Assembly: GCA_026417735.1 (NCBI GenBank)
Contig: JAOACR010000007.1
Coordinates: forward strand, 62,001 to 126,000
DNA length: 64,000 nucleotides
Reading direction: 5' to 3'
Source of the DNA: Kiritimatiellia bacterium
Lineage (GTDB): Bacteria > Verrucomicrobiota > Kiritimatiellia > PWTM01
Below, in pieces: positions 1 through 64,000 of the stretch; within the stretch, counting starts at the first letter, position 1; the number at the start of each line of letters is the position of its first letter. The translations under genes and the position numbers were made by a program. Under the pieces are notes generated by a model. The model was not told the DNA's origin. It worked only from the letters and a program-made list of their open reading frames with translations, and ran no database searches.

Positions 1-2106
1 CGATGGGACGATCTTTCCGCGTCCGACCGACCGCGCGCGGTGATGATTTGGTCGGATTTGCTGTGGGCGCGCGGTGAGACGGACGAGGCGCTGGCCGCGC
101 TGGAATTTGCGCTGCCCGTGCTGGGGCCGTGCGCGGTGACGGTGGCGCGCCGGCTGGCGCTGCGCTGGCGTGAGGCGGGAGTTCCGCAGCGCGCGGTCGA
201 GCTGCTGGAAGGACAGTTGGCGGCGGCATCCCCGCCGGAGGGATGGCTCATCCGGCTGGATCTGGGCGGTGCGTACCTCGACGTGGGGCGCACCGCGGAC
301 GCCGCGGAGGTGATGCGCCCGCTCATCGAAAGCGAGGAAGGCCCTCGGTCGATGCGGGCCAGCGCCTGGCTGCTCCGGGCGAAGGCGGAGGCATCGGCGG
401 GTCGTGCAAATTCCGCGGACGCCGCCTTTGAGGAGGCGCGTCGGCTCGCGGAGGGCTCCGGCACGGAGGGGGACATCCTGTTCGAGCTGGCCGCGTACCG
501 TTTGCACATGGACCAGCTCGATTCGGCGCGCGAACTCATTCGGCGGGGGCTTCAGCGGCATCCACGACACCGCTGGGGGGTGGAGCTGCAGCTGGATCTG
601 GCGCGGCGGCTTCGGGCGCGCGGTGAGGCGGCGGCGGCGCTGGAGGCCTTCCAGGCCTATCTGGAGATGTCGGAGGATCCCGCCGGCCAGGCGGAGGCAC
701 TGATGGGAAAGGGCGAGTGCCTGGTGGCACTCTCACGGCCGCTGGAGGCGGCCGCCGCGTTTGAGCGGGCGGCGGTGACGTTGCGCGAGCCGTCGGCCAG
801 GATGGCGGCCGAGCTCAAACGCGCGGAGGCGCTCGCGCAAGCGGGGCGCTGGGCGGAGGCGCTGAACGTCTGTGAAGCGTTCCTGCGGGCGAACCCGGAG
901 CATCCGGCGGTCGGCGGCACCGCGGTGCTGGCGGCGGAATGCCTGGCGCAGCTCGGGCGAGAGGACGAGGCGCTGCAGCGGCTGAGCGCCGCCACCACGG
1001 GGCCGTTCGCGGCGGCGGCCCGGCTTCGGCGCGCTCGTCTTCACGAGCGCCGGCGCGACTGGGACGCGGCGGAGCGCGCCTATGCGGAGTTGCTGGAGCT
1101 GCATCCCTCCGCACCGGAGGCGCGGTGGGCGCGGCTGGGCCTGGCGCTGCTGCACTACCGCCGCGCAGATGGCGAGGCGGCACTTCGCGTGTTGGAACCG
1201 CTCGGGGGGCGGGATGCGGCGGACGAGGTGGCCGAGCGGGCTGAGGTCTTGCGCGTGTGGTGTCATCACCTCCTTGGCGATGAGGCGGCCGCGGTTGGCG
1301 TGGCGCAGCAGTTCCTGCAGCGTTGGCCCCGTTCGCCACGGGCGACGGAGGTTCGGTTGTGGTTGGCGGATCTGAACTGGCATCGTGGACGGTTTGAAGC
1401 GGCGGAACGCGAGTACGTGGAGGTTGCGGATCTGACCCGAGGAAGGCCGCCGGGCGACATTGCACGGTATCGGGCGGCCCGTGCCGCGGCGGCGGCGGGC
1501 GAGCTATCGAGGGCTCTTCAGCACTTCCAGCGCCTGGCGGAGGAACATCCGGGTAGCCCGGTGCTCCTGGAAGCACGGTTCGCCCAGGGGGATGTGCTGG
1601 CGGAGATGGGCCGGTTCGATGCCGCGGTACTTTCGTTCGACGAGGTGATCCGGGCTGCGCCCGACTCGACGTTGGCGACGCTGGCCTGGGGGCGGAAGGG
1701 CGACTGCCATTTCACGCTCGGCGCCCAGGCACCGGCGCGCTACGAACAGGCGCTGACAGCCTATCGGGTGGTGGCCGACCGTGAGCGGGAAGCCGTGGAC
1801 GTGCGGCTGCAGGCGGTGTACAAGGCGGGTCGCTGCGAAGAACTGCTGGGACGCTCCGCGGCGGCGATCGAGCGCTACCTCGCGGTGGTGTATCGCCACC
1901 TCGAAGAGCGGGCAGCTGGTCGGCCAGGAGCACCGGTGTGGTTTGCGCGCGCGGCGTTCGCGGCGGCCGCGCTGCAGGAACGGGCGGAACTGTGGCAGGA
2001 AGCGGTCCAGATTTACCGGCGAGTGGTCGAGGACGGAGGACCGGCGTCCGCGGACGCGGCGGCGCAGATCCGGCGTTTACTCAGCCAGCATCCGGAGACT
2101 CAGTGA
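1..2106 (+). CDS. TPR-repeat protein, 5' end outside window
   Basis: The frame is open from base 1, so the true start probably lies upstream; the first internal ATG is at 40. The visible 701 residues are almost entirely helical repeats rich in Ala, Leu, Glu and Arg, with the W/Y/A/P spacing of tetratricopeptide repeats (for example AAERAYAELLELHPSAPEA and AAVLSFDEVIRAAPDSTLA). Such scaffolds bind other proteins; the outer-membrane YbgF/BamD-like TPR proteins often sit beside Tol/Exb genes. It is followed after 25 bases by ExbB-like, ExbD-like and TonB-like genes, so a periplasmic or outer-membrane partner role is likely but inferred. No signal peptide can be judged because the N-terminus is missing. 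Confidence 0.85.
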   Translation, partial: RWDDLSASDRPRAVMIWSDLLWARGETDEALAALEFALPVLGPCAVTVARRLALRWREAGVPQRAVELLEGQLAAASPPEGWLIRLDLGGAYLDVGRTADAAEVMRPLIESEEGPRSMRASAWLLRAKAEASAGRANSADAAFEEARRLAEGSGTEGDILFELAAYRLHMDQLDSARELIRRGLQRHPRHRWGVELQLDLARRLRARGEAAAALEAFQAYLEMSEDPAGQAEALMGKGECLVALSRPLEAAAAFERAAVTLREPSARMAAELKRAEALAQAGRWAEALNVCEAFLRANPEHPAVGGTAVLAAECLAQLGREDEALQRLSAATTGPFAAAARLRRARLHERRRDWDAAERAYAELLELHPSAPEARWARLGLALLHYRRADGEAALRVLEPLGGRDAADEVAERAEVLRVWCHHLLGDEAAAVGVAQQFLQRWPRSPRATEVRLWLADLNWHRGRFEAAEREYVEVADLTRGRPPGDIARYRAARAAAAAGELSRALQHFQRLAEEHPGSPVLLEARFAQGDVLAEMGRFDAAVLSFDEVIRAAPDSTLATLAWGRKGDCHFTLGAQAPARYEQALTAYRVVADREREAVDVRLQAVYKAGRCEELLGRSAAAIERYLAVVYRHLEERAAGRPGAPVWFARAAFAAAALQERAELWQEAVQIYRRVVEDGGPASADAAAQIRRLLSQHPETQ

Positions 2107-2131
2107 CGGAGCGCTCAGGAGGAGAGTCCCG

Positions 2132-2764
2132 ATGATTAGCTGGCTGAACCTTGGTGGCTGGCCGGCATGGCTGGCGGTCGGCATCGGGATCGTTGCGGTC
2201 GCGGTGAGCGTAGAGCGCTGGTTGTTCCTGCGGCGGGCGCGGGTCCCGCTGGACGACTTCCTCCGCGGCATCTTCAACGTGCTTGAGCGCGGGAACATCG
2301 CGGAGGGCGTCGCGCTGTGCGACGACACGCCCGGGCCGGTGGCTCGGATGGTGCGCGCCGCCCTGCTGCGGTTGGCCGACGGACCGGCGGCCGCGCGCGA
2401 GGCGATGGTCGCCGCAGGCACCGCCGAGATTCCGCGACTCGAGTGCCGCGTTCGGGTGCCGGCGGCCGCCGCGCGCCTCGCCGCGTTGAGCGGTCTGCTC
2501 GGCACGGTACTGGCGCTGATCAACGCGGGCCAGCGGATTGAACTGCGGGCGCCGCTGGTGTACGCGGGCGATCTGGCTGCCGCAATGTGGCAGGCGCTGG
2601 TGTGCACCGCGATCGGTCTGGCCGTCGCCATTCCGTGTTGGGCGGCGCACCAGCTGCTGGTGGCGATGGTGGAGTCGGTGTTGGTGGACATGGAGGACGC
2701 GCTGCGCCGCGTGACCGAGCGCGTCGAGCGCGGCGGCGCACCACCGGCGGGGAGAGTCGGGTGA
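2132..2764 (+). CDS. MotA/TolQ/ExbB-family proton-channel protein
   Basis: A 210-residue inner-membrane protein with three hydrophobic segments at about residues 11-32, 118-136 and 152-178, the topology of ExbB/TolQ. These proteins form the proton-conducting pentamer that powers TonB or TolA. The ATG at 2132 is chosen because AGGAGGAG lies at 2117-2124, an excellent ribosome binding site, whereas the frame continues open upstream only as a shadow of the TPR gene. The stop overlaps the GTG of the ExbD-like gene, so the two are probably co-translated. The sequence is divergent, so which of ExbB, TolQ or an orphan motor it represents is not settled. Confidence 0.85.
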   Translation: MISWLNLGGWPAWLAVGIGIVAVAVSVERWLFLRRARVPLDDFLRGIFNVLERGNIAEGVALCDDTPGPVARMVRAALLRLADGPAAAREAMVAAGTAEIPRLECRVRVPAAAARLAALSGLLGTVLALINAGQRIELRAPLVYAGDLAAAMWQALVCTAIGLAVAIPCWAAHQLLVAMVESVLVDMEDALRRVTERVERGGAPPAGRVG

Positions 2765-3225
2765 ACCACCAGCCGCTGCGAACGGGCACGTTTGAGCGAA
2801 CGTTTCGGACGCGGCTGGCGCGTTCGCCCTCGCCGCTGGATGCGGCAGCGGTCGCCAGCGTGTTGGTGGCAGCGGCGACGTGGTGGATCCTGCGGATGCC
2901 GTTCATCGCACAACCGGCAGTGCCGATCGAGCTGCCGCCTGCCGCAAGCGCCGAACCGGTGCGCTACGGCACGCTGATCGTCGCGGTCACGGCGGACGGC
3001 CGCATGTTCGCGTGCGACCGGCCGGTGGATCTCGCAGAGCTGGCACGACACTTCGAGACGGCGGTCCGCGAGCGACCGGACACGACGGTGTTGATTGAGG
3101 CCGATCGCCGCGTCCCGCAGGAGTTGCTGGTGCGGATTTACGACCTGGCCGCGCGCGTCGGGATTCGACGCGCGGAGATTGCCACGCAGATGCCGGCGCG
3201 TAGCGCGCCGGAGACCTCGCGATGA
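2761..3225 (+). CDS. ExbD/TolR-family biopolymer transport protein
   Basis: 154 residues starting at GTG 2761, which shares GTGA with the stop of the ExbB-like gene. There is a short cytoplasmic tail, one membrane helix at about residues 28-46, then a periplasmic domain with the ExbD pattern (TLIVAVTADGRMF, then DTTVLIEADRRVPQELLVRI). An aspartate at residue 27, in the motif PLD at the helix entrance, could be the proton-relay Asp that ExbD/TolR proteins carry. It would associate with the ExbB-like channel and drive the TonB-like protein encoded next. Confidence 0.85.
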   Translation: MNHQPLRTGTFERTFRTRLARSPSPLDAAAVASVLVAAATWWILRMPFIAQPAVPIELPPAASAEPVRYGTLIVAVTADGRMFACDRPVDLAELARHFETAVRERPDTTVLIEADRRVPQELLVRIYDLAARVGIRRAEIATQMPARSAPETSR

Positions 3226-3929
3226 GAGCGCTGGGGAACGGGGGGGCGTGGCGCTGGCTGATCGCGGCGGTGATCGCGGCCTGTGCCGGGGGTGCGCTGC
3301 TCGGCGGCAGACTCGCCCCGCCGCCAGAGAGCCTTCCGCCATCAGGGGGCACGGCGCGCGCACGAATCGCACACCGCCGGGCGGAGCCCTCCACGGCGGA
3401 GGTGGCGCTCTCGACCGTGATCTGGTCGCCCGTTCTGTTTGCATGGCCCTCGTCGCTGGGGTTCAGTCGGATCCAACCGCCGGAATGGACGATCGGCCCG
3501 CCCGTCGATCCGCCGGATGTGCCCGTGCCGTCGCCGTCGGCGTTGGTCACGTCTTCTGTTCCCGAGCGCACGGCAACGCGCCGAGCGTCGCCCGTGGATT
3601 GGTTGGATGCATCTCGCTTGCCGCACCGGCATCTGCCCGCACCTGCTTCCGGACTGCACGCGGTGCACGGAGAGCTGCCCGACCATGCCGGGTGGCCGCT
3701 CACCGCACAGGAGGCCGGCGCGCTGCCGTGGAGCGCGCTGGTGACGATCCACGTTGCGCCGGAGGGCTGGCCCGCGTCGGTGTGGGTGGATTCGGCCGAT
3801 GCGCCGGCTGCCGCTCGGTCGGCCGCCGCCGCCAAAATCGTGCGCTGGCGATGGCCGGCGTCAGAAACCACTCGCGAGGTCATCGTGCGACTGGTGCACG
3901 GCGGCGTCGCCGCGAAGGAGCGATGGTGA
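3222..3929 (+). CDS. TonB-like periplasmic energy transducer
   Basis: 235 residues starting at ATG 3222 in an ATGA overlap with the ExbD-like gene. One N-terminal helix (about residues 11-30) is followed by a long proline-, serine- and valine-rich stretch and a C-terminal region (about 165-230) of alternating beta and helix containing SALVTIHVAPEGWP and a KIVRWRWP turn, like the TonB/TolA C-terminal fold. Position after ExbB and ExbD supports an energy-transducer role. Sequence conservation is low, so the call rests on architecture and context. Confidence 0.6.
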   Translation: MRALGNGGAWRWLIAAVIAACAGGALLGGRLAPPPESLPPSGGTARARIAHRRAEPSTAEVALSTVIWSPVLFAWPSSLGFSRIQPPEWTIGPPVDPPDVPVPSPSALVTSSVPERTATRRASPVDWLDASRLPHRHLPAPASGLHAVHGELPDHAGWPLTAQEAGALPWSALVTIHVAPEGWPASVWVDSADAPAAARSAAAAKIVRWRWPASETTREVIVRLVHGGVAAKERW

Positions 3930-4153
3930 GGCGCCTGTTCTCCGAGCACGTAGGACTTTGGGTGATCGGGATGCTGGTGGCGGTCGGTGCGCTGTGGCTA
4001 CACTCCGCGGTGACCGACGCGCTTCGGCGGCGGCGCCGCGTGGCATCGCTGTACCGCTGTGAACGCTGTGGTCGGGTCTATGAGGATGAGCGCAACGTGC
4101 CGCTTTCGGCCTGCCCCGGATGCGGCGCCTTGAACGAGGCGATTCAGCGATGA
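3923..4153 (+). CDS. small one-pass membrane protein with zinc ribbon
   Basis: 76 residues. ATG 3923 has AAGGAG at 3915-3920 and overlaps the end of the TonB-like gene by seven bases. A membrane helix spans about residues 9-30; the soluble tail holds two CxxC knuckles (YRCERCGRVY and SACPGCGALN) that would bind one zinc. Function is unknown. It is cotranscribed with the Exb/Ton-like genes and its stop overlaps the hisD start, so it belongs physically to the same operon. Gene callers may miss it because of its size. Confidence 0.75.
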   Translation: MVRRLFSEHVGLWVIGMLVAVGALWLHSAVTDALRRRRRVASLYRCERCGRVYEDERNVPLSACPGCGALNEAIQR

Positions 4154-5487
4154 GAGCGATACCGCCGATTGTGCGATGGGAGGAGCCGGTGGGAGCCGCC
4201 GCGTTTGAGCGGTTTCTGCGCGCGCCGCCGGTGGCGCCCCGCGCGGAGGCGCTGGCGCGGCGCGTGTTGGCCGCCGTGCGCCGCGACGGCGATCGGGCGG
4301 TGACGCGCTTCACCGCCCGCTTCAATGGCGTCCGGCTTGCTCCGGAGCGATTCCGCGTACGCGACGAGGAAATACGCGCCGCGCGCGCACGGGTGCCGGC
4401 CTCGTTTCTGCGGGCGGTCGCCGACGTGCTGCGGCGGGTGCGCCGCTTTGCGCGCGCGGGGTTGCGCGCATCGTGGGAAATCCGCACTCCACGAGGGGGG
4501 CGGCTCGGCGAGCAATGGGTTCCGTTGGGACGCGTCGGCGTCTATGTGCCGGGGGGTGCGGCCCCGCTGGCTTCCACCGCGCTGATGACCATCCCGCTGG
4601 CCAGGATCGCGGGAGTGCCGGAGGTGGTCGCCACCACACCATGCGGCCCCGACGAATCCGTGGATCCTCACGTGTTGGTTGCGATCGCGGAGGCCGGCGC
4701 GACCGAGATCTACCGGCTCGGTGGCATCCAGGCAATTGGCGCGCTCGCGTATGGCACCCAGACGATCCGGCGCGTCGACAAAATCGTGGGACCGGGCGGC
4801 CCGTTTGTGACCGCGGCGAAGCGCGCGGTGTACGGCGAAGTCGCGCTGGACATGGTCGCCGGCCCGAGTGAGGTCGCGGTGCTCGCCGACGCGAGCGCGC
4901 GCGCCGACTGCATCGCGGCCGATCTGCTCTCGCAGGCGGAACACGGCACCGGCCATGAGCGGACGCTCCTGGTCACCACCTCCGCGGCACTGGCCCGCGA
5001 GGTTGCCGGGGAGCTGGCCGTGCAGGGCCGTCGTCTTCGCCGCTGGCCGAAGATCCGCCAAGTGCTGCACCGGCGCTCGCTGATTGTCGTGGTACCGGAC
5101 CTCGTGACCGGTTGCGACGCGATCAACCGCTTCGCACCGGAGCACTTGGAGATCCTCGCGGCGCGGCCGCGACGGTGGCTGCGCCGCATTCGCTGTGCCG
5201 GTGCGGTGTTTCTGGGGCGGTGGACGCCGGAAAGCGCCGGGGACTTTGTCGCGGGGCCCAGCCATGTGCTGCCGACCGGCGGCACCGCGCGATTCTTCTC
5301 CGGCCTTACCGCGGACGATTTCCGGCGGCGGATGAGCGTGCTGGAGCTCCGACGAGAAGATCTCGAGGAAATGTGGCCCTCCATCGACGCGTTCGCGACG
5401 GTGGAAGATCTTCCGGGCCATGCGCGCTCTGCCGCGCTGCGGCTGGGCCGGCGGTCGACAGGGGACGGGGACGGAACGGCTCCGTGA
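4150..5487 (+). CDS. hisD: histidinol dehydrogenase
   Basis: 445 residues, the normal size of HisD, which oxidises L-histidinol to L-histidine in two NAD-dependent steps. The ATG at 4150 forms an ATGA overlap with the zinc-ribbon gene; a longer start at 4120 would only add residues encoded inside that gene. Family signatures are plain: GRVGVYVPGG, VDKIVGPGGPFV, the catalytic Glu-His pair in APEHLE (about residues 331-332) and AGDFVAGPSHVLPTGG. No other his gene is present, so histidine genes are dispersed. Its place at the end of an Exb/Ton-like run looks like operon opportunism. Confidence 0.97.
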   Translation: MRAIPPIVRWEEPVGAAAFERFLRAPPVAPRAEALARRVLAAVRRDGDRAVTRFTARFNGVRLAPERFRVRDEEIRAARARVPASFLRAVADVLRRVRRFARAGLRASWEIRTPRGGRLGEQWVPLGRVGVYVPGGAAPLASTALMTIPLARIAGVPEVVATTPCGPDESVDPHVLVAIAEAGATEIYRLGGIQAIGALAYGTQTIRRVDKIVGPGGPFVTAAKRAVYGEVALDMVAGPSEVAVLADASARADCIAADLLSQAEHGTGHERTLLVTTSAALAREVAGELAVQGRRLRRWPKIRQVLHRRSLIVVVPDLVTGCDAINRFAPEHLEILAARPRRWLRRIRCAGAVFLGRWTPESAGDFVAGPSHVLPTGGTARFFSGLTADDFRRRMSVLELRREDLEEMWPSIDAFATVEDLPGHARSAALRLGRRSTGDGDGTAP

Positions 5488-6776
5488 AGATGCCGGTGGG
5501 TCATGTGCTCGGTCTGCTTGCGGTACTGCTGCCGGCCGGTGTTGCGAGGGCGGGTACCGCCGCGAGCGGCCCGCCAATCCGGTGGCCGCGGTGGCGGGGT
5601 CCGAACGACAACGCGGTGGTGGAGACGCCGCTGCCGGTCGGTTGGTCGCCCGCGTCAAACATTGCGTGGCGGGTGGCGCTGCCCGGTTCGGGCGCCTCCA
5701 CGCCGATCGTCTGGGACGGCCGCATCGTGGTCACCGTGCCGATCGACGGTCGCGACGGCGCGCTGGCGTTTGATGCCGATGGGCGCGAGGTCTGGCGGGC
5801 AATGCTCGGGCCGGCCCGCCCCCCGAAACATCGTGCTGCCTCCAGCTGCAACCCTTCGCCGGTGACCGATGGCCGCCACGTCTGGGTGTACTACAAGAGC
5901 GGGACGCTGGCGGCGCTGGCGCTGGACGACGGTCGCGTGTGCTGGTCGGTGAACGTCGAGGAGCGGTTCGGACGGGACGAGCTGGTGTGGGACATCGGCA
6001 CCTCGCCGGTGCTGACCTCGGAGGCGGTGGTGCTGTCGGTGATGAACGGCCCGCGTTCGCACCTGGCGGCCTGGGACCGCGAGAGCGGCCGGCTGCTTTG
6101 GAGTGTCCGGAGGAGCTATCCGTGCGCGTTTGAGGCCGACCAGGGCTACACGACTCCGCTGGTGTTCGAATGGAAAGGTCGCGAGGTGGTGCTGGTTTGG
6201 AACGCAGAGCACGTGACGCTGCACGATGCTCGCGATGGAGCGGTGTTATGGGACTGCGGGGGGCTGAACCCCGAGCGGCGCCCCAACTGGCCGCCGGTTG
6301 CCTCGCCGCTCAGGATCGGCGGACGGCTGATCGTGCCGTACGGTCGGGGGACCCGGCTGTTCGGCCTCGAGCTGGCTGGCGCCGGCGATGTCACCGCCAC
6401 GGCGCACCGCTGGGTCCGCACCGACACGGGCAGCTACGTGCCAACCCCGCTGGCCTGGCGGGGTCAAGTGGTGCTGCTGAGGGACCGTCACGAGGTGCAG
6501 GGAATCGACCCTGAGGACGGGCGGACGCTCTGGAGCGGTTTGCTCGAACAGAACCGCGCTCCCTTTTATGCTTCGCCGCTCATTGCGGCGGACCGGCTCT
6601 ACGCGGCGCGGGATGATGGAGTGGTGTTCGTCGCGGAGCTGCGGCCGCGTTTCCGCGTGGTCGCTCGGGTCCCGATGGGAGAATCGATCCGCGCGACACC
6701 GGTGCCGTTCGGTTCGCGACTGCTGCTGCGGGGTGAGCGTACGCTGTGGTGCGTCGGCAGGGAGACCACGCCGTGA
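5484..6776 (+). CDS. secreted PQQ-type beta-propeller protein
   Basis: 430 residues from GTG 5484 (GTGA overlap with hisD); ATG 5490 is a near alternative. A signal peptide occupies about residues 3-24 (hydrophobic run ending in VARAG). The mature part begins with WPRWRGPNDN, the typical opening of PVC-type PQQ-binding-like propellers, and continues with repeated blades containing GRIVVT, DGREVWRA, LDDGRVCWSV, DRESGRLLWSV and EDGRTLWSG. Such proteins are usually periplasmic; the family name does not show that a cofactor is bound. Substrate or partner is unknown. Confidence 0.9.
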   Translation: MKMPVGHVLGLLAVLLPAGVARAGTAASGPPIRWPRWRGPNDNAVVETPLPVGWSPASNIAWRVALPGSGASTPIVWDGRIVVTVPIDGRDGALAFDADGREVWRAMLGPARPPKHRAASSCNPSPVTDGRHVWVYYKSGTLAALALDDGRVCWSVNVEERFGRDELVWDIGTSPVLTSEAVVLSVMNGPRSHLAAWDRESGRLLWSVRRSYPCAFEADQGYTTPLVFEWKGREVVLVWNAEHVTLHDARDGAVLWDCGGLNPERRPNWPPVASPLRIGGRLIVPYGRGTRLFGLELAGAGDVTATAHRWVRTDTGSYVPTPLAWRGQVVLLRDRHEVQGIDPEDGRTLWSGLLEQNRAPFYASPLIAADRLYAARDDGVVFVAELRPRFRVVARVPMGESIRATPVPFGSRLLLRGERTLWCVGRETTP

Positions 6777-6836
6777 CCACCGCTCCAGGGCTCCTGCCCC
6801 CCCTAGAGGTGCGGTAAGGCGGTCGCCACGCTGCTG

Positions 6837-7377
6837 ATGATGCCCTCGGCGGGTCCGTCCGCCACCGCCGCGGAGCCGCGACCGTGGCTGGTGTTGATGG
6901 GATGCCGATCTGTGGCGGACGACAGCAACGACGCAGATAGTTTGGTCGTTGAGGCCGGTGCCCAGCGCTTTGTTGCGCGGCTCTCCCTCGTGGATGCGGC
7001 GGCGCGGGCACTGGAGTTCTCCGAGCGTGGGCGGGAACAGAGCGAGCATTTCGGCACCACGCTCGGCGGTGTGCTCGCGGCCGGCCGCGATGCGGCACGG
7101 TGGGTCGAGGAGTCACTGGCCGGCGGCTTTACGATCCGCACGCGCTACGCCTGCGCGGGGGGCCGCAGCCGTCGATCGCGCCACTGTGTGCTGGTGGAGA
7201 TCGCCGGCCGTGACCTAAGGGAAGAACTGTTGCGACGGGGTTGCGCGCAGCTGCGGGGCGTCCGCGCAACGCTGCCCAGCGGCGAGACGGCCACGCGCAA
7301 TCGAGTCGGAGGCTCAGCGCACACCGCGTGCGCTCCTCGCCGCGGTGGGGGTGCGGCGGCCGGCCCCCCGGAAATAG
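6837..7377 (+). pseudogene. SNase-type nuclease-like gene with probable frameshift
   Basis: From ATG 6837 (or 6840) the first 145 or so residues resemble thermonuclease-like proteins: NDADSLVV, then RFVARLSLVDAAA, a long helix, GFTIRTRY and DLREELLRRGCAQLRGVRATLPSGE. After about 7285 this frame carries antisense of the next gene and runs to 7754. The neighbouring frame supplies a plausible C-terminal helix (AIESEAQRTPRALLAAVG) and stops at 7377, so a one-base indel near 7285-7300 is likely. The 541-base span is one base more than a multiple of three. It may be a real pseudogene or a sequence error. The 3' end would overlap the convergent RDD gene by about 60 bases. Confidence 0.6.
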
Positions 7378-8120
7378 GAGTCGACCACATTTCGCACCAG
7401 CTGCTCGTCCGAGAGCTCCGCAGTGTGTTCGCGCGGCAGCTCGCAGAGGGCGCGCAGATCGGCCGCGATTTCTGCAAACAATGCCGCGCGCGCGTCCGCG
7501 TCCATCTCCGCTCGGCGCAGCACCGCCCGGAGTGCGACAACCGCGGCGGCGGGCGGAAGCCGACGGCGCAGGCGGGCTTCCAGATCGGGCCGCTCCCGCA
7601 GGCTGTTGAAGCGTTCCGGTTCGAGCCGCTCCAGATCCGGAACGGCGGGCGCGCGCGCGCACACGACCACCGTGTTCGCGCCAATGTCACCAAGCCGCTG
7701 CGCGAGCGGGCTCAGCCACGCCGCCACGCCGCCGACAAGCTGAAAGATTGGTAGCTGGTCCACCGCGCGCAGCAGGTTTCGCAGCACGACTTGTTCCCGC
7801 GAGAGCCGTAGCCCGCGGCGATCCACGACGCGGATGTGCAGCAGCCGCTTGCCGATCGTTTCGCCGCGCCACCGCCATTCCAGCGCGATGCCATAGCCGA
7901 TCGAAACGACGAATATGCCGATGAACCGCAGCGCGGCGGACGTGTCCGGCGAGATCAGCCGCATCAGCGCGAGCGCGCGGTCAACCAGCAAAACAATCGC
8001 GGCGACCGCCGCCAGGTCCACCAGCCAGGCCAGCATGCGCGAGACCGGACCGGCGAGCGGCAGCGAGAAAACAACCCCCTCCGGCGTACGGATCTCCAGA
8101 CGTGGGACCGCATCGCTCAC
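7314..8120 (-). CDS. RDD-family membrane protein with C-terminal extension
   Basis: 268 residues from a GTG at 8120 that shares GTGA with the stop of the SpoIIM-like gene. The RDD domain (about residues 20-150) has membrane helices with the signature GKRLLHIRVVD and an early basic/acidic segment PVSRMLAWLVDL. A roughly 90-residue soluble helical tail follows. RDD proteins are small integral membrane proteins proposed to act in transport or envelope homeostasis. Here it is the last gene of a ten-gene run with MoxR, DUF58, SpoIIM-like and DUF4129 proteins, a combination seen in other bacteria. Confidence 0.85.
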   Translation of the reverse strand: MSDAVPRLEIRTPEGVVFSLPLAGPVSRMLAWLVDLAAVAAIVLLVDRALALMRLISPDTSAALRFIGIFVVSIGYGIALEWRWRGETIGKRLLHIRVVDRRGLRLSREQVVLRNLLRAVDQLPIFQLVGGVAAWLSPLAQRLGDIGANTVVVCARAPAVPDLERLEPERFNSLRERPDLEARLRRRLPPAAAVVALRAVLRRAEMDADARAALFAEIAADLRALCELPREHTAELSDEQLVRNVVDSYFRGAGRRTPTAARSARGVR

Positions 8121-9136
8121 TGCGCGGTGGTCTCCGTGCTGCCGCTCCCGGCCCGCGCGACATACAACGCGAGTGCGCCGAGCTCCAGAAGGCCGATCGC
8201 GATCTTGATCGTGTAGGGCAGTCGCGGTTCGTGGTGCTGGGAAAGAAACGACTCGACGCCGGCCGCCCACGCCAACAACAGCGCGGCGCCGCCGATCAGG
8301 GAAAGCACGTCGCCGCGCACCGCGCCCAACCGCTCCGCGAGGGGGCGGTGACGGGGCCCTTCTGCGCCGAGCAGCGCGCCGCCCAGCACCAGCCCCCCCT
8401 GCGCCGCGAGCAGAATCGCGGGAATTTCGACGGCGCCGTGCGGTAGCAGCCAGCCCAGCAGGAACTGGCTCTGGCCGGCGACCACGTAGTCGGCAGCGAC
8501 CGCGCCCAGCAGCATGCCGTTCAGCGCCAGCACCACCGCGGTGCCGGCACCGAACGTCATGCCGAGCGCCAGCAGCAGCACCGCCACGCGCACGTTGTTC
8601 ACCCACAGGTACGCAGCAAACGTGCGATATTCGCGCTCGCCGCCGCCGGGCCGCATCATTTCGCGCTGTTCGATTTCCACGCGTTCGGCGGGAGGCATCC
8701 GCAGGTGCTCGAACGGCAGCAGGTGTCGGCGCGCGGCGGGGTCGGAAATCAGCGCGGCCGCGCCGAAGATCGCGCCGGCCACAAAGATCGCGGCCGCGGC
8801 GGTGCCCGCGCGCCATCGACGACGGATCGTGGCCGCCAATCCTTCGCCGAGCCATCGGCCAGGACGCCAGCGCACGGCGGGCTCCCGCAGCGCATGGATT
8901 TCGGCGTGGGCGCGGGCGACCAGCGCCTCGAGGTAGGTTCGCAACTCTGATTCGCCGCCGAAGTCGCGCACGTCGGCGAGGTCGGCCGCGACCTCCTCGT
9001 AGAGCGTCAGCAGCCGGCGGAGATCATCGAGCTCGAGCCGCCGGAACGGCGCGTCCGCGACCTCCGCGATCCGTTGCTCAAATTCGCGCCACAGTGTGCG
9101 GCGGCGTTCCACGAAGCGTGGTAGGTCCACAATCAC
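8117..9136 (-). CDS. SpoIIM-like (stage II sporulation M family) membrane protein
   Basis: 339 residues. The start chosen is GTG 9136, which overlaps the DUF58 stop as GTGA; the frame upstream is only a shadow. An N-terminal helical soluble part (about 1-105, FVERRRTLWREFEQRI and LTLYEEVAADL) precedes five or six membrane helices that include the family motif NNVRVAVLLLALG and a following GWLLPHGAVEIPAI segment. SpoIIM-family proteins outside sporulators accompany RDD, DUF58 and MoxR genes; their role is unknown but membrane-associated. No sporulation genes were seen in the window. Confidence 0.85.
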   Translation of the reverse strand: MIVDLPRFVERRRTLWREFEQRIAEVADAPFRRLELDDLRRLLTLYEEVAADLADVRDFGGESELRTYLEALVARAHAEIHALREPAVRWRPGRWLGEGLAATIRRRWRAGTAAAAIFVAGAIFGAAALISDPAARRHLLPFEHLRMPPAERVEIEQREMMRPGGGEREYRTFAAYLWVNNVRVAVLLLALGMTFGAGTAVVLALNGMLLGAVAADYVVAGQSQFLLGWLLPHGAVEIPAILLAAQGGLVLGGALLGAEGPRHRPLAERLGAVRGDVLSLIGGAALLLAWAAGVESFLSQHHEPRLPYTIKIAIGLLELGALALYVARAGSGSTETTAQ

Positions 9137-10464
9137 AGTCGCTGCCGTTCTCGCGCCTCGACGTACCGCGAAATGACCGCCGCGCTGAGACGCTCGTCGT
9201 CCACCGCTTCGAACACGACGCCGAGCCGGCGCAGCGCGCGGCGTAGTTCCTCGATCCGCCGCCATCGTTCGTGGCCGTCGAGATGGCGGTAGGCCTCGTC
9301 GAGCGTTGCGGGCGGAGGGCCGGACAAGAGCGGACGCGCGTCGGGGGCGCGAAGCGTGAACGCGATCACCAGATGCTGGCGTGCTGCCGCGGCGGCCGCG
9401 GCGGCGAACCCCGCCGCCGCGGCCGCATCGTCGAGACCGGCCAGCACCACGATCAGCGCGCGTTTGCGCAGACGTCCCCGCACAAACGCGAACAGCTCGG
9501 CGTGGTCCGGTGAGACCGGTACCGGCGCAGCGCCCAGCAGGGCGTCGCGGCAGCGGTGGAGGTGGGCCGCCCCGTGGCCGGCGGGGACGAACTGCCGGAC
9601 CGTGCGGTCGAAGAGGAGCAGGCCGAACCGGTCGCCCTGTTCGCGCGCCGCGGCGCAGAGCATCAGCGCGGTGGCGACGAACCGGTCCAGCTGCGTCGGC
9701 GCGCCCGCTTCGCCCGCGCGGCGCGGGGCCGGTCGGCCCGCCAGTCGCGAGGCGTCCACCGCAATGACCACCTCCTGGGTTCGCTCGATCTGAAACAGCT
9801 TGGTCACCGGATGCCGTCGGCGCGCGGTTGCCTTCCAGTGAATGTCGCCGTAGTCGTCACCTGGCACATATTCCCGAAGCTTCTCGAACTCGCGCCCTTT
9901 GCCGACCGGTCGGCGGCGGCGGAGGCCGGCGCCGCCCCTCACGAGAAATTGCGCAGCGACGCGGCGACGTTCATCCCGCAGGTTCGGCAGCAGGTGCAGT
10001 TCCGCATCGAGCGCGATGCGGCGCCGGACCTCCCACAGACCCCACGGCGAGTGTACCGCGACTGCGGCGGCGCCGAGCCGGTACCGACCTCGTGCGGCTG
10101 GCCGGCAGGGCCATCGCACCACGCCGCACGGCGCCGGCTCCGCGGCGCACTGGATCGTCGCCGCCCCCACCGCGGCCGGCCAGTCCACCGCCAGTTCGAT
10201 GCGCGAGCCGGCATTTCGCGCGGCCCAGTGCACCGGCACGGCCTGGGCCTCGCCCACGACCAGTCTCAGCGGCGAACGCACCGAGACGCTCACGCCCTGC
10301 GCGCGGGGCAGTGCGCGCAGCGCATCGAGCACGCTCAGCGCAATCGCCACCACCGCCAACGCACCCATCGGCTCGCCCAGCCGTGGTTCCACCGCCGCCA
10401 TCAGCGCCAGCGGAAGCCCGACCCATCCGAACCAGCGAATGAGGGTGGTGGACGGAACAATCAT
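9133..10464 (-). CDS. DUF58 domain protein
   Basis: 443 residues, start ATG 10464 in an ATGA overlap with the MoxR gene. Two N-terminal membrane helices are followed by a beta-rich region and the DUF58 core: GKGREFEKLREYVPGDDYGDIHWKATARR is represented by EFEKLREYVPGDDY, then DIHWKATARR, with a VWA-like strand VVIAVDASRLAG. DUF58 proteins almost always travel with MoxR AAA+ ATPases and are thought to be their VWA-type partners or substrates at the membrane. Both neighbours here support that pairing. Confidence 0.93.
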   Translation of the reverse strand: MIVPSTTLIRWFGWVGLPLALMAAVEPRLGEPMGALAVVAIALSVLDALRALPRAQGVSVSVRSPLRLVVGEAQAVPVHWAARNAGSRIELAVDWPAAVGAATIQCAAEPAPCGVVRWPCRPAARGRYRLGAAAVAVHSPWGLWEVRRRIALDAELHLLPNLRDERRRVAAQFLVRGGAGLRRRRPVGKGREFEKLREYVPGDDYGDIHWKATARRRHPVTKLFQIERTQEVVIAVDASRLAGRPAPRRAGEAGAPTQLDRFVATALMLCAAAREQGDRFGLLLFDRTVRQFVPAGHGAAHLHRCRDALLGAAPVPVSPDHAELFAFVRGRLRKRALIVVLAGLDDAAAAAGFAAAAAAAARQHLVIAFTLRAPDARPLLSGPPPATLDEAYRHLDGHERWRRIEELRRALRRLGVVFEAVDDERLSAAVISRYVEARERQRL

Positions 10465-11426
10465 CGCGGCACCGGCACCTCCGAGAGCACCGACTGCACC
10501 ACCTCGGCGACCTGCACGCCCTCGACCTCGAACTCCGGACGCAGGATCAGCCGGTGACCCAGCACGTGCGGCGCCATCCGCTGCACGTCGTCGGGCGTAA
10601 CGAAATCCCGCGCCTCGAGCGCCGCGGCCGCGCGGGCGGCGAGCGCCAGTGCCTGCGTTGCGCGCGGGCCGCCGCCCAGCAGTACACTTTCGTGGCGGCG
10701 TGTTGCGCGCACGATGTCCACAATGTAGCCGATGATTTCTGGTCGAACGGTGAGCGACCTTAGGGCGGCGCGCAGCTCTCCGAGCCCCCCTGGTGGAATC
10801 TGCGGGCGGACCTCGCCGCGCTCGACCAGTTGTTCCGGCGCATCCGCGCCGAGCGTGCGCGCGGCTAGCGATAGCTCGTCGTCGCGTTCCGGAGGCCCCA
10901 TCGGAATGCGGAGAAAGAAGCGGTCCTTCTGCGCTTCCGGCAGCGGATAGGTGCCCTCGAATTCCACGGGATTCTGTGTCGCGAACACGGTGAAGTCCGG
11001 CGAGAGGGGGTGGGTGGTGCGATCAATCGTCACCGCACGCTCCTGCATCGCCTGCAGTAGGGCGGACTGCGTTTTCGCGGGCGCGCGATTGATTTCGTCC
11101 GCGAGCAGAAACGTGGTGAAGATCGGTCCCGGCGCGAAGACGAACTCGTTGCGCGCCAGGTTGAAGACGTTTGTGCCGGTGATGTCGGCCGGCATCAGGT
11201 CGGGGGTGAACTGGATGCGCCCGAACTCGACGCCGAGGGCGCGGGCGAGCGCGCGCACCAGCAGCGTCTTGCCGACACCCGGTACACCCTCGATCAGGGC
11301 ATGCTGCCCGGCCAGCACGGTGGCCAGACAGAAATCCACCGCCTCGGCCTGGCCGATGATCACGCGGCACAGTTCGCTGCGGATCGCGCAGATCCGGTCC
11401 AGCAACAGGTTGAGTTGGAGGGGCAT
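10461..11426 (-). CDS. MoxR-family AAA+ ATPase
   Basis: 321 residues, the usual MoxR length. Walker A is GVPGVGKT, Walker B is LLADEIN, and the sensor and arginine motifs follow (FATQNPVEFEGTYPLPEAQKDRF). A C-terminal lid carries VTPDDVQRMAPHVLGHRL. MoxR ATPases act as chaperone-like remodelers together with VWA-domain proteins, for example in metallo-enzyme maturation and cell-envelope stress. Here it lies three bases after the DUF4350 gene and overlaps the DUF58 gene, the classic arrangement. Confidence 0.96.
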   Translation of the reverse strand: MPLQLNLLLDRICAIRSELCRVIIGQAEAVDFCLATVLAGQHALIEGVPGVGKTLLVRALARALGVEFGRIQFTPDLMPADITGTNVFNLARNEFVFAPGPIFTTFLLADEINRAPAKTQSALLQAMQERAVTIDRTTHPLSPDFTVFATQNPVEFEGTYPLPEAQKDRFFLRIPMGPPERDDELSLAARTLGADAPEQLVERGEVRPQIPPGGLGELRAALRSLTVRPEIIGYIVDIVRATRRHESVLLGGGPRATQALALAARAAAALEARDFVTPDDVQRMAPHVLGHRLILRPEFEVEGVQVAEVVQSVLSEVPVPR

Positions 11427-11429
11427 CGG

Positions 11430-12527
11430 TTACTCCTTTTGGTGAATGCGGGCGTGCAGATCGCGGATCACTTCCAGCGGCGGACGGTCGCTCGGCGGCG
11501 GCCCGACGGCGGCGAGGCGCGCCGCCGCCGCGGGTTGGGAGGGCGCGCAGAACCGGCGCCACTCCCTGAGGTATGTCTCGGCCAAATGGGATGGCGGCAC
11601 GTGGCGGCGCAGAAGGTCGAGAAAGCCGTCGCGCAGGTCGGTGCGGTCCTCTAGTGCGAGCGGCGATGCGGCGGGGCGGGGCGGCAGCAGCGGCACCAAC
11701 GTGCGCCAAAGGCCGAGCAACCCCAGGGTCAGCAGCACCATCAGGGTGGGGTGCAGCCGCAGCCGCTGCACGTACTCGCCCCAGCCCGGTGTGCGACGGA
11801 CGCCCAGATGGGCCTCGGCGAACCACACGTTCGGCCCGATAAACATCGCGCAGAGCCGTTCCGTGCGGCGGTGCCGGAACAAGCCTTCGTTGCTCAGCAG
11901 GTACGAGTCGCTGGCCAGTATCAGCCGGCCGCCCTGCCACCGGCGCGAGATCAGAACCGGCCGGCCCTCGCAGTGCAGCCACACCTCCCATGCCGGCGAG
12001 GTGCAGACGAAGTACAGCGGCGACAGCCATGGCCATCCATCCGAGGCCTGCCGCGCCGTGTTCCCGCTCGCTCCTGCACGGTACAGTTCCACTCCCCAAG
12101 CGTGCAGCAGTTCCGGCGTCGCCTCGCCCGCCGGCCGGCGGGTCGTGGCCGCGGTGGGGACGACGGCGTCTGCGGAAAACGCGCCGACAAACACGCCACC
12201 GGCGCGGGCGAACGCCGCAAAGCGTTCCGGTGAAGGCATCAAGCGCAGCGCGGCGGGCGTGAGACCAGCGGCCACGAGCGTGCCGGGGCCCTCGGGAAAC
12301 CGGTCCGCCAGCGGTTCGTACCACCGCACCGCGGTCATGCCCGGCAGCAGCGCAATCGTTTCGTACAGCGCGCGCAGGCCGAGCGGATCGCTGCGCAGCG
12401 TCGAGTACGGCGGGAAGTCATCTCCTGCGGTGGCCTGCCAGGAGAGGATGTGGTAGGTGCCGACTGTGAACGCGAGCCCGAGCAGCATCACCGTCGCGAT
12501 CGCCAACAGATCACGCCGCGCGCTCAT
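11430..12527 (-). CDS. DUF4350 domain membrane protein
   Basis: 365 residues from ATG 12527, overlapping the DUF4129 gene by 17 bases. An N-terminal helix (about 7-27) anchors a periplasmic domain that begins with YSTLRSDPLGLRALYETI, the conserved DUF4350 opening, and resembles a glutamine-amidotransferase-like fold. A second helix lies near residue 280, followed by a cytoplasmic tail with arginine- and proline-rich linkers. The family regularly occurs between DUF4129 and MoxR genes. Biochemical role is unknown. Confidence 0.85.
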   Translation of the reverse strand: MSARRDLLAIATVMLLGLAFTVGTYHILSWQATAGDDFPPYSTLRSDPLGLRALYETIALLPGMTAVRWYEPLADRFPEGPGTLVAAGLTPAALRLMPSPERFAAFARAGGVFVGAFSADAVVPTAATTRRPAGEATPELLHAWGVELYRAGASGNTARQASDGWPWLSPLYFVCTSPAWEVWLHCEGRPVLISRRWQGGRLILASDSYLLSNEGLFRHRRTERLCAMFIGPNVWFAEAHLGVRRTPGWGEYVQRLRLHPTLMVLLTLGLLGLWRTLVPLLPPRPAASPLALEDRTDLRDGFLDLLRRHVPPSHLAETYLREWRRFCAPSQPAAAARLAAVGPPPSDRPPLEVIRDLHARIHQKE

Positions 12528-14115
12528 GCCACGTTTCCAGCTCCGAGAGCATCGCCTCGACCGTCGCCCGGTCCGCGGGGTGGTCGCCGTACCAGCAGCG
12601 CTCAAACACGCTGAGCCAGTGCGCAAAGCGCTGCGGCAGCCTTGCGGGGACGTCGGCGCGGCGTTCGAGTTCGCGGCGGTAGTCCCGGTTCGTACGTGCG
12701 GGCCGAACGGTGATCCATCCGTGTGCCGCCAGTGAGGCCAGCATCGCGAGGAACGCGGCGCGCACCGCGCGGCGCAAATCGCCGGCCGCGGCGAGGTGGC
12801 GCGCCAGCTGGCTCCATTCGTCGGAGGGGCTAGCGGTGGCGAGCGTCGTTTCTGCATCGACGGGGGCGGCGAGCGGCTCCGGGTGCGAACCGGTCGCGGG
12901 CCGCACAGGCGAACGCGCGTGGCGGACCAGCCCGAGCACCAGCAGCATGCCCGCTGCGATCGCCGCCGCCCAGGCGGCAGGTCGGACCCAACCGGTGCCG
13001 GCGTTCCGCTCTGTCGCGCTCCCGGGCTCGCCGGCCCGCCGGCGCAGCCATTCCTCGATACGCGCGAGCAGGCGCCGCAGGCTCTGGCCGAGCGCGGTGA
13101 CTTGTCGGCCGAGCCAGCGCAACGCCCGCTCGAAGAGGGAGGTCGGCTCGCCCGCGGCGGGCTGCGCGTCGCGCGGCAGTCGCCAGGCAAAGTCCGGCCG
13201 AGCCAGTACGCGATCGGCCGCTGCGTTGAACTCCTCCACTGTGGGCGTGGCAGCAGGTGGCGGCACAGGAGCGGCGACCGACGGGGGTGCGAGCATCGCG
13301 GCGAGGGCCAGCGCGGCCGCGCGGCAGCGGCGCCATTCCGCGCGCAGGTCGGCGCCCGTGCGGCGCGCTTCGATGTGGAATGCGCGCACCGCATACAGCG
13401 CCTTCAGCGGTGCGTCGAGCAGCAGATGGGTGGCCGCGACGAGAATCAGCGCGAACGACCCTCGGAGCACCCACAGTTCGTTCATCGAAAACGTCCCTCG
13501 CACGCCGAACAGCGTTCTGGCGAGCTCCGGCAGCACGGCGAACATCACCGCGAGATTGACTGCGGCAAGTGGTGCGGCGATCGAAAAGATGCCCAGCGCC
13601 AGATGGTTTTGTGCCGGATCGCTGCGAGCGAGCGCCCATGCGCGCGTCCGGGCAGTCGTAGCCTCCGCGGCAGGCCGCTCGCACACCGCGGTCAGGCTCT
13701 CATGCCACGCGACCCACCATCCGAAGGGGGCGACTGCCAGCAGTGCCGGCACCCCCGCCAGCAGCGACCATGTGGAGCACCTCGCGTGCAGGCCGACGAG
13801 CGCGATCCAGTCGCGCCAGCTCCAGCGCTCGGGTGCTGTGTCCGCCGCCGCCGCTCGCACCCACGCGCCCAACCGCGATTGGGCGACGCGTTTCCAGAGG
13901 TACAGCATGGCAACCACCAGCGCGCCGGCTGAGCAGCGCTGACGGGCGAGCGCACCATGGGTCATGTCGGTCCAGTACCACAACAGACCAAGCCAGAATG
14001 GCACCGCGCCGGCCAAGTGCCATGCGAGCGCCATCGGGGTACGCCGCAACAAGGCCAGCGCCTCCTCCACGAGCTCGACCGGAGAGTGGCCGTCCACAGG
14101 CCGCAGAGCGCTCAC
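12511..14115 (-). CDS. multi-pass membrane protein with C-terminal DUF4129
   Basis: 534 residues from GTG 14115 (GTGA overlap with the preceding zinc protein). The N-terminal half has about six membrane helices; a central proline-rich periplasmic segment follows, then another helix near residue 400. The C-terminal 110 residues carry the DUF4129 pattern TNRDYRREL and a final VFERCWYGDHPADRATVEAM. DUF4129 proteins are standard companions of DUF4350, MoxR and DUF58 genes. Function is unknown; a membrane complex with these neighbours is the reasonable inference. Confidence 0.85.
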   Translation of the reverse strand: MSALRPVDGHSPVELVEEALALLRRTPMALAWHLAGAVPFWLGLLWYWTDMTHGALARQRCSAGALVVAMLYLWKRVAQSRLGAWVRAAAADTAPERWSWRDWIALVGLHARCSTWSLLAGVPALLAVAPFGWWVAWHESLTAVCERPAAEATTARTRAWALARSDPAQNHLALGIFSIAAPLAAVNLAVMFAVLPELARTLFGVRGTFSMNELWVLRGSFALILVAATHLLLDAPLKALYAVRAFHIEARRTGADLRAEWRRCRAAALALAAMLAPPSVAAPVPPPAATPTVEEFNAAADRVLARPDFAWRLPRDAQPAAGEPTSLFERALRWLGRQVTALGQSLRRLLARIEEWLRRRAGEPGSATERNAGTGWVRPAAWAAAIAAGMLLVLGLVRHARSPVRPATGSHPEPLAAPVDAETTLATASPSDEWSQLARHLAAAGDLRRAVRAAFLAMLASLAAHGWITVRPARTNRDYRRELERRADVPARLPQRFAHWLSVFERCWYGDHPADRATVEAMLSELETWHERAA

Positions 14116-14468
14116 CGATCCACCTCTGACGCCCCGGCGGCCCCCTCCGCGCGCTCGTGGATTTCGGCGGGGATGGCCAACAGCAGCCGGCCCAGCAGAT
14201 AGAGGGCGCCCCACAGCGCCGCGAAACCGGCGAGCCCCAACACCATCGCGCCCGGAACACGGCGGTCGTGCCGGGCGCGGGCAGACGGCCCCCCCAGACA
14301 CATGGCACACAACATGCGCCCTTGGTGTTCCGTGACGCATTCGCGGCAAAAACAACCGCCGCATTCCGGGCATCGGGCGGCGGCCGGCCGGGCGGGATGA
14401 TTGCGGCAGCCGGTGGCGAGGTCCGTCCGCGTGTTCTCGTTCCCGGGCCTCGCGGAGAGCGCGTTCAT
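14112..14468 (-). CDS. small membrane protein with B-box-like zinc motif
   Basis: 118 residues from ATG 14468, in an ATGA overlap with the upstream membrane protein. Residues about 30-58 have a cysteine-rich pattern (CRNHP, ARCPECGGCFCRECVTEH, LCAMCL), like the B-box-type zinc module found at the N-terminus of some rhomboids and other bacterial membrane proteins. One membrane helix follows at about 73-95. No catalytic motif is visible. It is one of three zinc-module membrane proteins in this operon. Confidence 0.75.
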   Translation of the reverse strand: MNALSARPGNENTRTDLATGCRNHPARPAAARCPECGGCFCRECVTEHQGRMLCAMCLGGPSARARHDRRVPGAMVLGLAGFAALWGALYLLGRLLLAIPAEIHERAEGAAGASEVDR

Positions 14469-15463
14469 CTCGACCGGCGGGCCGCTAGACCACCCCAAAT
14501 GGCCAGCAGCGGCGACACGGACGCGATCACGCCCAGCATGGAAACCATCGCCGGTGCCGGGACGCCTGGCGGCTTCATCAGCAGCTCGAGGCCGCTGCCC
14601 GTTGGGGTGTAGCCGAGTCCGGCCATGATGGACAACACATACAACGCGACGGCGCGCAGCGTCCAGTACAAAATGACGGCGATCGCCCAGTGTCGCAGTT
14701 TCGCCCCGTGTGTGGCGGTGGTTCGTCCGAGCATCATCACGGATCCAACCAGCAGGGCCATCGAGGTAATCGCCAGTGTCGCCAGTGTGGCGGGGAGCGC
14801 TTGCACTCTCAGACCGGCGACCGCCGCAAGTCCTTCGACGATCAACAGCGCGCACAGCGCCCCAGCCCATCGCCGTGGCAGGGGAAGCGGCGGCAACGGC
14901 GGCGGGACGGCCGGCGGGAAGGCGCTGCGGGTGGCCGCGGAAGGGTCGAGGCGTGAGGCGGCCGCGGCCGCGAGCATCTCTGGGGTCAGGGGCGGCTGGA
15001 CGACGGCAATCGCCTGGCAGAGGCGGGCAATGCCGCGCCGGGCGGGCCGCTCCCGGCTCCAGGCGCGAACGAGCACGGAACTGGTGCGCGTGCGGACGGT
15101 GGTGGCGCAACCGCGCCCCCGGCTGAGCTCCAATCCGAGTGCCACAGCTCCGGCCGCAGCGATGAGCGCCCCTACCACTCGCGCGGTGAGCGGCCCGGTC
15201 CACAGGAGCGCGAGGCTCAGCCCTGCTGCCAGCGACAGAGCGCCGAGCGAAGCGCCGATTTCCCGCGCGCGCGTCCGCTGCAGAATCACCGCCTCGATGT
15301 CGCGGAACTGCAATCGCCGGTAGTGCTCCACGAACCATGCGCGTTCGACCACCAGCAGGTGGTCGGGGCCGAGCCACGCCGTCGCTTTCGTTGCAACGCC
15401 ATACCAGCGGCCCGGTAGCCGCCGATAGGACGGGCGCCGCCGGGATGGGGACGACGGGCTCAT
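14465..15463 (-). CDS. multi-pass membrane protein, function unknown
   Basis: 332 residues, ATG 15463 in an ATGA overlap with the gene before it. A soluble basic N-terminus (about 1-75) with WYGVATKATAWLGPDHLLVV resembles a PH-like strand set; then come two helices (about 80-120), a linker with a poly-proline run, and four C-terminal helices. I do not recognise the family. Its tight packing between two zinc-ribbon membrane proteins indicates it is part of the same functional unit. Confidence 0.7.
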   Translation of the reverse strand: MSPSSPSRRRPSYRRLPGRWYGVATKATAWLGPDHLLVVERAWFVEHYRRLQFRDIEAVILQRTRAREIGASLGALSLAAGLSLALLWTGPLTARVVGALIAAAGAVALGLELSRGRGCATTVRTRTSSVLVRAWSRERPARRGIARLCQAIAVVQPPLTPEMLAAAAASRLDPSAATRSAFPPAVPPPLPPLPLPRRWAGALCALLIVEGLAAVAGLRVQALPATLATLAITSMALLVGSVMMLGRTTATHGAKLRHWAIAVILYWTLRAVALYVLSIMAGLGYTPTGSGLELLMKPPGVPAPAMVSMLGVIASVSPLLAIWGGLAARRSR

Positions 15464-16071
15464 CGAACGTCGTTCTGCGCACCGAGAGCGGTGATGATTA
15501 CGCGGATCACCCAGCCGATCAGCACCAGCCAGCCCAGGGAGACCCCGCCCGCCAGCAACAGCGCCAGCCAGCGACGAAATTGACTGCGTGGTAGTACGCT
15601 CGTCGGACTACGCCAGTGATAAAGGATCAGCGCCAGCGAGAGTGGGGCGGTGAAGATCGTGAACCCGGAGGTGACGACACCCAGCAGCGGTAGCAGCACC
15701 ATCCAGAGGCACAGACTGTCGTACTGCACCAGGTGCGGAACGTAGCGGAGCGAGCGACCACCCGAGCTCACATCCCGTTCGAAGCACTCTGCGCACAGCC
15801 GCTCATCGTCGCCTTCCACCGCGCACAGCTTGCAGGCGAACCGACCGCAGTGTGGGCATACGATCCAGGCACCCTGGCCGGGATGCCGATAGCATTCGGC
15901 TCCTTTCGGCAGCAGGTCCGCCGCGAGGGAAGGGGGCGGGCGCGCCCAAGCGGCAAACCGTGTGACCTCGGTGGGCACGCCACATACGGGACATTCGAAG
16001 TGCTCCTGCGAAGCCGACGGCGGTCGCCACGCGCCGCCACATCGTGGGCAGTGTTCGCCGGCTACCGTCAC
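15460..16071 (-). CDS. zinc-ribbon/B-box-like membrane protein
   Basis: 203 residues. The first 110 residues carry repeated zinc knuckles: CPRCGG and CPVCGV form one ribbon, and CYRHP, CPHCGRFACKLCAVEG and LCAECF a second, B-box-like module. Two or three membrane helices follow in the C-terminal half. It starts nine bases after the GYF/RDD gene and overlaps the next gene by four bases. The zinc modules may mediate protein contacts; no enzyme signature is seen. Confidence 0.75.
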   Translation of the reverse strand: MTVAGEHCPRCGGAWRPPSASQEHFECPVCGVPTEVTRFAAWARPPPSLAADLLPKGAECYRHPGQGAWIVCPHCGRFACKLCAVEGDDERLCAECFERDVSSGGRSLRYVPHLVQYDSLCLWMVLLPLLGVVTSGFTIFTAPLSLALILYHWRSPTSVLPRSQFRRWLALLLAGGVSLGWLVLIGWVIRVIITALGAQNDVR

Positions 16072-16080
16072 GTCAGCGAG

Positions 16081-16854
16081 TCAGGTTCTGATCACGCGGG
16101 TGTCCGCGACCATGTCGTGCAGCGCGCGCTTTTCGCGGTCAAAGGCGGCCAGCAGGTAACCGACGCCCGCGGTAAGCTGGCTCAGATACTTCGCAAAGTG
16201 GCGGCCTGCGGCCCGACCGTATCCGAGCGGCGAGCCGTCCGCACGCACCACCCGCAATCGCAGGGCCATCTTGCCGAGCGTCGCGCCAAATCGGCCAACC
16301 ATCCAGATCTCGTAGACCGCGAACATCGCCACGGACAGCAGCCACATCACAGCGACGACCCCGCCCAACGTGACGAGCTCCGTCGGAGAACCGACCTCCC
16401 CAATTCTGCGGACGGCACTCCACATGACGGGGATGTAGATCGAGTAGTACGCGACCGCCATCAGAATGCTGTCGAGCATCGCGGCGGCGAACCGTGCCCA
16501 AAATCCCGCAAAGGCGGCACCGGTTCGCAGCTGGCCCTGCTCCAGCAGCCGCTGCGCAACGAGCGCTTTGCAGCCCCCGCACGCCCACGCGGATCCAAGC
16601 CGCACCATCTCGGACTCAGAGAACAGCTGCCCGCATTCGACGCAGCGGCGAGCAGTCTTTTGGCCGACGGCCGCAAGCTCTGTTTCCGCCAGCTCCCGAT
16701 AGCGGACCCAGTCCGCCAGACCCGGCCGCCACACCAGCGTCTCGGGTCCGATGCGGCCTTCGGATGCCATCGCCCGCAGCTCTGCCGCCGATAGCGGCCC
16801 CCGGGGAGTACCGCCGTCCGCGTAGAAGTACTCCGATGTTTGCCCGTTCGTCAT
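16081..16854 (-). CDS. GYF_2 - zinc knuckle - RDD membrane protein
   Basis: 257 residues from ATG 16854; a start at 16905 would add 17 basic residues without a better ribosome binding site. Order of domains: a GYF_2 (DUF4339) module (about 5-50: YFYADGGTPRGPLSAAELRAMASEG, here cited in part as RGPLSAAELRAM), a two-CxxC knuckle (RRCVECGQLF, ACGGCKALV), then an RDD membrane domain with RFGATLGKMALRLRVV. GYF_2-RDD fusions are common in PVC bacteria. It is the first gene of the run toward 7314, so the promoter should lie in 16855-17024. Confidence 0.85.
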   Translation of the reverse strand: MTNGQTSEYFYADGGTPRGPLSAAELRAMASEGRIGPETLVWRPGLADWVRYRELAETELAAVGQKTARRCVECGQLFSESEMVRLGSAWACGGCKALVAQRLLEQGQLRTGAAFAGFWARFAAAMLDSILMAVAYYSIYIPVMWSAVRRIGEVGSPTELVTLGGVVAVMWLLSVAMFAVYEIWMVGRFGATLGKMALRLRVVRADGSPLGYGRAAGRHFAKYLSQLTAGVGYLLAAFDREKRALHDMVADTRVIRT

Positions 16855-17024
16855 GGCCTGCGACTGTGCAGTTGGCACGGACCGCTTCGAGCCTCTCATG
16901 ACCACTGGCGGCGATCAAGGCCCGCAGCCGCCCGCGGCGGACGCTTGACCAGGGTCGGACGGGCGTGATGAGATGCGGGCCGGTCCGGCGTGCCTGCCGG
17001 CGGGTGACTTCAAGGGGATCGACG

Positions 17025-18389
17025 ATGAAAACGCGGTATGTTCGCCGACGAAGATTTCTAGCGGAGACGGGGCTCGGGCTGGGGGGCATGTTGTGGGGTA
17101 CCAGCCGGGCCTGGGCTGGCGCCAACGACCGGGTTCGCGTCGCGGTTCTCGGTATCCACGGGATGGGCCGGTCGCACATTCAGGAATACCAGAAGCTCGC
17201 GAACGTCGAGATCGCCGCGCTGTGCGATCCGGATTCGAATCTCTTCGCGCCCGTGATCAAGGAACACTTCGAGCAGCGCGGTCTGCGGCCGCCGAAAACC
17301 TACACCGATTTGCGGCGGCTCTATGAGGATAGGGAGATTGACGCCGTTTCGATCGTCACGCCGAACCACTGGCACGCGCTTGCGGCAATCTGGGCGATTC
17401 AGGCCGGCAAGCATGTCAGCGTGGAAAAGCCCTGCTGCCACAACGTGTACGAGGGCCAAAAGCTGGTTGAGGCCGCCCGAAAGTACCGCGTAATTGTGCA
17501 GGATGGCGCCGAGCAGCGCAGCAATCCGTGTGCGCAGACGATGGCGAAGTTCCTGCACGAGGGCGGCCTCGGCGAGGTCTATCTGGCGAAGGGTTTGTGT
17601 TACAAGTGGCGCAACACGATCGGCCGCTATCCGGACGAGCCGGTGCCGCCGGGGGTGGACTACGACCTATGGCTGGGGCCGGCGCCGAAACGGCCCTTCA
17701 ATCGCAACCGTTTTCACTACAACTGGCACTGGCACTGGGACTACGGCAACGGCGACCTTGGCAACCAAGGCGTGCACGAGCTGGATATTGGGCGATGGGG
17801 GCTCGGGGTCCGGCTGCCCACTCGCATTGTCGCCTCGGGCGCGCACGTGATGTTCGATGACGATCAACAGACGCCGAACGTGCTGTTCGTGGCCTACGAG
17901 TTTCCAAATCCCGCGGGTGGTGGCGACAAAAAGAAGATTCTCCAGTTTGAGGTCCGACACTGGGTTACGAACCGCGAGGACGCGATGTGGATGCGTCCGG
18001 TGAGCACCGCGGGATATGCCGCCACCAGCGCCGGCAACACGATCGGCAATCTGTTTTTCGGCTCCAAGGGGTATATGGTGAAGGACGTGAGCCGCTGGGC
18101 GACCTTTATGGGCGAGCAGCGTGAGCCCGGTCCGACCGGCTCTGGGGTGGGCAATCACTACCAGGTGTTTGTGGATGCCATCCGTTCTGGTGATCCGGCG
18201 ACGTTCAATCAAAGCATAGAGGAGGGTTTTTTGACCTGCGTGCTTGTGCACCTGGGCAACATCGCGTACCGGCTGGGCCGGTCGCTCGAGTTCGATCCGC
18301 AAACGCTCACGTTCCCCCATGACGCCGAGGCCAACGCGATGTTGACGCGCGAATATCGCGCGCCGTTCGTGGTGCCGGATCGCGTATAG
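17025..18389 (+). CDS. Tat-exported Gfo/Idh/MocA-family oxidoreductase
   Basis: 454 residues from ATG 17025, preceded by AAGGGGA at 17012-17018. The N-terminus has a twin-arginine signal (RRRRFLAETGLGLGG) ending near Ala-Trp-Ala. The Rossmann fold follows with VRVAVLGIHGMGRSH, TPNHWHALAAIWAIQAGKHV and the EKP motif in VSVEKPCCHN, whose lysine is the usual catalytic residue. The C-terminal half is the GFO_IDH_MocA sheet domain. Such NAD(P)-dependent enzymes act on sugars or cyclitols; secreted versions are greatly expanded in Planctomycetota and Verrucomicrobiota. Substrate is not predictable. Confidence 0.95.
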   Translation: MKTRYVRRRRFLAETGLGLGGMLWGTSRAWAGANDRVRVAVLGIHGMGRSHIQEYQKLANVEIAALCDPDSNLFAPVIKEHFEQRGLRPPKTYTDLRRLYEDREIDAVSIVTPNHWHALAAIWAIQAGKHVSVEKPCCHNVYEGQKLVEAARKYRVIVQDGAEQRSNPCAQTMAKFLHEGGLGEVYLAKGLCYKWRNTIGRYPDEPVPPGVDYDLWLGPAPKRPFNRNRFHYNWHWHWDYGNGDLGNQGVHELDIGRWGLGVRLPTRIVASGAHVMFDDDQQTPNVLFVAYEFPNPAGGGDKKKILQFEVRHWVTNREDAMWMRPVSTAGYAATSAGNTIGNLFFGSKGYMVKDVSRWATFMGEQREPGPTGSGVGNHYQVFVDAIRSGDPATFNQSIEEGFLTCVLVHLGNIAYRLGRSLEFDPQTLTFPHDAEANAMLTREYRAPFVVPDRV

Positions 18390-18468
18390 CCGGCTTCCGC
18401 CGCCGGTGTGAACCCGGCGACAGTGCCGATGTGTGGGCCGCCCGGCGCGGCGCCTCCGCCCGCCCGGG

Positions 18469-19074
18469 TCAGCGACGGCGGAGGGCGAGACGGACCAGCT
18501 CGCCCGCCTCCGCGTTCGCGACAGCGTCTGGCGGCAGCGCGGCGAGCATCGCCTGCGCTTCGGCAAGTTTGTATCCGAGCGACACGAGCGCCTCGAGCGC
18601 GTCGCGGACGCGCGGCTCCGCCGTCGCCTCCGCGCCGCCGGGCGATGCGGCGGCCGCGGCCAGCGCCTCGCCTTTCGAGATGCGATCGCGCAGCTCGACC
18701 ACCATCCGTTCGGCGGTTTTGCGGCCGACGCCGGAGATTGCGGTGAGCCGTTTCACATCGCCGTTCACGATCGCGGTGACCAGATCGCGCGGGGACAGTG
18801 CGCTGAGCGCGCTGAGCGCGGTCTTGGGACCGATGCCGCTGACCTGGAGCAGCAGCCGAAACATTTCGCGCTCCGGCTCGGTGACGAAGCCGTAGAGCGC
18901 CTGGCCGTCGGCCCAGACATGGTGGTGGGTGAGGATGCGACACTCGGTGCCCACCGGCGGCAGGCGGTCGTGGCTGCTGAGCGGAATGTGTACCTCGTAG
19001 CCGACGCCACCGCACACCACGACGATGCGGGTGGGGTGCTTCTCTGCGAGCCGGCCTTCGAGCGAGCTGATCAT
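18469..19074 (-). CDS. ruvA: Holliday junction branch migration protein RuvA
   Basis: 201 residues, typical RuvA length. An N-terminal OB fold (MISSLEGRLAEK, VGYEVHIPLSS), tandem helix-hairpin-helix motifs (LLQVSGIGPKTALSAL and LTAISGVGRKTAERMVVEL) and the C-terminal domain III (ALVSLGYKLAEAQAML) are all visible. RuvA tetramers bind four-way junctions and load RuvB. It is convergent with the oxidoreductase gene; ruvB lies about 41 kb away and ruvC is not in the window. Confidence 0.97.
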   Translation of the reverse strand: MISSLEGRLAEKHPTRIVVVCGGVGYEVHIPLSSHDRLPPVGTECRILTHHHVWADGQALYGFVTEPEREMFRLLLQVSGIGPKTALSALSALSPRDLVTAIVNGDVKRLTAISGVGRKTAERMVVELRDRISKGEALAAAAASPGGAEATAEPRVRDALEALVSLGYKLAEAQAMLAALPPDAVANAEAGELVRLALRRR

Positions 19075-19102
19075 CGGCCGCGATCGTATCCCGTCGGGTG
19101 AG

Positions 19103-20599
19103 TTATCGCACGCCGTCGCCGGGCGGCTGCGCAGTGGCGGGCGGGTGATCCGCTCGCAGCTCGCGTAGCCGCACAGCGCGCAGGTTCATGATGCCGGCAC
19201 GGGGCCGGCCGTCCGGGCGGGCCTCCAGCACGGTGAGGCCGGCCGGCAGCCGCAGCCGGCCCACCGTACGCTCGGTGAAGGTGCTCCAGCTGCCGGTCGA
19301 CGGCAGCGTGAACCGTAGGCTCTGGCGGCCGATGGCCAATAGCACGCGACTGTCCGGCGCCGCCCCGCCTCGCGCGTACTCCAGCACCACTTCGTACTCC
19401 GCTTCTTGCGGGACGCGAAACCGCCACACCAGGTAGTCGCGTTCGTCCGACCAGTATCCGATGTGGGCTCGGCCGCCGAGCTCTTCGATGCGGAACTTTG
19501 TGCCGTAACGGTCGGCACGCGCTGCCGGCAGCAGGATCTCGCGGCTCTCCGGCGCGGGCCGCTCCGCGCGCGCGGTCGTGACCGGTGGAGATGGTGGTGG
19601 AGTGGGGGGCGCGAGACGACGTGCGCGCGATGAGCGGATCGCCATGGGTACGGTGACCAGGCCCGTCGCGACTAGCGCCAGCGCGACCCGTCCGGCGGTC
19701 GTCCGCGGCCAGTGCAGCGGCGTGCGCCGCGCCGCCGTCGGTGGCGTTCGCGCTCCGGCGGCGAGATCGGCCGCATGCAGGTAGACCGCTGGGGCAACCA
19801 CGCCACCCACCTTGAGCCGGGCGACCTTGGGTGCTCGGATCGCTGCGTCATGCGCGGCGGGCAACGGTCGACCGCTTCGCAGAAAAGCGGGCAGCTCGAG
19901 TTCGGTCGCGCCGGCCCAAGCTGCCGCGCACGCCGCCACGTCAAACGCGCACCGGCGAAACTCGAGCCAACCGGCGGCGTCGTCGAACATCACATAGGCG
20001 GCCGCCGAACTGCCGTCTCGCGGATCGCCGACGGATCCGACGTTGATCAGATAGCGCAGGTGCGGATCTAGGGGCTGGTCATGGGCCGGGGCCGGCTCCA
20101 CGTGACCATCTCTGAGAATGAATACCGCTGGCACGTGGGTGTGGCCGATGAAGATCAGCCGGGCATCGGTGGCCCGGAAACAGACCTCCGCGTCGGCGGC
20201 GTCGTCGACGTAGCCGAACTCGGCTGGCGCCGCGGGTTCTGAGTGGACAAACAAGAGATCGTCGACCTCGACTGACAGCGGTAGGCCGCGGAAGAACTCC
20301 AGCGCCTGCTCGCCGAGCTGATGGCGCGTCCACCGTGCCGCGCGCCGTGCGCCGCGGCGGAAGCGCTCCATAGAGATGCGCCCGACCATCGCCGCCTCGT
20401 GGTTGCCCAGCACGCACAGCCGGCACCGCTCCTGCACGCTGGCGAGCACCTCGACCGGCCACGGTCCGTAGCCGACGACATCGCCGAGGCAGATTATTGC
20501 GTCGGCGCCGCGCGCGATCGCGTCGGTGAGCACTGCCTGCCAGGCCGGCAGGTTCGAGTGAATGTCCGAGACGACGGCCAGCCGCATAGCTCGCGTCAT
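19103..20599 (-). CDS. metallophosphoesterase - TM - beta-sandwich fusion
   Basis: 498 residues from ATG 20599 (ATG 20587 is a four-codon-shorter alternative). Residues 1-250 are a calcineurin-like phosphoesterase of the YfcE/DUF2851-like class with all metal motifs: VVSDIHSN, CLGDVVGYG, LGNHEAAM, FVHSEPA and IGHTHVP. A linker and one membrane helix (about 315-335) follow, then a proline-rich spacer and a C-terminal beta-sandwich (about 385-485: EYEVVLEYARGG, FTLPSTGSWSTF) resembling carbohydrate-binding or DUF5010-like modules. The catalytic half would be cytoplasmic and the sandwich outside. The fusion is unusual. Confidence 0.88.
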   Translation of the reverse strand: MTRAMRLAVVSDIHSNLPAWQAVLTDAIARGADAIICLGDVVGYGPWPVEVLASVQERCRLCVLGNHEAAMVGRISMERFRRGARRAARWTRHQLGEQALEFFRGLPLSVEVDDLLFVHSEPAAPAEFGYVDDAADAEVCFRATDARLIFIGHTHVPAVFILRDGHVEPAPAHDQPLDPHLRYLINVGSVGDPRDGSSAAAYVMFDDAAGWLEFRRCAFDVAACAAAWAGATELELPAFLRSGRPLPAAHDAAIRAPKVARLKVGGVVAPAVYLHAADLAAGARTPPTAARRTPLHWPRTTAGRVALALVATGLVTVPMAIRSSRARRLAPPTPPPSPPVTTARAERPAPESREILLPAARADRYGTKFRIEELGGRAHIGYWSDERDYLVWRFRVPQEAEYEVVLEYARGGAAPDSRVLLAIGRQSLRFTLPSTGSWSTFTERTVGRLRLPAGLTVLEARPDGRPRAGIMNLRAVRLRELRADHPPATAQPPGDGVR

Positions 20600-20662
20600 C
20601 TGCCCCACAAGACGGTAGAGCAGCCGGGCGGGCGCGCGCAAACGCGGACAGGGCCGACGGTG

Positions 20663-20707
20663 TCCATTCGTTGGACGCCGGCGGCTTGGGAGCGTCCAAG
20701 GATTGGA
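20663..20707. repeat. bipartite palindrome element, copy A
   Basis: Two 13-base palindromes of the form TCCAANNNTTGGA: TCCATTCGTTGGA at 20663-20675 (one mismatch) and TCCAAGGATTGGA at 20695-20707 (perfect arms). Their starts are 32 bases apart. The same two-part design with the same spacing occurs at 52701-52745. In addition TTGGACGC (20671-20678) can pair with GCGTCCAA (20692-20699). The element sits between divergent genes (metallophosphoesterase and rpe). Confidence 0.6.
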
Positions 20708-20736
20708 GAACCTGTCAGTGGTGGGAGCCGAACGTC

Positions 20737-20765
20737 TTGACCGGCAAGCGCCGCGCCGATAGCGT
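20737..20765 (+). promoter_or_regulatory. candidate sigma70-type promoter for rpe-lepA-lepB-kdsD
   Basis: TTGACC at 20737-20742 matches the -35 consensus at five of six bases; a 17-base spacer leads to TAGCGT at 20760-20765, a weak -10. It lies 34 bases before the rpe start. Recognised by eye only. Confidence 0.35.
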
Positions 20766-20798
20766 AGCCCGGCCGCGCGATGCGCGGAAAGGCTCCAC

Positions 20799-21476
20799 AT
20801 GCCGCTGCCCATTCAAATTTTGCCCTCGTTGCTTGCCGCCGATTTTGGCCGCATCGCCGAGGAGTGTCGCCGCGCGGAGACGGCGGGCGCCGACGCGTTG
20901 CACCTCGATGTGATGGATGGCCATTTTGTGCGGAACATCAGCTTTGGCCCGGAGATCGTGCGGGTCGCGCGGCGAAGCTGCGGCCTGCCGCTGCACGTGC
21001 ACCTGATGCTTGATCGGCCAGACCTGTATGTGCGGGTGTTCGTCGAGGCCGGTGCGGCGACGCTGTTGATCCACGTGGAGGCGCGATGTGACGTGGCCGG
21101 TGCGCTGAGAGAGATCCGCGCGCTTGGTGCGCGGCCGGGGCTGACGTTGAACCCGGAGACGCCGCTGGAGCTGGGAGATCCGTATCTCTCGGAAGGGCTG
21201 GTGGACGAGGTGCTGCTGATGAGCGTGCATCCGGGGTTCGGGGGCCAGTCCTTCCTCGAAGGGGTGCTGCCGAAGATTGCCGCGCTGCGCGCGGCGCGGC
21301 CGGCCCTGGCGATTTCGGTGGATGGTGGTATCGGTGAAGCGACCGGCGCCGCCTGCGCACGGGCGGGCGCGAACCTGCTCATCGCCGGCACGACGCTGTT
21401 TGGCACGCCGGACATGGCCGCCGCGATTGCACGGCTGCGCGCGGCGGCCTGCGCCGCGGCGGAGGGGGCCGGATGA
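20799..21476 (+). CDS. rpe: ribulose-phosphate 3-epimerase
   Basis: 225 residues, normal for this TIM-barrel enzyme of the pentose phosphate pathway, which interconverts ribulose-5-phosphate and xylulose-5-phosphate. Signatures: LPSLLAADFG, LHLDVMDGHFV with the metal-binding and catalytic Asp, HLMLDRPD, MSVHPGFGGQSF and SVDGGIG. ATG 20799 is preceded by GGAAAGG at 20786-20792. Its stop overlaps lepA by four bases. Ru5P is also the substrate of kdsD three genes on, giving the operon a loose metabolic link. Confidence 0.97.
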   Translation: MPLPIQILPSLLAADFGRIAEECRRAETAGADALHLDVMDGHFVRNISFGPEIVRVARRSCGLPLHVHLMLDRPDLYVRVFVEAGAATLLIHVEARCDVAGALREIRALGARPGLTLNPETPLELGDPYLSEGLVDEVLLMSVHPGFGGQSFLEGVLPKIAALRAARPALAISVDGGIGEATGAACARAGANLLIAGTTLFGTPDMAAAIARLRAAACAAAEGAG

Positions 21477-23278
21477 TTGTTCCTCCGGACCAAATCCGCA
21501 ACTTTTGCATCATCGCGCACATTGACCACGGCAAGTCCACGCTAGCCGACCGGATGCTGGAGCGGACCGGGCTGATTTCTCCGCGCGAGGCGATGCCGCA
21601 GGTGCTCGACGCCATGGACCTGGAGCGCGAGCGCGGCATCACGATCAAAGCGCACCCCGTCTGTATGCCGTACACCGCGCGCGACGGCCGCACCTATGCG
21701 TTTCACCTGATCGACACGCCCGGCCACGTGGACTTTTCCTACGAGGTGGCGCGCAGCATCGCGGCGTGCGAGGGCGCGGTGCTGGTGATTGATGCGACGC
21801 AGGGCGTGGAAGCGCAGACCGTTGCAAACGCGCTGCTGGCGATGGAGCACCGCCTCGAGATCATCCCGGTGTTGAACAAGATTGACCTGCCCGGTGCCGA
21901 CATTGCGGGCGTCTGCCGCCAGGTGGAGGACGTGCTGGCGATCCCGATGGACGAGGCGCTGGCGGTGAGCGCGAAGACCGGCGAAGGGGTGGACGAAGTG
22001 ATGGAGGCGATTGTGCGCCGGGTGCCGCCGCCCCGCCCGGGCCGGCCCGACACGGTCCGCGCGCTGGTGTTCGATTCGGCGTATGACGCGTATCGCGGTG
22101 TGGTGCCATATGTGCGGGTGGTGGACGGGCGGCTGGCGGTGGGCCAGCGCATCCGCCTGATGAGCACCGGCGCGGAGTATGAGATCAAAGAGGTCGGCCA
22201 GTTCCGGCCGCGTCCGGTGCCCGCGGAGGCGCTGGCGGCCGGGATGGTCGGCTACCTCGTGGCGACGATCCGGCACCCCTCTGAGGTGCGGGTGGGCGAC
22301 ACTGTGACCGATGCGCTGCGGCCCGCACCCGAGCCACTGCCCGGCTTCCGGCAGATCCGACCGATGGTCTTTTGCGGCCTGTACCCGGTGAACAGCGCCG
22401 ACTATGAGAAGTTGCGGGCGAGTCTCGAGCGCTACGCGCTGAACGACAGTGCGCTGCACTATCAACCCGAGTCCTCCTCGGCGCTGGGGCTCGGTTTTCG
22501 TTGCGGATTTCTGGGGCTGCTGCACATGGAGGTGGTACAGGAGCGGCTGCGACGCGAGTTCGACTGTGATCTGATCGCGACGTATCCGGGCGTTGTCTAC
22601 CGCGTGCACCGCACGGACGGAGTGGTGCAGGAAGTGGACAACCCCGCGTTGCTGCCGGATCCGACCCGCATTGAGAGGATCGAGGAGCCGATCATCCGCG
22701 CGCGCATCATCTGCCACAACGAACACATTGGCGATCTGATGCAGCTGATCATGGACAAGCGCGGTCAGGTCGCGACGACCGAATCGCTCGACCCGCGCCG
22801 TGTGATGCTGACCGCAACGCTGCCGCTGAACGAGGTACTGGTGGACTTTCACGATCGGCTGAAGAGCCTGAGCCGTGGCTACGCGTCGATGGACTACGAG
22901 CTGGCGGGGTACGCGCCGGCGGACATCGTGCGGCTGGACATCTTGGTGGCGGGCGAGCCGGTGGACGCGTTTGCGTGTCTGGTGCATCGCGACAAGGCGG
23001 CCGCCCGCGGCCGGCAGATCTGCCGTTCACTGTGCGAAGCGATCCCGCGGCACCAGTTCGCGATACCGATCCAGGCGGCCATCGGCCGCACGATCATTGC
23101 GCGGGAGACGATCCGCCCCTTCCGAAAGGACGTCACCGCGAAATGCTACGGCGGCGATATCACCCGCAAGCGCAAACTTCTGGAGCGCCAAAAGGAGGGC
23201 AAAAAACGCATGAAGCAGGTCGGCGAGGTGGGCATCCCGCAGGAGGCGTTCGTGCGGGTGCTGAAGGCGGACATATGA
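21473..23278 (+). CDS. lepA: elongation factor 4 (LepA), ribosome back-translocase
   Basis: 601 residues, the standard EF4 length. G1 is AHIDHGKST, followed by RERGITIKAHPV, G3 DTPGHVDFSYEV, G4 NKIDLPGAD. Domains II-V follow, with the EF4-specific C-terminal domain (FRKDVTAKCYGGDITRKRKLLERQKEGKKRMK, seen as TAKCYGGDITRKRKLL). EF4 remodels stalled ribosomes. The ATGA overlap with rpe and with lepB makes it the second gene of the operon; lepA-lepB adjacency is conserved in many bacteria. Confidence 0.98.
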   Translation: MIVPPDQIRNFCIIAHIDHGKSTLADRMLERTGLISPREAMPQVLDAMDLERERGITIKAHPVCMPYTARDGRTYAFHLIDTPGHVDFSYEVARSIAACEGAVLVIDATQGVEAQTVANALLAMEHRLEIIPVLNKIDLPGADIAGVCRQVEDVLAIPMDEALAVSAKTGEGVDEVMEAIVRRVPPPRPGRPDTVRALVFDSAYDAYRGVVPYVRVVDGRLAVGQRIRLMSTGAEYEIKEVGQFRPRPVPAEALAAGMVGYLVATIRHPSEVRVGDTVTDALRPAPEPLPGFRQIRPMVFCGLYPVNSADYEKLRASLERYALNDSALHYQPESSSALGLGFRCGFLGLLHMEVVQERLRREFDCDLIATYPGVVYRVHRTDGVVQEVDNPALLPDPTRIERIEEPIIRARIICHNEHIGDLMQLIMDKRGQVATTESLDPRRVMLTATLPLNEVLVDFHDRLKSLSRGYASMDYELAGYAPADIVRLDILVAGEPVDAFACLVHRDKAAARGRQICRSLCEAIPRHQFAIPIQAAIGRTIIARETIRPFRKDVTAKCYGGDITRKRKLLERQKEGKKRMKQVGEVGIPQEAFVRVLKADI

Positions 23279-24474
23279 AGCGCGTGGGCGAAGCCGTTGG
23301 CGGGGAGGGTCGGCCGGCGGGGGTGGGCGGAGTGTTGGGCGCCGCGATGCGGTGGTGGCAGTGGCGGAGACTGCGAAAAACCGCGCGGGAGGCGTTGCAG
23401 CACGCCCGACATGTGCGGGCGATGCGGGAGGATGTTGCCGGCGCGCCGGAGCTCGCCGGTGCGCGGACCGCGGAGGAACGGCTGGCCGCCGCGCTGCGCG
23501 CTCGCCGCGCCGAAGAGGTGGAGTCGGCGCTCGAAGAGCTCGACCGGGCGCTGCGCCGCCTTGCGCCGCCGCGCCGCTGGCCGCGCGCCCGGGAGTTCGT
23601 CGAGATTGCTGCGGTCGCCGGCGCGGTCGCCATGGCTTTGCGCTGCTACTTCGTGCAGCCGTTCCGCATTCCGACGGGTTCGATGATGCCGACCCTGTAC
23701 GGTGTGCAGATCCGCGATCAGGTCGGGCGGCGCTGGTACGACTGGCCGCCGCTCTCGTGGGTCGGCTGGGCGCTGTTCGGCGAGGGCTATGTGGAGGTTC
23801 GGGCGCGCTGCAACGGCTACGTCGGGCTCGCCGGTCGCTCCCCGGACGACGAGTATGACCTGATCCCCGTGTTCGCGGAGCCGCCCCGACGTGGCGTTCC
23901 TGCGCTAGCTCCGCCGGTGCTCCATCGCGCCCGCGCGAACCTGCCGCGTCGCGCCGCGGAGGGTGCGTTTGTCACCGAGGGTGAGCTGCTGGCGTCCGGC
24001 CGGGTGAAAATCGGCGACCACGTGTTCGTGGACAAGGTCCGCTACAACTTTCTGAAGCCGCGCCGTGGCGACATCATCGTGTTCGATGTCACACGCGTGG
24101 ATTTTCCCGGCCTGCGCGGCGATTTCTACATCAAGCGGCTCGCCGGCCTGCCGGGCGAACAGATTTCGATTCACCCCCCTCATCTGGTGGTCAACGGCCG
24201 GCCGGTGGAGTCGCCGTATCCGTTCCACCGGCTGTTGCGCGATCCGCGCTATCACGGCTACGAGCTGGCGACGGGGCCCTCGCCCCGCCGTCCGAAGCTC
24301 GCCGATGCGGCCGACGTGCTGGCGCTGGGCCCCGAGGAGTATCTGCCGCTGGGCGACAACACGCGGTCGAGTTTGGACGGTCGCTACTTTGGCCCGGTGA
24401 AAGCGGCCGACCTGGTGGGACCCGCGTTTGCGGTGTACTGGCCGCTGTCCCGACGCTGGGGATGGGTGCGATGA
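23275..24474 (+). CDS. lepB: signal peptidase I with N-terminal extension
   Basis: 399 residues from ATG 23275 (ATGA overlap with lepA). Signal peptidase I cleaves signal peptides outside the inner membrane using a Ser-Lys dyad. Here Ser136 in PTGSMMPTL and Lys287 in FYIKRLAGLPGEQI are visible, with box C RGDIIVFD and box E GDNTRSSLDGRYFG. Two features are atypical: about 110 arginine- and alanine-rich helical residues precede the only clear membrane helix (about 112-130), and about 110 extra residues separate boxes B and C. Large inserts occur in some PVC enzymes. Confidence 0.95.
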   Translation: MKRVGEAVGGEGRPAGVGGVLGAAMRWWQWRRLRKTAREALQHARHVRAMREDVAGAPELAGARTAEERLAAALRARRAEEVESALEELDRALRRLAPPRRWPRAREFVEIAAVAGAVAMALRCYFVQPFRIPTGSMMPTLYGVQIRDQVGRRWYDWPPLSWVGWALFGEGYVEVRARCNGYVGLAGRSPDDEYDLIPVFAEPPRRGVPALAPPVLHRARANLPRRAAEGAFVTEGELLASGRVKIGDHVFVDKVRYNFLKPRRGDIIVFDVTRVDFPGLRGDFYIKRLAGLPGEQISIHPPHLVVNGRPVESPYPFHRLLRDPRYHGYELATGPSPRRPKLADAADVLALGPEEYLPLGDNTRSSLDGRYFGPVKAADLVGPAFAVYWPLSRRWGWVR

Positions 24475-25490
24475 ACAGAAGACGGCGGAACGCGGCGCGC
24501 TCGCGGTCGCGCGGCGCGCCGGACCATGCGGCGGTCGCCCGGCGGGTGCTCGAGGTGGAGATCTCGGAACTGCGACGGGTGCAGCGGGACCTCGGCCGCA
24601 GCTTCAACCGTGTGGTCGAGCTGCTGCTGGGGCGTCTGGCGCAGGGGGGGAAGATGGTGTGGACCGGTGTGGGCAAAAACCTGCCGATCGCACAGAAGAT
24701 CGCCGCGACGCTCACCAGCACCGGCGCCCCCTCAGTGGTGATGCATCCCTCGGACGCCATGCACGGCGATCTGGGGGTCATCCAGCCTATGGACGCGGTG
24801 ATCGCGATGAGCTACAGCGGCGCATCGGACGAGCTGTTGCAGCTGGTTCCCGCGCTACGGCGCCTCGGACCACCGATCGTGGCGTTCACGGCCGATGAGC
24901 GCAGCCCGCTGGCGCGGTTGTGCGATGCGGTGCTTCGCGTGCGCGTGCGTCGCGAGGCCTGCCCGTTCAATCTCGCGCCCACCGCCAGCACCACCGCGAT
25001 GCTCGCGGTGGGCGACGCACTTGCGATCACGCTGCTGCAGGCGCGGGGGTTCGGCCGGGAGGACTACGCGAAGCTTCATCCCGCCGGTGCGATCGGCCGG
25101 GCGCTGCTGCTGCGGGTGCGCGACATCATGCGCACCGGTTCACGTCTGGCGACGGTGGATGTGACGGCGCGGGTGAGCGACGCGGTGCTCGCGATGACGC
25201 GCGCCCGCGCCGGATCGGTCGCCGTCGTGGATGACCGGGGCCGTCTGGCCGGCATTTTCACCGATGGCGATCTGCGCCGGCAGATGGCCGCGGGCATCCA
25301 TCCGGGTGAGCGGCCGATCTCGGAGGTCATGACGCGGGATCCGGTGTGCGTGGAGGCCGACCGGCTGGCGGTCGATGTGCTGAGAGCCTTTCGCGAACAC
25401 GCGATTGACGATCTTGTCGTAGTGGATCGCGAAGGGCGGGTCGTCGGTATGGTGGACTTGCAGGACCTGCCGCGGTTGAAGCTGCTATAG
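24471..25490 (+). CDS. kdsD: D-arabinose 5-phosphate isomerase
   Basis: 339 residues from ATG 24471 (ATGA overlap with lepB). The N-terminal SIS domain carries TGVGKNLPIAQKIAATLTSTG (seen as VWTGVGKNLP), HPSDAMHGDLG and MSYSGASDELL; two CBS domains follow (RDIMRTGS... and ISEVMTRDPVCVEAD). KdsD/KpsF converts ribulose-5-phosphate to arabinose-5-phosphate, the first step of Kdo synthesis for lipopolysaccharide, which implies a Gram-negative outer membrane. Other SIS-CBS sugar-phosphate isomerases are possible but less likely. Confidence 0.93.
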   Translation: MNRRRRNAARSRSRGAPDHAAVARRVLEVEISELRRVQRDLGRSFNRVVELLLGRLAQGGKMVWTGVGKNLPIAQKIAATLTSTGAPSVVMHPSDAMHGDLGVIQPMDAVIAMSYSGASDELLQLVPALRRLGPPIVAFTADERSPLARLCDAVLRVRVRREACPFNLAPTASTTAMLAVGDALAITLLQARGFGREDYAKLHPAGAIGRALLLRVRDIMRTGSRLATVDVTARVSDAVLAMTRARAGSVAVVDDRGRLAGIFTDGDLRRQMAAGIHPGERPISEVMTRDPVCVEADRLAVDVLRAFREHAIDDLVVVDREGRVVGMVDLQDLPRLKLL

Positions 25491-25497
25491 CCGGAAC

Positions 25498-25518
25498 CCG
25501 CGGTGCTGTCCGCCGCGG
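25498..25518. terminator. candidate bidirectional hairpin between convergent genes
   Basis: CCGCGG at 25498-25503 and again at 25513-25518 can form a six-pair stem with a nine-base loop, just after the kdsD stop and before the end of the convergent acyltransferase gene. No T-tract follows, so a terminator role is only a possibility. Confidence 0.25.
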
Positions 25519-25548
25519 CGCGCGCGACCGTTCCCTAGGGGTCGGGAC

Positions 25549-26340
25549 TCAGGAAACCGGTGCGCCGGGCCGGAAGCCGGTCACGCGCGCGGGAATGCCG
25601 ACCGCAATCGCCCAGGCCGGCACGTCGGCGGTGACCAGCGCGTGCGCCCCCACAATCGCATGGGCGCCGACCTTCGTGCCGTCCATCACCGTGGCCTTTG
25701 CACCGATCCAGGCACCGTCGCCGACCTCGGCGCCTCCTCGTGTTGTGTAGGGCTGATCGAGGATGGGAATGTCCGTGCGGCTCGTTTCGTGACCGGCGCC
25801 GACCACATACACCCATGCGGCCAGCAGAGCCTTCTCCCCGATACGGGTCCGCCCGTAGGATCCAATCCGGCACCAGGCGCCGATGTTGCAGCCGCGCGCC
25901 AGCTCGATGGTGCCATCGGTGGTGGTCACCACTGTGTGGAGGCCGATGAACACCTCGTCGCCGATGACGATTCCCTCGCCGGAATTGCCTTTGGCATCCA
26001 GCACCACGCCGTCGCTGAGCGTGACGCGGTGGCCGATCGTGATCCGTCGCGGGTGCCGCAGCGTCAGGCCGCGGCCGAAGATCACCTGCCGGCCGCAGCT
26101 ACGAAACAGCGAAGGGTAGAACCTCCCGCGGAGCCAGTACCCCAGCGCACCGGGCCAATCGCCGAAGAGACCGGTGCACAGTTCGTACCAGAGGAAGGCC
26201 CCGGTACCCACTTCGCCCACCACCGCCCGCCGATACTTCGCCCAGGAGCGTTGCGCCGGGTCCCGCAGCAGGTCATGAACGCCCCGCCGCGCTTCGGTCG
26301 GTGCGGTCGGGCCGGCGGGCGGTTGGGCGGCGCCGCTCAC
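25549..26340 (-). CDS. left-handed beta-helix acyltransferase
   Basis: 263 residues from ATG 26340, overlapping the CsgG/PEGA gene by four bases. After about 60 helical residues the chain turns into hexapeptide repeats (FGRGLTLRHPRRITIGHRVTLSDGVVLD, GIVIGDEVFIGLHTVV, GCNIGAWCRIGSYGRTRIGEKALL, AEVGDGAWIGAKATVMDGTKVG; only fragments quoted), the LbetaH fold of O-acetyltransferases and colanic-acid WcaF-type enzymes. It ends with VPAWAIAVGIPARV, a conserved closing motif. A role in polysaccharide or glycoconjugate acetylation is likely; the acceptor is unknown. Confidence 0.88.
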   Translation of the reverse strand: MSGAAQPPAGPTAPTEARRGVHDLLRDPAQRSWAKYRRAVVGEVGTGAFLWYELCTGLFGDWPGALGYWLRGRFYPSLFRSCGRQVIFGRGLTLRHPRRITIGHRVTLSDGVVLDAKGNSGEGIVIGDEVFIGLHTVVTTTDGTIELARGCNIGAWCRIGSYGRTRIGEKALLAAWVYVVGAGHETSRTDIPILDQPYTTRGGAEVGDGAWIGAKATVMDGTKVGAHAIVGAHALVTADVPAWAIAVGIPARVTGFRPGAPVS

Positions 26341-27251
26341 TGCAGCGGCAGAATGGTCAGGCCCGGTTCTCCGATCACCGCATGTACGCGAGCCTTGTCG
26401 AGGACGTCCTTCAGCTCCTCGGCGGTGAGTTCGGTGCGGATCATCGGCACCTCAATCTGCAGGTCGCGGTCGAACAAGATGCGCTTGCGAATGTCCCGGT
26501 AGCCCGCACGGCCGATGGTCAGCACGTGGTCGCCCTTCGCCACGCGGAAGTTTTCGATCGGCGTGGTGCCAATCAGCATGCCGTCGAGCTCCACCAGCGC
26601 GGGGTCCGCGCTCGTGCGGATGCTGACCCGCACAGTCGGGCGTTCCGCGACTTCGGCGCGGCGCTGCGCGAGCACCTTCTCCATCTCCGGGGCAGCGGCC
26701 GCCAGCGCTTCATCGAGCATCGTCAGCAGCTCCGCCTCGCCCAGCACAGTCTGAAGGTTTTCCGTTTGGCGGACCTGTCGACTGGCGCTGCCGACCGCGG
26801 ACGCGATCACGGCGCCGTCCGTCGCGTCCAGCGCTTCGAGCCCGACGCGCAATGTGACCGTCGCCATATCCACCTGGTGACCGCCCTGACGGATCGCGGT
26901 CTTGCCAACCGACAGCGCCTGCAGCGAGCCCCGCAGCAATAGGTCCGCATTCACCGCCTGAGCGATCCGGATCGGCGCGGGGGTCGGGTCCGATGGTCGG
27001 GCATTCGTCATCTGCGCGAGGAGGTCTCGGCGATCCACCAGCACAAAACCGGGCCGGTTTGCCCACAAACGGCCGAGTGCGGACACTCCCTTCGCGGCCA
27101 GCGCCGCCGGATCGACCGCGCCACCCAGCGCCGGTTCGCTCCGCGCGCCGGTCTGATTCTCAAACTCAAGGACTGCGACGCGCCAGGGGTCGGCGCCCAG
27201 CGCCGCCCCGGCGGCCGCCAGCCACGCTGCGAACATCCTCCGGAGTTGCAT
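26337..27251 (-). CDS. CsgG-like lipoprotein/secreted protein with PEGA domain
   Basis: 304 residues from ATG 27251, chosen because AAGGGAG lies eight bases upstream; longer starts at 27272 and 27290 ignore this site. A signal peptide (MQLRRMFAAWLAAAGAALGA) is followed by WRVAVLEFENQTG and a CsgG/FlgO-type alpha-beta domain (LVDRRDLLAQM, VNADLLLRGSLQAL), and then a C-terminal PEGA beta domain (about 220-275, ALVELDGMLIGTTPIENF). PEGA domains are surface-associated sandwiches. Likely a periplasmic or outer-membrane-associated protein; the function is unknown. Confidence 0.85.
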   Translation of the reverse strand: MQLRRMFAAWLAAAGAALGADPWRVAVLEFENQTGARSEPALGGAVDPAALAAKGVSALGRLWANRPGFVLVDRRDLLAQMTNARPSDPTPAPIRIAQAVNADLLLRGSLQALSVGKTAIRQGGHQVDMATVTLRVGLEALDATDGAVIASAVGSASRQVRQTENLQTVLGEAELLTMLDEALAAAAPEMEKVLAQRRAEVAERPTVRVSIRTSADPALVELDGMLIGTTPIENFRVAKGDHVLTIGRAGYRDIRKRILFDRDLQIEVPMIRTELTAEELKDVLDKARVHAVIGEPGLTILPLQ

Positions 27252-27328
27252 CGACGCGACTCCCTTCTTCATCCACCGCAACGTTACCACATCCGACGTG
27301 GGGGCGCGATCCGAAGGGCGAGAACCGT

Positions 27329-27757
27329 TCAGTCGCGGCGACGGATGCCCAGCGCGCGATGGAGATCGTCGAGCATTCGGCGTTCATCCAGAGGGGGCGC
27401 CTGCCACGAAGACGGGGTCTGCTGAGCCAGCGCGCGGCACAGCGGCAGCTCGACCCCGTTTTCGCCGCGACGGACCGGCAGGTCGGTCGGCAGGCCGTGC
27501 TCCTCGGCCAGGGCGGCGGCGGCCTGCAGGTGCACCGGACCGTACCAGCGGCCGTCCGGCAGCTTCATCCACCACTGCAGCTCAAGCTCGGCGATCTGCG
27601 GTGCACTGGCCCAGTGCTGGCCGTCCGGGGAGACCTCGTCCTCCGGGCCCACGCGGCCGTCGCGGGCCCACTCGCGCAGCACCTCTGGCGCGACCGGTCC
27701 GAAGATCGCGCCCGCCACATTCGATCGCAGATACCACTGTGGCGCACTCTGTTCCAT
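27329..27757 (-). CDS. GYF_2 (DUF4339) domain protein
   Basis: 142 residues. The first 55 residues form a GYF_2 module (WYLRSNVAGAIFGPVAPEVL, WARDGRVGPEDEVSPDG), and a second degenerate copy begins with WWMKLPDGRWYGPVHLQAA. Such modules bind proline-rich segments; no catalytic domain is attached. The gene lies 77 bases upstream of the CsgG/PEGA start on the same strand and may be cotranscribed with it. Confidence 0.8.
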   Translation of the reverse strand: MEQSAPQWYLRSNVAGAIFGPVAPEVLREWARDGRVGPEDEVSPDGQHWASAPQIAELELQWWMKLPDGRWYGPVHLQAAAALAEEHGLPTDLPVRRGENGVELPLCRALAQQTPSSWQAPPLDERRMLDDLHRALGIRRRD

Positions 27758-27803
27758 CCGCCCAGAACATCCTCAAGGGGGGTGGTGAAGTCAACGGCGC
27801 TGA

Positions 27804-28658
27804 TCAGCGCCACAACGGCGCATCGGTAGGCGCGGGGGGAGCCGCTGGGGCCGCCCGCGGCGATGTTGGCAGAAGTCCGTGGTCCTGCAACCATGCGCGG
27901 ACCGTAGAGGCGAGCTCGGCTGCATGGGTACGGTCCAGATCGTGGCCGGCACTCGGCCAGACGATTCGTTGATTGCGCACACCGGCCTCGTCCAGCAGAC
28001 GTTTCAGCGCTTCGGACTGCTCAGGGCGCACGACCCGATCGTCCGCTCCGTGCAGCATTAGCATCGGACAGCGGATACGCCGCGCGACCGTTGGCGCGGG
28101 GGCGGGAAACCCCTCCCGCGGTGCGATGCCGCTGGCGGTGATCACGGCCGCGTTCAGCGGCTCCTCTGCCGCCAGCGCGATGGTCACGAAGCCACCCATA
28201 CTGTGTCCGTAGGCGACGAGTCGGTGTGTGTCGACGTCCGGATGACGGCGCAGCAGCTCGACGCAGAAGCGGGCGCGTCGCACGTTCTCGGCACTCGCCC
28301 CGAAGGTGGTGCGGTCGGCGGATGGACCGCCGGGGCCGTCTTCCGCGCGAGCGTGGGTGTAGTCGGGTGCGACCGCGACCATTCCCCAGCGGGCGAACTC
28401 GCGTGCTTTGGCGAGTCCAAATGATGCGGCGCTGCCCCCGAGACCGTGACTGACCACGATGCCGGGAAACGGCCCCCGGCCGACGGGCCTCACCAGCACT
28501 CCTCGGACCGCGGCCGTCACGGCCTGCCACCGGAGCGCCTGCTCGTCGAGCGGGTCCATTCGCAGACCCGCAGTCGGCTCGCTGAGGGCGCACCAGGGCG
28601 CCGGGGCGTTCAGCGAGATCAACACAAAACCCAACCGCCACCGCGCTCTGCCGGGCAT
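27804..28658 (-). CDS. alpha/beta hydrolase (dienelactone-hydrolase-like)
   Basis: 284 residues with a hydrophobic N-terminus (about 8-25) that could be a signal peptide. The fold markers are IVVSHGLGGSAASF (oxyanion loop), the nucleophile elbow GHSMGG, MLHGADDRVV with the acid, and AGHDLDRTH with the histidine. It resembles the secreted 'platelet-activating-factor acetylhydrolase/chlorophyllase-like' esterases. AAGGGA lies just before the ATG. Substrate cannot be predicted. Confidence 0.9.
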   Translation of the reverse strand: MPGRARWRLGFVLISLNAPAPWCALSEPTAGLRMDPLDEQALRWQAVTAAVRGVLVRPVGRGPFPGIVVSHGLGGSAASFGLAKAREFARWGMVAVAPDYTHARAEDGPGGPSADRTTFGASAENVRRARFCVELLRRHPDVDTHRLVAYGHSMGGFVTIALAAEEPLNAAVITASGIAPREGFPAPAPTVARRIRCPMLMLHGADDRVVRPEQSEALKRLLDEAGVRNQRIVWPSAGHDLDRTHAAELASTVRAWLQDHGLLPTSPRAAPAAPPAPTDAPLWR

Positions 28659-28712
28659 GTTCCCTTGACGTGTGAGCGTGCGTAAAAATTGTTTGCGCGG
28701 GCCGCGCTCGCC

Positions 28713-30953
28713 TCAGCGGTTCGACGCCGAGGATCCCTGCGCCTGCGCACTCGTGAGCACGCGATTCACCTCCGTCAGGAGGTCGGCGGCCGGATAGGGT
28801 TTTTGCAAGAACGGCCATCCGCGCTCACGGATCGTTTCCCAGCGGGAGTAATCGTCCGGATATCCGCTGACGAGCAGCACGGCAACGTCGGGGCGGAGCC
28901 GGCGGAATTCGTCCACCAGCTCGATGCCGTTGCCGTCCGGCAACACGACGTCCGAAAAGATCAGATCCACGCTCTGCGCTTGCTGCTCGAAGAGCGCGCG
29001 TGCGGCCGCGGCGTTCTGAGCGAAGCTGACCCGATAGCCCGCCTCCTCCAGTACGCGCGTCGCGAGCCGGGCGATGCTGACCTCATCCTCGATCACCAAG
29101 ATGTGTCGTGGCCGGCTGGGCGGCGGCGGACGCGTGGTCGGCGGCGCCTCTGCAGTGGCGGTCGGTAAATAGATGCGAAAACACGCGCCCTGTCCCCGCT
29201 CGCTGTACACGTGGATCCAGCCGCCGTGCTGGTGCACAATGCCATACACAGTCGCGAGCCCCAGACCGGTGCCGCGGCCCCAGCCCTTCGCGGTGAAAAA
29301 CGGCTCGAAGATGTGACGGCGAACCTCTTCTGGGATTCCGGGTCCGGTATCGCTGATGGAAAGGCATGCAAACGTGCCGGCGCGTGCATCTGTGTAGATG
29401 GCGACATCTTCGGTTTGGAACGTGACCGGCCGGGTCGAGATGGTCAACCGGCCGCCCTGCGGCATTACGTCCCGCGCGTTCGCCGCGAGGTTGAGCACCA
29501 CGGTCTCCACTTGGCCGGGATCGGCCAGCACCAGCGGCAGCTGCGGATCCAGCTGCAACGTCACCACGATCTGTTCGCCGATCACGCGCCGAACCAGTTC
29601 GGTGAGACTGCGCAGCACGTCATTCAGCTGAATCGGCCGAGGTTCGATGATTTGCCGTCGGCTGAACGCCAGCAGGCGGCGCGTCAGGTCTGCCGCCTGT
29701 CGTGCGGCGGAGCGGATCGTCTCGATGTCTGCACGCCCTGGATCGTTCTCCGGAAAGCGAGGGGCGACGAACTCGAGGTATCCGAGGATCGTCTGCAGCA
29801 GGTTGTTAAAATCGTGCGCGATGCCGCCGGCGAGCCGGCTGACGCTCTCCATGCGCGCGGCCTGCGCCAGCTGTTCGCGCATGGTCTCCGCCTCGGTGAC
29901 GTCCTCCTTGATCGCGATGAACCGGTCGATCGAACCATCAGCTCGCCGCAGCGGCGTGATGGTCATCTGCTCGGTGTACAGCGAGCCGTCCTTCCGCCGG
30001 TTCACGAGTGTGCCGCGCCACACCCGTCCGCGGAGGATCGTCGCCCACATTTGTTCGTAGAAGGCGGCGTCGTGGCGTCCGGACTTCAGCAGACGGGGAA
30101 ACTGGCCGATGACCTCTTCCCGTGAGTAGCCGGTCATGGTGCAGAACGCCGTGTTGACCCACTGGATCCGGCCATCAGCGTCGGTGACGAGGATGCCGTT
30201 CGCGGCGGCCTCCACCGCGGCTTCAAGCTGTCGGATTCGCTCATCTGCGGCTATGATCACGCTGACGTCCCGGCCGATCATGACGACGGGAGGGTCTCCG
30301 GGCGCGCGGGTTGCGCTCCACGAAAACGCGCGCCACGAACCATCGTGATGCCGACAGCGGGCGGCAAAGTGCACGAGCGATTCACCGGCCTGCAGTCGTC
30401 GCCAGGCGTCCTGCGCGCGGGCGCGATCGTCGGGGTGGAGGCAGTCCGCCAGCGCCGCGGGATCGTCCTCGGCCAGCAGCTTGCGCAGCGCGAGGTTGGC
30501 GGCCACCAGGCGCCCGTCCGGCGCCAATCGGGCGAGTGGGGCGGGGAGATGATCACAAAGGTAGTTGGGCGGAGCCGCACCGGGACAGCTGGCCCACAGC
30601 GACCAGCCGCGGAGAATCTCGACACCACCGGCCGGCGACAACGCGGTGGGCGGCAGGTACACGATGCGCGGATCGCGGGCCGATGGGGGCGGCGCGGAGG
30701 GCATGATCCACAGCAGGGGTAGCGAGATGAGCGCTTCGTCGGCGAGTGTCCAGAGCTCCGCGATCTCCTCGTCGGTGCTCGACTCGATCACGACCACCGC
30801 GCCTGCAGGTATTTGGGGGCGCAATGGTGGGGCGGTGAGGGAGTGAATGGGGATCCCCGTTCGCTCCAGCGCGCCGCGCAGTCGTTTCCACACGCGGCCC
30901 TGGCCCAGCCAGGCGATGGGACGCGGCGTTGCTGTGCCGGCGGTCTTATCCAC
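28713..30953 (-). CDS. PAS-containing hybrid sensor histidine kinase
   Basis: 746 residues without a clear membrane helix, so probably cytoplasmic. Residues 1-120 look like a degenerate receiver-type fold (AVVVIESSTDEEIAEL). Two PAS domains follow (about 130-235 and 240-360, with GRIQWVNTAFCTMTGYSREEVIG), then HisKA with His380 in GGIAHDFNNLL, HATPase_c (VVLNLAANARDVMP, DTGPGIPEEV, GTGLGLATVYGIV) and a C-terminal receiver with phospho-acceptor Asp668 in FSDVVLPDG and KPY. This is the NtrB-like HDFNN class. No output regulator is adjacent. Confidence 0.95.
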   Translation of the reverse strand: MDKTAGTATPRPIAWLGQGRVWKRLRGALERTGIPIHSLTAPPLRPQIPAGAVVVIESSTDEEIAELWTLADEALISLPLLWIMPSAPPPSARDPRIVYLPPTALSPAGGVEILRGWSLWASCPGAAPPNYLCDHLPAPLARLAPDGRLVAANLALRKLLAEDDPAALADCLHPDDRARAQDAWRRLQAGESLVHFAARCRHHDGSWRAFSWSATRAPGDPPVVMIGRDVSVIIAADERIRQLEAAVEAAANGILVTDADGRIQWVNTAFCTMTGYSREEVIGQFPRLLKSGRHDAAFYEQMWATILRGRVWRGTLVNRRKDGSLYTEQMTITPLRRADGSIDRFIAIKEDVTEAETMREQLAQAARMESVSRLAGGIAHDFNNLLQTILGYLEFVAPRFPENDPGRADIETIRSAARQAADLTRRLLAFSRRQIIEPRPIQLNDVLRSLTELVRRVIGEQIVVTLQLDPQLPLVLADPGQVETVVLNLAANARDVMPQGGRLTISTRPVTFQTEDVAIYTDARAGTFACLSISDTGPGIPEEVRRHIFEPFFTAKGWGRGTGLGLATVYGIVHQHGGWIHVYSERGQGACFRIYLPTATAEAPPTTRPPPPSRPRHILVIEDEVSIARLATRVLEEAGYRVSFAQNAAAARALFEQQAQSVDLIFSDVVLPDGNGIELVDEFRRLRPDVAVLLVSGYPDDYSRWETIRERGWPFLQKPYPAADLLTEVNRVLTSAQAQGSSASNR

Positions 30954-31076
30954 GCCGGTTGTTCTAGCATCTCCGCGGCACCAATGCGATTCGGCTGCCG
31001 CCAGCTGGCGCCGGCCGAATGGACGGGGACCGAGAGCTGCGCTAATCTAAAGTCTTATTGTCATCCTCACACGTTG

Positions 31077-32273
31077 ATGCGTCGAACGCGCAAATACGAT
31101 CCGCCGGACAGTCCCACATCGGTGGGCTGGACGGAGGCCCGTACGGTTCGGCTGGCGGACGCACGGCGACCCTTCCACCTCGAGCAGGGCGGGGTGCTCA
31201 GGTTGGTGGACGTTGAGTACGAGACCTACGGGGAACTGAACTCCGACCGCGACAACGTGGTCTTGGTGCTACATGCGCTGTCCGGTGATGCGCATGCGGC
31301 CGGTTGGGACCGGAACGCGCGGCGGACAGGCCGCACCTGGCGGTTGCGGCGGCCGGGGTGGTGGGACGGCATGATCGGGCCGGGCAAGGCGATCGACACC
31401 CGGCGTTGGCATGTGATCTGCTCCAACGTGCTCGGGAGTTGCTATGGAACCACCGGACCCGCTTCGACGGACCCCGAGACCGGGCGGCCCTACGGGTTGC
31501 GGTTTCCGACGGTGACTGTTGGCGACTGGGTGCGAGTGCAGGCGATGCTGCTGGACCACCTCGGCATCGAACGGTTGCACGCCGTGATCGGGGGGTCGCT
31601 GGGCGGGCAGCAGGCGCTCGAGTGGGCGCTGCGCTATCCGGAGCGTGTGAACAACTGCCTGGTGCTATGCGCATCGGCGCGGCTGTCCGCGCAAGGGCTT
31701 GCGTTCAATGCAGTCGGCCGGCATGCGATTCTGACCGACCCGAACTTTCGAAACGGGGATTTCTACGATGGAGGCCCGAAGCCGAACACCGGTCTGGCGG
31801 TCGCCCGGATGATGGCGCACATCACCTATCTTTCCGAGCGGGGGATGCATCTGAAGTTTGGGCGGCGGCGCTGGGGCGATCCAGGCCAGGCGGTCGGGTT
31901 TGGGATCGCGTTCGAGGTGGAAAGTTATCTCTCGCACCAGGGACGCGCCTTCGTCGAGCGGTTCGACGCGAACAGCTACCTTTACATCACCCGCGCGATG
32001 GATCTGTACGATGCGGCGGAGGCCTGGGGCCGCGGTGATCTGGTCCGGGCGTGTCGGCGAGTCAGGGCTCGCACGATGTTGCTATCGTTTTCGTCGGACT
32101 GGCTCTACCCGCCGCGGCAAAGCGCGGAGCTGGCGCTGGCGATGTGCCGCGCCGGGAAAACGGTCACGTACGTCGAGGTGCCCTCGGATCTCGGGCACGA
32201 CGCGTTTTTAGTGCAGGTGGACGAGGTCGGACGTCTCGTCCGGGCGTTTCTCGAGTCGGGTGGGTGCGCATGA
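31077..32273 (+). CDS. metX: homoserine O-acetyltransferase
   Basis: 398 residues from ATG 31077; no clear ribosome binding site precedes it. This alpha/beta-hydrolase-fold enzyme acylates homoserine for methionine synthesis. The catalytic triad is visible: Ser174 in GGSLGGQQALEWA, Asp341 in SSDWLYPP and His374 in DLGHDAFL. NVLGSCYGTTGPASTDP is the family substrate loop; whether acetyl or succinyl is used cannot be decided by eye. Its stop overlaps metW by four bases, a widely conserved metXW pair. Confidence 0.96.
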   Translation: MRRTRKYDPPDSPTSVGWTEARTVRLADARRPFHLEQGGVLRLVDVEYETYGELNSDRDNVVLVLHALSGDAHAAGWDRNARRTGRTWRLRRPGWWDGMIGPGKAIDTRRWHVICSNVLGSCYGTTGPASTDPETGRPYGLRFPTVTVGDWVRVQAMLLDHLGIERLHAVIGGSLGGQQALEWALRYPERVNNCLVLCASARLSAQGLAFNAVGRHAILTDPNFRNGDFYDGGPKPNTGLAVARMMAHITYLSERGMHLKFGRRRWGDPGQAVGFGIAFEVESYLSHQGRAFVERFDANSYLYITRAMDLYDAAEAWGRGDLVRACRRVRARTMLLSFSSDWLYPPRQSAELALAMCRAGKTVTYVEVPSDLGHDAFLVQVDEVGRLVRAFLESGGCA

Positions 32274-33058
32274 CCAGCGGTGTTGAGCGGCGCGGGCGGC
32301 GACCGGTGCCGGCGGTGCGTTGTCGCCGATGTGCAGAAGCGGAACGTGTGCTGTGCTGGCTGGACCCGGCGCTGCAGGCGGCGTCGGGGCGGGGTGATCT
32401 GGTGGACCGCTACCGCCGGTACGTGACGCGGCGGGTGGCAACGTCGCCGGGGCGTTGGCAGGACCCGATCATTGTGCGCACGATTCCGCGTGGTGCTTCC
32501 GTGCTCGATCTGGGATGCGGATCCGGCGAACTGCTGGCCGCGCTGATGCGGCAGCGGGCCGTGCGGGCGCAGGGCATCGAGCTGGACGCCGCGGAGGTGA
32601 TGCGGTGCATCGAGCGCGGCGTGCCGGTCTTCCAGTGCGACCTGGACCAGGGGCTAGCCGGCTTTGCGGACCGCGCGTTCGATTTCGTCGTGCTGGAGGA
32701 GACGCTGCAGACGCTGCATCGCCCGCTGACCGTGCTGCGGGAGATGTTGCGGGTGGGTCGGCAGGGCATCGTTTCGTTTCCGAACTTCGCGTGGTGGCGG
32801 GTGCGGTTGTCGCTGATGCTCGAGGGGCGGATGCCGGAGACGGAGCGGCTGCCCTACCGCTGGTACGACACGCCAAACATTCACCTCTTCACGCTGCGCG
32901 ACTTTCTCGAGTGGGCGGCGCGGGAGGGGGTGGAGATCCTCAGTGGCTACGCCTGTGCGAACGGCACCGTCCGGCCGATGCGCGACGACGACAACCTTGA
33001 AGCGGAGGAGGCGTTGCTGTTTCTTCGCAAGTCGCGAAAGAGGGTCGGCCAGCGCTGA
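32270..33058 (+). CDS. metW: MetW-family methyltransferase-like protein
   Basis: 262 residues from ATG 32270 (ATGA overlap with metX). The SAM-binding motif VLDLGCGSGELL is followed by MetW hallmarks: GIELDAAEVMRCIERGVPVFQ, FDFVVLEETLQ and IVSFPNFAWWRVRL, ending YRWYDTPNIHLFTLRDF. MetW works with MetX in methionine biosynthesis, probably stabilising or regulating the acyltransferase. The first 60 residues, including a CRRCAEAERVLC stretch, are longer than usual for MetW. Confidence 0.95.
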   Translation: MTSGVERRGRRPVPAVRCRRCAEAERVLCWLDPALQAASGRGDLVDRYRRYVTRRVATSPGRWQDPIIVRTIPRGASVLDLGCGSGELLAALMRQRAVRAQGIELDAAEVMRCIERGVPVFQCDLDQGLAGFADRAFDFVVLEETLQTLHRPLTVLREMLRVGRQGIVSFPNFAWWRVRLSLMLEGRMPETERLPYRWYDTPNIHLFTLRDFLEWAAREGVEILSGYACANGTVRPMRDDDNLEAEEALLFLRKSRKRVGQR

Positions 33059-33146
33059 AGAGTGCGGTCCGCGCCGCCCGTGGAGGGAGCAGAGCGCGAC
33101 GAGCGGCCACCTCGGGGCGGCAGAAGGGAGAGGGCGAACCATGTTG

Positions 33147-33178
33147 GGGATTGGACACGGTGGATGGCCGCCAATCCC
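33147..33178. other. perfect 8-bp inverted repeat downstream of metXW
   Basis: GGGATTGG at 33147-33154 pairs with CCAATCCC at 33171-33178 around a 16-base loop, midway between the metW stop and the next start at 33286. No T-run follows, so it is either a weak terminator, an operator or a processed hairpin. Confidence 0.4.
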
Positions 33179-33285
33179 TCGGGCGATGGCGCCGCGGGGC
33201 GGGAAGGGACGGCCACCGGCCGGAGGTGGCAGGCGGCCGTAAAGTATTGCGGACGCCGAGCCGGGCATGCAATGGTGGAGACGTG

Positions 33286-34413
33286 ATGTACCGGCTTCAT
33301 TCGTGGGGCGCTGCGCTGCTGAGCATTTGCGCCGTCGATGCGGTGGGGGCGAATGACTGGCCGATCCACCGTGGCGACGCGGCGCTGCGGGGTGTTGCGG
33401 CAGCTCCGCTCTCCGCCCCGCTTCGCCGCGTCTGGAGTGCGAGGGTCGGCGCGGCGCCCAACTCGTCGCCCGTGGTTGCGGGGGGGCGCGTGTACATCGG
33501 CAGCCTGTCGAACGCTCTGGTGGCGCTGGACCGAAGGACAGGGGAACGGCTGTGGACTGCGCCGACGGAGGGCGCGGCCGATGCGCCACCCCTCGCGTTT
33601 GGCGATATCGTCGCGGTGGGCACGGACGAGGGGGGGCTGTTCGCGGTGCGCCAAGCCGATGGTCGGCAGCTTTGGCGTCACCGTGGTCAGGGGCGCATTG
33701 CAGGTTCTGCGAATGCGGCGCGCGTGGACGGCGGCTGGCGCGTATTGGTCGGCTCATACGACGCCACGCTGCACTGTCTGGACGGCTCCAGTGGCCGCTC
33801 GCTCTGGAAGTTTTCCGCAGAGGGTTACCTCCATGCGACGCCCGCGCTCGCCGACGCGGACGTGTGGGTCGGCAGCTGCGACGGCCGGTTGTACATCTTG
33901 TCGCTCTCGAACGGCGCCGTGCGTTCGGTGGTGGAGGCTGGCAGCTACGTGGCGGCCTCGCCGGCGGTGGACGGAGGCTTGGTGGTGGTCGCCACGCACG
34001 CCGCGGAACTGTTGGGGATTGACACGGCGTCGGGGGAGGTCCGATGGCGCCTGACCGACACGAACGCGACGGCGTTTGTGTCGAGCCCAGCGCTGACGCG
34101 CGAACTGGTGGTGATCGGAGATCGCGGCGGACGTGTGGTCGCGGTGCGGCGAGACAGTGGCCGGGTCGCATGGGTTCGCGAGGTGCGCGGCGCGGTGGAC
34201 AGTTCGCCGGTGGTCGCGGGCGAGACGGTCTGGGTGGGGGCCGACGACGGACGGCTGCGGGCGCTGCGGCTGCAAGACGGCGCCGTGCTCTGGAGCTACG
34301 AGTTGGGGGCGGCGATTGCGGGATCGGTGGCGGTCTCGGACGGCTGGCTGTACGTGTCGGACGCGTCGGGCGCGGTGCACGGTTTTTGCGAGTCGTCGCC
34401 GCATTCTCGGTGA
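33286..34413 (+). CDS. secreted PQQ-type beta-propeller protein
   Basis: 375 residues from ATG 33286 with GGTGGAG at 33274-33280; the open frame upstream lacks a signal peptide and is not used. Signal peptide: MYRLHSWGAALLSICAVDAVGA. The mature chain starts NDWPIHRGDAALRG and contains at least seven blades of the form VYIGSLSNALVALDRRTGERLW, VLVGSYDATLHCLDGSSGRSLW (quoted in part), closing with VSDASGAVHGF. Shorter and more regular than the propeller at 5484. It is followed 22 bases later by a symporter gene, so a periplasmic sensing or scaffold role in solute uptake is conceivable. Confidence 0.9.
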   Translation: MYRLHSWGAALLSICAVDAVGANDWPIHRGDAALRGVAAAPLSAPLRRVWSARVGAAPNSSPVVAGGRVYIGSLSNALVALDRRTGERLWTAPTEGAADAPPLAFGDIVAVGTDEGGLFAVRQADGRQLWRHRGQGRIAGSANAARVDGGWRVLVGSYDATLHCLDGSSGRSLWKFSAEGYLHATPALADADVWVGSCDGRLYILSLSNGAVRSVVEAGSYVAASPAVDGGLVVVATHAAELLGIDTASGEVRWRLTDTNATAFVSSPALTRELVVIGDRGGRVVAVRRDSGRVAWVREVRGAVDSSPVVAGETVWVGADDGRLRALRLQDGAVLWSYELGAAIAGSVAVSDGWLYVSDASGAVHGFCESSPHSR

Positions 34414-34435
34414 GCGGCGGCTCGGCGAGGTGGCG

Positions 34436-35968
34436 ATGGGGCTGAGCGGATGGGACTGGATGGTGGCCGCTGCGTTTTACGCGGTGGTGATCGGTGTCAG
34501 TTTGTGGAAAAGCGCACGGCGGCCGGACAGCGCGGACTATTTTCTGGCCGGCCGGGCGCTGCCGTGGTGGCTGATCGGCATTTCGATAGTTGCCGCGAAC
34601 ATTTCGACCGAGCAGTTCGTCGGCATGGCGGGCCAGGGGGCGGGCGGCGTTGGGTTGGCGGTGAGCAACTGGCAGCTGATGGGGTCGGTCGCAGTCGTGT
34701 TGATTGCCTGGACGTTGCTGCCGAGGTTTCTGCGCGCGGGCATTTACACGATGCCGGAGTTCTTGGAGTACCGGTACAACGCGGCGGCGCGCTCGCTGAT
34801 GGCGGTGCTGACGGTGGTGGTGTACGTCGGTGTGCTGCTCACCGCGGTGTTGTACTCGGGTGCACTGACGCTGCGCGCGATTTTCGGGATCCCGCTCCAG
34901 CGGGGAGCATGGATGGTGGCGGCGGTCGCGGCGCTGTACACGAGCTGGGGCGGTCTGCGAGCGGTGGCGTGGGCGGATCTGTTTCAGGGGATTGCGCTGT
35001 TGCTCGGCGGAATCTTGGTGTTTGGGCTGGGGCTGCGCGCCTGCGGGGGATGGGCGGCGCTGGTGGCGGCCCAGGGGGGGCGGCTGCACATGGTGTTGCC
35101 GGCGGAGCACGCAGGGCTGCCATGGACCGGGGTGGTGGGAGGGATGTGGATCGTCGAACTGTACTACTGCGGACTGAACCAGTTCATCGTGCAGCGCAAC
35201 CTCGCGGCGCGTTCGTTGCGCGATGGGCAGTTGGGCGTGATTTTCGCGGGCGCACTGTGGCTGCTGGTGCCGTTCGCCATCGTGATGCCCGGGATCATGG
35301 CGCAGCACCTGTACGGGACGGAACTGTTACGGCCGGATGACGCGTTCCCAACGCTCATCCGTCGGCTCGTTCCAGCGGGGCTGCGCGGCTTCATGCTGGC
35401 GGCGATTGCGGGCGCGGTCGTGAGCTCGCTGGCGTCGATGCTGAACTCCGCCGCGACGATCGTGACGATGGATGTGTATCAGCGCTGGTTCGATCCGGAC
35501 GCGCCGCCAGGCCGGCTGGTGGCGATCGGCCGCGTGCTGACGCTCACGTTTGTCGCGCTGGGCGCAATGCTGGCGCCCCGCCTGGACGACCCCCGCTGGG
35601 GTGGGGTGTTTCAGTTCATTCAGCAGTTTCAGGGGTACATCTGGCCGGGCGTGGTCGCGGTGTTCGTGGCGGGGTTCCTTGTGCCGCACGCGCCGCCGGC
35701 GGCCGGTGTGGCGGGGCTGCTGGCCGGGCCGCTGTTCTACGGCGTGTTCCAACGGTGGGCGCCGAATCTGCATTTTCTGGTCCAGGTTGCAGTGGCGTTT
35801 CAGTTGGATCTGCTCCTGATCGGCCTGATCACGTTGTGGGCTCCGCTACGCGAACCGCGCATGCTGCCGGAGCGGCGGCCGCTCGAGGCGCACACCTCGC
35901 CGCTGGTGTTCGCGGCAGGGGCCGCGGTACTGGCGGCGGTGGGCGGCTTCTATGTAGCGTTCTGGTGA
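34436..35968 (+). CDS. sodium:solute symporter (SSS family)
   Basis: 510 residues from ATG 34436. About 13-14 membrane helices with SSS markers: SADYFLAGRALPWWLIGISIVAANISTEQFVG (seen as DYFLAGRALPWW and SIVAANISTEQFVGMAG), YTMPEFLEYRY, YTSWGGLRAVAWADLFQG and NQFIVQRNLAARSLRDGQLG. This is the SGLT-like subgroup that imports sugars or related organic solutes with sodium. The preceding secreted propeller gene is close enough for cotranscription. Substrate unknown. Confidence 0.94.
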   Translation: MGLSGWDWMVAAAFYAVVIGVSLWKSARRPDSADYFLAGRALPWWLIGISIVAANISTEQFVGMAGQGAGGVGLAVSNWQLMGSVAVVLIAWTLLPRFLRAGIYTMPEFLEYRYNAAARSLMAVLTVVVYVGVLLTAVLYSGALTLRAIFGIPLQRGAWMVAAVAALYTSWGGLRAVAWADLFQGIALLLGGILVFGLGLRACGGWAALVAAQGGRLHMVLPAEHAGLPWTGVVGGMWIVELYYCGLNQFIVQRNLAARSLRDGQLGVIFAGALWLLVPFAIVMPGIMAQHLYGTELLRPDDAFPTLIRRLVPAGLRGFMLAAIAGAVVSSLASMLNSAATIVTMDVYQRWFDPDAPPGRLVAIGRVLTLTFVALGAMLAPRLDDPRWGGVFQFIQQFQGYIWPGVVAVFVAGFLVPHAPPAAGVAGLLAGPLFYGVFQRWAPNLHFLVQVAVAFQLDLLLIGLITLWAPLREPRMLPERRPLEAHTSPLVFAAGAAVLAAVGGFYVAFW

Positions 35969-35983
35969 GCGCTGCGGTGCGCC

Positions 35984-37798
35984 TCAGGCCGACGGCGTGC
36001 TCTCGGGCAGTCGGCGGCCATGGAAGGCGAGAAAGCGCGCCGCGTCCGTCTCGCCGAGGAACCGGACCAGAATCTTCGGGTCCACCTCGAGCAGATCCAC
36101 CCAGATCAGACCGTCGAGCACATCGCTGAAGTTCGGATCCACGTTGAACCCGAGCAGGCGGCCGCCGAGCTTGAGGTACTGTTTCAGCAGCACCGGGATG
36201 CCCTTCTGGTCCCGCTCAATGTCGGCGATCAGTTCCGCGATGTCGTCGGTGTCGCGCACCACCCGGCGGAACAGCTCGGGGTTCCACCGTTCGCGCAGCG
36301 GCAGGACGCGAGGAGGATGACGCGGGCGCACGTGGCGTGCCCAGCGGGTGTCCAGACGGTTGGCGCGAAGAAACTGCACCATCATCTGCCGTGAAAGGGA
36401 ATTGTACTCGTTGTTGATGCTGACCGGCCCGAAGAGATGCCGGTAGCGGGGTTCGCGGAGGATGAATCGGCCGATGCCCTTCCAGAGCAGCAGAAGCGGC
36501 GAGTATGTGCGCTGATACTCGGGCCGCACGAACGAGCGACCCAGTTCCAGCGCCGGCCCCATCGTGTCGAGCAGGCGGCGGGAGTAGCGGAACAGCGTGC
36601 TGGTGTAAAGGCCCTTTTTGCCGAACCGTGGCAGGATCAGGTCGGTGGGGCCGATGCGATAGGCGCCGATCAGCTCCCGCGTGGCACGATTCCAAAGGAA
36701 GAGATGCAGGTAGTGGGCATCAAAGCGGTCCAGATCAATGTCGCGGCCGGTCCCCTCGCCGGCAGCGCGGAAGGTGATCTCACGGAGACGGCCGATCTCA
36801 TGCAGAAGGTTGGGAATGCGGTCCGCGGGCGCGCAGTAGACTGCGAGCTTGTCCGCCTCCAGCAGGCACGCATCGGGTGGCAGCAGCATCACGTCCTGCG
36901 CGATGGTCTCGGGGTGCAGCGGGGGGGCGACCGGGGTGGGGGGCGGCGCGGCCCCGCCGCGCGTTTCGCTGCGGCCGCGCAGCACATAGGTGCGAAGCCG
37001 CAGGTAGGCGACGAGATCGTCGTCGGCCAACGGCTCCAGCCGCGCGAACGGGATCAGCGAACCAACCCGAACGCCGATCGTGTGCCCTCGCTTGCGGATA
37101 AACTCGCGCGGCAGCATTGCGGTACGAACCCGCGGATGCAGCAGGCCGAGCGCCTGGAACCAGGCACTGTTGCGGCCCTCCACGAACACCGGCAGCACGG
37201 GACAGCGGGCCATCCGGATCATGGTTGCGACGGTCGCGTTCCAGGGGGGATCCGTCACCCGCGCCTCGAGCAGCTTCAAGCGCGACACGTCGCCCGACGG
37301 GAAGACGATCAGCACGTGACCGTCCCGCAGCCAGCGGACGCACTCCTTCATCGGCCGCAGATTCGCGCGCGCGGCCTCGGAGCCGCCGTAGGGATCCACA
37401 AAGATCGCGTACTGGTGCATTTCGGGAATCCGCTGCAGCAGATAGTTGCTGAGCAGCTTAACGTCCGGACGAATGCGGCGGAACAGCACCAGTAGCACCA
37501 GCGCATCCACCCCGCCCAGCGGGTGGTTCGCAACCACCATCGCGGGGCCCTCGGCGGGGATGCGGCGGCGATCGTCCTCCAAGAGCTCCGCGCGCACGCC
37601 GACCGCCCTCATCGCGGCTTCCAGAAAGTCCTCCCGACCCGCGGCCGAAACCGTCGCACGGTACAGGCGGTCGAGCTGGTCGAGCTGCAGAAACCGCTCG
37701 AGCGAGCCGCGCATCAGATCGAACAGCCGCTGCCGGAAGGGGTCACGAAACGCGGCGCGCAACTCGAACGGGGAGCTTTCCCGGGGGAGGTCGCTCAT
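35984..37798 (-). CDS. bifunctional acyltransferase, OlsF-like (PlsC + GNAT)
   Basis: 604 residues from ATG 37798, supported by GGAGGG eight bases upstream; ATG 37813 overlaps that site. The N-terminal half is a lysophospholipid-type acyltransferase with NHPLGGVDAL (His92-x5-Asp98), VFPSGDVSRL and PVLPVFVEGRNS. The C-terminal half (about 310-590) is a hemolysin/OlsB-like N-acyltransferase with HLFLWNRATRELIGAYRIG and ELGRSFVRPEYQ. The same order is found in OlsF, which makes ornithine lipids by acylating ornithine twice. Other amino-lipids are possible. Confidence 0.85.
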   Translation of the reverse strand: MSDLPRESSPFELRAAFRDPFRQRLFDLMRGSLERFLQLDQLDRLYRATVSAAGREDFLEAAMRAVGVRAELLEDDRRRIPAEGPAMVVANHPLGGVDALVLLVLFRRIRPDVKLLSNYLLQRIPEMHQYAIFVDPYGGSEAARANLRPMKECVRWLRDGHVLIVFPSGDVSRLKLLEARVTDPPWNATVATMIRMARCPVLPVFVEGRNSAWFQALGLLHPRVRTAMLPREFIRKRGHTIGVRVGSLIPFARLEPLADDDLVAYLRLRTYVLRGRSETRGGAAPPPTPVAPPLHPETIAQDVMLLPPDACLLEADKLAVYCAPADRIPNLLHEIGRLREITFRAAGEGTGRDIDLDRFDAHYLHLFLWNRATRELIGAYRIGPTDLILPRFGKKGLYTSTLFRYSRRLLDTMGPALELGRSFVRPEYQRTYSPLLLLWKGIGRFILREPRYRHLFGPVSINNEYNSLSRQMMVQFLRANRLDTRWARHVRPRHPPRVLPLRERWNPELFRRVVRDTDDIAELIADIERDQKGIPVLLKQYLKLGGRLLGFNVDPNFSDVLDGLIWVDLLEVDPKILVRFLGETDAARFLAFHGRRLPESTPSA

Positions 37799-37867
37799 GG
37801 CCGTGCCCTCCACATGTTCCGCGGCGCGATCCTACACGAAGCCGGCGCCGCAGCCCAAGCGGTCCGC

Positions 37868-38377
37868 TCAGGTCACCTGGTCGCCGCGGACCATCACCAC
37901 CTTGCCGGTGCGGACCAGCTCGATGATTTTGAATCGTTCCAGCAGCGAGATCATCGCGTCGAGTTTCGAGGAGTCGCCCGTCGCCTGCAGGATCATCGAG
38001 GTCGGTGTCAGATCCACCGTCTTTGCGCCGAAGTGTGCGGCGATCTGGAGCGCGGCGGTACGGTCGCCCTCCCCCGCCGCGATTTTGATCAGCGCCATTT
38101 CCTTCACGACCGAGTCCTCGCCACTGTGCTCCACGCAGCGGATCACGTCCACGAGCTTGTTCGTCTGCGCGATCACCTGGTCCAGACCGTCGGGATGCCC
38201 GTTGAGGGTGATCGTCATGCGGGAGAAGTGCGTATCAATCACCGGCGAGACGACGAGCGCATCGATGTTGTAGCCGCGACGGGCGAACACCTGCGCGATG
38301 CGCGCGAGCACGCCGGGCTTGTTCGCGACGTAGACGCTGATCGTGTGAGTTTCCATTCGGGGATTCGTCGGGCTCAT
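37868..38377 (-). CDS. ilvN: acetolactate synthase small (regulatory) subunit
   Basis: 169 residues with an N-terminal ACT domain (HTISVYVANKPGVLARIAQVFARRGYNIDAL, seen as ANKPGVLARIAQVF and RGYNIDALVVSP) and the ALS_ss_C domain. It binds valine and controls the large subunit encoded 16 bases upstream. Length and the paired arrangement are standard for IlvH/IlvN. Cotranscribed with ilvB from the promoter at 40150-40178. Confidence 0.97.
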   Translation of the reverse strand: MSPTNPRMETHTISVYVANKPGVLARIAQVFARRGYNIDALVVSPVIDTHFSRMTITLNGHPDGLDQVIAQTNKLVDVIRCVEHSGEDSVVKEMALIKIAAGEGDRTAALQIAAHFGAKTVDLTPTSMILQATGDSSKLDAMISLLERFKIIELVRTGKVVMVRGDQVT

Positions 38378-38393
38378 CGATCCATCTCCTGGC

Positions 38394-40121
38394 TCAGGTC
38401 GAGCCGGTCGGCTTCTCCATGCGGTGGCGGGGCCGCTCGATGATCATGTCTTCGAGCGCTTTGCCGGCCGGCACCATCGGAAAGACGTTGTCGGTCTTTT
38501 CCACCTCCGCGTTGATGAGGCACGGACCGTCGTTGTACGCGAACGCGCGGGCCAGCACGCGTCGGACGTCGCCCGCGCGCCGCAGGTTCCACGCGCGCAC
38601 ACCCTGATAGGCGGTCGCGAGCCGCACGAAGTCCGGATTGCCCTCGAGGTCCACCCCGCAGCGTCGGTCGTCATAGAAAAGTTCCTGCCATTGGCGGACC
38701 ATGCCGAGATAGTGATTGTTCAACAGGATGATCTTCAGCGGCAGTCGGTGCAGCGCGGCAGTCGCCAGTTCGTACATCGTCATCTGGAAGCCGCCGTCGC
38801 CGCAGAACACCAGCACCAGTTCGCCGGGCCGGCCAAACTGTGCACCGATCGCGGCCGGCAGCGCGTATCCCATCGTTCCGGCGCCGCCGGAGGACAGAAA
38901 ATTGTTCGGGTAGTCGGTACGGTAGAACTGCGCAGCCCACATCTGATGCTGACCGACGTCGGTGACGACGATCGCGCGGCCACCGGTCAGCTTCCAGGCT
39001 TCGTCAATCACGTGCTGCATCTTCAGGCCGCCCTTGCGCTTGTAGTGCAGCGGGTAGCGGCGCTTGTATTCGTCCAGGTGCGCCAGCCACTCCTCCGTGG
39101 GCAGGCGGCTGACGTGGGGCAACAGCGCTCGTAGCGCCACCCGCGCATCCGCGACACAGTGAATGTGGCAGGGGATCATCTTGTCCATCTCGGCCGGATC
39201 CACGTCGATGTGAATCCGCGTCGCGTTGCGGCAGAAGCGGGACGGTTGCCCGACGATGCGGTCGTCATAGCGGGAACCGATGGACATGATTAGATCGCAC
39301 TCCACCACCGCCTTGTTCGCGTACGCGGTGCCGTGCATGCCCATCCAGCCGAGCGAAAGCCGGTGCGACTCCGGAAAGGCGCCCTTGCCCAGCAGCGTGG
39401 TGACCACCGGCGCCTGCAGGGTTTCTGCGAGCATCCGCAGCTCCGCGGTCGCGCCCGCGATCAACACGCCGTGGCCGGCCAGCAGCACCGGCCGCCGGGA
39501 CTTGCTCAGCGCCTCCGCAATCTGCTGAATCACCCCCTCGTCCACGTGGTCGCCCGGCGGGCAGTAGCCCGGCAGATCCATCGGCGGGTGCAGATCGCCC
39601 GAGAACGGCCCCGCCGAAACATCCTTCGGAATGTCGATGATTACCGGACCAGGGCGGCCCGTGCTGCAGATGTAGAACGCCTCCCGCACGACCCGCGGAA
39701 TGTCATTGGTCTCCTTCACCAGGTAACTGTGCTTCACAATCGGCATCGTGATGCCGAAAATGTCCGCCTCCTGAAAGGCATCCTTCCCGATCATCGAACG
39801 GATCTGCTGACCGCTGATGACGATGATCGGAACCGAGTCCATGTGCGCGGTCATGATGCCGGTGATGGTGTTCGTCGCGCCCGGCCCGCTGGTCACCAGC
39901 ACCACGCCGGGTTTGCCGGTCGCCCGCGCATATCCGTCGGCCATGTGCGCGGCTCCCTGCTCATGGCGCACGAGTATTAGCCGGATCTTCGTCTTCGTGG
40001 TGACGATCGCGTCGAAAATCGGGATGGCCGCCCCACCTGAGTAACCGAAGATGTATTCGACGCCCTCGTTTTCGAGGCATCGAATCAACGCCTGCGCACC
40101 GTCCGATGGTTGAGCTATCAT
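38394..40121 (-). CDS. ilvB: acetolactate synthase large subunit
   Basis: 575 residues from ATG 40121, supported by GGAG seven bases before it and by a promoter whose -10 box covers the upstream ATG at 40151. The enzyme joins two pyruvates, or pyruvate and 2-oxobutyrate, using thiamine diphosphate and FAD, the first common step of branched-chain amino-acid synthesis. Visible motifs: EGVEYIFGYSGGA, LVRHEQGAAHMADGYAR with the catalytic Glu, SGPGATNTITGI, and the ThDP motif GDGGFQMTMYEL to NNHYLGMVRQWQ. The regulatory subunit follows directly. Confidence 0.97.
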   Translation of the reverse strand: MIAQPSDGAQALIRCLENEGVEYIFGYSGGAAIPIFDAIVTTKTKIRLILVRHEQGAAHMADGYARATGKPGVVLVTSGPGATNTITGIMTAHMDSVPIIVISGQQIRSMIGKDAFQEADIFGITMPIVKHSYLVKETNDIPRVVREAFYICSTGRPGPVIIDIPKDVSAGPFSGDLHPPMDLPGYCPPGDHVDEGVIQQIAEALSKSRRPVLLAGHGVLIAGATAELRMLAETLQAPVVTTLLGKGAFPESHRLSLGWMGMHGTAYANKAVVECDLIMSIGSRYDDRIVGQPSRFCRNATRIHIDVDPAEMDKMIPCHIHCVADARVALRALLPHVSRLPTEEWLAHLDEYKRRYPLHYKRKGGLKMQHVIDEAWKLTGGRAIVVTDVGQHQMWAAQFYRTDYPNNFLSSGGAGTMGYALPAAIGAQFGRPGELVLVFCGDGGFQMTMYELATAALHRLPLKIILLNNHYLGMVRQWQELFYDDRRCGVDLEGNPDFVRLATAYQGVRAWNLRRAGDVRRVLARAFAYNDGPCLINAEVEKTDNVFPMVPAGKALEDMIIERPRHRMEKPTGST

Positions 40122-40149
40122 CTCAGCGCTCCAGTCCTGTTTTTGGACC

Positions 40150-40178
40150 ATAATTGCACAGGTCTGCTGAGATGTCAA
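40150..40178 (-). promoter_or_regulatory. near-consensus sigma70-type promoter of ilvBN
   Basis: On the minus strand: TTGACA at 40178-40173, a 17-base spacer, then AATTAT at 40155-40150 with an extended TGN just before it. The predicted transcript starts near 40143, leaving a leader of roughly 20-25 bases that contains GGAG before ATG 40121. This rules out the in-frame starts at 40151 and 40178. Confidence 0.7.
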
Positions 40179-40422
40179 CCGAAAAAGCCTCGGATCAAAT
40201 TACAAAAAGCGAGGTAATGACGAAGAGGTCCTATGAAAGACGTCCATTCGGGAAGGAAGTTGTCGACCAGCGCGTACGTATCAGCAGAAAGAGATCCACA
40301 ACGAAGCCAGATACCATGGGTTCCGTGTCAACATACAAATGAGCATTGATTTACTTCAAATAGAAACTCACAAACAGATGACCACGAGTCTTTAACTTTT
40401 ACATGCTTTGACTCGGGCACGC
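40156..40422. other. AT-rich non-coding spacer between sufU and ilvB
   Basis: About 270 bases with markedly lower GC than the flanking genes and no convincing ORF. On the minus strand CGAGTC (40415-40410) and GACTCG (40390-40385) could pair just after the sufU stop. A 17-codon minus-strand ORF (ATG TTG ACA at about 40334) has two Leu-rich patches but no run of Leu, Val or Ile codons, so it is not a convincing attenuation leader. Confidence 0.5.
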
Positions 40423-40851
40423 TTAGACGCCGCGCGCGTCCAGCGCCTTCTTCATTGCGTGCCAGCACATCGTTGCGCACTTGACTCTCATCGGGAATCG
40501 GTGCACGCCGCCCAGTGCCTCCAGATCCGGAACTGCCGACGGATCCCACGGCCGCTCGCCGCGGAGCATTGCGATCACCGTGTCGGCGGCGCGACGGAAT
40601 TCCGCCGGCGTCCGCCCAGCCGCGAAGTCGGCCATGATCGAAGCCGAGGCCATCGAAATTGCGCAGCCCCGGCTCTGATGGCGCACGTCCGCGATTCGGC
40701 CGTCTTCAATTCGCACGGCCAGGCGGATGTGGTCGCCGCAGGAAGGATTCACTTCCTCCGCCGCAAGTTCCTCGTCGTTGACCGCGCCGGCGCGTCGGGG
40801 CGACCGGTAGTGGTCGAGCAGCACCTCCTGATAGAGATCGTCAAGCTCCAC
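40423..40851 (-). CDS. sufU: SufU-type iron-sulfur assembly / zinc-dependent sulfurtransferase
   Basis: 142 residues from GTG 40851, which overlaps the sufS stop by 11 bases and begins ELDDLYQEVLLDHYRSPR, the usual SufU N-terminus; ATG 40899 would overlap sufS by 59 bases. The three conserved zinc or cluster cysteines lie in NPSCGDHIRL, SRGCAISMAS and RVKCATMCWHAM. SufU accepts persulfide sulfur from SufS. The SufU insert GGVHRFPMR is present, distinguishing it from IscU. Confidence 0.93.
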   Translation of the reverse strand: MELDDLYQEVLLDHYRSPRRAGAVNDEELAAEEVNPSCGDHIRLAVRIEDGRIADVRHQSRGCAISMASASIMADFAAGRTPAEFRRAADTVIAMLRGERPWDPSAVPDLEALGGVHRFPMRVKCATMCWHAMKKALDARGV

Positions 40852-42157
40852 GGCAGAAATATGCGCGGGCGCGGACGATTGCCGCTCCCAGACGTTCAAT
40901 GTCGAGGGGGGTGTTGTATAACGCGAGGCTCGCTCGGGTGACGGCGACTACGCCGAGTCGCCGCATGAGAGGCTGACAGCACAGATGACCGGCCCGGACC
41001 GCGATGCCCTCGCCGTCGAGAAACTGGGCCAGGTCATGCGGATGGACGCCGTCCACCGAGAATGAAATCACGCCGAGGCGCTCCGCGGCGGAGCCAAAGA
41101 CATGGACGCCCGGCATCCCGCTCAGCGTCCGGATCGCCTGCTGGGTGAGGTCGGCCTCCCAGGCGGTGATCGCGTCGCGGTCCGTGCGCTCGAGATAGGC
41201 GATGGCCGCGCCCAGACCGATCACGGCGGAGATGTTCGGTGTTCCGGCCTCGAACTTGTGGGGCACCTCCGCCCAGGTGGAGCGCTCGAGCTCCACGCGG
41301 TCGATCATTTCCCCACCGCCCATGAACGGGTCCATCGCCTCGAGCAGCGCGGCGCGGCCGATCAGCAGTCCGACCCCCGTCGGCCCGTACATCTTGTGGC
41401 CGGAACACACGTAGAAGTCGCACTCGAGATCCCGCACCGAGATCGGCAGATGGGGAGCACTCTGCGCGCCATCCACCAGACAGAGCGCGCCGGCGCGATG
41501 CGCGCGACGGGCGATCTCGGCCACCGGATTCACGGTCCCTAGCACATTGGAGGCGTGCGTCACCGCGACAATCCGCGCCCGGCCGTCGGCAAGATGCTGG
41601 TCGAGGGCGGCGAGATCCAGCGTGCCGTCGCCGAGCACCGGTACGAACCGCAACCGGGCGCCGGTCGCCGCAGCGACCATCTGCCAGGGCACAAGGTTGC
41701 TGTGATGCTCCATCTCAGTGAGGACAATCGCGTCGTCCGGCCGCAGGTGCTTGCGCCCCCAGCCCCATGCGACGAGGTTGATGCTTTCGGTGGTGCCGCG
41801 GGTGAACACCACCTCGCGCGGGGATCCCGCGCCGAAAAACGCCGCCGCCCGGCGGCGCACATCCTCGTACCGGCGGGTCGCCTCCTCCGCAAGAAAGTGA
41901 AAGGCGCGGTGGACGTTCGCGTTGCAGGTACCGTAATACTCACAGACCGCTTGAATGACCTCGGCCGGCTTCTGGCTGGTCGCCGCGTTGTCGAGATAAA
42001 CCAGCGGGCGGCCCCGCACCGTCTGCTGCAGCACCGGAAAGTCGCGCCGCGCCGCCTCGACATCCCAGCGGGGCCGTCCGGGAGGCCCGGCGGTGCAACT
42101 GCAACAGCGCGGACTGCTCATCTGTTCACTATACGAGCGATACGCCGCCGTTTCCAT
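40841..42157 (-). CDS. sufS: SufS-type cysteine desulfurase
   Basis: 438 residues from ATG 42157; ATG 42121 (MSSPRCC) would remove 12 residues and neither start has a strong ribosome binding site. This PLP enzyme removes sulfur from cysteine. Seen: YLDNAATSQKP, TRGTTESINLVA, TEMEHHSNLVPWQ, the PLP-lysine motif CSGHKMYGPTGVG, GTPNISAVIG and the active-site cysteine loop RAGHLCCQPLM, where the common form is RAGHHCAQP. The N-terminus has a cysteine-rich patch (RCCSC). No sufBCD is in the window. Confidence 0.95.
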   Translation of the reverse strand: METAAYRSYSEQMSSPRCCSCTAGPPGRPRWDVEAARRDFPVLQQTVRGRPLVYLDNAATSQKPAEVIQAVCEYYGTCNANVHRAFHFLAEEATRRYEDVRRRAAAFFGAGSPREVVFTRGTTESINLVAWGWGRKHLRPDDAIVLTEMEHHSNLVPWQMVAAATGARLRFVPVLGDGTLDLAALDQHLADGRARIVAVTHASNVLGTVNPVAEIARRAHRAGALCLVDGAQSAPHLPISVRDLECDFYVCSGHKMYGPTGVGLLIGRAALLEAMDPFMGGGEMIDRVELERSTWAEVPHKFEAGTPNISAVIGLGAAIAYLERTDRDAITAWEADLTQQAIRTLSGMPGVHVFGSAAERLGVISFSVDGVHPHDLAQFLDGEGIAVRAGHLCCQPLMRRLGVVAVTRASLALYNTPLDIERLGAAIVRARAYFCRGA

Positions 42158-42184
42158 GCGGGATCCGGCACGCGGCGGCGACTT

Positions 42185-42964
42185 TCACCCGACCCCAAGC
42201 CGGCGTGTGAGGTCGGCGATCTCCTCCTCCAGACGTCGCCGGCGCTCGGCCGACCACTCCGCCAGCGCTTTCAGTACGGCCTCCTTCGAAAGGCTCCCGG
42301 CTGCGCGCGCCTCCGCGAGCTCGCGTTTGAGCGTCTCGATCTGGTGCAACAGCTCGGCGGTTCTTTCCGCATGTTGCGTGGCGAGCGCCCGCAGCGCCAG
42401 CTCGGCTTTCTCCGCGCGACGGCGCAGCTCGTCAACCGCAGGGGGGCTAACGGATGACGCAGCGGAGGCGTCCGCCGTCGCGGGGGAAGGGGGAGGGGGG
42501 ACGGCGGACGCCACCGGCTGGGCATCCGGCTCTGGCGGTGGGGGCGGCGGCGTGGCTCTGGTTTCCGAGGGGGGGGGCGATGCGGCTGTTGCGGTCGCGT
42601 CGGGGGCTGCCGATGCGCTCGCTTCCGGCACGAGGGTGACCGCCTGGCATTGCTTGCATCGCACCTTCTTGCCGGCGAGTTCCGCCCGCAAGGTCATCAC
42701 TCGCCCGCAACCTGAACAGGGCACCTGAATGGCGCCGGCCGTCGGCGACGGGGCGGGTGGCGGCGCCGCAGGCTCCCGATCGGGTAAAATCGGTCTGGCC
42801 GGGATGTGCCGTGTCGAGGTTGCGGCATCCGGAGGCGACGCCACGCCCCCAAGTGGAATCGGCGTTCCACAACGGAGACACTTGAACTCCTTCAACGTCT
42901 TCACGAAGCCTTCCCGCAACTTCAGGGCGGTACCGCACGACGGACACTTCAATGTCGTCACCAT
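42185..42964 (-). CDS. zinc-ribbon protein with proline-rich linker and coiled coil
   Basis: 259 residues from ATG 42964 with GAGGTGG just upstream. Two zinc ribbons come first: LKCPSCGTALKL...KCLRCGTPIPL (about 6-45) and VPCSGCGRVMTL...VRCKQCQAVTLV (about 80-115), the MJ0042-like type common in PVC proteins. A long Ala/Pro/Ser linker follows, then a coiled coil (about 175-255) rich in Glu, Arg and Leu. No catalytic motif; an adaptor or cytoskeletal-like role is possible but unproven. Confidence 0.8.
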   Translation of the reverse strand: MVTTLKCPSCGTALKLREGFVKTLKEFKCLRCGTPIPLGGVASPPDAATSTRHIPARPILPDREPAAPPPAPSPTAGAIQVPCSGCGRVMTLRAELAGKKVRCKQCQAVTLVPEASASAAPDATATAASPPPSETRATPPPPPPEPDAQPVASAVPPPPSPATADASAASSVSPPAVDELRRRAEKAELALRALATQHAERTAELLHQIETLKRELAEARAAGSLSKEAVLKALAEWSAERRRRLEEEIADLTRRLGVG

Positions 42965-43218
42965 CGTCCACCTCACAGGCGTCGCGAGCCCTCGAGGCTC
43001 GGGTCGAAGTGGCCCTAATACCGCCCCGGGCGGCGCGGCGCAAGCAGAATGAGAGTCGCGGAGGGGGGGGCGAGGGCGAACGTGGATCGGAACAGCTGGC
43101 GGAAGGACCTTTTCGGTAGGCCGGTGGGCCGTTGCGTGATTTCGCCGCCGGTTTTTCCAGCCTCCCGATTGGCGAATGGAGGGGGAAAGGGGCGTTGCTG
43201 CTGGCGCGCGGCTGTCAC

Positions 43219-43246
43219 TTGACGATCTTCCCAAATGGTTCAAAAT
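43219..43246 (+). promoter_or_regulatory. candidate promoter of the SBP-hybrid kinase
   Basis: TTGACG at 43219-43224, a 16-base spacer, and CAAAAT at 43241-43246 precede ATG 43265, which has GGAG at 43254-43257. The promoter overlaps an earlier in-frame ATG at 43235 and argues against it. Confidence 0.5.
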
Positions 43247-43264
43247 CATTGCTGGAGCGAGGGC

Positions 43265-46159
43265 ATGGTTGAGACCGCGAGTTTGAACGTGAAAGGAGGG
43301 AGGAGCGCCGCACAGCCGCTCATTGGGGGGTGCAGGGGTCTTTGGTGGTGCCTGGCGGTGCTGCTGAGCGCAACCACATCGCTCTCCATGCGCTCCGATG
43401 AGCAGATCCCGGCGCAGTTTCAGCTGCGTTCCATCACTGTTGCGGTGGACGACAACTATCCCCCCTTCATTTTCCGCGATTCGAGCGGCGCACTGCGCGG
43501 CTATCTCCCGGAGCTGTGGGCGTTGTGGTCGCAAAAGACGTCCATTGAGGCGCGGCTCCTGGCAACGAACTGGGCGACGGCTCGGCAGCTGCTGCTGGGC
43601 GGCAAGGCGGACGTGATTGACACGATCTTTGAAACACCAGAGCGCCGCCAACTGTATGAGTTTCTGCCGCCATATACAGAGATCGAGGTGCCACTGTTTG
43701 TTCACCGCGACATCGGCGGGGTGGCCGGCCCGGCGGACCTCCGTGGTTTCGTGGTTGCCGCGAAAGCGGGCGATGCGGCGGTGGATTGGCTGCGCGAGCA
43801 CGGCGTGACGCGCATAGAGCTGTATCCGAGCTACGAGGCGGTGCTCGCGGCGGCGACGGCAGGCGTGGTCCGCGTGTTCACGGTCGACCGGCCACCGGCG
43901 ATGTTTTACCTCTTCCGATGGGGATACGCGGACCATTTCCGCATCGGCTTCATGATGTATACCGGCCGGTTTCACCGCGCGGTTCGCAAGGGGGAGGAAG
44001 GCCTGGCCGCGGTTGTGGCGGCGGGGTTCGACCGGATCTCTCGCGCGGAGGATGCGGCGCTGCGAAGCCGATGGTTCGGGCGGCCACTGTTGCACGCCCA
44101 CTGGGTGCAGATGGTGGTGTCGGTATTGGCGACGACCCTGATCCTGGGGGGCGGAGCGATCGCCGCGATCGCGGTCTTGCGGCGGCTGGTGCGCGAGCGC
44201 ACGCGCGCGCTGGAGGAAGCCGTGCGGCTACGCGAAGCCACCGCGGAACGACTGCGGGGCACGCTCGAGGCCGTACCGGTCGGCATCGGCGTGGTCCGTC
44301 GGCGCGTCGTCCAGGACGTCAACGAACGGCTCTGCGAAATGACGGGCTATTCGCGTGACCAGCTGATCGGGCGCAGCACGAGAATCCTGTATCCGGACGA
44401 CGCGGAGTTCGAGCGCGTTGGCCGGGTGCACTACCTGGAGCTTCGCCAAACTGGCCGGACGACGCTGGAGACGCGCTGGCAGCGGGCGGACGGCCAGCTG
44501 CGCGACATCTGGCTGAGTTCGGTGATGCTGCGCCCCGCATCGGAAGAGGCGGAGGTTCTTTTCACCGCGCTCGACATCACGGAGCGCAAACGGATGGAAG
44601 CAGAGCTGAAGTCACGCGAGGCGGAACTGTCCGCGCTGGTCCGGAATCTGCCCGGCGTCGTGTACCGCGGCCGTCCCGACCGCCCAGGTATGCTGAAATT
44701 TGTCAGCGAGGGCGTGCGGGCGCTGGTGGGGTTGCCGGCCACCGAGTTTCTGCCGCCGGCCAGCCGTGTGCTGGATGCGATGATCGAGGCAACCAGCCGG
44801 GCGGCGGTGGAACGCGAGCGGGAGGCGACGATTCGTGAGCGCGGTGCCTGGGAGGGCGAGTATCCGATTCGGACGGCGGCGGGTGAAACCCGTTGGGTAT
44901 GGGAACGGGTGGTGCGGCTGGAAGGGGGGGAGCCGGACGAATGGCAGGGTTATCTGGCGGACATCACCTCCCTCAAGCGGGCGAACGAGCGGCTGGTGGA
45001 GCTGGAACGCGATCTGCAGCAGGCGCAGAAGCTGGAGAGTCTGGGGCTGCTAGCGGGTGGCATCGCGCATGACTTCAACAACCTGCTCACTGCGGTGCTC
45101 GGGCACATCTCGCTGGCCGCCGATGGCCTGGCCGCCGATTCTGCTGCACGTGCCGACCTGTTCGCGGCCGAGCGGGCGGTGCGTCAGGCAACCGAACTCA
45201 CCCAGCGATTGCTTGCGTATGCCGGCCGCGCGCAGATTGCGCCTCGCCAGGTGAACCTGTCCGAGCTGGTGCTCGCAATGCAACCGATGCTCCGGGTGTC
45301 GGTACCCCGCAAGATTGAGCTGCACTTCCATTGCCCTCCCGATCTGCCTCCGATTCGAGGCGATCCCGCGCAGATCCAGCAGGTGGTGATGAACCTCGTC
45401 ATCAATGCGGCGGAAGCGATCGGCGAGCGAACCGGTCTGATCTCCATCTCCACCGAGGTCCGCACGTTCGACCGCAAGGAGTTGCGGTCCTACCGGCTGC
45501 AGGAGGACCGGCCGGAGGGCCGATACGTCGTACTGGAGGTGGCGGACACCGGCTGCGGTCTTTCGCCCGCCCAGCTCACACGCATTTTCGAGCCATTCTT
45601 CTCGACCAAGATGCTGGGACGCGGCCTGGGGCTCAGCTGTGTGCTGGGCATCGTGCGCTCGCATCGCGGCATGATCGGTGTGGAGAGCGAGCCGGGCCTC
45701 GGCTCGATTTTCCGCGTGCTGTTCCCGGTTCAGACCGAGCCCGCCCCGCCGCTGGGGGAAGAGCCTGTGGGCGCCACCTCGGACTGGACCGGACAAGGGA
45801 CGGTGCTGCTGGTGGACGACGAAGACATTGTGCGCTCCGTCACCTCGCGGCTGCTGACGCGGTTGGGGTTTCAGGTGATCGCCGCGGCGGATGGCCGCGA
45901 GGCGATCAGCGTCTTCCGTGCGCACCACGATCGGCTGACGGCGGTGATCCTTGATCTGACGATGCCGCATCTGGACGGCGCGGAGACGTGCCGCCAGCTG
46001 CGTGCGATCAGCGCGCGCGTGCCCGTGGTGCTGGCCAGCGGCTATGACGAGCACGACGTCGCGCGGCGCTATGCGGACGCTGGCTTCGCCGCTTTTGTGC
46101 AAAAGCCGTTCAGCCTCGAGGGGCTGCGTCGCGCGTTGCGTTCAGTTGTCGGCGGCTGA
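43265..46159 (+). CDS. hybrid histidine kinase with periplasmic SBP_bac_3 sensor
   Basis: 964 residues from ATG 43265. After an N-terminal hydrophobic segment (about 25-40) comes a substrate-binding-protein-type sensor (about 50-275: ITVAVDDNYPPFIFRDSSG, YEFLPPYTEIEVPLFVHR), a membrane helix (about 285-310), two PAS domains, HisKA with His602 in GGIAHDFNNLL, HATPase_c (NLVINAAEAIGE, DTGCGL, GRGLGLSCVLGIV) and a receiver with Asp897 in ILDLTMPHLDG. It should detect a small periplasmic ligand such as an amino acid. No response regulator is adjacent. Confidence 0.95.
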   Translation: MVETASLNVKGGRSAAQPLIGGCRGLWWCLAVLLSATTSLSMRSDEQIPAQFQLRSITVAVDDNYPPFIFRDSSGALRGYLPELWALWSQKTSIEARLLATNWATARQLLLGGKADVIDTIFETPERRQLYEFLPPYTEIEVPLFVHRDIGGVAGPADLRGFVVAAKAGDAAVDWLREHGVTRIELYPSYEAVLAAATAGVVRVFTVDRPPAMFYLFRWGYADHFRIGFMMYTGRFHRAVRKGEEGLAAVVAAGFDRISRAEDAALRSRWFGRPLLHAHWVQMVVSVLATTLILGGGAIAAIAVLRRLVRERTRALEEAVRLREATAERLRGTLEAVPVGIGVVRRRVVQDVNERLCEMTGYSRDQLIGRSTRILYPDDAEFERVGRVHYLELRQTGRTTLETRWQRADGQLRDIWLSSVMLRPASEEAEVLFTALDITERKRMEAELKSREAELSALVRNLPGVVYRGRPDRPGMLKFVSEGVRALVGLPATEFLPPASRVLDAMIEATSRAAVEREREATIRERGAWEGEYPIRTAAGETRWVWERVVRLEGGEPDEWQGYLADITSLKRANERLVELERDLQQAQKLESLGLLAGGIAHDFNNLLTAVLGHISLAADGLAADSAARADLFAAERAVRQATELTQRLLAYAGRAQIAPRQVNLSELVLAMQPMLRVSVPRKIELHFHCPPDLPPIRGDPAQIQQVVMNLVINAAEAIGERTGLISISTEVRTFDRKELRSYRLQEDRPEGRYVVLEVADTGCGLSPAQLTRIFEPFFSTKMLGRGLGLSCVLGIVRSHRGMIGVESEPGLGSIFRVLFPVQTEPAPPLGEEPVGATSDWTGQGTVLLVDDEDIVRSVTSRLLTRLGFQVIAAADGREAISVFRAHHDRLTAVILDLTMPHLDGAETCRQLRAISARVPVVLASGYDEHDVARRYADAGFAAFVQKPFSLEGLRRALRSVVGG

Positions 46160-46219
46160 ACGCAACGACGCCGCGGTGGCAGTCGTCCCGCCCACATCCC
46201 CGGTGTACGCTCGTGGACC

Positions 46220-47110
46220 ATGGCAGAGCCACTTTACCCACTTCGGCGTTTCGCGCTGGTCAGCGACATCCACTACTGCGAGACCGACGATCGCCTCGGG
46301 CGTCACTACCGGCAGGCGCCCTCGATGCTGGCGGCGGTAGTACGCCGCGCCCGAGAGTTCGGCGCCTGCGCGATCATCGAGCTTGGCGATTTGAAAGATC
46401 TGGACGAGTGCGGGCCACCGGACCGGGCGCGGTCCGCTGCGGAGGTCGCACGCGTGGAGGCAATCCTCCAGGGGGCGGGGCTGCCTGCGCTGCACGTGGT
46501 CGGCAACCACGACGTGGACTGTTTCACGAAGGATGAGTTTCTTGCGCTGATCCGTCAGCCCGCGGGCGCACCGCCCGGCGCTGGCGCGTTCGCGCTCGAG
46601 CTGTGCGGGTGGCGGTGGCTCGTGCTCGACGCGAACTTCCGTCCCGACGGGACGCCGTTGAGAGACGGTCATCTGAACTGGACCGATCCGACGATTCCGG
46701 GGTGGCAGATGGAGTGGCTCGAGCGGGAACTCGCGGGAGGGCGCGGGCTGGCGCTCATCGCGGTGCACCAGGTGCTCGACCTCGATCCGCCGGATCCCTT
46801 CGCCGTGCGCAACAGTGCGCAGGTGCGTCGACTCATCGCGACGAGTGGCCGACCGGTGCTTGTCGTCCAAGGGCATCGTCATGAACCGAACGTACGGCGC
46901 ATCGGCCGCGCACTGTACTACACGGTGGCGGGGCTCGTGGACAGCGCGCCCGAGGAGCCCTCTTGGGCGCTCCTTGAAGTCGGTGCGCACCTCTGCCGCA
47001 TTCGCGGGTTCGGCGCTGCGCTGGATGCGGAGCTGGTGGTGGACGACACTTCCGAAGCCGGCACAGAGGGCGAACCGCCCGGCCCCGTCAGGCCGCCAGC
47101 GCCCCGGTGA
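46220..47110 (+). CDS. calcineurin-like metallophosphoesterase
   Basis: 296 residues. The five metal-binding motifs are present: LVSDIHYCETDD, IIELGDLKD, VVGNHDVDCF, IAVHQVLD and VVQGHRHEPNV. The overall layout resembles secreted or cytoplasmic alkaline-phosphatase-type members that act on phosphodiesters or alkyl phosphates; there is no signal peptide. It follows the kinase gene by 60 bases. The last bases overlap the convergent small gene by 23. Substrate unknown. Confidence 0.9.
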   Translation: MAEPLYPLRRFALVSDIHYCETDDRLGRHYRQAPSMLAAVVRRAREFGACAIIELGDLKDLDECGPPDRARSAAEVARVEAILQGAGLPALHVVGNHDVDCFTKDEFLALIRQPAGAPPGAGAFALELCGWRWLVLDANFRPDGTPLRDGHLNWTDPTIPGWQMEWLERELAGGRGLALIAVHQVLDLDPPDPFAVRNSAQVRRLIATSGRPVLVVQGHRHEPNVRRIGRALYYTVAGLVDSAPEEPSWALLEVGAHLCRIRGFGAALDAELVVDDTSEAGTEGEPPGPVRPPAPR

Positions 47111-47462
47111 GGAACGCGATAAGAATTCCCGCCAGCAATGCCGCCAGCGTGATCAGCGCGGCCAGCACGTGGCGGCGCGCGCGATCGGCGCGCTGGCCGC
47201 GGTGCAGTGCGATGCCGAGGCCGGTCAGCGTCGCGGCGAGCACCCAAATCAGCAGAAATGCGGTGACGTTCTTCGGATAGTGTGCGGCGCGGGTCGCGCC
47301 GGGCGAACCGGAGCCCCGCGCCGCCGCCGGACCGACGAGCGGCAACGCCATGCACAGCACCAAAAACACCACACCCGCGGCGGTCGCGATGGCGTCCGCG
47401 CACCGGCGCGACCGCCACCACGGCGGCGGCGCAAGCGACGAGGTTGATTCGTTCGGGTGCAT
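47088..47462 (-). CDS. small membrane protein, function unknown
   Basis: 124 residues if translation starts at ATG 47462; ATG 47504 is also in frame. Three hydrophobic segments (about 24-43, 60-77 and 98-118) make it an integral membrane protein. It is 48 bases or less downstream of the GT39-like gene on the same strand and may belong to the same transcript. No family recognised. Confidence 0.6.
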   Translation of the reverse strand: MHPNESTSSLAPPPWWRSRRCADAIATAAGVVFLVLCMALPLVGPAAARGSGSPGATRAAHYPKNVTAFLLIWVLAATLTGLGIALHRGQRADRARRHVLAALITLAALLAGILIAFLTGALAA

Positions 47463-47510
47463 ACCGCCGTGATCATCGCCGAAACGGCGGTGCGCCGCAA
47501 ACAATACGCC

Positions 47511-49733
47511 TCAACGCTTGGCGGCTTGGCGGGCACGCACCGCGATCCATTCGATCTCGATGCCGTGTCCCGGCATCTCCGGCCGCACCTCGAGGTGGAG
47601 CCGCGCAACTGGCCCGTCCGGATCTGCCGGCGCGGCGCGGGCGTCGCTGATCCGAAATGCGCGGTCACAGGGAGCGCGCAGCTCCACCGAGTGCGAGCCC
47701 GAGCTGACCCGCAGGCCGATGGAACGAGCGCGGTCCAGTCGAGTCCCTCGCCAGCGCAGTTGAAGGTCCGCACCGTCGGGGCCGACCAGGTCCGCGGGGA
47801 CACGCACCTCGGCCCGTCCGAAGACTCGGGGGCAGCTCTGGCCATACGGCGGTAGAAGAAATCCCTCACCGAGCGTTGCGCCACACCACGGTTCGGCGGT
47901 CGGGTCAAAGTCGAGCAGCACGGGTTCGGCGGCGCGGTAGAGCCGGATGCCGGGCACCGCCGGCACACCGGCCGGCGCGCTGAGCACCACCTCGAGCAGG
48001 CCGGTGTGAGTACCCAGCGCGAAAAAGTTCGCTCCCCGGACCGCGGCGCGGTCCGCCAGCACTTCCGTGCTCGCGGGGGAGGGGCGCCGCCGGAGCATCA
48101 GTCGCGCACCGGCCCCCACCGCGCGGGCGTCGAGTTCCAGGCGCATCCCCGGCTCCGGCACATACACCTCCAACACGGTGCCGGTGGAAGACCAAGGCCG
48201 GAGGCGCCAGAAATCCACGCGCGCCGGCGTCAGCGAAAAGTCGGCCAGATCCAGCGGCTCGACGCCGGCGGGAATGACGTCGAAGGCGCGGCGCACCGCC
48301 GCCCATTCGATGTCGCGCCGGCCGCCGGAACGGACCTCCGCGCACCAAACCGGCCGGCCGGACGCAAACTCCGGCGCGAGGCGTTCGCGCAAACTATCGG
48401 ATGGATCATGCGCGTTCGCGGCCCAGTGCCAGGAGGCGGGGTACGCGTCGAGGTGATTGAACCATCGGATGATCTCGCAAAAGTGTCGGCGCGCAAGAAC
48501 CTTGGTGCCGGCGGGGATCCGCGCGGCCACTTCCCGGGCGAGCGCTCGGGCGTCTTGGACCGTGAATCGGCGCTCGGTGGGGCGGAGCGACAGGAGCCAG
48601 ACCGCGCCGAGCGCGCAGGCAACCGTCGCCACCACCGCGGCCGTTCGTTCGCCCCATGGTGATCGACGCAGCAGCGCGCCGAGCGCAGCGGTCACGCCGA
48701 TGCCTCCCAACGCCGACCCAAACACGACGGCGATCCAGAGGTACCGTGGAACGAACGTCCAGTAGAAGCAATAGAACAGCGTGTAGATCGCTGTTGGTGC
48801 GGCCAGCATCACTGCGGCCGGGCTGTTCCGTTCGCGGACCACCGTAACCAGTCCCAACACCAGCGGCGCACTGAACAGCAGCGCGGCGCGCGGCCATTGG
48901 GTCAGATACTCCAACACCTGCGGTGCGACCTCGCCGAATGCGACCCAGTGCAGCCCGGGAAGCCAGCGCTGTTCCGCGAGCGCCTGTGGAGGCAGCAGGC
49001 CCCCGCCGCCCCGTCGCAACAGACCCTGTGCGAGCAGTGGTGCGGCCCCGAGAAGCGCGCCGGCCAGTGCGAGCGCGACCGCGCGTCCCGCTGCCGCACC
49101 GACCCGCCGTGCGCGCGTGAGCACCAGCCCCCCCAGCGGAACGCCCGCCAGCAGTGCGGGCTCGCGCACACTGAACGCGAGTCCGAACAACGTACCCGCG
49201 GTGATCGCCCGTGTACCGCGCCAGCGCTCACGAGGCAGCTCGGCGGCCGCCAGGCCCATCGCGCCGAGCAGCAACAGATGGGAGAGCGGGTCGCGGTACG
49301 GGTTGGTCATCGCCTGGATCAACCAGGGGTCGAACGTCGCGAGAATCAGAACCGCGAACGCCGCCGCCGCGGCTCGACGAGCCGGCGGACCCGGCGTGAG
49401 CATCGCGGCGAGTATGCCCGCGCCGGCGATCACGCCCGCGATCAACGGGAGGTTGCTGAAGAAGATCCCGTAGGGGCCGGTCAGCGGGAGGATCAGGCGC
49501 AAAAACAGGGGATATCCGCAGGCGTGGCGGCTGGTGAAAAACTCCCTCCCGAGCTCCCGCGCGAAGACCAACCAGTTGACGGGGTCCGACCAGGCGCGGA
49601 TCGAGTGATGCCGCAGCACCATCACCGTCAGCGCGCCGAGCACCAGTGCGCTACCGGCCAGCGCGCAGACCGCCTGTGCGCGACCGGAGCGCGGATCCCT
49701 CGCACTTGCGCCTGTATGGAACGGCGTGCTCAA
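47511..49733 (-). CDS. GT39-like multi-pass membrane protein with C-terminal beta domain
   Basis: 740 residues. The N-terminal 400 have about ten to eleven membrane helices and an early acidic residue in WSDPVNWLVFAREL, in the position of the catalytic Asp of protein-mannosyltransferase-like (PMT_2/ArnT) enzymes, plus AMTNPYRDPLSHLLLLG. The C-terminal 330 residues are soluble, beta-rich and probably periplasmic (VEVVLSAPAGVPAVPGIRLY-type strands). It may transfer a lipid-linked sugar; the lack of a clear DxD pattern leaves this open. Confidence 0.75.
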   Translation of the reverse strand: MSTPFHTGASARDPRSGRAQAVCALAGSALVLGALTVMVLRHHSIRAWSDPVNWLVFARELGREFFTSRHACGYPLFLRLILPLTGPYGIFFSNLPLIAGVIAGAGILAAMLTPGPPARRAAAAAFAVLILATFDPWLIQAMTNPYRDPLSHLLLLGAMGLAAAELPRERWRGTRAITAGTLFGLAFSVREPALLAGVPLGGLVLTRARRVGAAAGRAVALALAGALLGAAPLLAQGLLRRGGGGLLPPQALAEQRWLPGLHWVAFGEVAPQVLEYLTQWPRAALLFSAPLVLGLVTVVRERNSPAAVMLAAPTAIYTLFYCFYWTFVPRYLWIAVVFGSALGGIGVTAALGALLRRSPWGERTAAVVATVACALGAVWLLSLRPTERRFTVQDARALAREVAARIPAGTKVLARRHFCEIIRWFNHLDAYPASWHWAANAHDPSDSLRERLAPEFASGRPVWCAEVRSGGRRDIEWAAVRRAFDVIPAGVEPLDLADFSLTPARVDFWRLRPWSSTGTVLEVYVPEPGMRLELDARAVGAGARLMLRRRPSPASTEVLADRAAVRGANFFALGTHTGLLEVVLSAPAGVPAVPGIRLYRAAEPVLLDFDPTAEPWCGATLGEGFLLPPYGQSCPRVFGRAEVRVPADLVGPDGADLQLRWRGTRLDRARSIGLRVSSGSHSVELRAPCDRAFRISDARAAPADPDGPVARLHLEVRPEMPGHGIEIEWIAVRARQAAKR

Positions 49734-49768
49734 GCGGCCCTATGGAAACCACGGGACCGGTTGAGTGG

Positions 49769-50362
49769 TCAACGCCGACGTTCCCGGAACGGCCGCAGCG
49801 GCTCGGTCGCCGCGTCCGCGGGCCGGGCCGCTTCCTTCATTAAGCGTTCCAGCTGGGGTTCAATGTCCTTTGGCTGGCACTTTTCAAGCAGGATGCGGCC
49901 CTGCTCGTCGGTAACGCGAATCGCCCAGCCGTAGGCTTTCTCGCGCAGCTCACCGGATCCCGGCCCGCTGCGATTCCACTCAATCCGCCGCAGCGTCACC
50001 GGCTCGGTCTCGAAGGTGGCAGGTGTGGCGCCGGCCAGCACGATTTCCTCCTCCTTCATCACGCCCGGGCGCAGGCTGCCGGTCGCACCCTGGATCACCA
50101 CGAGGTACCGCACGCGGAGATTCTCCGGCACGTCCGGCGCCAGGCGCTGGATTTCGAAGCGGTACACGACCTCGTCCTCATCCACGCGGCCCGAGACCTG
50201 CGCGAGCTGCTGGGAGGGCCCCTTGCGGCTGGCGATCGTCTTGCGCGTTGCGCTCACGCGCACTTTTTCGAGCGCAGGGGCGGCGCGCGCGGACGTCGCT
50301 ATGGCGACGCCCAGCAGCAGCAGCGTGGTGAGCGTCGTGCGGATCAGCGCTCCACGGTTCAT
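49769..50362 (-). CDS. secreted protein, function unknown
   Basis: 197 residues from ATG 50362, with AAGGAG six bases upstream. A signal peptide covers about residues 1-28 (hydrophobic run TTLLLLGVAIATSARA). The mature domain is beta-rich (VVYRFEIQRLAP, LRVRYLVVIQGATG) and ends in a charged, helical tail. It starts 34 bases after the TonB gene on the same strand, so it may act in the periplasm with it. No family recognised. Confidence 0.75.
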   Translation of the reverse strand: MNRGALIRTTLTTLLLLGVAIATSARAAPALEKVRVSATRKTIASRKGPSQQLAQVSGRVDEDEVVYRFEIQRLAPDVPENLRVRYLVVIQGATGSLRPGVMKEEEIVLAGATPATFETEPVTLRRIEWNRSGPGSGELREKAYGWAIRVTDEQGRILLEKCQPKDIEPQLERLMKEAARPADAATEPLRPFRERRR

Positions 50363-50395
50363 CACTATCTCCTTACGTCCGTTCCGGCCGCCGCG

Positions 50396-51199
50396 TTACA
50401 GCAGCGGCAATGGCGGGCGGGCGTTCGCGCTTCGGGATTCCACCAGTCGGAAGCTCACCGGAATCCGGTAGGTTGCCGGTCCGGAGCCTGGGAACGGCGC
50501 TGCGCGCCGCACCGCGGCCAACGCGGCGGCGACCAGCCGCGGGATGTCGCCGGCGCCCTCGAGCGATTCGATCGAGCCGTCTTCGCGCAGCCGCAGCACG
50601 ATCCAGACGCGCCCTTCCTCGCCGCGGATCCGCGAGGCCTCGGGGTAGCGAAGCGCCCGCATGATCGCTTCTCGCACCGCCTGCCAGCGCGGAGACTCCG
50701 GCGGCACGCTCGGTGGCTGCTCGGCGGGCGGCGGCTCGAGCGCGGCCAGCAGCTCCTCGAGCGCCCGATCGAGGTCCGGCGCAGGTTCCGCGCTCGAGCG
50801 TGGCCATTCAACCGCGGCGATCTCGATTGCGGGCAGCTCCGGAATCGGCAGCGGCTCCGGAGCCGAGATCGATCGCGGCGGCAGCTCGGGCAGCGGAGGC
50901 GGGGGCGGCTCGCGCGGTGGCGAGCTCACCCACCGGCCGACGTCCACCGCCACCACCACAGGTCGATCGCCGTTCGTCGCCGGCCGCCGCACGACGACCA
51001 CATTCCCCAGCACCGCGAGCAGCGCGCCATGGATCGCCAACGATGCGATCGCGGCGTACTTCTGCAGTGGCGGCTGCTGGCGCCGCAGTCGCCAGGCCGC
51101 CGCGCTCGCGCCCGTTCGCGCCGGCAACCGGCGCGCTCGCAGAACCGGCGGCCGGCGCATTCCGCGCGTCGCCGTGCGGATGAGCGTTGTGCGGCTCAT
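50396..51199 (-). CDS. TonB-family energy transducer
   Basis: 267 residues. A basic cytoplasmic N-terminus of about 45 residues precedes the membrane anchor (AAIASLAIHGALLAVLG), then a Pro/Glu-rich periplasmic spacer (about 95-160, with PPPPPLPELPP) and the TonB C-terminal domain (YPEASRIRGEEGRVWIVLRLREDGSIE in part, ALAAVRRAAPFP, YRIPVSFRLV). It transmits proton-motive force to outer-membrane receptors. No ExbBD lies beside it; those at 2132-3225 or others elsewhere could serve. Confidence 0.9.
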   Translation of the reverse strand: MSRTTLIRTATRGMRRPPVLRARRLPARTGASAAAWRLRRQQPPLQKYAAIASLAIHGALLAVLGNVVVVRRPATNGDRPVVVAVDVGRWVSSPPREPPPPPLPELPPRSISAPEPLPIPELPAIEIAAVEWPRSSAEPAPDLDRALEELLAALEPPPAEQPPSVPPESPRWQAVREAIMRALRYPEASRIRGEEGRVWIVLRLREDGSIESLEGAGDIPRLVAAALAAVRRAAPFPGSGPATYRIPVSFRLVESRSANARPPLPLL

Positions 51200-51251
51200 G
51201 TCCCGGTCATCTTCCGTTTCGACCGCTCCGCTGGACGGGACTCGCTGCAGA

Positions 51252-51281
51252 TTTACAGGTACCCGCCGCAGTCTGTAGCAT
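51252..51281 (+). promoter_or_regulatory. weak candidate promoter of the HExxH metallopeptidase
   Basis: TTTACA near 51252-51257 (five of six to consensus), an 18-base spacer and TAGCAT at about 51276-51281, 25 bases before ATG 51306. By eye only. Confidence 0.3.
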
Positions 51282-51305
51282 ACGCTGTTCGGGCTGGGCT
51301 CGCGA

Positions 51306-52688
51306 ATGAACCGCTTGTTCGCATGGATGTTGACCGCCGCCGCGGGCAGTCATTGGGTGAGTGCAGAAGTTCGGCCCTGGCTGGATTTCGAGGGTTCCGA
51401 TGCCGGCGCCGCGTGGAGGGCCGGGCGCGGCGCGTCGGTTCAGGTGGTGGAGGCGGTTGCGCCGGCGGGCGGCGGGGGGCCGGCGCCGCGGCCGGAGGGC
51501 CATGCGCTGCGCATCAGTGCGGGGGCCGGCGGCGGTGTGCTGCTGAGCCAGGTACCGGACGGCCTTGCGCAGGCCTGCGCGATTCGTCTGTGGCTGCGGC
51601 GCATCGGGGGCCAGGGGGCGACGCCCGCCGAAATCGAAGTGCAGTTCATCGAGCCGGACGGCCGCTCGCGGTTCTGGCGCAAAGTGACGTTGAGCAACTC
51701 CGAGTGGGAGGCGTTCGAATTGCCGCTGCGCTTCTTCCGCACGACCGGCGCACGGCTGCCCGAATGGCGGCAGGTGCGCCATTTCAGCCTGTACGCTCGG
51801 CAGGCGGTGACCGCGGAGCTCGACGCGGTGACGGTGGTGTGCGCGGAGGGCTGCGGACCGGACATCTCGTTGCAGGAGCTGCGCGAGATCGCCTTCCCCG
51901 GCGCCCCGACCGGTACGGTGCGGCTGGTGCGGGATGCGGAGTCCGCCGTGATGACCGACTGCGCGGAGCTCGACCTGGCGGCGATCCGTACGGTGATGGG
52001 GCAACTGACTCGGGAACTGCGGAGGCTGCTGCCGTTTCTGCCGGCGCCGGCGCGGCCGCCGGTGCTGCTGGTGTTCGCGGACCGCGCACAGTACCGGAAG
52101 TTTCCCGGCCAGCTCGCACAGCGCATGGGGGCGATTGCGGCGGAGCCGACCACGGATGGGTACACCGTCGCCGGCGTGGCGACATCGTTTTGGGACCCGC
52201 AGAAAGGGTCCCTGCGCCCCGTCTACTTCCACGAGTTCACGCACGCGTGGCTCGCGCAGGCGGGCGGACTGGCCTGTGAGGGGCATTGGTTACACGAGGC
52301 GGTCGCCAGCTACCTCCAGTTGAAGCTGTTCCCACAGCCGAACTTCGATGCGCTGGTGCGCAGCGCGTTGGCTTCGAACGCGGCCCGGCCGCTTCGGGAA
52401 CTGTGCTCGGCGCGTCCGGTGAACGTTCGCGACTACTGGCAGCTGGTGACCGTTTTCCGGATGCTGAAGGAGCGCCCGCCCTATGCGGAGCGGTTGCCGA
52501 GGCTGTTTGAGGCGGTCCGGGCGCACAGCAGTTTTGATCTGGGGCTGTACGTCGAGGAGGCGTTCGGTGTGGACTTGGACCGGCTGGAGGCCGACTGGCG
52601 CACGTTCTGCGAGGCGACCTGGCCGGCGGCCCCGGCACCCGCCCCCGTGGACAGCCAGGCGACGTCCACCGCGCCACCGAACGGCTGA
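51306..52688 (+). CDS. secreted gluzincin-type metallopeptidase-like protein
   Basis: 460 residues with a signal peptide (MNRLFAWMLTAAAGSHWVSA). Residues 25-190 form a carbohydrate-binding-like beta-sandwich (WLDFEGSDAGAAW, IRLWLRRIGG, FFRTTGARLPEWRQVRHFSLYA in part). The peptidase-like domain carries HEFTH (His309, His313) and a third ligand in WLHEAVASY (Glu331), the HExxH...E arrangement of gluzincins; DUF1570-type proteins of PVC bacteria look like this. It lies divergent from tonB. Peptide or glycoprotein substrate unknown. Confidence 0.82.
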   Translation: MNRLFAWMLTAAAGSHWVSAEVRPWLDFEGSDAGAAWRAGRGASVQVVEAVAPAGGGGPAPRPEGHALRISAGAGGGVLLSQVPDGLAQACAIRLWLRRIGGQGATPAEIEVQFIEPDGRSRFWRKVTLSNSEWEAFELPLRFFRTTGARLPEWRQVRHFSLYARQAVTAELDAVTVVCAEGCGPDISLQELREIAFPGAPTGTVRLVRDAESAVMTDCAELDLAAIRTVMGQLTRELRRLLPFLPAPARPPVLLVFADRAQYRKFPGQLAQRMGAIAAEPTTDGYTVAGVATSFWDPQKGSLRPVYFHEFTHAWLAQAGGLACEGHWLHEAVASYLQLKLFPQPNFDALVRSALASNAARPLRELCSARPVNVRDYWQLVTVFRMLKERPPYAERLPRLFEAVRAHSSFDLGLYVEEAFGVDLDRLEADWRTFCEATWPAAPAPAPVDSQATSTAPPNG

Positions 52689-52700
52689 GCGCAAGGCGCC

Positions 52701-52745
52701 TCCAACGCTGGGACGTCTCCGGCCGATGCGCTTCCAACGCTTGGA
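52701..52745. repeat. bipartite palindrome element, copy B
   Basis: TCCAACGCTGGGA at 52701-52713 (one mismatch) and TCCAACGCTTGGA at 52733-52745 (perfect arms), starts 32 bases apart exactly as in copy A at 20663-20707. The 19-base interiors share scattered positions, including a central CGGC. It fills the gap between two convergent genes. Confidence 0.6.
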
Positions 52746-52765
52746 CCGCCAGCGCGGGTCGGCCC

Positions 52766-54973
52766 TCAGGCCATGTTCGCGCGGCGGCGGATGGTCCACT
52801 CCAGCAGCGCCAGCGCCAACAGTGCGCCGAGCGCCAGCCAGTGGTTCCACAGCGACCGCCACACCGTGCGCACTTCCTCGCGTCCCTCGCCGCGCACCGC
52901 CGCGATAGCCCCGTCGAGGGCGTCCGGCCGCACCATGGCCCCGCCGGAGGACTCGGCGAGCCTGCGCAACAGTTCGAGGTTCGCGGGACGGCCCGTCGCC
53001 TCTGCGCCGACCGTTCGCACGGCGAAGTCGTACGGTGGAGAGTCCGCGCGCCGACCGTTGAGTTCGGCGGTTGCCACGGCCTGATAGGCTCCCGGCTGTT
53101 CCGGTGTGAAGATGAGCTCGAATCCCGGCATTGTCCGGCCGTCGGCGGTTTCGATCGGGCGGGAGGACATTCGGAATGGGAGCCAGCGGCCGTCGGGGGT
53201 GCGGATGCGGCAGGTGACCTCCGCCTTCGCGCCGTCGGGGCCACCGACCCGCGCGCAGAGGCGGATCGGCTCGCCGGCGTGGAGCATCGCGGTGCCCGCG
53301 AACAAATCCACCTCGAACGGTGCCAACTGTTCCTGCTCCGGGCTAAGCCAGTCGAGCAGCCGGTTCCAAAAGCGCCGGTAGAGATCCGTCTCCCCCGGTG
53401 CCAGGGACCACCGCCATAGCGATTCCGAGAGGATTGCCGCAACCTTCCCCTGGCCGTAGCGGTGCACGACGATGAGGGGATGTGGACCGGCGGAAGTCCG
53501 CGCCTCCGCCAGCACCTCGGCGGCGGGCTTCGCGATCGCGCCCGGAAACACGCTGAGCACCGGCGGCAACCCTCCCTCAAACTGGTCCGTGCCGCCGAAC
53601 ACCGGGTGGGCGCGGCCCTCGTCGGTGATCGCGACCTCGAAGGAGCCTTCCAGCGGTGGCGCCACACCGCGGCGGTCGAACGGCAGCAGCGCGCGCAGCG
53701 GGCCGGATTCGAAGCCGTCCCGTCCCCACGCCTTCGGGCCGCCCAGCAGCACCAGTCGGCCGCCACGTTCCACGAAGTCCACGAGGTGGCGAGCGCGCGC
53801 CTCACCGAGCGCCGGCATGTCCAGATCGCCGACCACCACGGTTTTGAAGCCGGCCAGCTGCTCGGGCGTGAGATCCAGCGTCATGCCGCCGCGGCCGCCG
53901 TAGGTGAGAAAACGGCCGTCCGGCCCGCGCACGAACGCCAGCGGCGTCACGGGGCTGCCCGCGCGTAGTGCGCGAATCAGGTACTTCGACTCCCAGCGCG
54001 GCACGTCCTCGACGTACAGCAGGCGGTTCTGCGCGTCGACCACCTGCACGGTGACCGCGGCGGTGTTGTCGTTCGTCCGCGTCTCTCCCTCCAGCGGCGG
54101 CACTTCGACGCGGTAGCGAACGATTCCGACCGCGGGGTTGTCGAGGTGGAAGACGACGTCGCGCGAGCCGCCGCCGGGGCCCAGCTGGGTGGGGATCTCC
54201 TGCAGGAGCTGATCGTTGCGGTACAGCCGCACTGCGATCGCGCGATCGGGTGGCGCTTCGCCGGAGATGGTCGCGGTGAGCCGGCTGTTCCAGCCCGCGA
54301 CCACGCGCAACGGCGTGTCCAGCGCGTCCACTCGCAGGTCGGGGGGGCGGGTGGGCACGACGGCCGGCGTTTCGATCTCGAGAGTGTAGATTGGGAACGG
54401 CCAGGGCCCGGAGGCCCAGTCGTCGCGCGGTTCGCGGGTGTCGAGGCCATCGCTGAGCACCAACACGCCAGCGACGGGCTGGCCCCGGTGCAGCGCGCCG
54501 ATGCGTGCGAGCGCGTCGCGCAGGCGGGTGGCGGTGCCGTCGGGGTGGAGACGCGCGGCGTCCGCGGGGTCAAGCCGGCCGCGAAGGTCCTCCGCAAAGG
54601 GATGAACGTCCACCGACCAGCGTCGCGCGGCCTCGCGAACCCAGCGGCCGTCGAGCGCGGTGCGTGCGATGTGCCAGCGCGTGGTGCCCTCGGCGGTCGC
54701 CACGTTGGTCATGCTCGCCGACACGTCGAGCAGCACGATCCAGCGCGGACGTACTTCTTCCCGCAGCGTTTCGCGCCGCGCCGGCATCAGCAGACACCAG
54801 CCCAGCACGCCGAGCCAGGCCAGTCGTACCGCCAGCAGCGCGATGCCGATTCGGTCGAGCGAAAGCATCCGCACCGCCGAGATCACCGCGACGGTGGCGA
54901 TCACCGCCAGCGCGCTGGCCCACACCGCGGTGGGCACCGCGTGCTCCAGCACAATGTCCGGCCAGCCGCTCAT
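52766..54973 (-). CDS. VWA/glutamine-amidotransferase-like membrane protein
   Basis: 735 residues from ATG 54973 (ATGA overlap with the BatA-like gene). Two N-terminal helices (about 11-60) precede a VWA domain with the MIDAS motif LLDVSASMT and VLVLSDGLDT; a beta-sandwich (LRVVAGWNSRLTATISG) and an amidotransferase-like domain (VVVGDLDMPALGEARARHLVDFVERGGRLVLLGG in part) follow. A final helix lies near the C-terminus (ALGALLALALLEW). Typical of PVC 'DUF1355/VWA' envelope proteins that partner BatA and MoxR; role unknown. Confidence 0.87.
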   Translation of the reverse strand: MSGWPDIVLEHAVPTAVWASALAVIATVAVISAVRMLSLDRIGIALLAVRLAWLGVLGWCLLMPARRETLREEVRPRWIVLLDVSASMTNVATAEGTTRWHIARTALDGRWVREAARRWSVDVHPFAEDLRGRLDPADAARLHPDGTATRLRDALARIGALHRGQPVAGVLVLSDGLDTREPRDDWASGPWPFPIYTLEIETPAVVPTRPPDLRVDALDTPLRVVAGWNSRLTATISGEAPPDRAIAVRLYRNDQLLQEIPTQLGPGGGSRDVVFHLDNPAVGIVRYRVEVPPLEGETRTNDNTAAVTVQVVDAQNRLLYVEDVPRWESKYLIRALRAGSPVTPLAFVRGPDGRFLTYGGRGGMTLDLTPEQLAGFKTVVVGDLDMPALGEARARHLVDFVERGGRLVLLGGPKAWGRDGFESGPLRALLPFDRRGVAPPLEGSFEVAITDEGRAHPVFGGTDQFEGGLPPVLSVFPGAIAKPAAEVLAEARTSAGPHPLIVVHRYGQGKVAAILSESLWRWSLAPGETDLYRRFWNRLLDWLSPEQEQLAPFEVDLFAGTAMLHAGEPIRLCARVGGPDGAKAEVTCRIRTPDGRWLPFRMSSRPIETADGRTMPGFELIFTPEQPGAYQAVATAELNGRRADSPPYDFAVRTVGAEATGRPANLELLRRLAESSGGAMVRPDALDGAIAAVRGEGREEVRTVWRSLWNHWLALGALLALALLEWTIRRRANMA

Positions 54974-57114
54974 CCGGGCGCCGCGCTCCGCACACGCCCC
55001 GAGGGCTCGACGATCCACCTCATTCGCCGCGCCGCGGTGCGGCGGCTCACCCGATTGGCGAGCAGAAACTCGGCGGTGCCAACCCCGAGTGCCAGCCACA
55101 GCACCAGCTCGCCCAGCGGCCGGCCTACCCGCACCTCCTCGATCCGGCGCGCCAGTTCCTCCCGCCCGCGCGCCACCTGCGCCCGGCGCACGCCGAGGCG
55201 GTCGGGGATCGTCGCGGGGTCCACCGGCGCCAGATCGGACTCGACCGGCGGCAGATTCACCGCGAGTACGGCGCGCCGCGCACCCTCCATCTCCGTCCAG
55301 TAGATGCCGGGCCAGGGCGGCTCCTCGATGAGCGGAACGTCGCGGCCGCCGCGGCGGACCGCCCGCACCTTGACCGTGACGCCGTCCGGCCCCGACAGCC
55401 GCTCCGGCACCGTCCCGCCGAGGGTGGGCAGCGGCAGCTCCGCCGCAGAGACCGCCCAAAGCGGCTCACGGACGCGCTGCGCGCCGTGTCGAGCGATTTC
55501 ATGCAGCAGCGGCAGAAAGATGGGCGTCAGCGGCAGGTTGCTCCAGTCGCGATCGGCGCCAACGGTAAACAGCAGCGCGCGGCCGGCATCCAGCGGGCGG
55601 GCCAGCAGAAAGGGCGCGTCGCCCTCCATCGCGATCAGGGTCTCCGCGTCGGGCGCGAGCGGGCCGGGCACCAGCCACCGACGCAACGCGAGGGTCGGCA
55701 CTGCGCCGGCGGGCAGGCGCAGTTCCTCAAAGAGCGAATCCGATGGCGCCCGCAACCGCAGCGTGCGCCGCCCCTGTCCGGGGCGGATGTCCTCGATGGC
55801 GCGGGGCTGCGCCGGCAGCCAGCTGAGGTTTGCGTAGTCGGCGGGGGCGGCGCGATCGCCGGGAAACACCGCGACGACCCCCCCCGCGCGCAGATATCGC
55901 TCCAGATCCACCAGCGCCGGGCCGGGCAACGGCACCGCGTTGACGAGCAGCACGCACAGCGCGCGATCCAAGGCGGCGCTGTCCCACGCCGCCGGCCGCA
56001 CCAGGCGCACATCCATTCCCGACTCGCGGCCACCCGGCTGCAGCGCGCGGCGCACAAAGAGCAGATCGCTCTCCTCTCCGACGCAGACAACCGGTACACG
56101 GTCGCGGACGTGGAGCAGCAGATGAAACGCGTCGTCCGCGGAGAAACCGTCCGGCGGCGTGCGAACAACCAGCGCGTGACGGCCCGGTTCGAGCGGCGGC
56201 AACGCAAAGACTGTTTCCGCCGCGGGAGCGCCAGCGGGCAGAATTTGCCGGGCGAGTTCGCGGCCGTTAACCTCGAGCGTCACCGGCGTCGCGTCCTCCG
56301 CGCGCGAACGCGCCACGCGCACCGACAACCGCCCGGCCCGCCCTTCCAGCAGCAGGCCGGGTTGCAGCTGCGCATGGACCGGTGCCGCGTTGTGGGGTGA
56401 GGCGGCGCCGACCAGCGCGACGATCAGCGTGCCGCGCTGCTCGATCGGCGCCGGGTCCCATGCGCCGCCCGTGACGTTCGTTGTGCCGGCGAACTCCTCC
56501 CATGCGCGCGCCTGGCCATCCGTGACGATGTAGTACTCCCGCTCCCGCGGCCCGGACTCCGCCAACGCCTGCACCGCGGCGCGAAGCGCGGGCATCAGCG
56601 AGGAGCCGGTCGGGCGCGGCGACTGGCGCCGCACGAGATCCATCACGAAGGCGAGGTCCGCGGTCGGGCGCGCGACCAGCGGCTCGGCTCGTTCCGCCGC
56701 GAGAATCACCGCGGCTCGGTCACCGCTGGCCAGCCCCCGCAGGATCTCCAGCACCGCCTCGCGCCCGTCCGTCCAGACGCTGCGGCCCCCGCTCTCGTAG
56801 GTCATGCTCGCCGAAACGTCCCAGACGATTGCGACGTCGCGCCGCGCGGCGCCGAGCGCCGCGAAGCGGCCGCTGCGGACCACCGGCAGCGCGAAACCGA
56901 GCGCGAGCAGCGCGATCAGCAGCGTGCGCAGCAGCCAGAGCAGGAAGTTCTCCATTCGGATCCGCCGCGACGAGCGATGCTGGGCGAGCCGAAGGAATCG
57001 GACCGTCGGGAACCGGATGCGCACCGATCGCCGCCGCGCCAATAGATGCAGAATCAGCGGGATCGCCGCCGCGAGGCCGGCCCACAGAAACGTCGGCTGA
57101 AGAAACGACCACAT
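54970..57114 (-). CDS. BatA-like VWA membrane protein
   Basis: 714 residues from ATG 57114. The opening FLQPTFLWAGLAAAIPLILHLLARRR is the BatA (aerotolerance-type) N-terminal domain, followed by a helix and a VWA domain with WDVSASMTYESG and YYIVTDGQA. A large periplasmic beta and amidotransferase-like region (CVLLVNAVPLPG, LERYLRAGGVVAVFPGD) and a C-terminal helix complete it. Such proteins work with MoxR ATPases in envelope maintenance; a MoxR/DUF58 set is at 9133-11426 but none is adjacent. Confidence 0.88.
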   Translation of the reverse strand: MWSFLQPTFLWAGLAAAIPLILHLLARRRSVRIRFPTVRFLRLAQHRSSRRIRMENFLLWLLRTLLIALLALGFALPVVRSGRFAALGAARRDVAIVWDVSASMTYESGGRSVWTDGREAVLEILRGLASGDRAAVILAAERAEPLVARPTADLAFVMDLVRRQSPRPTGSSLMPALRAAVQALAESGPREREYYIVTDGQARAWEEFAGTTNVTGGAWDPAPIEQRGTLIVALVGAASPHNAAPVHAQLQPGLLLEGRAGRLSVRVARSRAEDATPVTLEVNGRELARQILPAGAPAAETVFALPPLEPGRHALVVRTPPDGFSADDAFHLLLHVRDRVPVVCVGEESDLLFVRRALQPGGRESGMDVRLVRPAAWDSAALDRALCVLLVNAVPLPGPALVDLERYLRAGGVVAVFPGDRAAPADYANLSWLPAQPRAIEDIRPGQGRRTLRLRAPSDSLFEELRLPAGAVPTLALRRWLVPGPLAPDAETLIAMEGDAPFLLARPLDAGRALLFTVGADRDWSNLPLTPIFLPLLHEIARHGAQRVREPLWAVSAAELPLPTLGGTVPERLSGPDGVTVKVRAVRRGGRDVPLIEEPPWPGIYWTEMEGARRAVLAVNLPPVESDLAPVDPATIPDRLGVRRAQVARGREELARRIEEVRVGRPLGELVLWLALGVGTAEFLLANRVSRRTAARRMRWIVEPSGRVRSAAPG

Positions 57115-57278
57115 TCGGATGCCGCGCAGCGCTGGCGGACCGCCCTTTGCCGCCGGCGCGTACTTCGCCACCAATACCGCTTGCGCCCAGTGCGGCGCAA
57201 CCTGCGCGACGAATTGCATGCCGCCGGGAGCCTGTGCTACATGCGCGGCGGACCGGGCGGTTCCAGGGAGACGCAACG

Positions 57279-59678
57279 GTGAACCTGCGTCGTGTACGAA
57301 ATCTGCTGCCGGCGTTGGCGATCGCCGCCTCCGCCGCACCGCCGCCGGGGGAGCCGGCGGGGCTGCTGCGCGCGATGCTCGCCGGCCCGATGGCCGGCGT
57401 CACGGACATCGTGTTTGCGATCCGGGTCTCCGGCCGGGATCACTGGTATGCGAACTTTGGCAACTATGCGAGCGATCTGCGGGAGCCGAAAGACCGGGCG
57501 TTCAAGTTCGAGGACGGTGTCTACTGGGCCTATGGGGAGGGCGCCCAGCTCTGCCGGCTGAACCTGCGCACCGGTGAGCTCCGCGTGCTGCTCGACGATC
57601 CGCGCGGCGGGATCCGCGACCCGCAGGTGCACTACGACGGCGACCGCGTGCTGTTTTCCTGGCGGCGCGGCGGCACCCACGTCCACCACCTCTACGAGAT
57701 GCCGCTCGATGGCCACGCGCCGCCCCGGCAGCTCACCGATGGACCGGACGATGACATCGAGCCGACGTGGTTGCCGGACGGCCGGATCGTGTTTATCTCT
57801 GCGCGCTGCCGGCGGTTCGTCAATTGCTGGCACACGCGGGTCGGTGCGCTCTACACCTGCGCGCCCGACGGTTCCGGCGTGCGCATGCTCTCGCCGAACC
57901 TCGAACACGAAAACACACCCTGGCCGCTGCCGGACGGCCGGATCCTCTACATGCGATGGGAGTACGTGGACCGTTCACAGCTCGACTTTCACCATCTCTG
58001 GACGATGAATCCGGACGGCACGCAGGTACTCGCCTTCTTCGGCAACCAGAACCCGGGCAACGTGATGCTCGACGCGAAGCCCATTGACGGCACGCCGCTG
58101 ATCGTCGCGTCGTTCTCGCCCGGCCACGGCCGACCCGAGCATGAAGGCCGGCTGGCGGTGGTGGATCCGCGCTTCGGTCCCGACCACGCCGCCGCGGTCC
58201 GCTACATCGGCACCAGGTCGGACATCCGCGACCCTTGGGCGTTTGGGACGAACTGTTTTCTAGTTGCGGATCGCGACGGCATCTCGGTGATCGACGGCGA
58301 CGGCCGCCGCGAGGTCGTCTGGCGCCGGCCGCCGGCGCTGGCCGCGATGTCTCCCCGTCGCGACGCGCACGAGCCCCGTCCGGTCATCCGGCGTGCACGC
58401 GAGGCGCGGGTGCCGGATCGGGTGGATCTGGCCCGCGCGCATGGCGAGATGGTGCTGCACAACGTGTATCTCGGACGCAACATGACCGGCGTGAAGCCCG
58501 GGGAGATCCGGTCGCTACTGGTGCTCGAACAGCTGCCGAAGCCGGTGAACTTTTCTGGCGGTATGGAGCCGCTGACGATGGGCGGGTCGTTCACGCTGGC
58601 GCGCGTGCTCGGTACCGTGCCGGTCGAGCCGGACGGCTCCGCGCGGTTCGAGGTGCCCGCGCTGCGGCCGGTGTTCTTCGTCGCGCTCGACGCGGAGGGG
58701 CTTGCGGTCAAACGCATGCAGAGCTGGTGTTCGGTGCAGCCGGGGGAGCGGATCGGCTGTGTGGGCTGCCACGAACCGCGCACGCACGCAATGCCGGTCG
58801 CGCAGCCGCCGGCCGCGGCGCGCCGCCCGGCGGATCGCATCGAACCGGTGCCCGGTGTGCCGGACGTGCTCGACTTCTCGCGGGATGTCCAGCCGGTTCT
58901 GGACCGGCACTGCGTCCGCTGCCACAACCCCGAACAGTACGCGGGCCGGTTGGATCTCACCGGTGGCCGAACGCCTCGCTATCGCACCAGCTACCAGAAC
59001 ATCGTGCGCCGCCGCCTGATTGCGGACGGCCGCAACGAGCCGCGGGGGAACCGGCCGCCGCGCTCGATCGGCTCCTCCGCCAGCCGGCTGCTGCAGGTGC
59101 TGCGGGCGGGTCACCACAATGTGCGGCTCGACGCGCGCGAGTTGAGCGTGCTGCGACTCTGGATTGAAACCAGCGCGACTTACCCCGGAACCTATGCCGC
59201 GCTCGGCAGCGGGGAGGCCCCGGTGCGGCTGCCCGCCGCCGCGCTGCGGCGATGCGGCGAGTGCCATCTGCGCGACGCGAAGGACTCCCGCGGCCAGCCG
59301 GTCCAGCAGTGGTCGTTCGGCGTCCGGCCGGAGTGGCTGTGCAACCTCGACGAACCGGAGCGCTCGATCCTGCTACGCGCGCCATTGGCGAAGGAGGCGG
59401 GCGGCCTCGGCCTCTGCCCGGGGTTCGCGTCGAAGGACGCGCCCGACTATCGCGAGATCCTCTCCGCGATCGTGACGGCGTCGAACACGCTGCAGCAGGT
59501 CCGCCGGTTCGACATGCCGGGGTTCCGCCCGAACCGGCACTACGTCCGCGAGATGCAGCGTTTCGGCATCCTCCCCGCGGGGCTGAGCGAACGCGATCCG
59601 GTGGACCCCTACGCGACCGACCGCGCCTACTGGGAGAGCTTTCACTACCGGCCGCCGCCCGCGAGTGCTGCCCGCTGA
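57279..59678 (+). CDS. HzsA-like secreted propeller with three c-type haem motifs
   Basis: 799 residues from GTG 57279, with AGGGAG at 57265-57270; the upstream open frame is antisense to the BatA gene. Signal peptide: NLRRVRNLLPALAIAASAA. A TolB/WD40-like propeller follows (DDIEPTWLPDGRIVFISAR, ENTPWPLPDGRILYMRWEY), the type annotated as hydrazine-synthase alpha-subunit middle domain. The C-terminal third has CxxCH haem sites at Cys494 (CVGCH), Cys545 (CVRCH) and Cys659 (CGECH). This family is widespread in PVC bacteria and does not imply anammox. Probably a periplasmic redox protein. Confidence 0.88.
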   Translation: MNLRRVRNLLPALAIAASAAPPPGEPAGLLRAMLAGPMAGVTDIVFAIRVSGRDHWYANFGNYASDLREPKDRAFKFEDGVYWAYGEGAQLCRLNLRTGELRVLLDDPRGGIRDPQVHYDGDRVLFSWRRGGTHVHHLYEMPLDGHAPPRQLTDGPDDDIEPTWLPDGRIVFISARCRRFVNCWHTRVGALYTCAPDGSGVRMLSPNLEHENTPWPLPDGRILYMRWEYVDRSQLDFHHLWTMNPDGTQVLAFFGNQNPGNVMLDAKPIDGTPLIVASFSPGHGRPEHEGRLAVVDPRFGPDHAAAVRYIGTRSDIRDPWAFGTNCFLVADRDGISVIDGDGRREVVWRRPPALAAMSPRRDAHEPRPVIRRAREARVPDRVDLARAHGEMVLHNVYLGRNMTGVKPGEIRSLLVLEQLPKPVNFSGGMEPLTMGGSFTLARVLGTVPVEPDGSARFEVPALRPVFFVALDAEGLAVKRMQSWCSVQPGERIGCVGCHEPRTHAMPVAQPPAAARRPADRIEPVPGVPDVLDFSRDVQPVLDRHCVRCHNPEQYAGRLDLTGGRTPRYRTSYQNIVRRRLIADGRNEPRGNRPPRSIGSSASRLLQVLRAGHHNVRLDARELSVLRLWIETSATYPGTYAALGSGEAPVRLPAAALRRCGECHLRDAKDSRGQPVQQWSFGVRPEWLCNLDEPERSILLRAPLAKEAGGLGLCPGFASKDAPDYREILSAIVTASNTLQQVRRFDMPGFRPNRHYVREMQRFGILPAGLSERDPVDPYATDRAYWESFHYRPPPASAAR

Positions 59679-59681
59679 GTG

Positions 59682-59701
59682 CCGCCCGCTTGTGCGGGCG
59701 G
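59682..59701. terminator. strong GC hairpin after the HzsA-like gene
   Basis: CCGCCCGC (59682-59689) and GCGGGCGG (59694-59701) form a perfect eight-pair stem with the four-base loop TTGT, three bases after the HzsA-like stop and 26 bases before ruvB. No T-run follows, so it could slow or end transcription only weakly. Confidence 0.4.
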
Positions 59702-59727
59702 TGCCGCTTCGCTAGTCTGCGGGGCCG

Positions 59728-60756
59728 ATGCCGGGCTCCTCCCAGCCACCGGTCAGCCGGGCACTGAACCGGCCGGACCGCGAGTTCGACCTGAAGCTGC
59801 GGCCGAGCCGTTTCGCGGACTTCGTCGGCCAAGCGCGGGTGCGCGAGCGGCTTGAGCTGATGGTCGAGGCGGCGCGCGGCCGCGGTGATGTGCTCGACCA
59901 CGTGCTGCTCTGCGGGCCGCCGGGACTGGGCAAGACGACGCTCGCCTACATCCTCGGCGAGGCGATGGGCGTGAACGTCCGCGCCAGTTCCGGACCGGTG
60001 ATCGACAAGCCGGGCGACCTCGCCGGCCTGCTGACGAACCTCGAGCGGGGCGACATTCTGTTCATCGACGAAATCCATCGCATGCAGAAGGCGGTCGAGG
60101 AGTACCTCTACTCCGCGATGGAGGACTTCGTGATCGACATCATGATCGACCAGGGGCCGCACGCGCGCTCGGTGCGGCTGAATCTTCAAAAGTTCACGTT
60201 GGTTGGCGCGACCACGCGCAGCGGCCTGCTCACCGCGCCGCTGCGCACGCGGTTCGGCATGACCGCTCGGCTGGACTACTACACCGCGGAGGACCTCGCC
60301 CGGATTCTGGAGCGTTCGGCGAGGATTCTGAACGTGGACATCGAGCCGGAGGGCGCGCTCGAGATTGCGCGCCGCTCGCGCGGTACGCCGAGGATCGCGA
60401 ACAACCTGCTGCGCTGGGTTCGGGACTACGCGCAGGTGAAGGCTGGCAACCGGATCACCCGGGACGTCGCCGCTGCGGCGCTGGCGATGCTGAACGTGGA
60501 CGAACGCGGACTGGACGAAATGGACAAGCGGATTCTCGAGACAGTGATCCACAAGTTTGGTGGCGGGCCGGTTGGCATCAACACGCTGGCGGTCTCGGTG
60601 GGCGACGAGCCCGGCACGATCGAGGAAGTGTACGAGCCCTATCTGATTTTGGAGGGCTATCTTCAGCGCACACCGCAGGGGCGCATCGCCACCGAGCGCG
60701 CGTACGAGGCGATCGGGGCGGTGCCGCCCTCCGCACGTCAGGGCCGGCTGTTTTGA
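59728..60756 (+). CDS. ruvB: Holliday junction ATP-dependent DNA helicase RuvB
   Basis: 342 residues. Walker [12 protein letters not shown], Walker [11 protein letters not shown], sensor 1 [10 protein letters not shown] with the arginine finger region LRTRFGM, and the C-terminal winged helix ([19 protein letters not shown]-type, [23 protein letters not shown] in part) are all present. RuvB hexamers drive branch migration with RuvA, whose gene is at 18469-19074. The stop overlaps a TTG start of the next gene. Confidence 0.98.
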
Positions 60757-62222
60757 GGCCGGCGGGCGCCGCGATGGAGGCCCGCCCATTGCCCACCGCG
60801 CCGCCACCCGGTGAACCGGCGCGCAGTCTACGCATCTCGATCTGGGAGGGCTGTTCCTCGGCGCTTTTCGGTGCGCTGAGCGGCGAGGCGCTGGTGATCG
60901 CGTTTCTGCTGGCGCTGGGGGCCAGCGATCTGCATCTCGGTCTCTATTCCGCGCTCGGCACGCTGGCGACCGCCGGCGGGTTGCTGGGCGCCCGCGCGAC
61001 CGGCGCGCTCGGCCGATGGAAACCCCTGGTGATCGGTCCCTCCGTGGCCAGCCGGTTATGTCCGGCGCTGGCCGCGGCGCTGCCGTGGGTGCCGATCAGC
61101 GCAAGCGCTCGGCTCTGGACGTTTCTGGCGCTGATGTTCATCTCGAGTCTGCTGGTGAACTTCGCCGCAAACCCGTGGATTTCCTGGATGGCCGCGCTGG
61201 TTCCGCCGGACCGCCGGGGCCGCTACTTTGCTCTCCGCAACGCGATCGTGAACGGCGTCGGCATGGCCGCCACCTATGCGGTCGGCTGGCTGGCGACGGA
61301 GGTGCGGCGCCGGGGAGCGGATGGCGCGGCCGCGGTGGCGCCGTTCTTCGTCGCGTCGGCAGTGTTCGCGCTGTTGACCACCTGGCTCTACACGCGCCAG
61401 TGGGAACCGCCGGGGCGCGTCGAGGCGCCGCTGCCGATGCATCAGATGTGGGCTGCGGCCTGGGCTGCGCCGGCATTCCGCCGTCTGATCGTGTTCTCCG
61501 CCGCCTGGGCACTGGTCTGCGGCATCGCGGCGCCCTTCTTCGCGCCGCACATGCAGCGTCAGCTGCAAATGCCGCTGCGCACAGTTGCGGTCTATTCGAT
61601 TCTGGCGGGGCTGACCGGTATTGCCGCTCAGCCGCTGTGGGGGCGCGCGGCCGACCGGGCGGGGCATCGGCCGACGCTCGTGATCACCGCCGCCGCGGTC
61701 GCCGGACTGCCACTGTTGTGGTTGCTGGCTGCGCCCGGACGGCTCTGGCCGATCTGGCTGGATGCGGTGCTCACCGGTATCGCATGGCCGGGCTTCAATC
61801 TGGCACACTTCAATCTTGCGCTCGCGGTGGCTCCGGAACGCCATCGAACCGCGTGCTTGGCGGTGCGCGGCCTCGTCACGGGCGTGGTGCAGTCCATCGC
61901 CGCGCTCACCGGTGGTGCGCTCGCGCATGCGATCGGCACGGCCTGCTGGGAGTGGGGGCCGTTCCAATGGGTGAACCATCACGCGCTGTTCGTCGTCTCG
62001 AGCATGGGGCGCTTTGCTCTGTTGCCGCTGGCGGCGCGGCTGCCGGAGCCGGGGGCTTGGCCTGCCGCCGCACTTGCTCGGCTCGCGCTGACGCGCGCGA
62101 CGCGCCTGTTCGCCGACGGGCTCGCGTCGGGGTGGACATTTGTGCGGCCGCGCCGGCGCGCAGCGGGTGGGGAGCTGCCAGCGACACGACGGAGTGCCCC
62201 CTGGGACGAAGCGGGCAAGTGA
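60753..62222 (+). CDS. MFS transporter
   Basis: 489 residues if TTG 60753, coupled to the ruvB stop by TTGA, is used; ATG 60774 is the alternative and removes seven residues. About twelve membrane helices; the cytoplasmic loop 2-3 has [17 protein letters not shown] and loop 8-9 has [18 protein letters not shown], the MFS pattern. [22 protein letters not shown] matches the DUF-type 'MFS, YxcG-like' exporters common near PVC glycan genes. Substrate unknown. It is the last intact gene of the window. Confidence 0.88.
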
Positions 62223-62748
62223 TGCAGGAAGTCGCTCAGTTGCTCAACCGCATGTGCGATCAGGGCGTGATCCGTGACTACGTGCTCTATGGTGCGCTGG
62301 CACACGCGCGCTCTACGGAGCCGGTCGCGACGCTGGATGCAGAGGTACTGGTGATTGTGCCGGAGGGGGAACGGCTAGTGTCTTGCGGCGCATCTGCCGG
62401 TTTTGTGAGCAGGCGGGTTACCCTGCCGAAGGCGAGGCGATCCGTGTTCGCGAGTGGCCGCTCAAGTTCGTCGTGGCCTACGATGCGCTGGCGCGGGAGG
62501 CTGTCAAGACCGCGGAGGAGAGCAACGTGACGGACATTCCCCTGTCCGTGGTCCGTCCCCTGCCGCTGGCGCTGCTGGCCCTACGGGTCGGCCGCCAGAG
62601 AGATTGGGAGCGGGTGCGGGCATCGCTCGAGGCGGGCGCCGTCCCTGCCGATGAGATTGAATGCGTGGCGTATCGGTACAATCTGGGAGCGCAGTGGACG
62701 CGGTTTCTGAAGTACCGCGACAGGTCGCGAAATTCCACAGGACATTGA
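62222..62748 (+). pseudogene. nucleotidyltransferase-like gene split by a frameshift
   Basis: The first frame reads [28 protein letters not shown] and AEVLVIVPEGERLVS; near 62375-62390 the sense continues in another frame with LRRICRFCEQAGYPAEGEAI, EWPLKFVVAYDALAREAV and VVRPLPLALLALRVGRQRDW, ending at 62748. Together these match small nucleotidyltransferase-fold proteins of the DUF6036/AbiEii-like kind, often encoded with a small partner as a two-gene module. The start shares its first base with the last base of the MFS stop. A single indel would restore it. Confidence 0.7.
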
Positions 62749-62900
62749 GGAGCTCTTCCGAAAACACGCGGATTGGCATCGCGCCCCGCTTGCGCTGCCC
62801 TTCGAGGAAGAAGATCCGCATGATGGCCGGGCGCAGGACTCCTCCGCACGGTATCTTCAAATGCGGCGGACGACGGTCGGCGACAGCGGCGCCGGACACC
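62741..62900 (+). pseudogene. remnant of the small partner protein
   Basis: A third frame reads DIEELFRKHADWHRAPLALPFEE, then the sense shifts again to KIRMMAG and AQDSSARY-like residues. Known partners of such nucleotidyltransferases have the pattern 'helix, RR-LPFEEKI-IV-MQ'. No intact start or continuous frame exists. The call is tentative. Confidence 0.4.
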
Positions 62901-63029
62901 GCCAACGATCGGCCGGCGGCGTCTGGTTGAGGAGGCCGCGGTCGCGCACGCGATGTTGTCGGCGCAACGTGCCGCCCTTCATCATCCGCTCGGCGGTTAC
63001 GAGAGGCAAGGCCCGACGAGGTTACAAAC

Positions 63030-64000
63030 GTGCATCGTGCTCTAGTTCAGCTGCTCGTTGCGCTGGGCCTCGCCGGTCGTCTCGCGGGGGGCGGCGACGA
63101 TCGTGTCGGCCGCCCATCGCCGAACGTGCGGATTGTGGTGGCGGACGATCTCGGATAGGCCGATCCGGGCTGGGAGGGGAGCAGGTTTTATGAGACGCCC
63201 GCGCTCGACTGGCTGGCCGCCGAAGGCGCGCGCGCGTCACCGTTGCCTATGCGGCCAGTCCGGTCTGCTCTCCTACCCGCGCCAGTTTGATGACCGGCCG
63301 CTGGCCATCGCGCACCTTCGTCACCGACTTTCTTGGGGCGGCGCAACCTCAGCAGTGGCACGGCAAACCGCGGCTGTGACCCGCGCGGTAAGCCGACCGG
63401 CTCGCCCGTGAGGGAGTCACGCTTGCGAAGGTGGAAAAGCGACCGCCCAAACGACCTTTTTGCGGGCAAGTGGCATGTCGGTCCGGTGGGCTAGTGCCGG
63501 AGGATCAGGGGGTTGACCACAACGTCGGCGGCATCGAGCTCGGAGAGCCGTCCGGCGGCAACAAGTATTTCTCGCCTTATGAAACCCTTGATTGTCCAAT
63601 GGTCCAGCCGGAGAGCACATCTGCCTGCGGCTGGCCGCCGAGATCGCCGAGTTCCTCGAGCGGAACGGCTCCGGATGGGCCTCGGGGCGCGGTGGGACCG
63701 AGATCATGAGCGAGACGTGCGGCTGACATCCCCTTTGCGCGGCGATGGTCGAGACCATGGGCCGCGCGGTGGGGCACGGTGTTGGCAAATCTGGACGAGC
63801 TCTGACTGAGCGGTTCGACCCTCGTGTTGTTCGCCAGCGACAACGGTTGCCTCGCCGCCCGCGAGGGTTGGCCGACCTCGAACTTCCCGCTGCGCGCTGC
63901 CAAAGGATGGCCCGACGAGGGCGGGCTTCGGGTACCCCCATCGTCCGCTGGCTCGACGTTGCGCGGGCCGGTTCGGTGATCGCTGGCCCGCTGATCACGC
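63030..64000 (+). pseudogene. arylsulfatase remnant, multiply frameshifted, runs off window
   Basis: From GTG 63030 a signal-peptide-like start leads to PNVRIVVADDLG, then TAG at 63156 where sulfatases have Trp. Later pieces in alternating frames continue the family: FYETPALDWLAAEGAR, YAASPVCSPTRASLMTGRWPSRTF with the formylglycine motif CSPTR at 63266-63280, FAGKWHVG, EDQGVDHNVGGIELGEPSGGNKYFSPY, LRLAAEIAEFLERNG, MVETMGRAVG, LFASDNGC and PLRAAKGWPDEGG. At least six frame changes are needed. The gene would have encoded a secreted type I sulfatase. The 3' end lies outside. Confidence 0.8.

Follow-up and report, generated by a model that had tools for sequence, protein, structure and literature searches.

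Paired palindromes three helical turns apart in Kiritimatiellia chromosomes: candidate sites of a putative dimeric DNA-binding protein

Introduction

What is the role of a short, two-part palindrome that lies between the converging 3' ends of two genes, when the same arrangement is found again between two divergent gene starts? This question was raised by the locus at 52701-52745 of the window, which is the whole stretch of DNA that was analysed (64,000 nucleotides; C7:62001-126000) and belongs to a genome of 3.09 Mb in 24 contigs (G000, hereafter the source genome). The first-pass annotation of the window regarded a purely promoter-linked operator as unlikely, listed a dispersed element, a nucleoid-protein site and an RNA-level terminator or stabiliser as the better candidates, and suggested that the sequence between the two palindromes is also constrained. 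Few bacteria are, to our knowledge, known to have sequence-defined sites with a chromosome-wide architectural role, the examples being matS, SlmA, Noc and parS.

Results

Direct reading of positions 52701-52745 (copy B) gives TCCAACGCTGGGA-N19-TCCAACGCTTGGA, and the two-part layout with an offset of 32 bp described in the first-pass annotation is therefore true of copy B as well as of copy A (20663-20707), whose offset is identical. The features of the two loci are as follows; the four ORFs are given as context only.

52701-52713, no strand: copy B, left 13-bp palindrome TCCAACGCTGGGA, one mismatch to TCCAA-N3-TTGGA
52714-52732, no strand: copy B, spacer of 19 bp, conserved in length and not in sequence
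52733-52745, no strand: copy B, right 13-bp palindrome TCCAACGCTTGGA, perfect
20663-20675, no strand: copy A, left palindrome TCCATTCGTTGGA, one mismatch
20676-20694, no strand: copy A, spacer of 19 bp
20695-20707, no strand: copy A, right palindrome TCCAAGGATTGGA, perfect
51306-52688, plus strand: ORF upstream of copy B, 460 aa, no Pfam match
52766-55018, minus strand: ORF convergent on copy B, VWA/GATase1-like
19103-20641, minus strand: metallophosphoesterase ORF left of copy A
20799-21476, plus strand: ribulose-phosphate 3-epimerase ORF right of copy A

The contexts assigned to the two copies were likewise borne out: convergent 3' ends flank copy B, which is 12 bp past the stop of the plus-strand ORF and 20 bp before the end of the minus-strand ORF (52766), and copy A lies between two divergent starts, 21 bp from the left one (20641) and 91 bp from the right one (20799). 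According to 100 dinucleotide shuffles, the chance expectation for the paired pattern is 0.00.

The source genome carries 28 perfect pairs and approximately 70 pairs with at most two mismatches, and the reversed-pattern control gave none. Exact single 13-mers number 102 (reversed control, 2), and nearly all of those listed are members of pairs. On four contigs (1.34 Mb in total), 36 pairs with up to three mismatches were found at the offset of 32, compared with a mean of 0.12 at other offsets, and 32 was the only offset enriched there. When 84,980 species were scanned, each represented by one genome, at least 120 stretches were found; the records that hold them bear the names Kiritimatiellae, Lentisphaerae, Verrucomicrobia or uncultured bacterium. 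Within the phylum, exact pairs occur in 33 of the 388 genomes, all 33 belonging to the class of the source genome, and the control was zero throughout. This class, alone within the phylum in holding the motif, is apparently Kiritimatiellia, as we infer from the coincidence of site positions in two same-class genomes (G012 and G062) with those in named records (G390 and G391). The family of helix-phased double palindromes to which copy B genuinely belongs is spread over the whole genome and restricted to one class.

The density of this family differs greatly within the class. Exact pairs per genome range from 1 to 1,310, the motif-rich genomes differ more than 40-fold in density, and several members of the class have none, or single palindromes only; a dispensable or lineage-specific role is therefore suggested. 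There are also differences in the grammar of the sites. In a search with the single 15-mer, some lineages were found to use the palindrome singly (1,132 singles and 5 pairs in G226, 567 and 0 in G079, and 459 and 0 in G087), other lineages pair the palindrome at 32 bp, and one genome (G384) carries arrays; the number of palindromes per genome reaches 3,000. A phage origin was also considered and was rejected because the pair is present in only 2 viral contigs of IMG/VR.

The consensus derived from 27 sites of the source genome and 160 exact sites in relatives is TCCAA-NSN-TTGGA, the centre base being C or G almost without exception. In lower-GC relatives it lengthens to TTCCAA-NSN-TTGGAA, with A/T tracts immediately outside. 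The literature searched held no match to these consensus strings. As the first-pass annotation had noted, the interiors of copies A and B both start with CG and share CGGC at interior positions 7-10, and this much is true of the two copies; it does not hold for the other copies, and the proposal that the interior is constrained in general is not upheld by their alignment. The 19 bases are mostly free, and the central positions in the source genome carry little information beyond base composition. The sole clear bias there concerns the base that stands two positions outside each GGA, which is never T, and because this bias is equally strong on the outer side of the palindromes as on the interior side, the CG and CGGC of copies A and B do not point to a general constraint. 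The annotation had named the lack of interior conservation as one half of what would count against its reading; such a lack is what we found, and the conclusion drawn below is independent of the interior. Some relatives do have partly conserved interiors, with AAAA..TTTT edges or, in G388, AAGTC..GACTT.

The distance between palindromes follows the helical repeat of DNA. In relatives, the offsets cluster at 31-33, 63-64 and 94-95 bp, the loci having been chosen for the offset of 32 and the other offsets being unselected. The arrays of G384, of up to seven units, alternate between 31 and 32 bp, with a mean of 31.42 bp, or 3 x 10.47. Both the clusters and this mean are what would be predicted if successive dimers bound the same face of B-DNA, and an RNA element would need no such phase. 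Several of these arrays (L339-L353, up to seven palindromes) lie at contig ends, and their borders are conserved as AAAAC/GTTTT; long arrays may break the assembly of this genome. The neighbours of the long arrays are sugar-metabolism genes, glycosyltransferases and genes for other enzymes, and no autoregulated binder was found among them.

Because genes were called with a simple codon-model caller written for this analysis, the coding labels are approximate: the 36 sites on the four contigs of the source genome comprise 8 convergent, 5 divergent, 11 tandem and 12 coding ones. Of the 36 sites, 24 are intergenic, as against an intergenic share of roughly 12.5% in the DNA. Sites in relatives comprise 21 convergent, 23 divergent, 63 tandem and 34 coding ones, with 19 at locus edges. 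No family or functional class is shared among the flanking genes (58 and 72 proteins), and in a set of 526 flanking proteins only two neighbours recur, a lysA-like and a dinB-like one (three lineages; named by eye). One pair (L182; G000:C7:202129) was called within a protein-coding gene and is kept in a congener. The occurrence of sites in all gene orientations and in coding DNA, both in the source genome and in relatives, agrees with the earlier view that a promoter-linked operator is unlikely.

Along the chromosome, the sites are over-dispersed. The smallest gap in the source genome is 11.8 kb and the median is 32 kb (50 gaps). Short gaps, taken as those under one quarter of the mean, are absent where 8.8 are expected in the source genome and 2.8 in its congener G007, and are depleted in G388 (7 observed, 16.1 expected) and G391 (5 and 14.6); P ranges from <0.0001 to 0.03 across these four genomes, the two congeners among which are not independent. 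The null model was uniform placement conditioned on the outermost sites, with intergenic and coding DNA treated alike, which matters for G391, the densest genome.

In the source genome, the GC skew peaks at C3:148,595 and a dif-like site lies at 147,936; the terminus so marked falls within a gap of 154 kb between pairs with at most two mismatches, the largest gap sampled, apart from a weak pair with three mismatches at 198,479. The dif-like site of G388 (C1, 603 kb) lies in an unremarkable gap of 99 kb. On exclusion from the terminus, as with SlmA or Noc, the two genomes differ, the terminal gap of the source genome not being repeated in G388. Restriction to the terminus, as with matS, was rejected because each of the four large contigs carries sites, both within the terminus region and beyond it. 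The two dif-like sites (G000:C3:147936 and G388:C1:603129, both minus strand) have a common core, CGTCGCATAATA, followed by TTATGTC, and that of the source genome is some 660 bp away from the point where the cumulative GC skew is highest.

Another check was the comparison of 30 site loci of two congeners (G007 and G050) with the sequence of the source genome, where the alignment crosses the relative's site in six. In five of these six (L182, L183, L190, L195 and L202), both palindromes are kept in the source genome with at most one core substitution, and N3, spacer and flanks have diverged; at L183, one-base gaps in the spacer cancel, and the offset is still 32. At L205 the congener's site is missing from the aligned sequence of the source genome, and at L180 the flanks align with a site between them in both genomes. 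This retention at orthologous places argues that selection often holds the sites where they are and that they are not recent insertions. Six of the G388 copies (L267-L270, L284 and L285), however, lie within a longer dispersed repeat with homologous flanks, the left flanks being similar in 6/6 and the right in 5/6, with identical 45-mers in four; in that lineage, the site travels with a repeat family.

Discussion

The reading that we favour, with a probability of roughly 0.6, is that copy B belongs to a set of some 70 chromosomal sites of a putative sequence-specific, dimeric DNA-binding protein of Kiritimatiellia with a role at the chromosome level. A job at this level appears likely because the sites are dispersed, at approximately one per 30-40 kb in the source genome, and are independent of promoters and gene function. 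One dimer would occupy each palindrome of 13-15 bp, and a pair of palindromes would place two dimers on one face of the helix at a distance of exactly three turns; the two would probably touch, perhaps binding cooperatively and bending or wrapping the intervening DNA. The protein would be an architectural one, comparable to MatP at matS or to SlmA and Noc at their sites, that anchors, loops, compacts or marks the nucleoid. Weighing against this reading are the wide differences in density within the class, the repeat-borne copies of G388, the roughly one third of sites in the source genome that were called coding, and the site missing at L205. Among the options listed in the first-pass annotation, a nucleoid-type protein site seems to fit best, binding itself being a prediction from sequence.

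The other two options that the annotation had listed, and accumulation through DNA uptake, account for less of the data. A pair of RNA hairpins serving as a transcription terminator or an mRNA 3'-end stabiliser would suit the position of copy B between convergent 3' ends, two f6 sites (L296 and L298 of G246) are embedded in what look like terminator hairpins followed by T tails, and the stems of single palindromes extend somewhat further than the null in f6 (1.13 versus 0.59) and CAIWHP (1.58 versus 0.94). However, outward stem extension is no greater than the swap null, obtained by pairing the flanks of different copies, in the sets from the source genome, CAIVKH, SCQF and G388; T-runs accompany 0-4% of palindromes in most sets, the exceptions being f6 (16%) and G388 (40% of ten palindromes). 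Nothing resembling a terminator was found at copy B, whose fold is unexceptional (z = -0.95), and Rfam gave no match in the 64-kb window at the gathering threshold. Since sites are also divergent or within genes, and strict helical phasing is superfluous for RNA, we regard this explanation as highly improbable. At L296 and L298 (about position 4001), the palindrome tops an apparent intrinsic terminator hairpin and a T-run follows, which is apparently a local co-option. A mobile repeat of the REP/BIME kind, moved by a RAYT-type Y1 transposase, would explain the many intergenic copies and the longer repeat with homologous flanks that holds some of those in G388. REP/BIME elements are intergenic palindromes and are often paired (PMC3733652), and in both respects the present sites are similar; they differ in having neither a conserved tagged unit nor a transposase in the source genome. 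Copies in the source genome have only the two palindromes in common, spacers and flanks being unrelated, Y1_Tnp is absent from five motif-rich genomes (the source genome, both congeners, G148 and G384), and orthologous places keep their sites, so that a dispersed mobile element is, for the source genome, just as improbable as the RNA element. Slightly less remote, though still very unlikely, is a DNA uptake sequence accumulated through natural transformation, with which high copy number, intergenic bias, patchy loss between congeners and even spacing would agree. Known uptake sequences are also evenly spaced. Nevertheless, the genus of the source genome has only tens of copies, and the motif consists of symmetric palindromes in helix-phased pairs and arrays, which known uptake words do not resemble.

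If a protein binds the sites, a conventional transcription factor that controls a large regulon has to be weighed, because palindromes of 13-15 bp paired three turns apart are typical operator architecture, as in NrdR boxes. Against this, convergent and divergent intergenic sites are equally frequent in relatives (21 versus 23), sites lie within genes, the neighbours form no functional class, the spacing is even, and a genome may hold up to 3,000 palindromes; we consider such an operator rather unlikely. NrdR boxes are of 16 bp each with a spacer of 15-16 bp, i.e., about 31-32 bp centre to centre, and NrdR is described as a repressor of RNR operons (PMC12051234). The likeness is the palindrome pair 31-32 bp apart; the difference is that tens to hundreds of pairs occur here, unlinked to gene function. 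NrdR was rejected as the binder, because it is universal in the genomes searched, motif-free ones included, and single-copy in nearly all; no link to ribonucleotide reductase was seen either, the flanking genes being diverse and without a recurrent family.

A somewhat better, though still doubtful, candidate is an Lrp/AsnC (feast/famine) regulator acting as a global nucleoid-wrapping factor, an octamer or filament that would advance three turns per dimer. For Lrp-type proteins, a 13-bp palindrome (FL11), clustered sites, DNA wrapping and centre-to-centre spacings of two or three turns have been described (PMC2995911), and the geometry of the motif fits these sites. An ortholog of approximately 160 aa was found in all 35 motif-positive genomes searched, and in genomes with few copies some of the sites are close to amino-acid genes (argJ, argG/lysA, dapA and metH; named by eye from translations). 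However, the ortholog is also present in 39 of 45 genomes without an exact pair, including G265 and G240, congeners of motif-rich genomes, so that its class-wide distribution (74 of 80 genomes, motif-free ones included) does not follow the motif, by which the present sites differ from Lrp/AsnC operators. Furthermore, the recognition helix does not tell the two groups apart, G254 and G363 have different helices although each abounds in single palindromes, and paired sites lie near just 1 of 30 lrp loci. A second match to PF01037 was seen in G000, G007, G050, G062, G372, G388, G389 and others, with a stand-alone RAM domain at L335; it is commoner in motif-rich genomes in a count that ignores phylogeny, and that of the source genome (G000:C9:454155-454367) contains one in-frame TAG.

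Comparison with known chromosome-wide sites is instructive for the favoured reading, the architectural protein. matS is an odd palindrome of 13 bp (5-3-5) that is confined to Ter in tens of copies, and its effects extend over tens of kb and are not tied to gene regulation (PMC3116907). The present motif resembles it in length, odd symmetry, copy number and lack of a tie to gene regulation, and differs in that its sequence is not GTGACRNYGTCAC, it is doubled at 32 bp, and it occurs on all large contigs. MatP (PF06303) was rejected as the binder, since it was found in none of the 16 genomes searched, the E. coli control being positive. SlmA has about 50 dispersed palindromic sites per chromosome, which avoid Ter and are mainly coding (PMC3116907); dispersed palindromic sites are thus shared with SlmA and Noc, but those described here are mostly intergenic and paired. 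No binding protein was found among the candidates Lrp, NrdR and MatP. By analogy, the sites are best read as having an Lrp-like or NrdR-like geometry and, possibly, a function like that of matS or SlmA.

More tentatively, and at somewhat less than even odds, we suggest that the class possesses a chromosome organisation system of its own, in which helix-phased double palindromes, evenly placed at 5-40 kb according to species, would bind a novel protein and serve as nucleoprotein anchors and their grammar would evolve among single, paired and arrayed forms. If this is true, the 45-mer would be a ready-made probe of nucleoid organisation and segregation in a largely uncultured class of the PVC group, and the differences between congeners would constitute a natural experiment in the growth, grammar change and loss of a site system.
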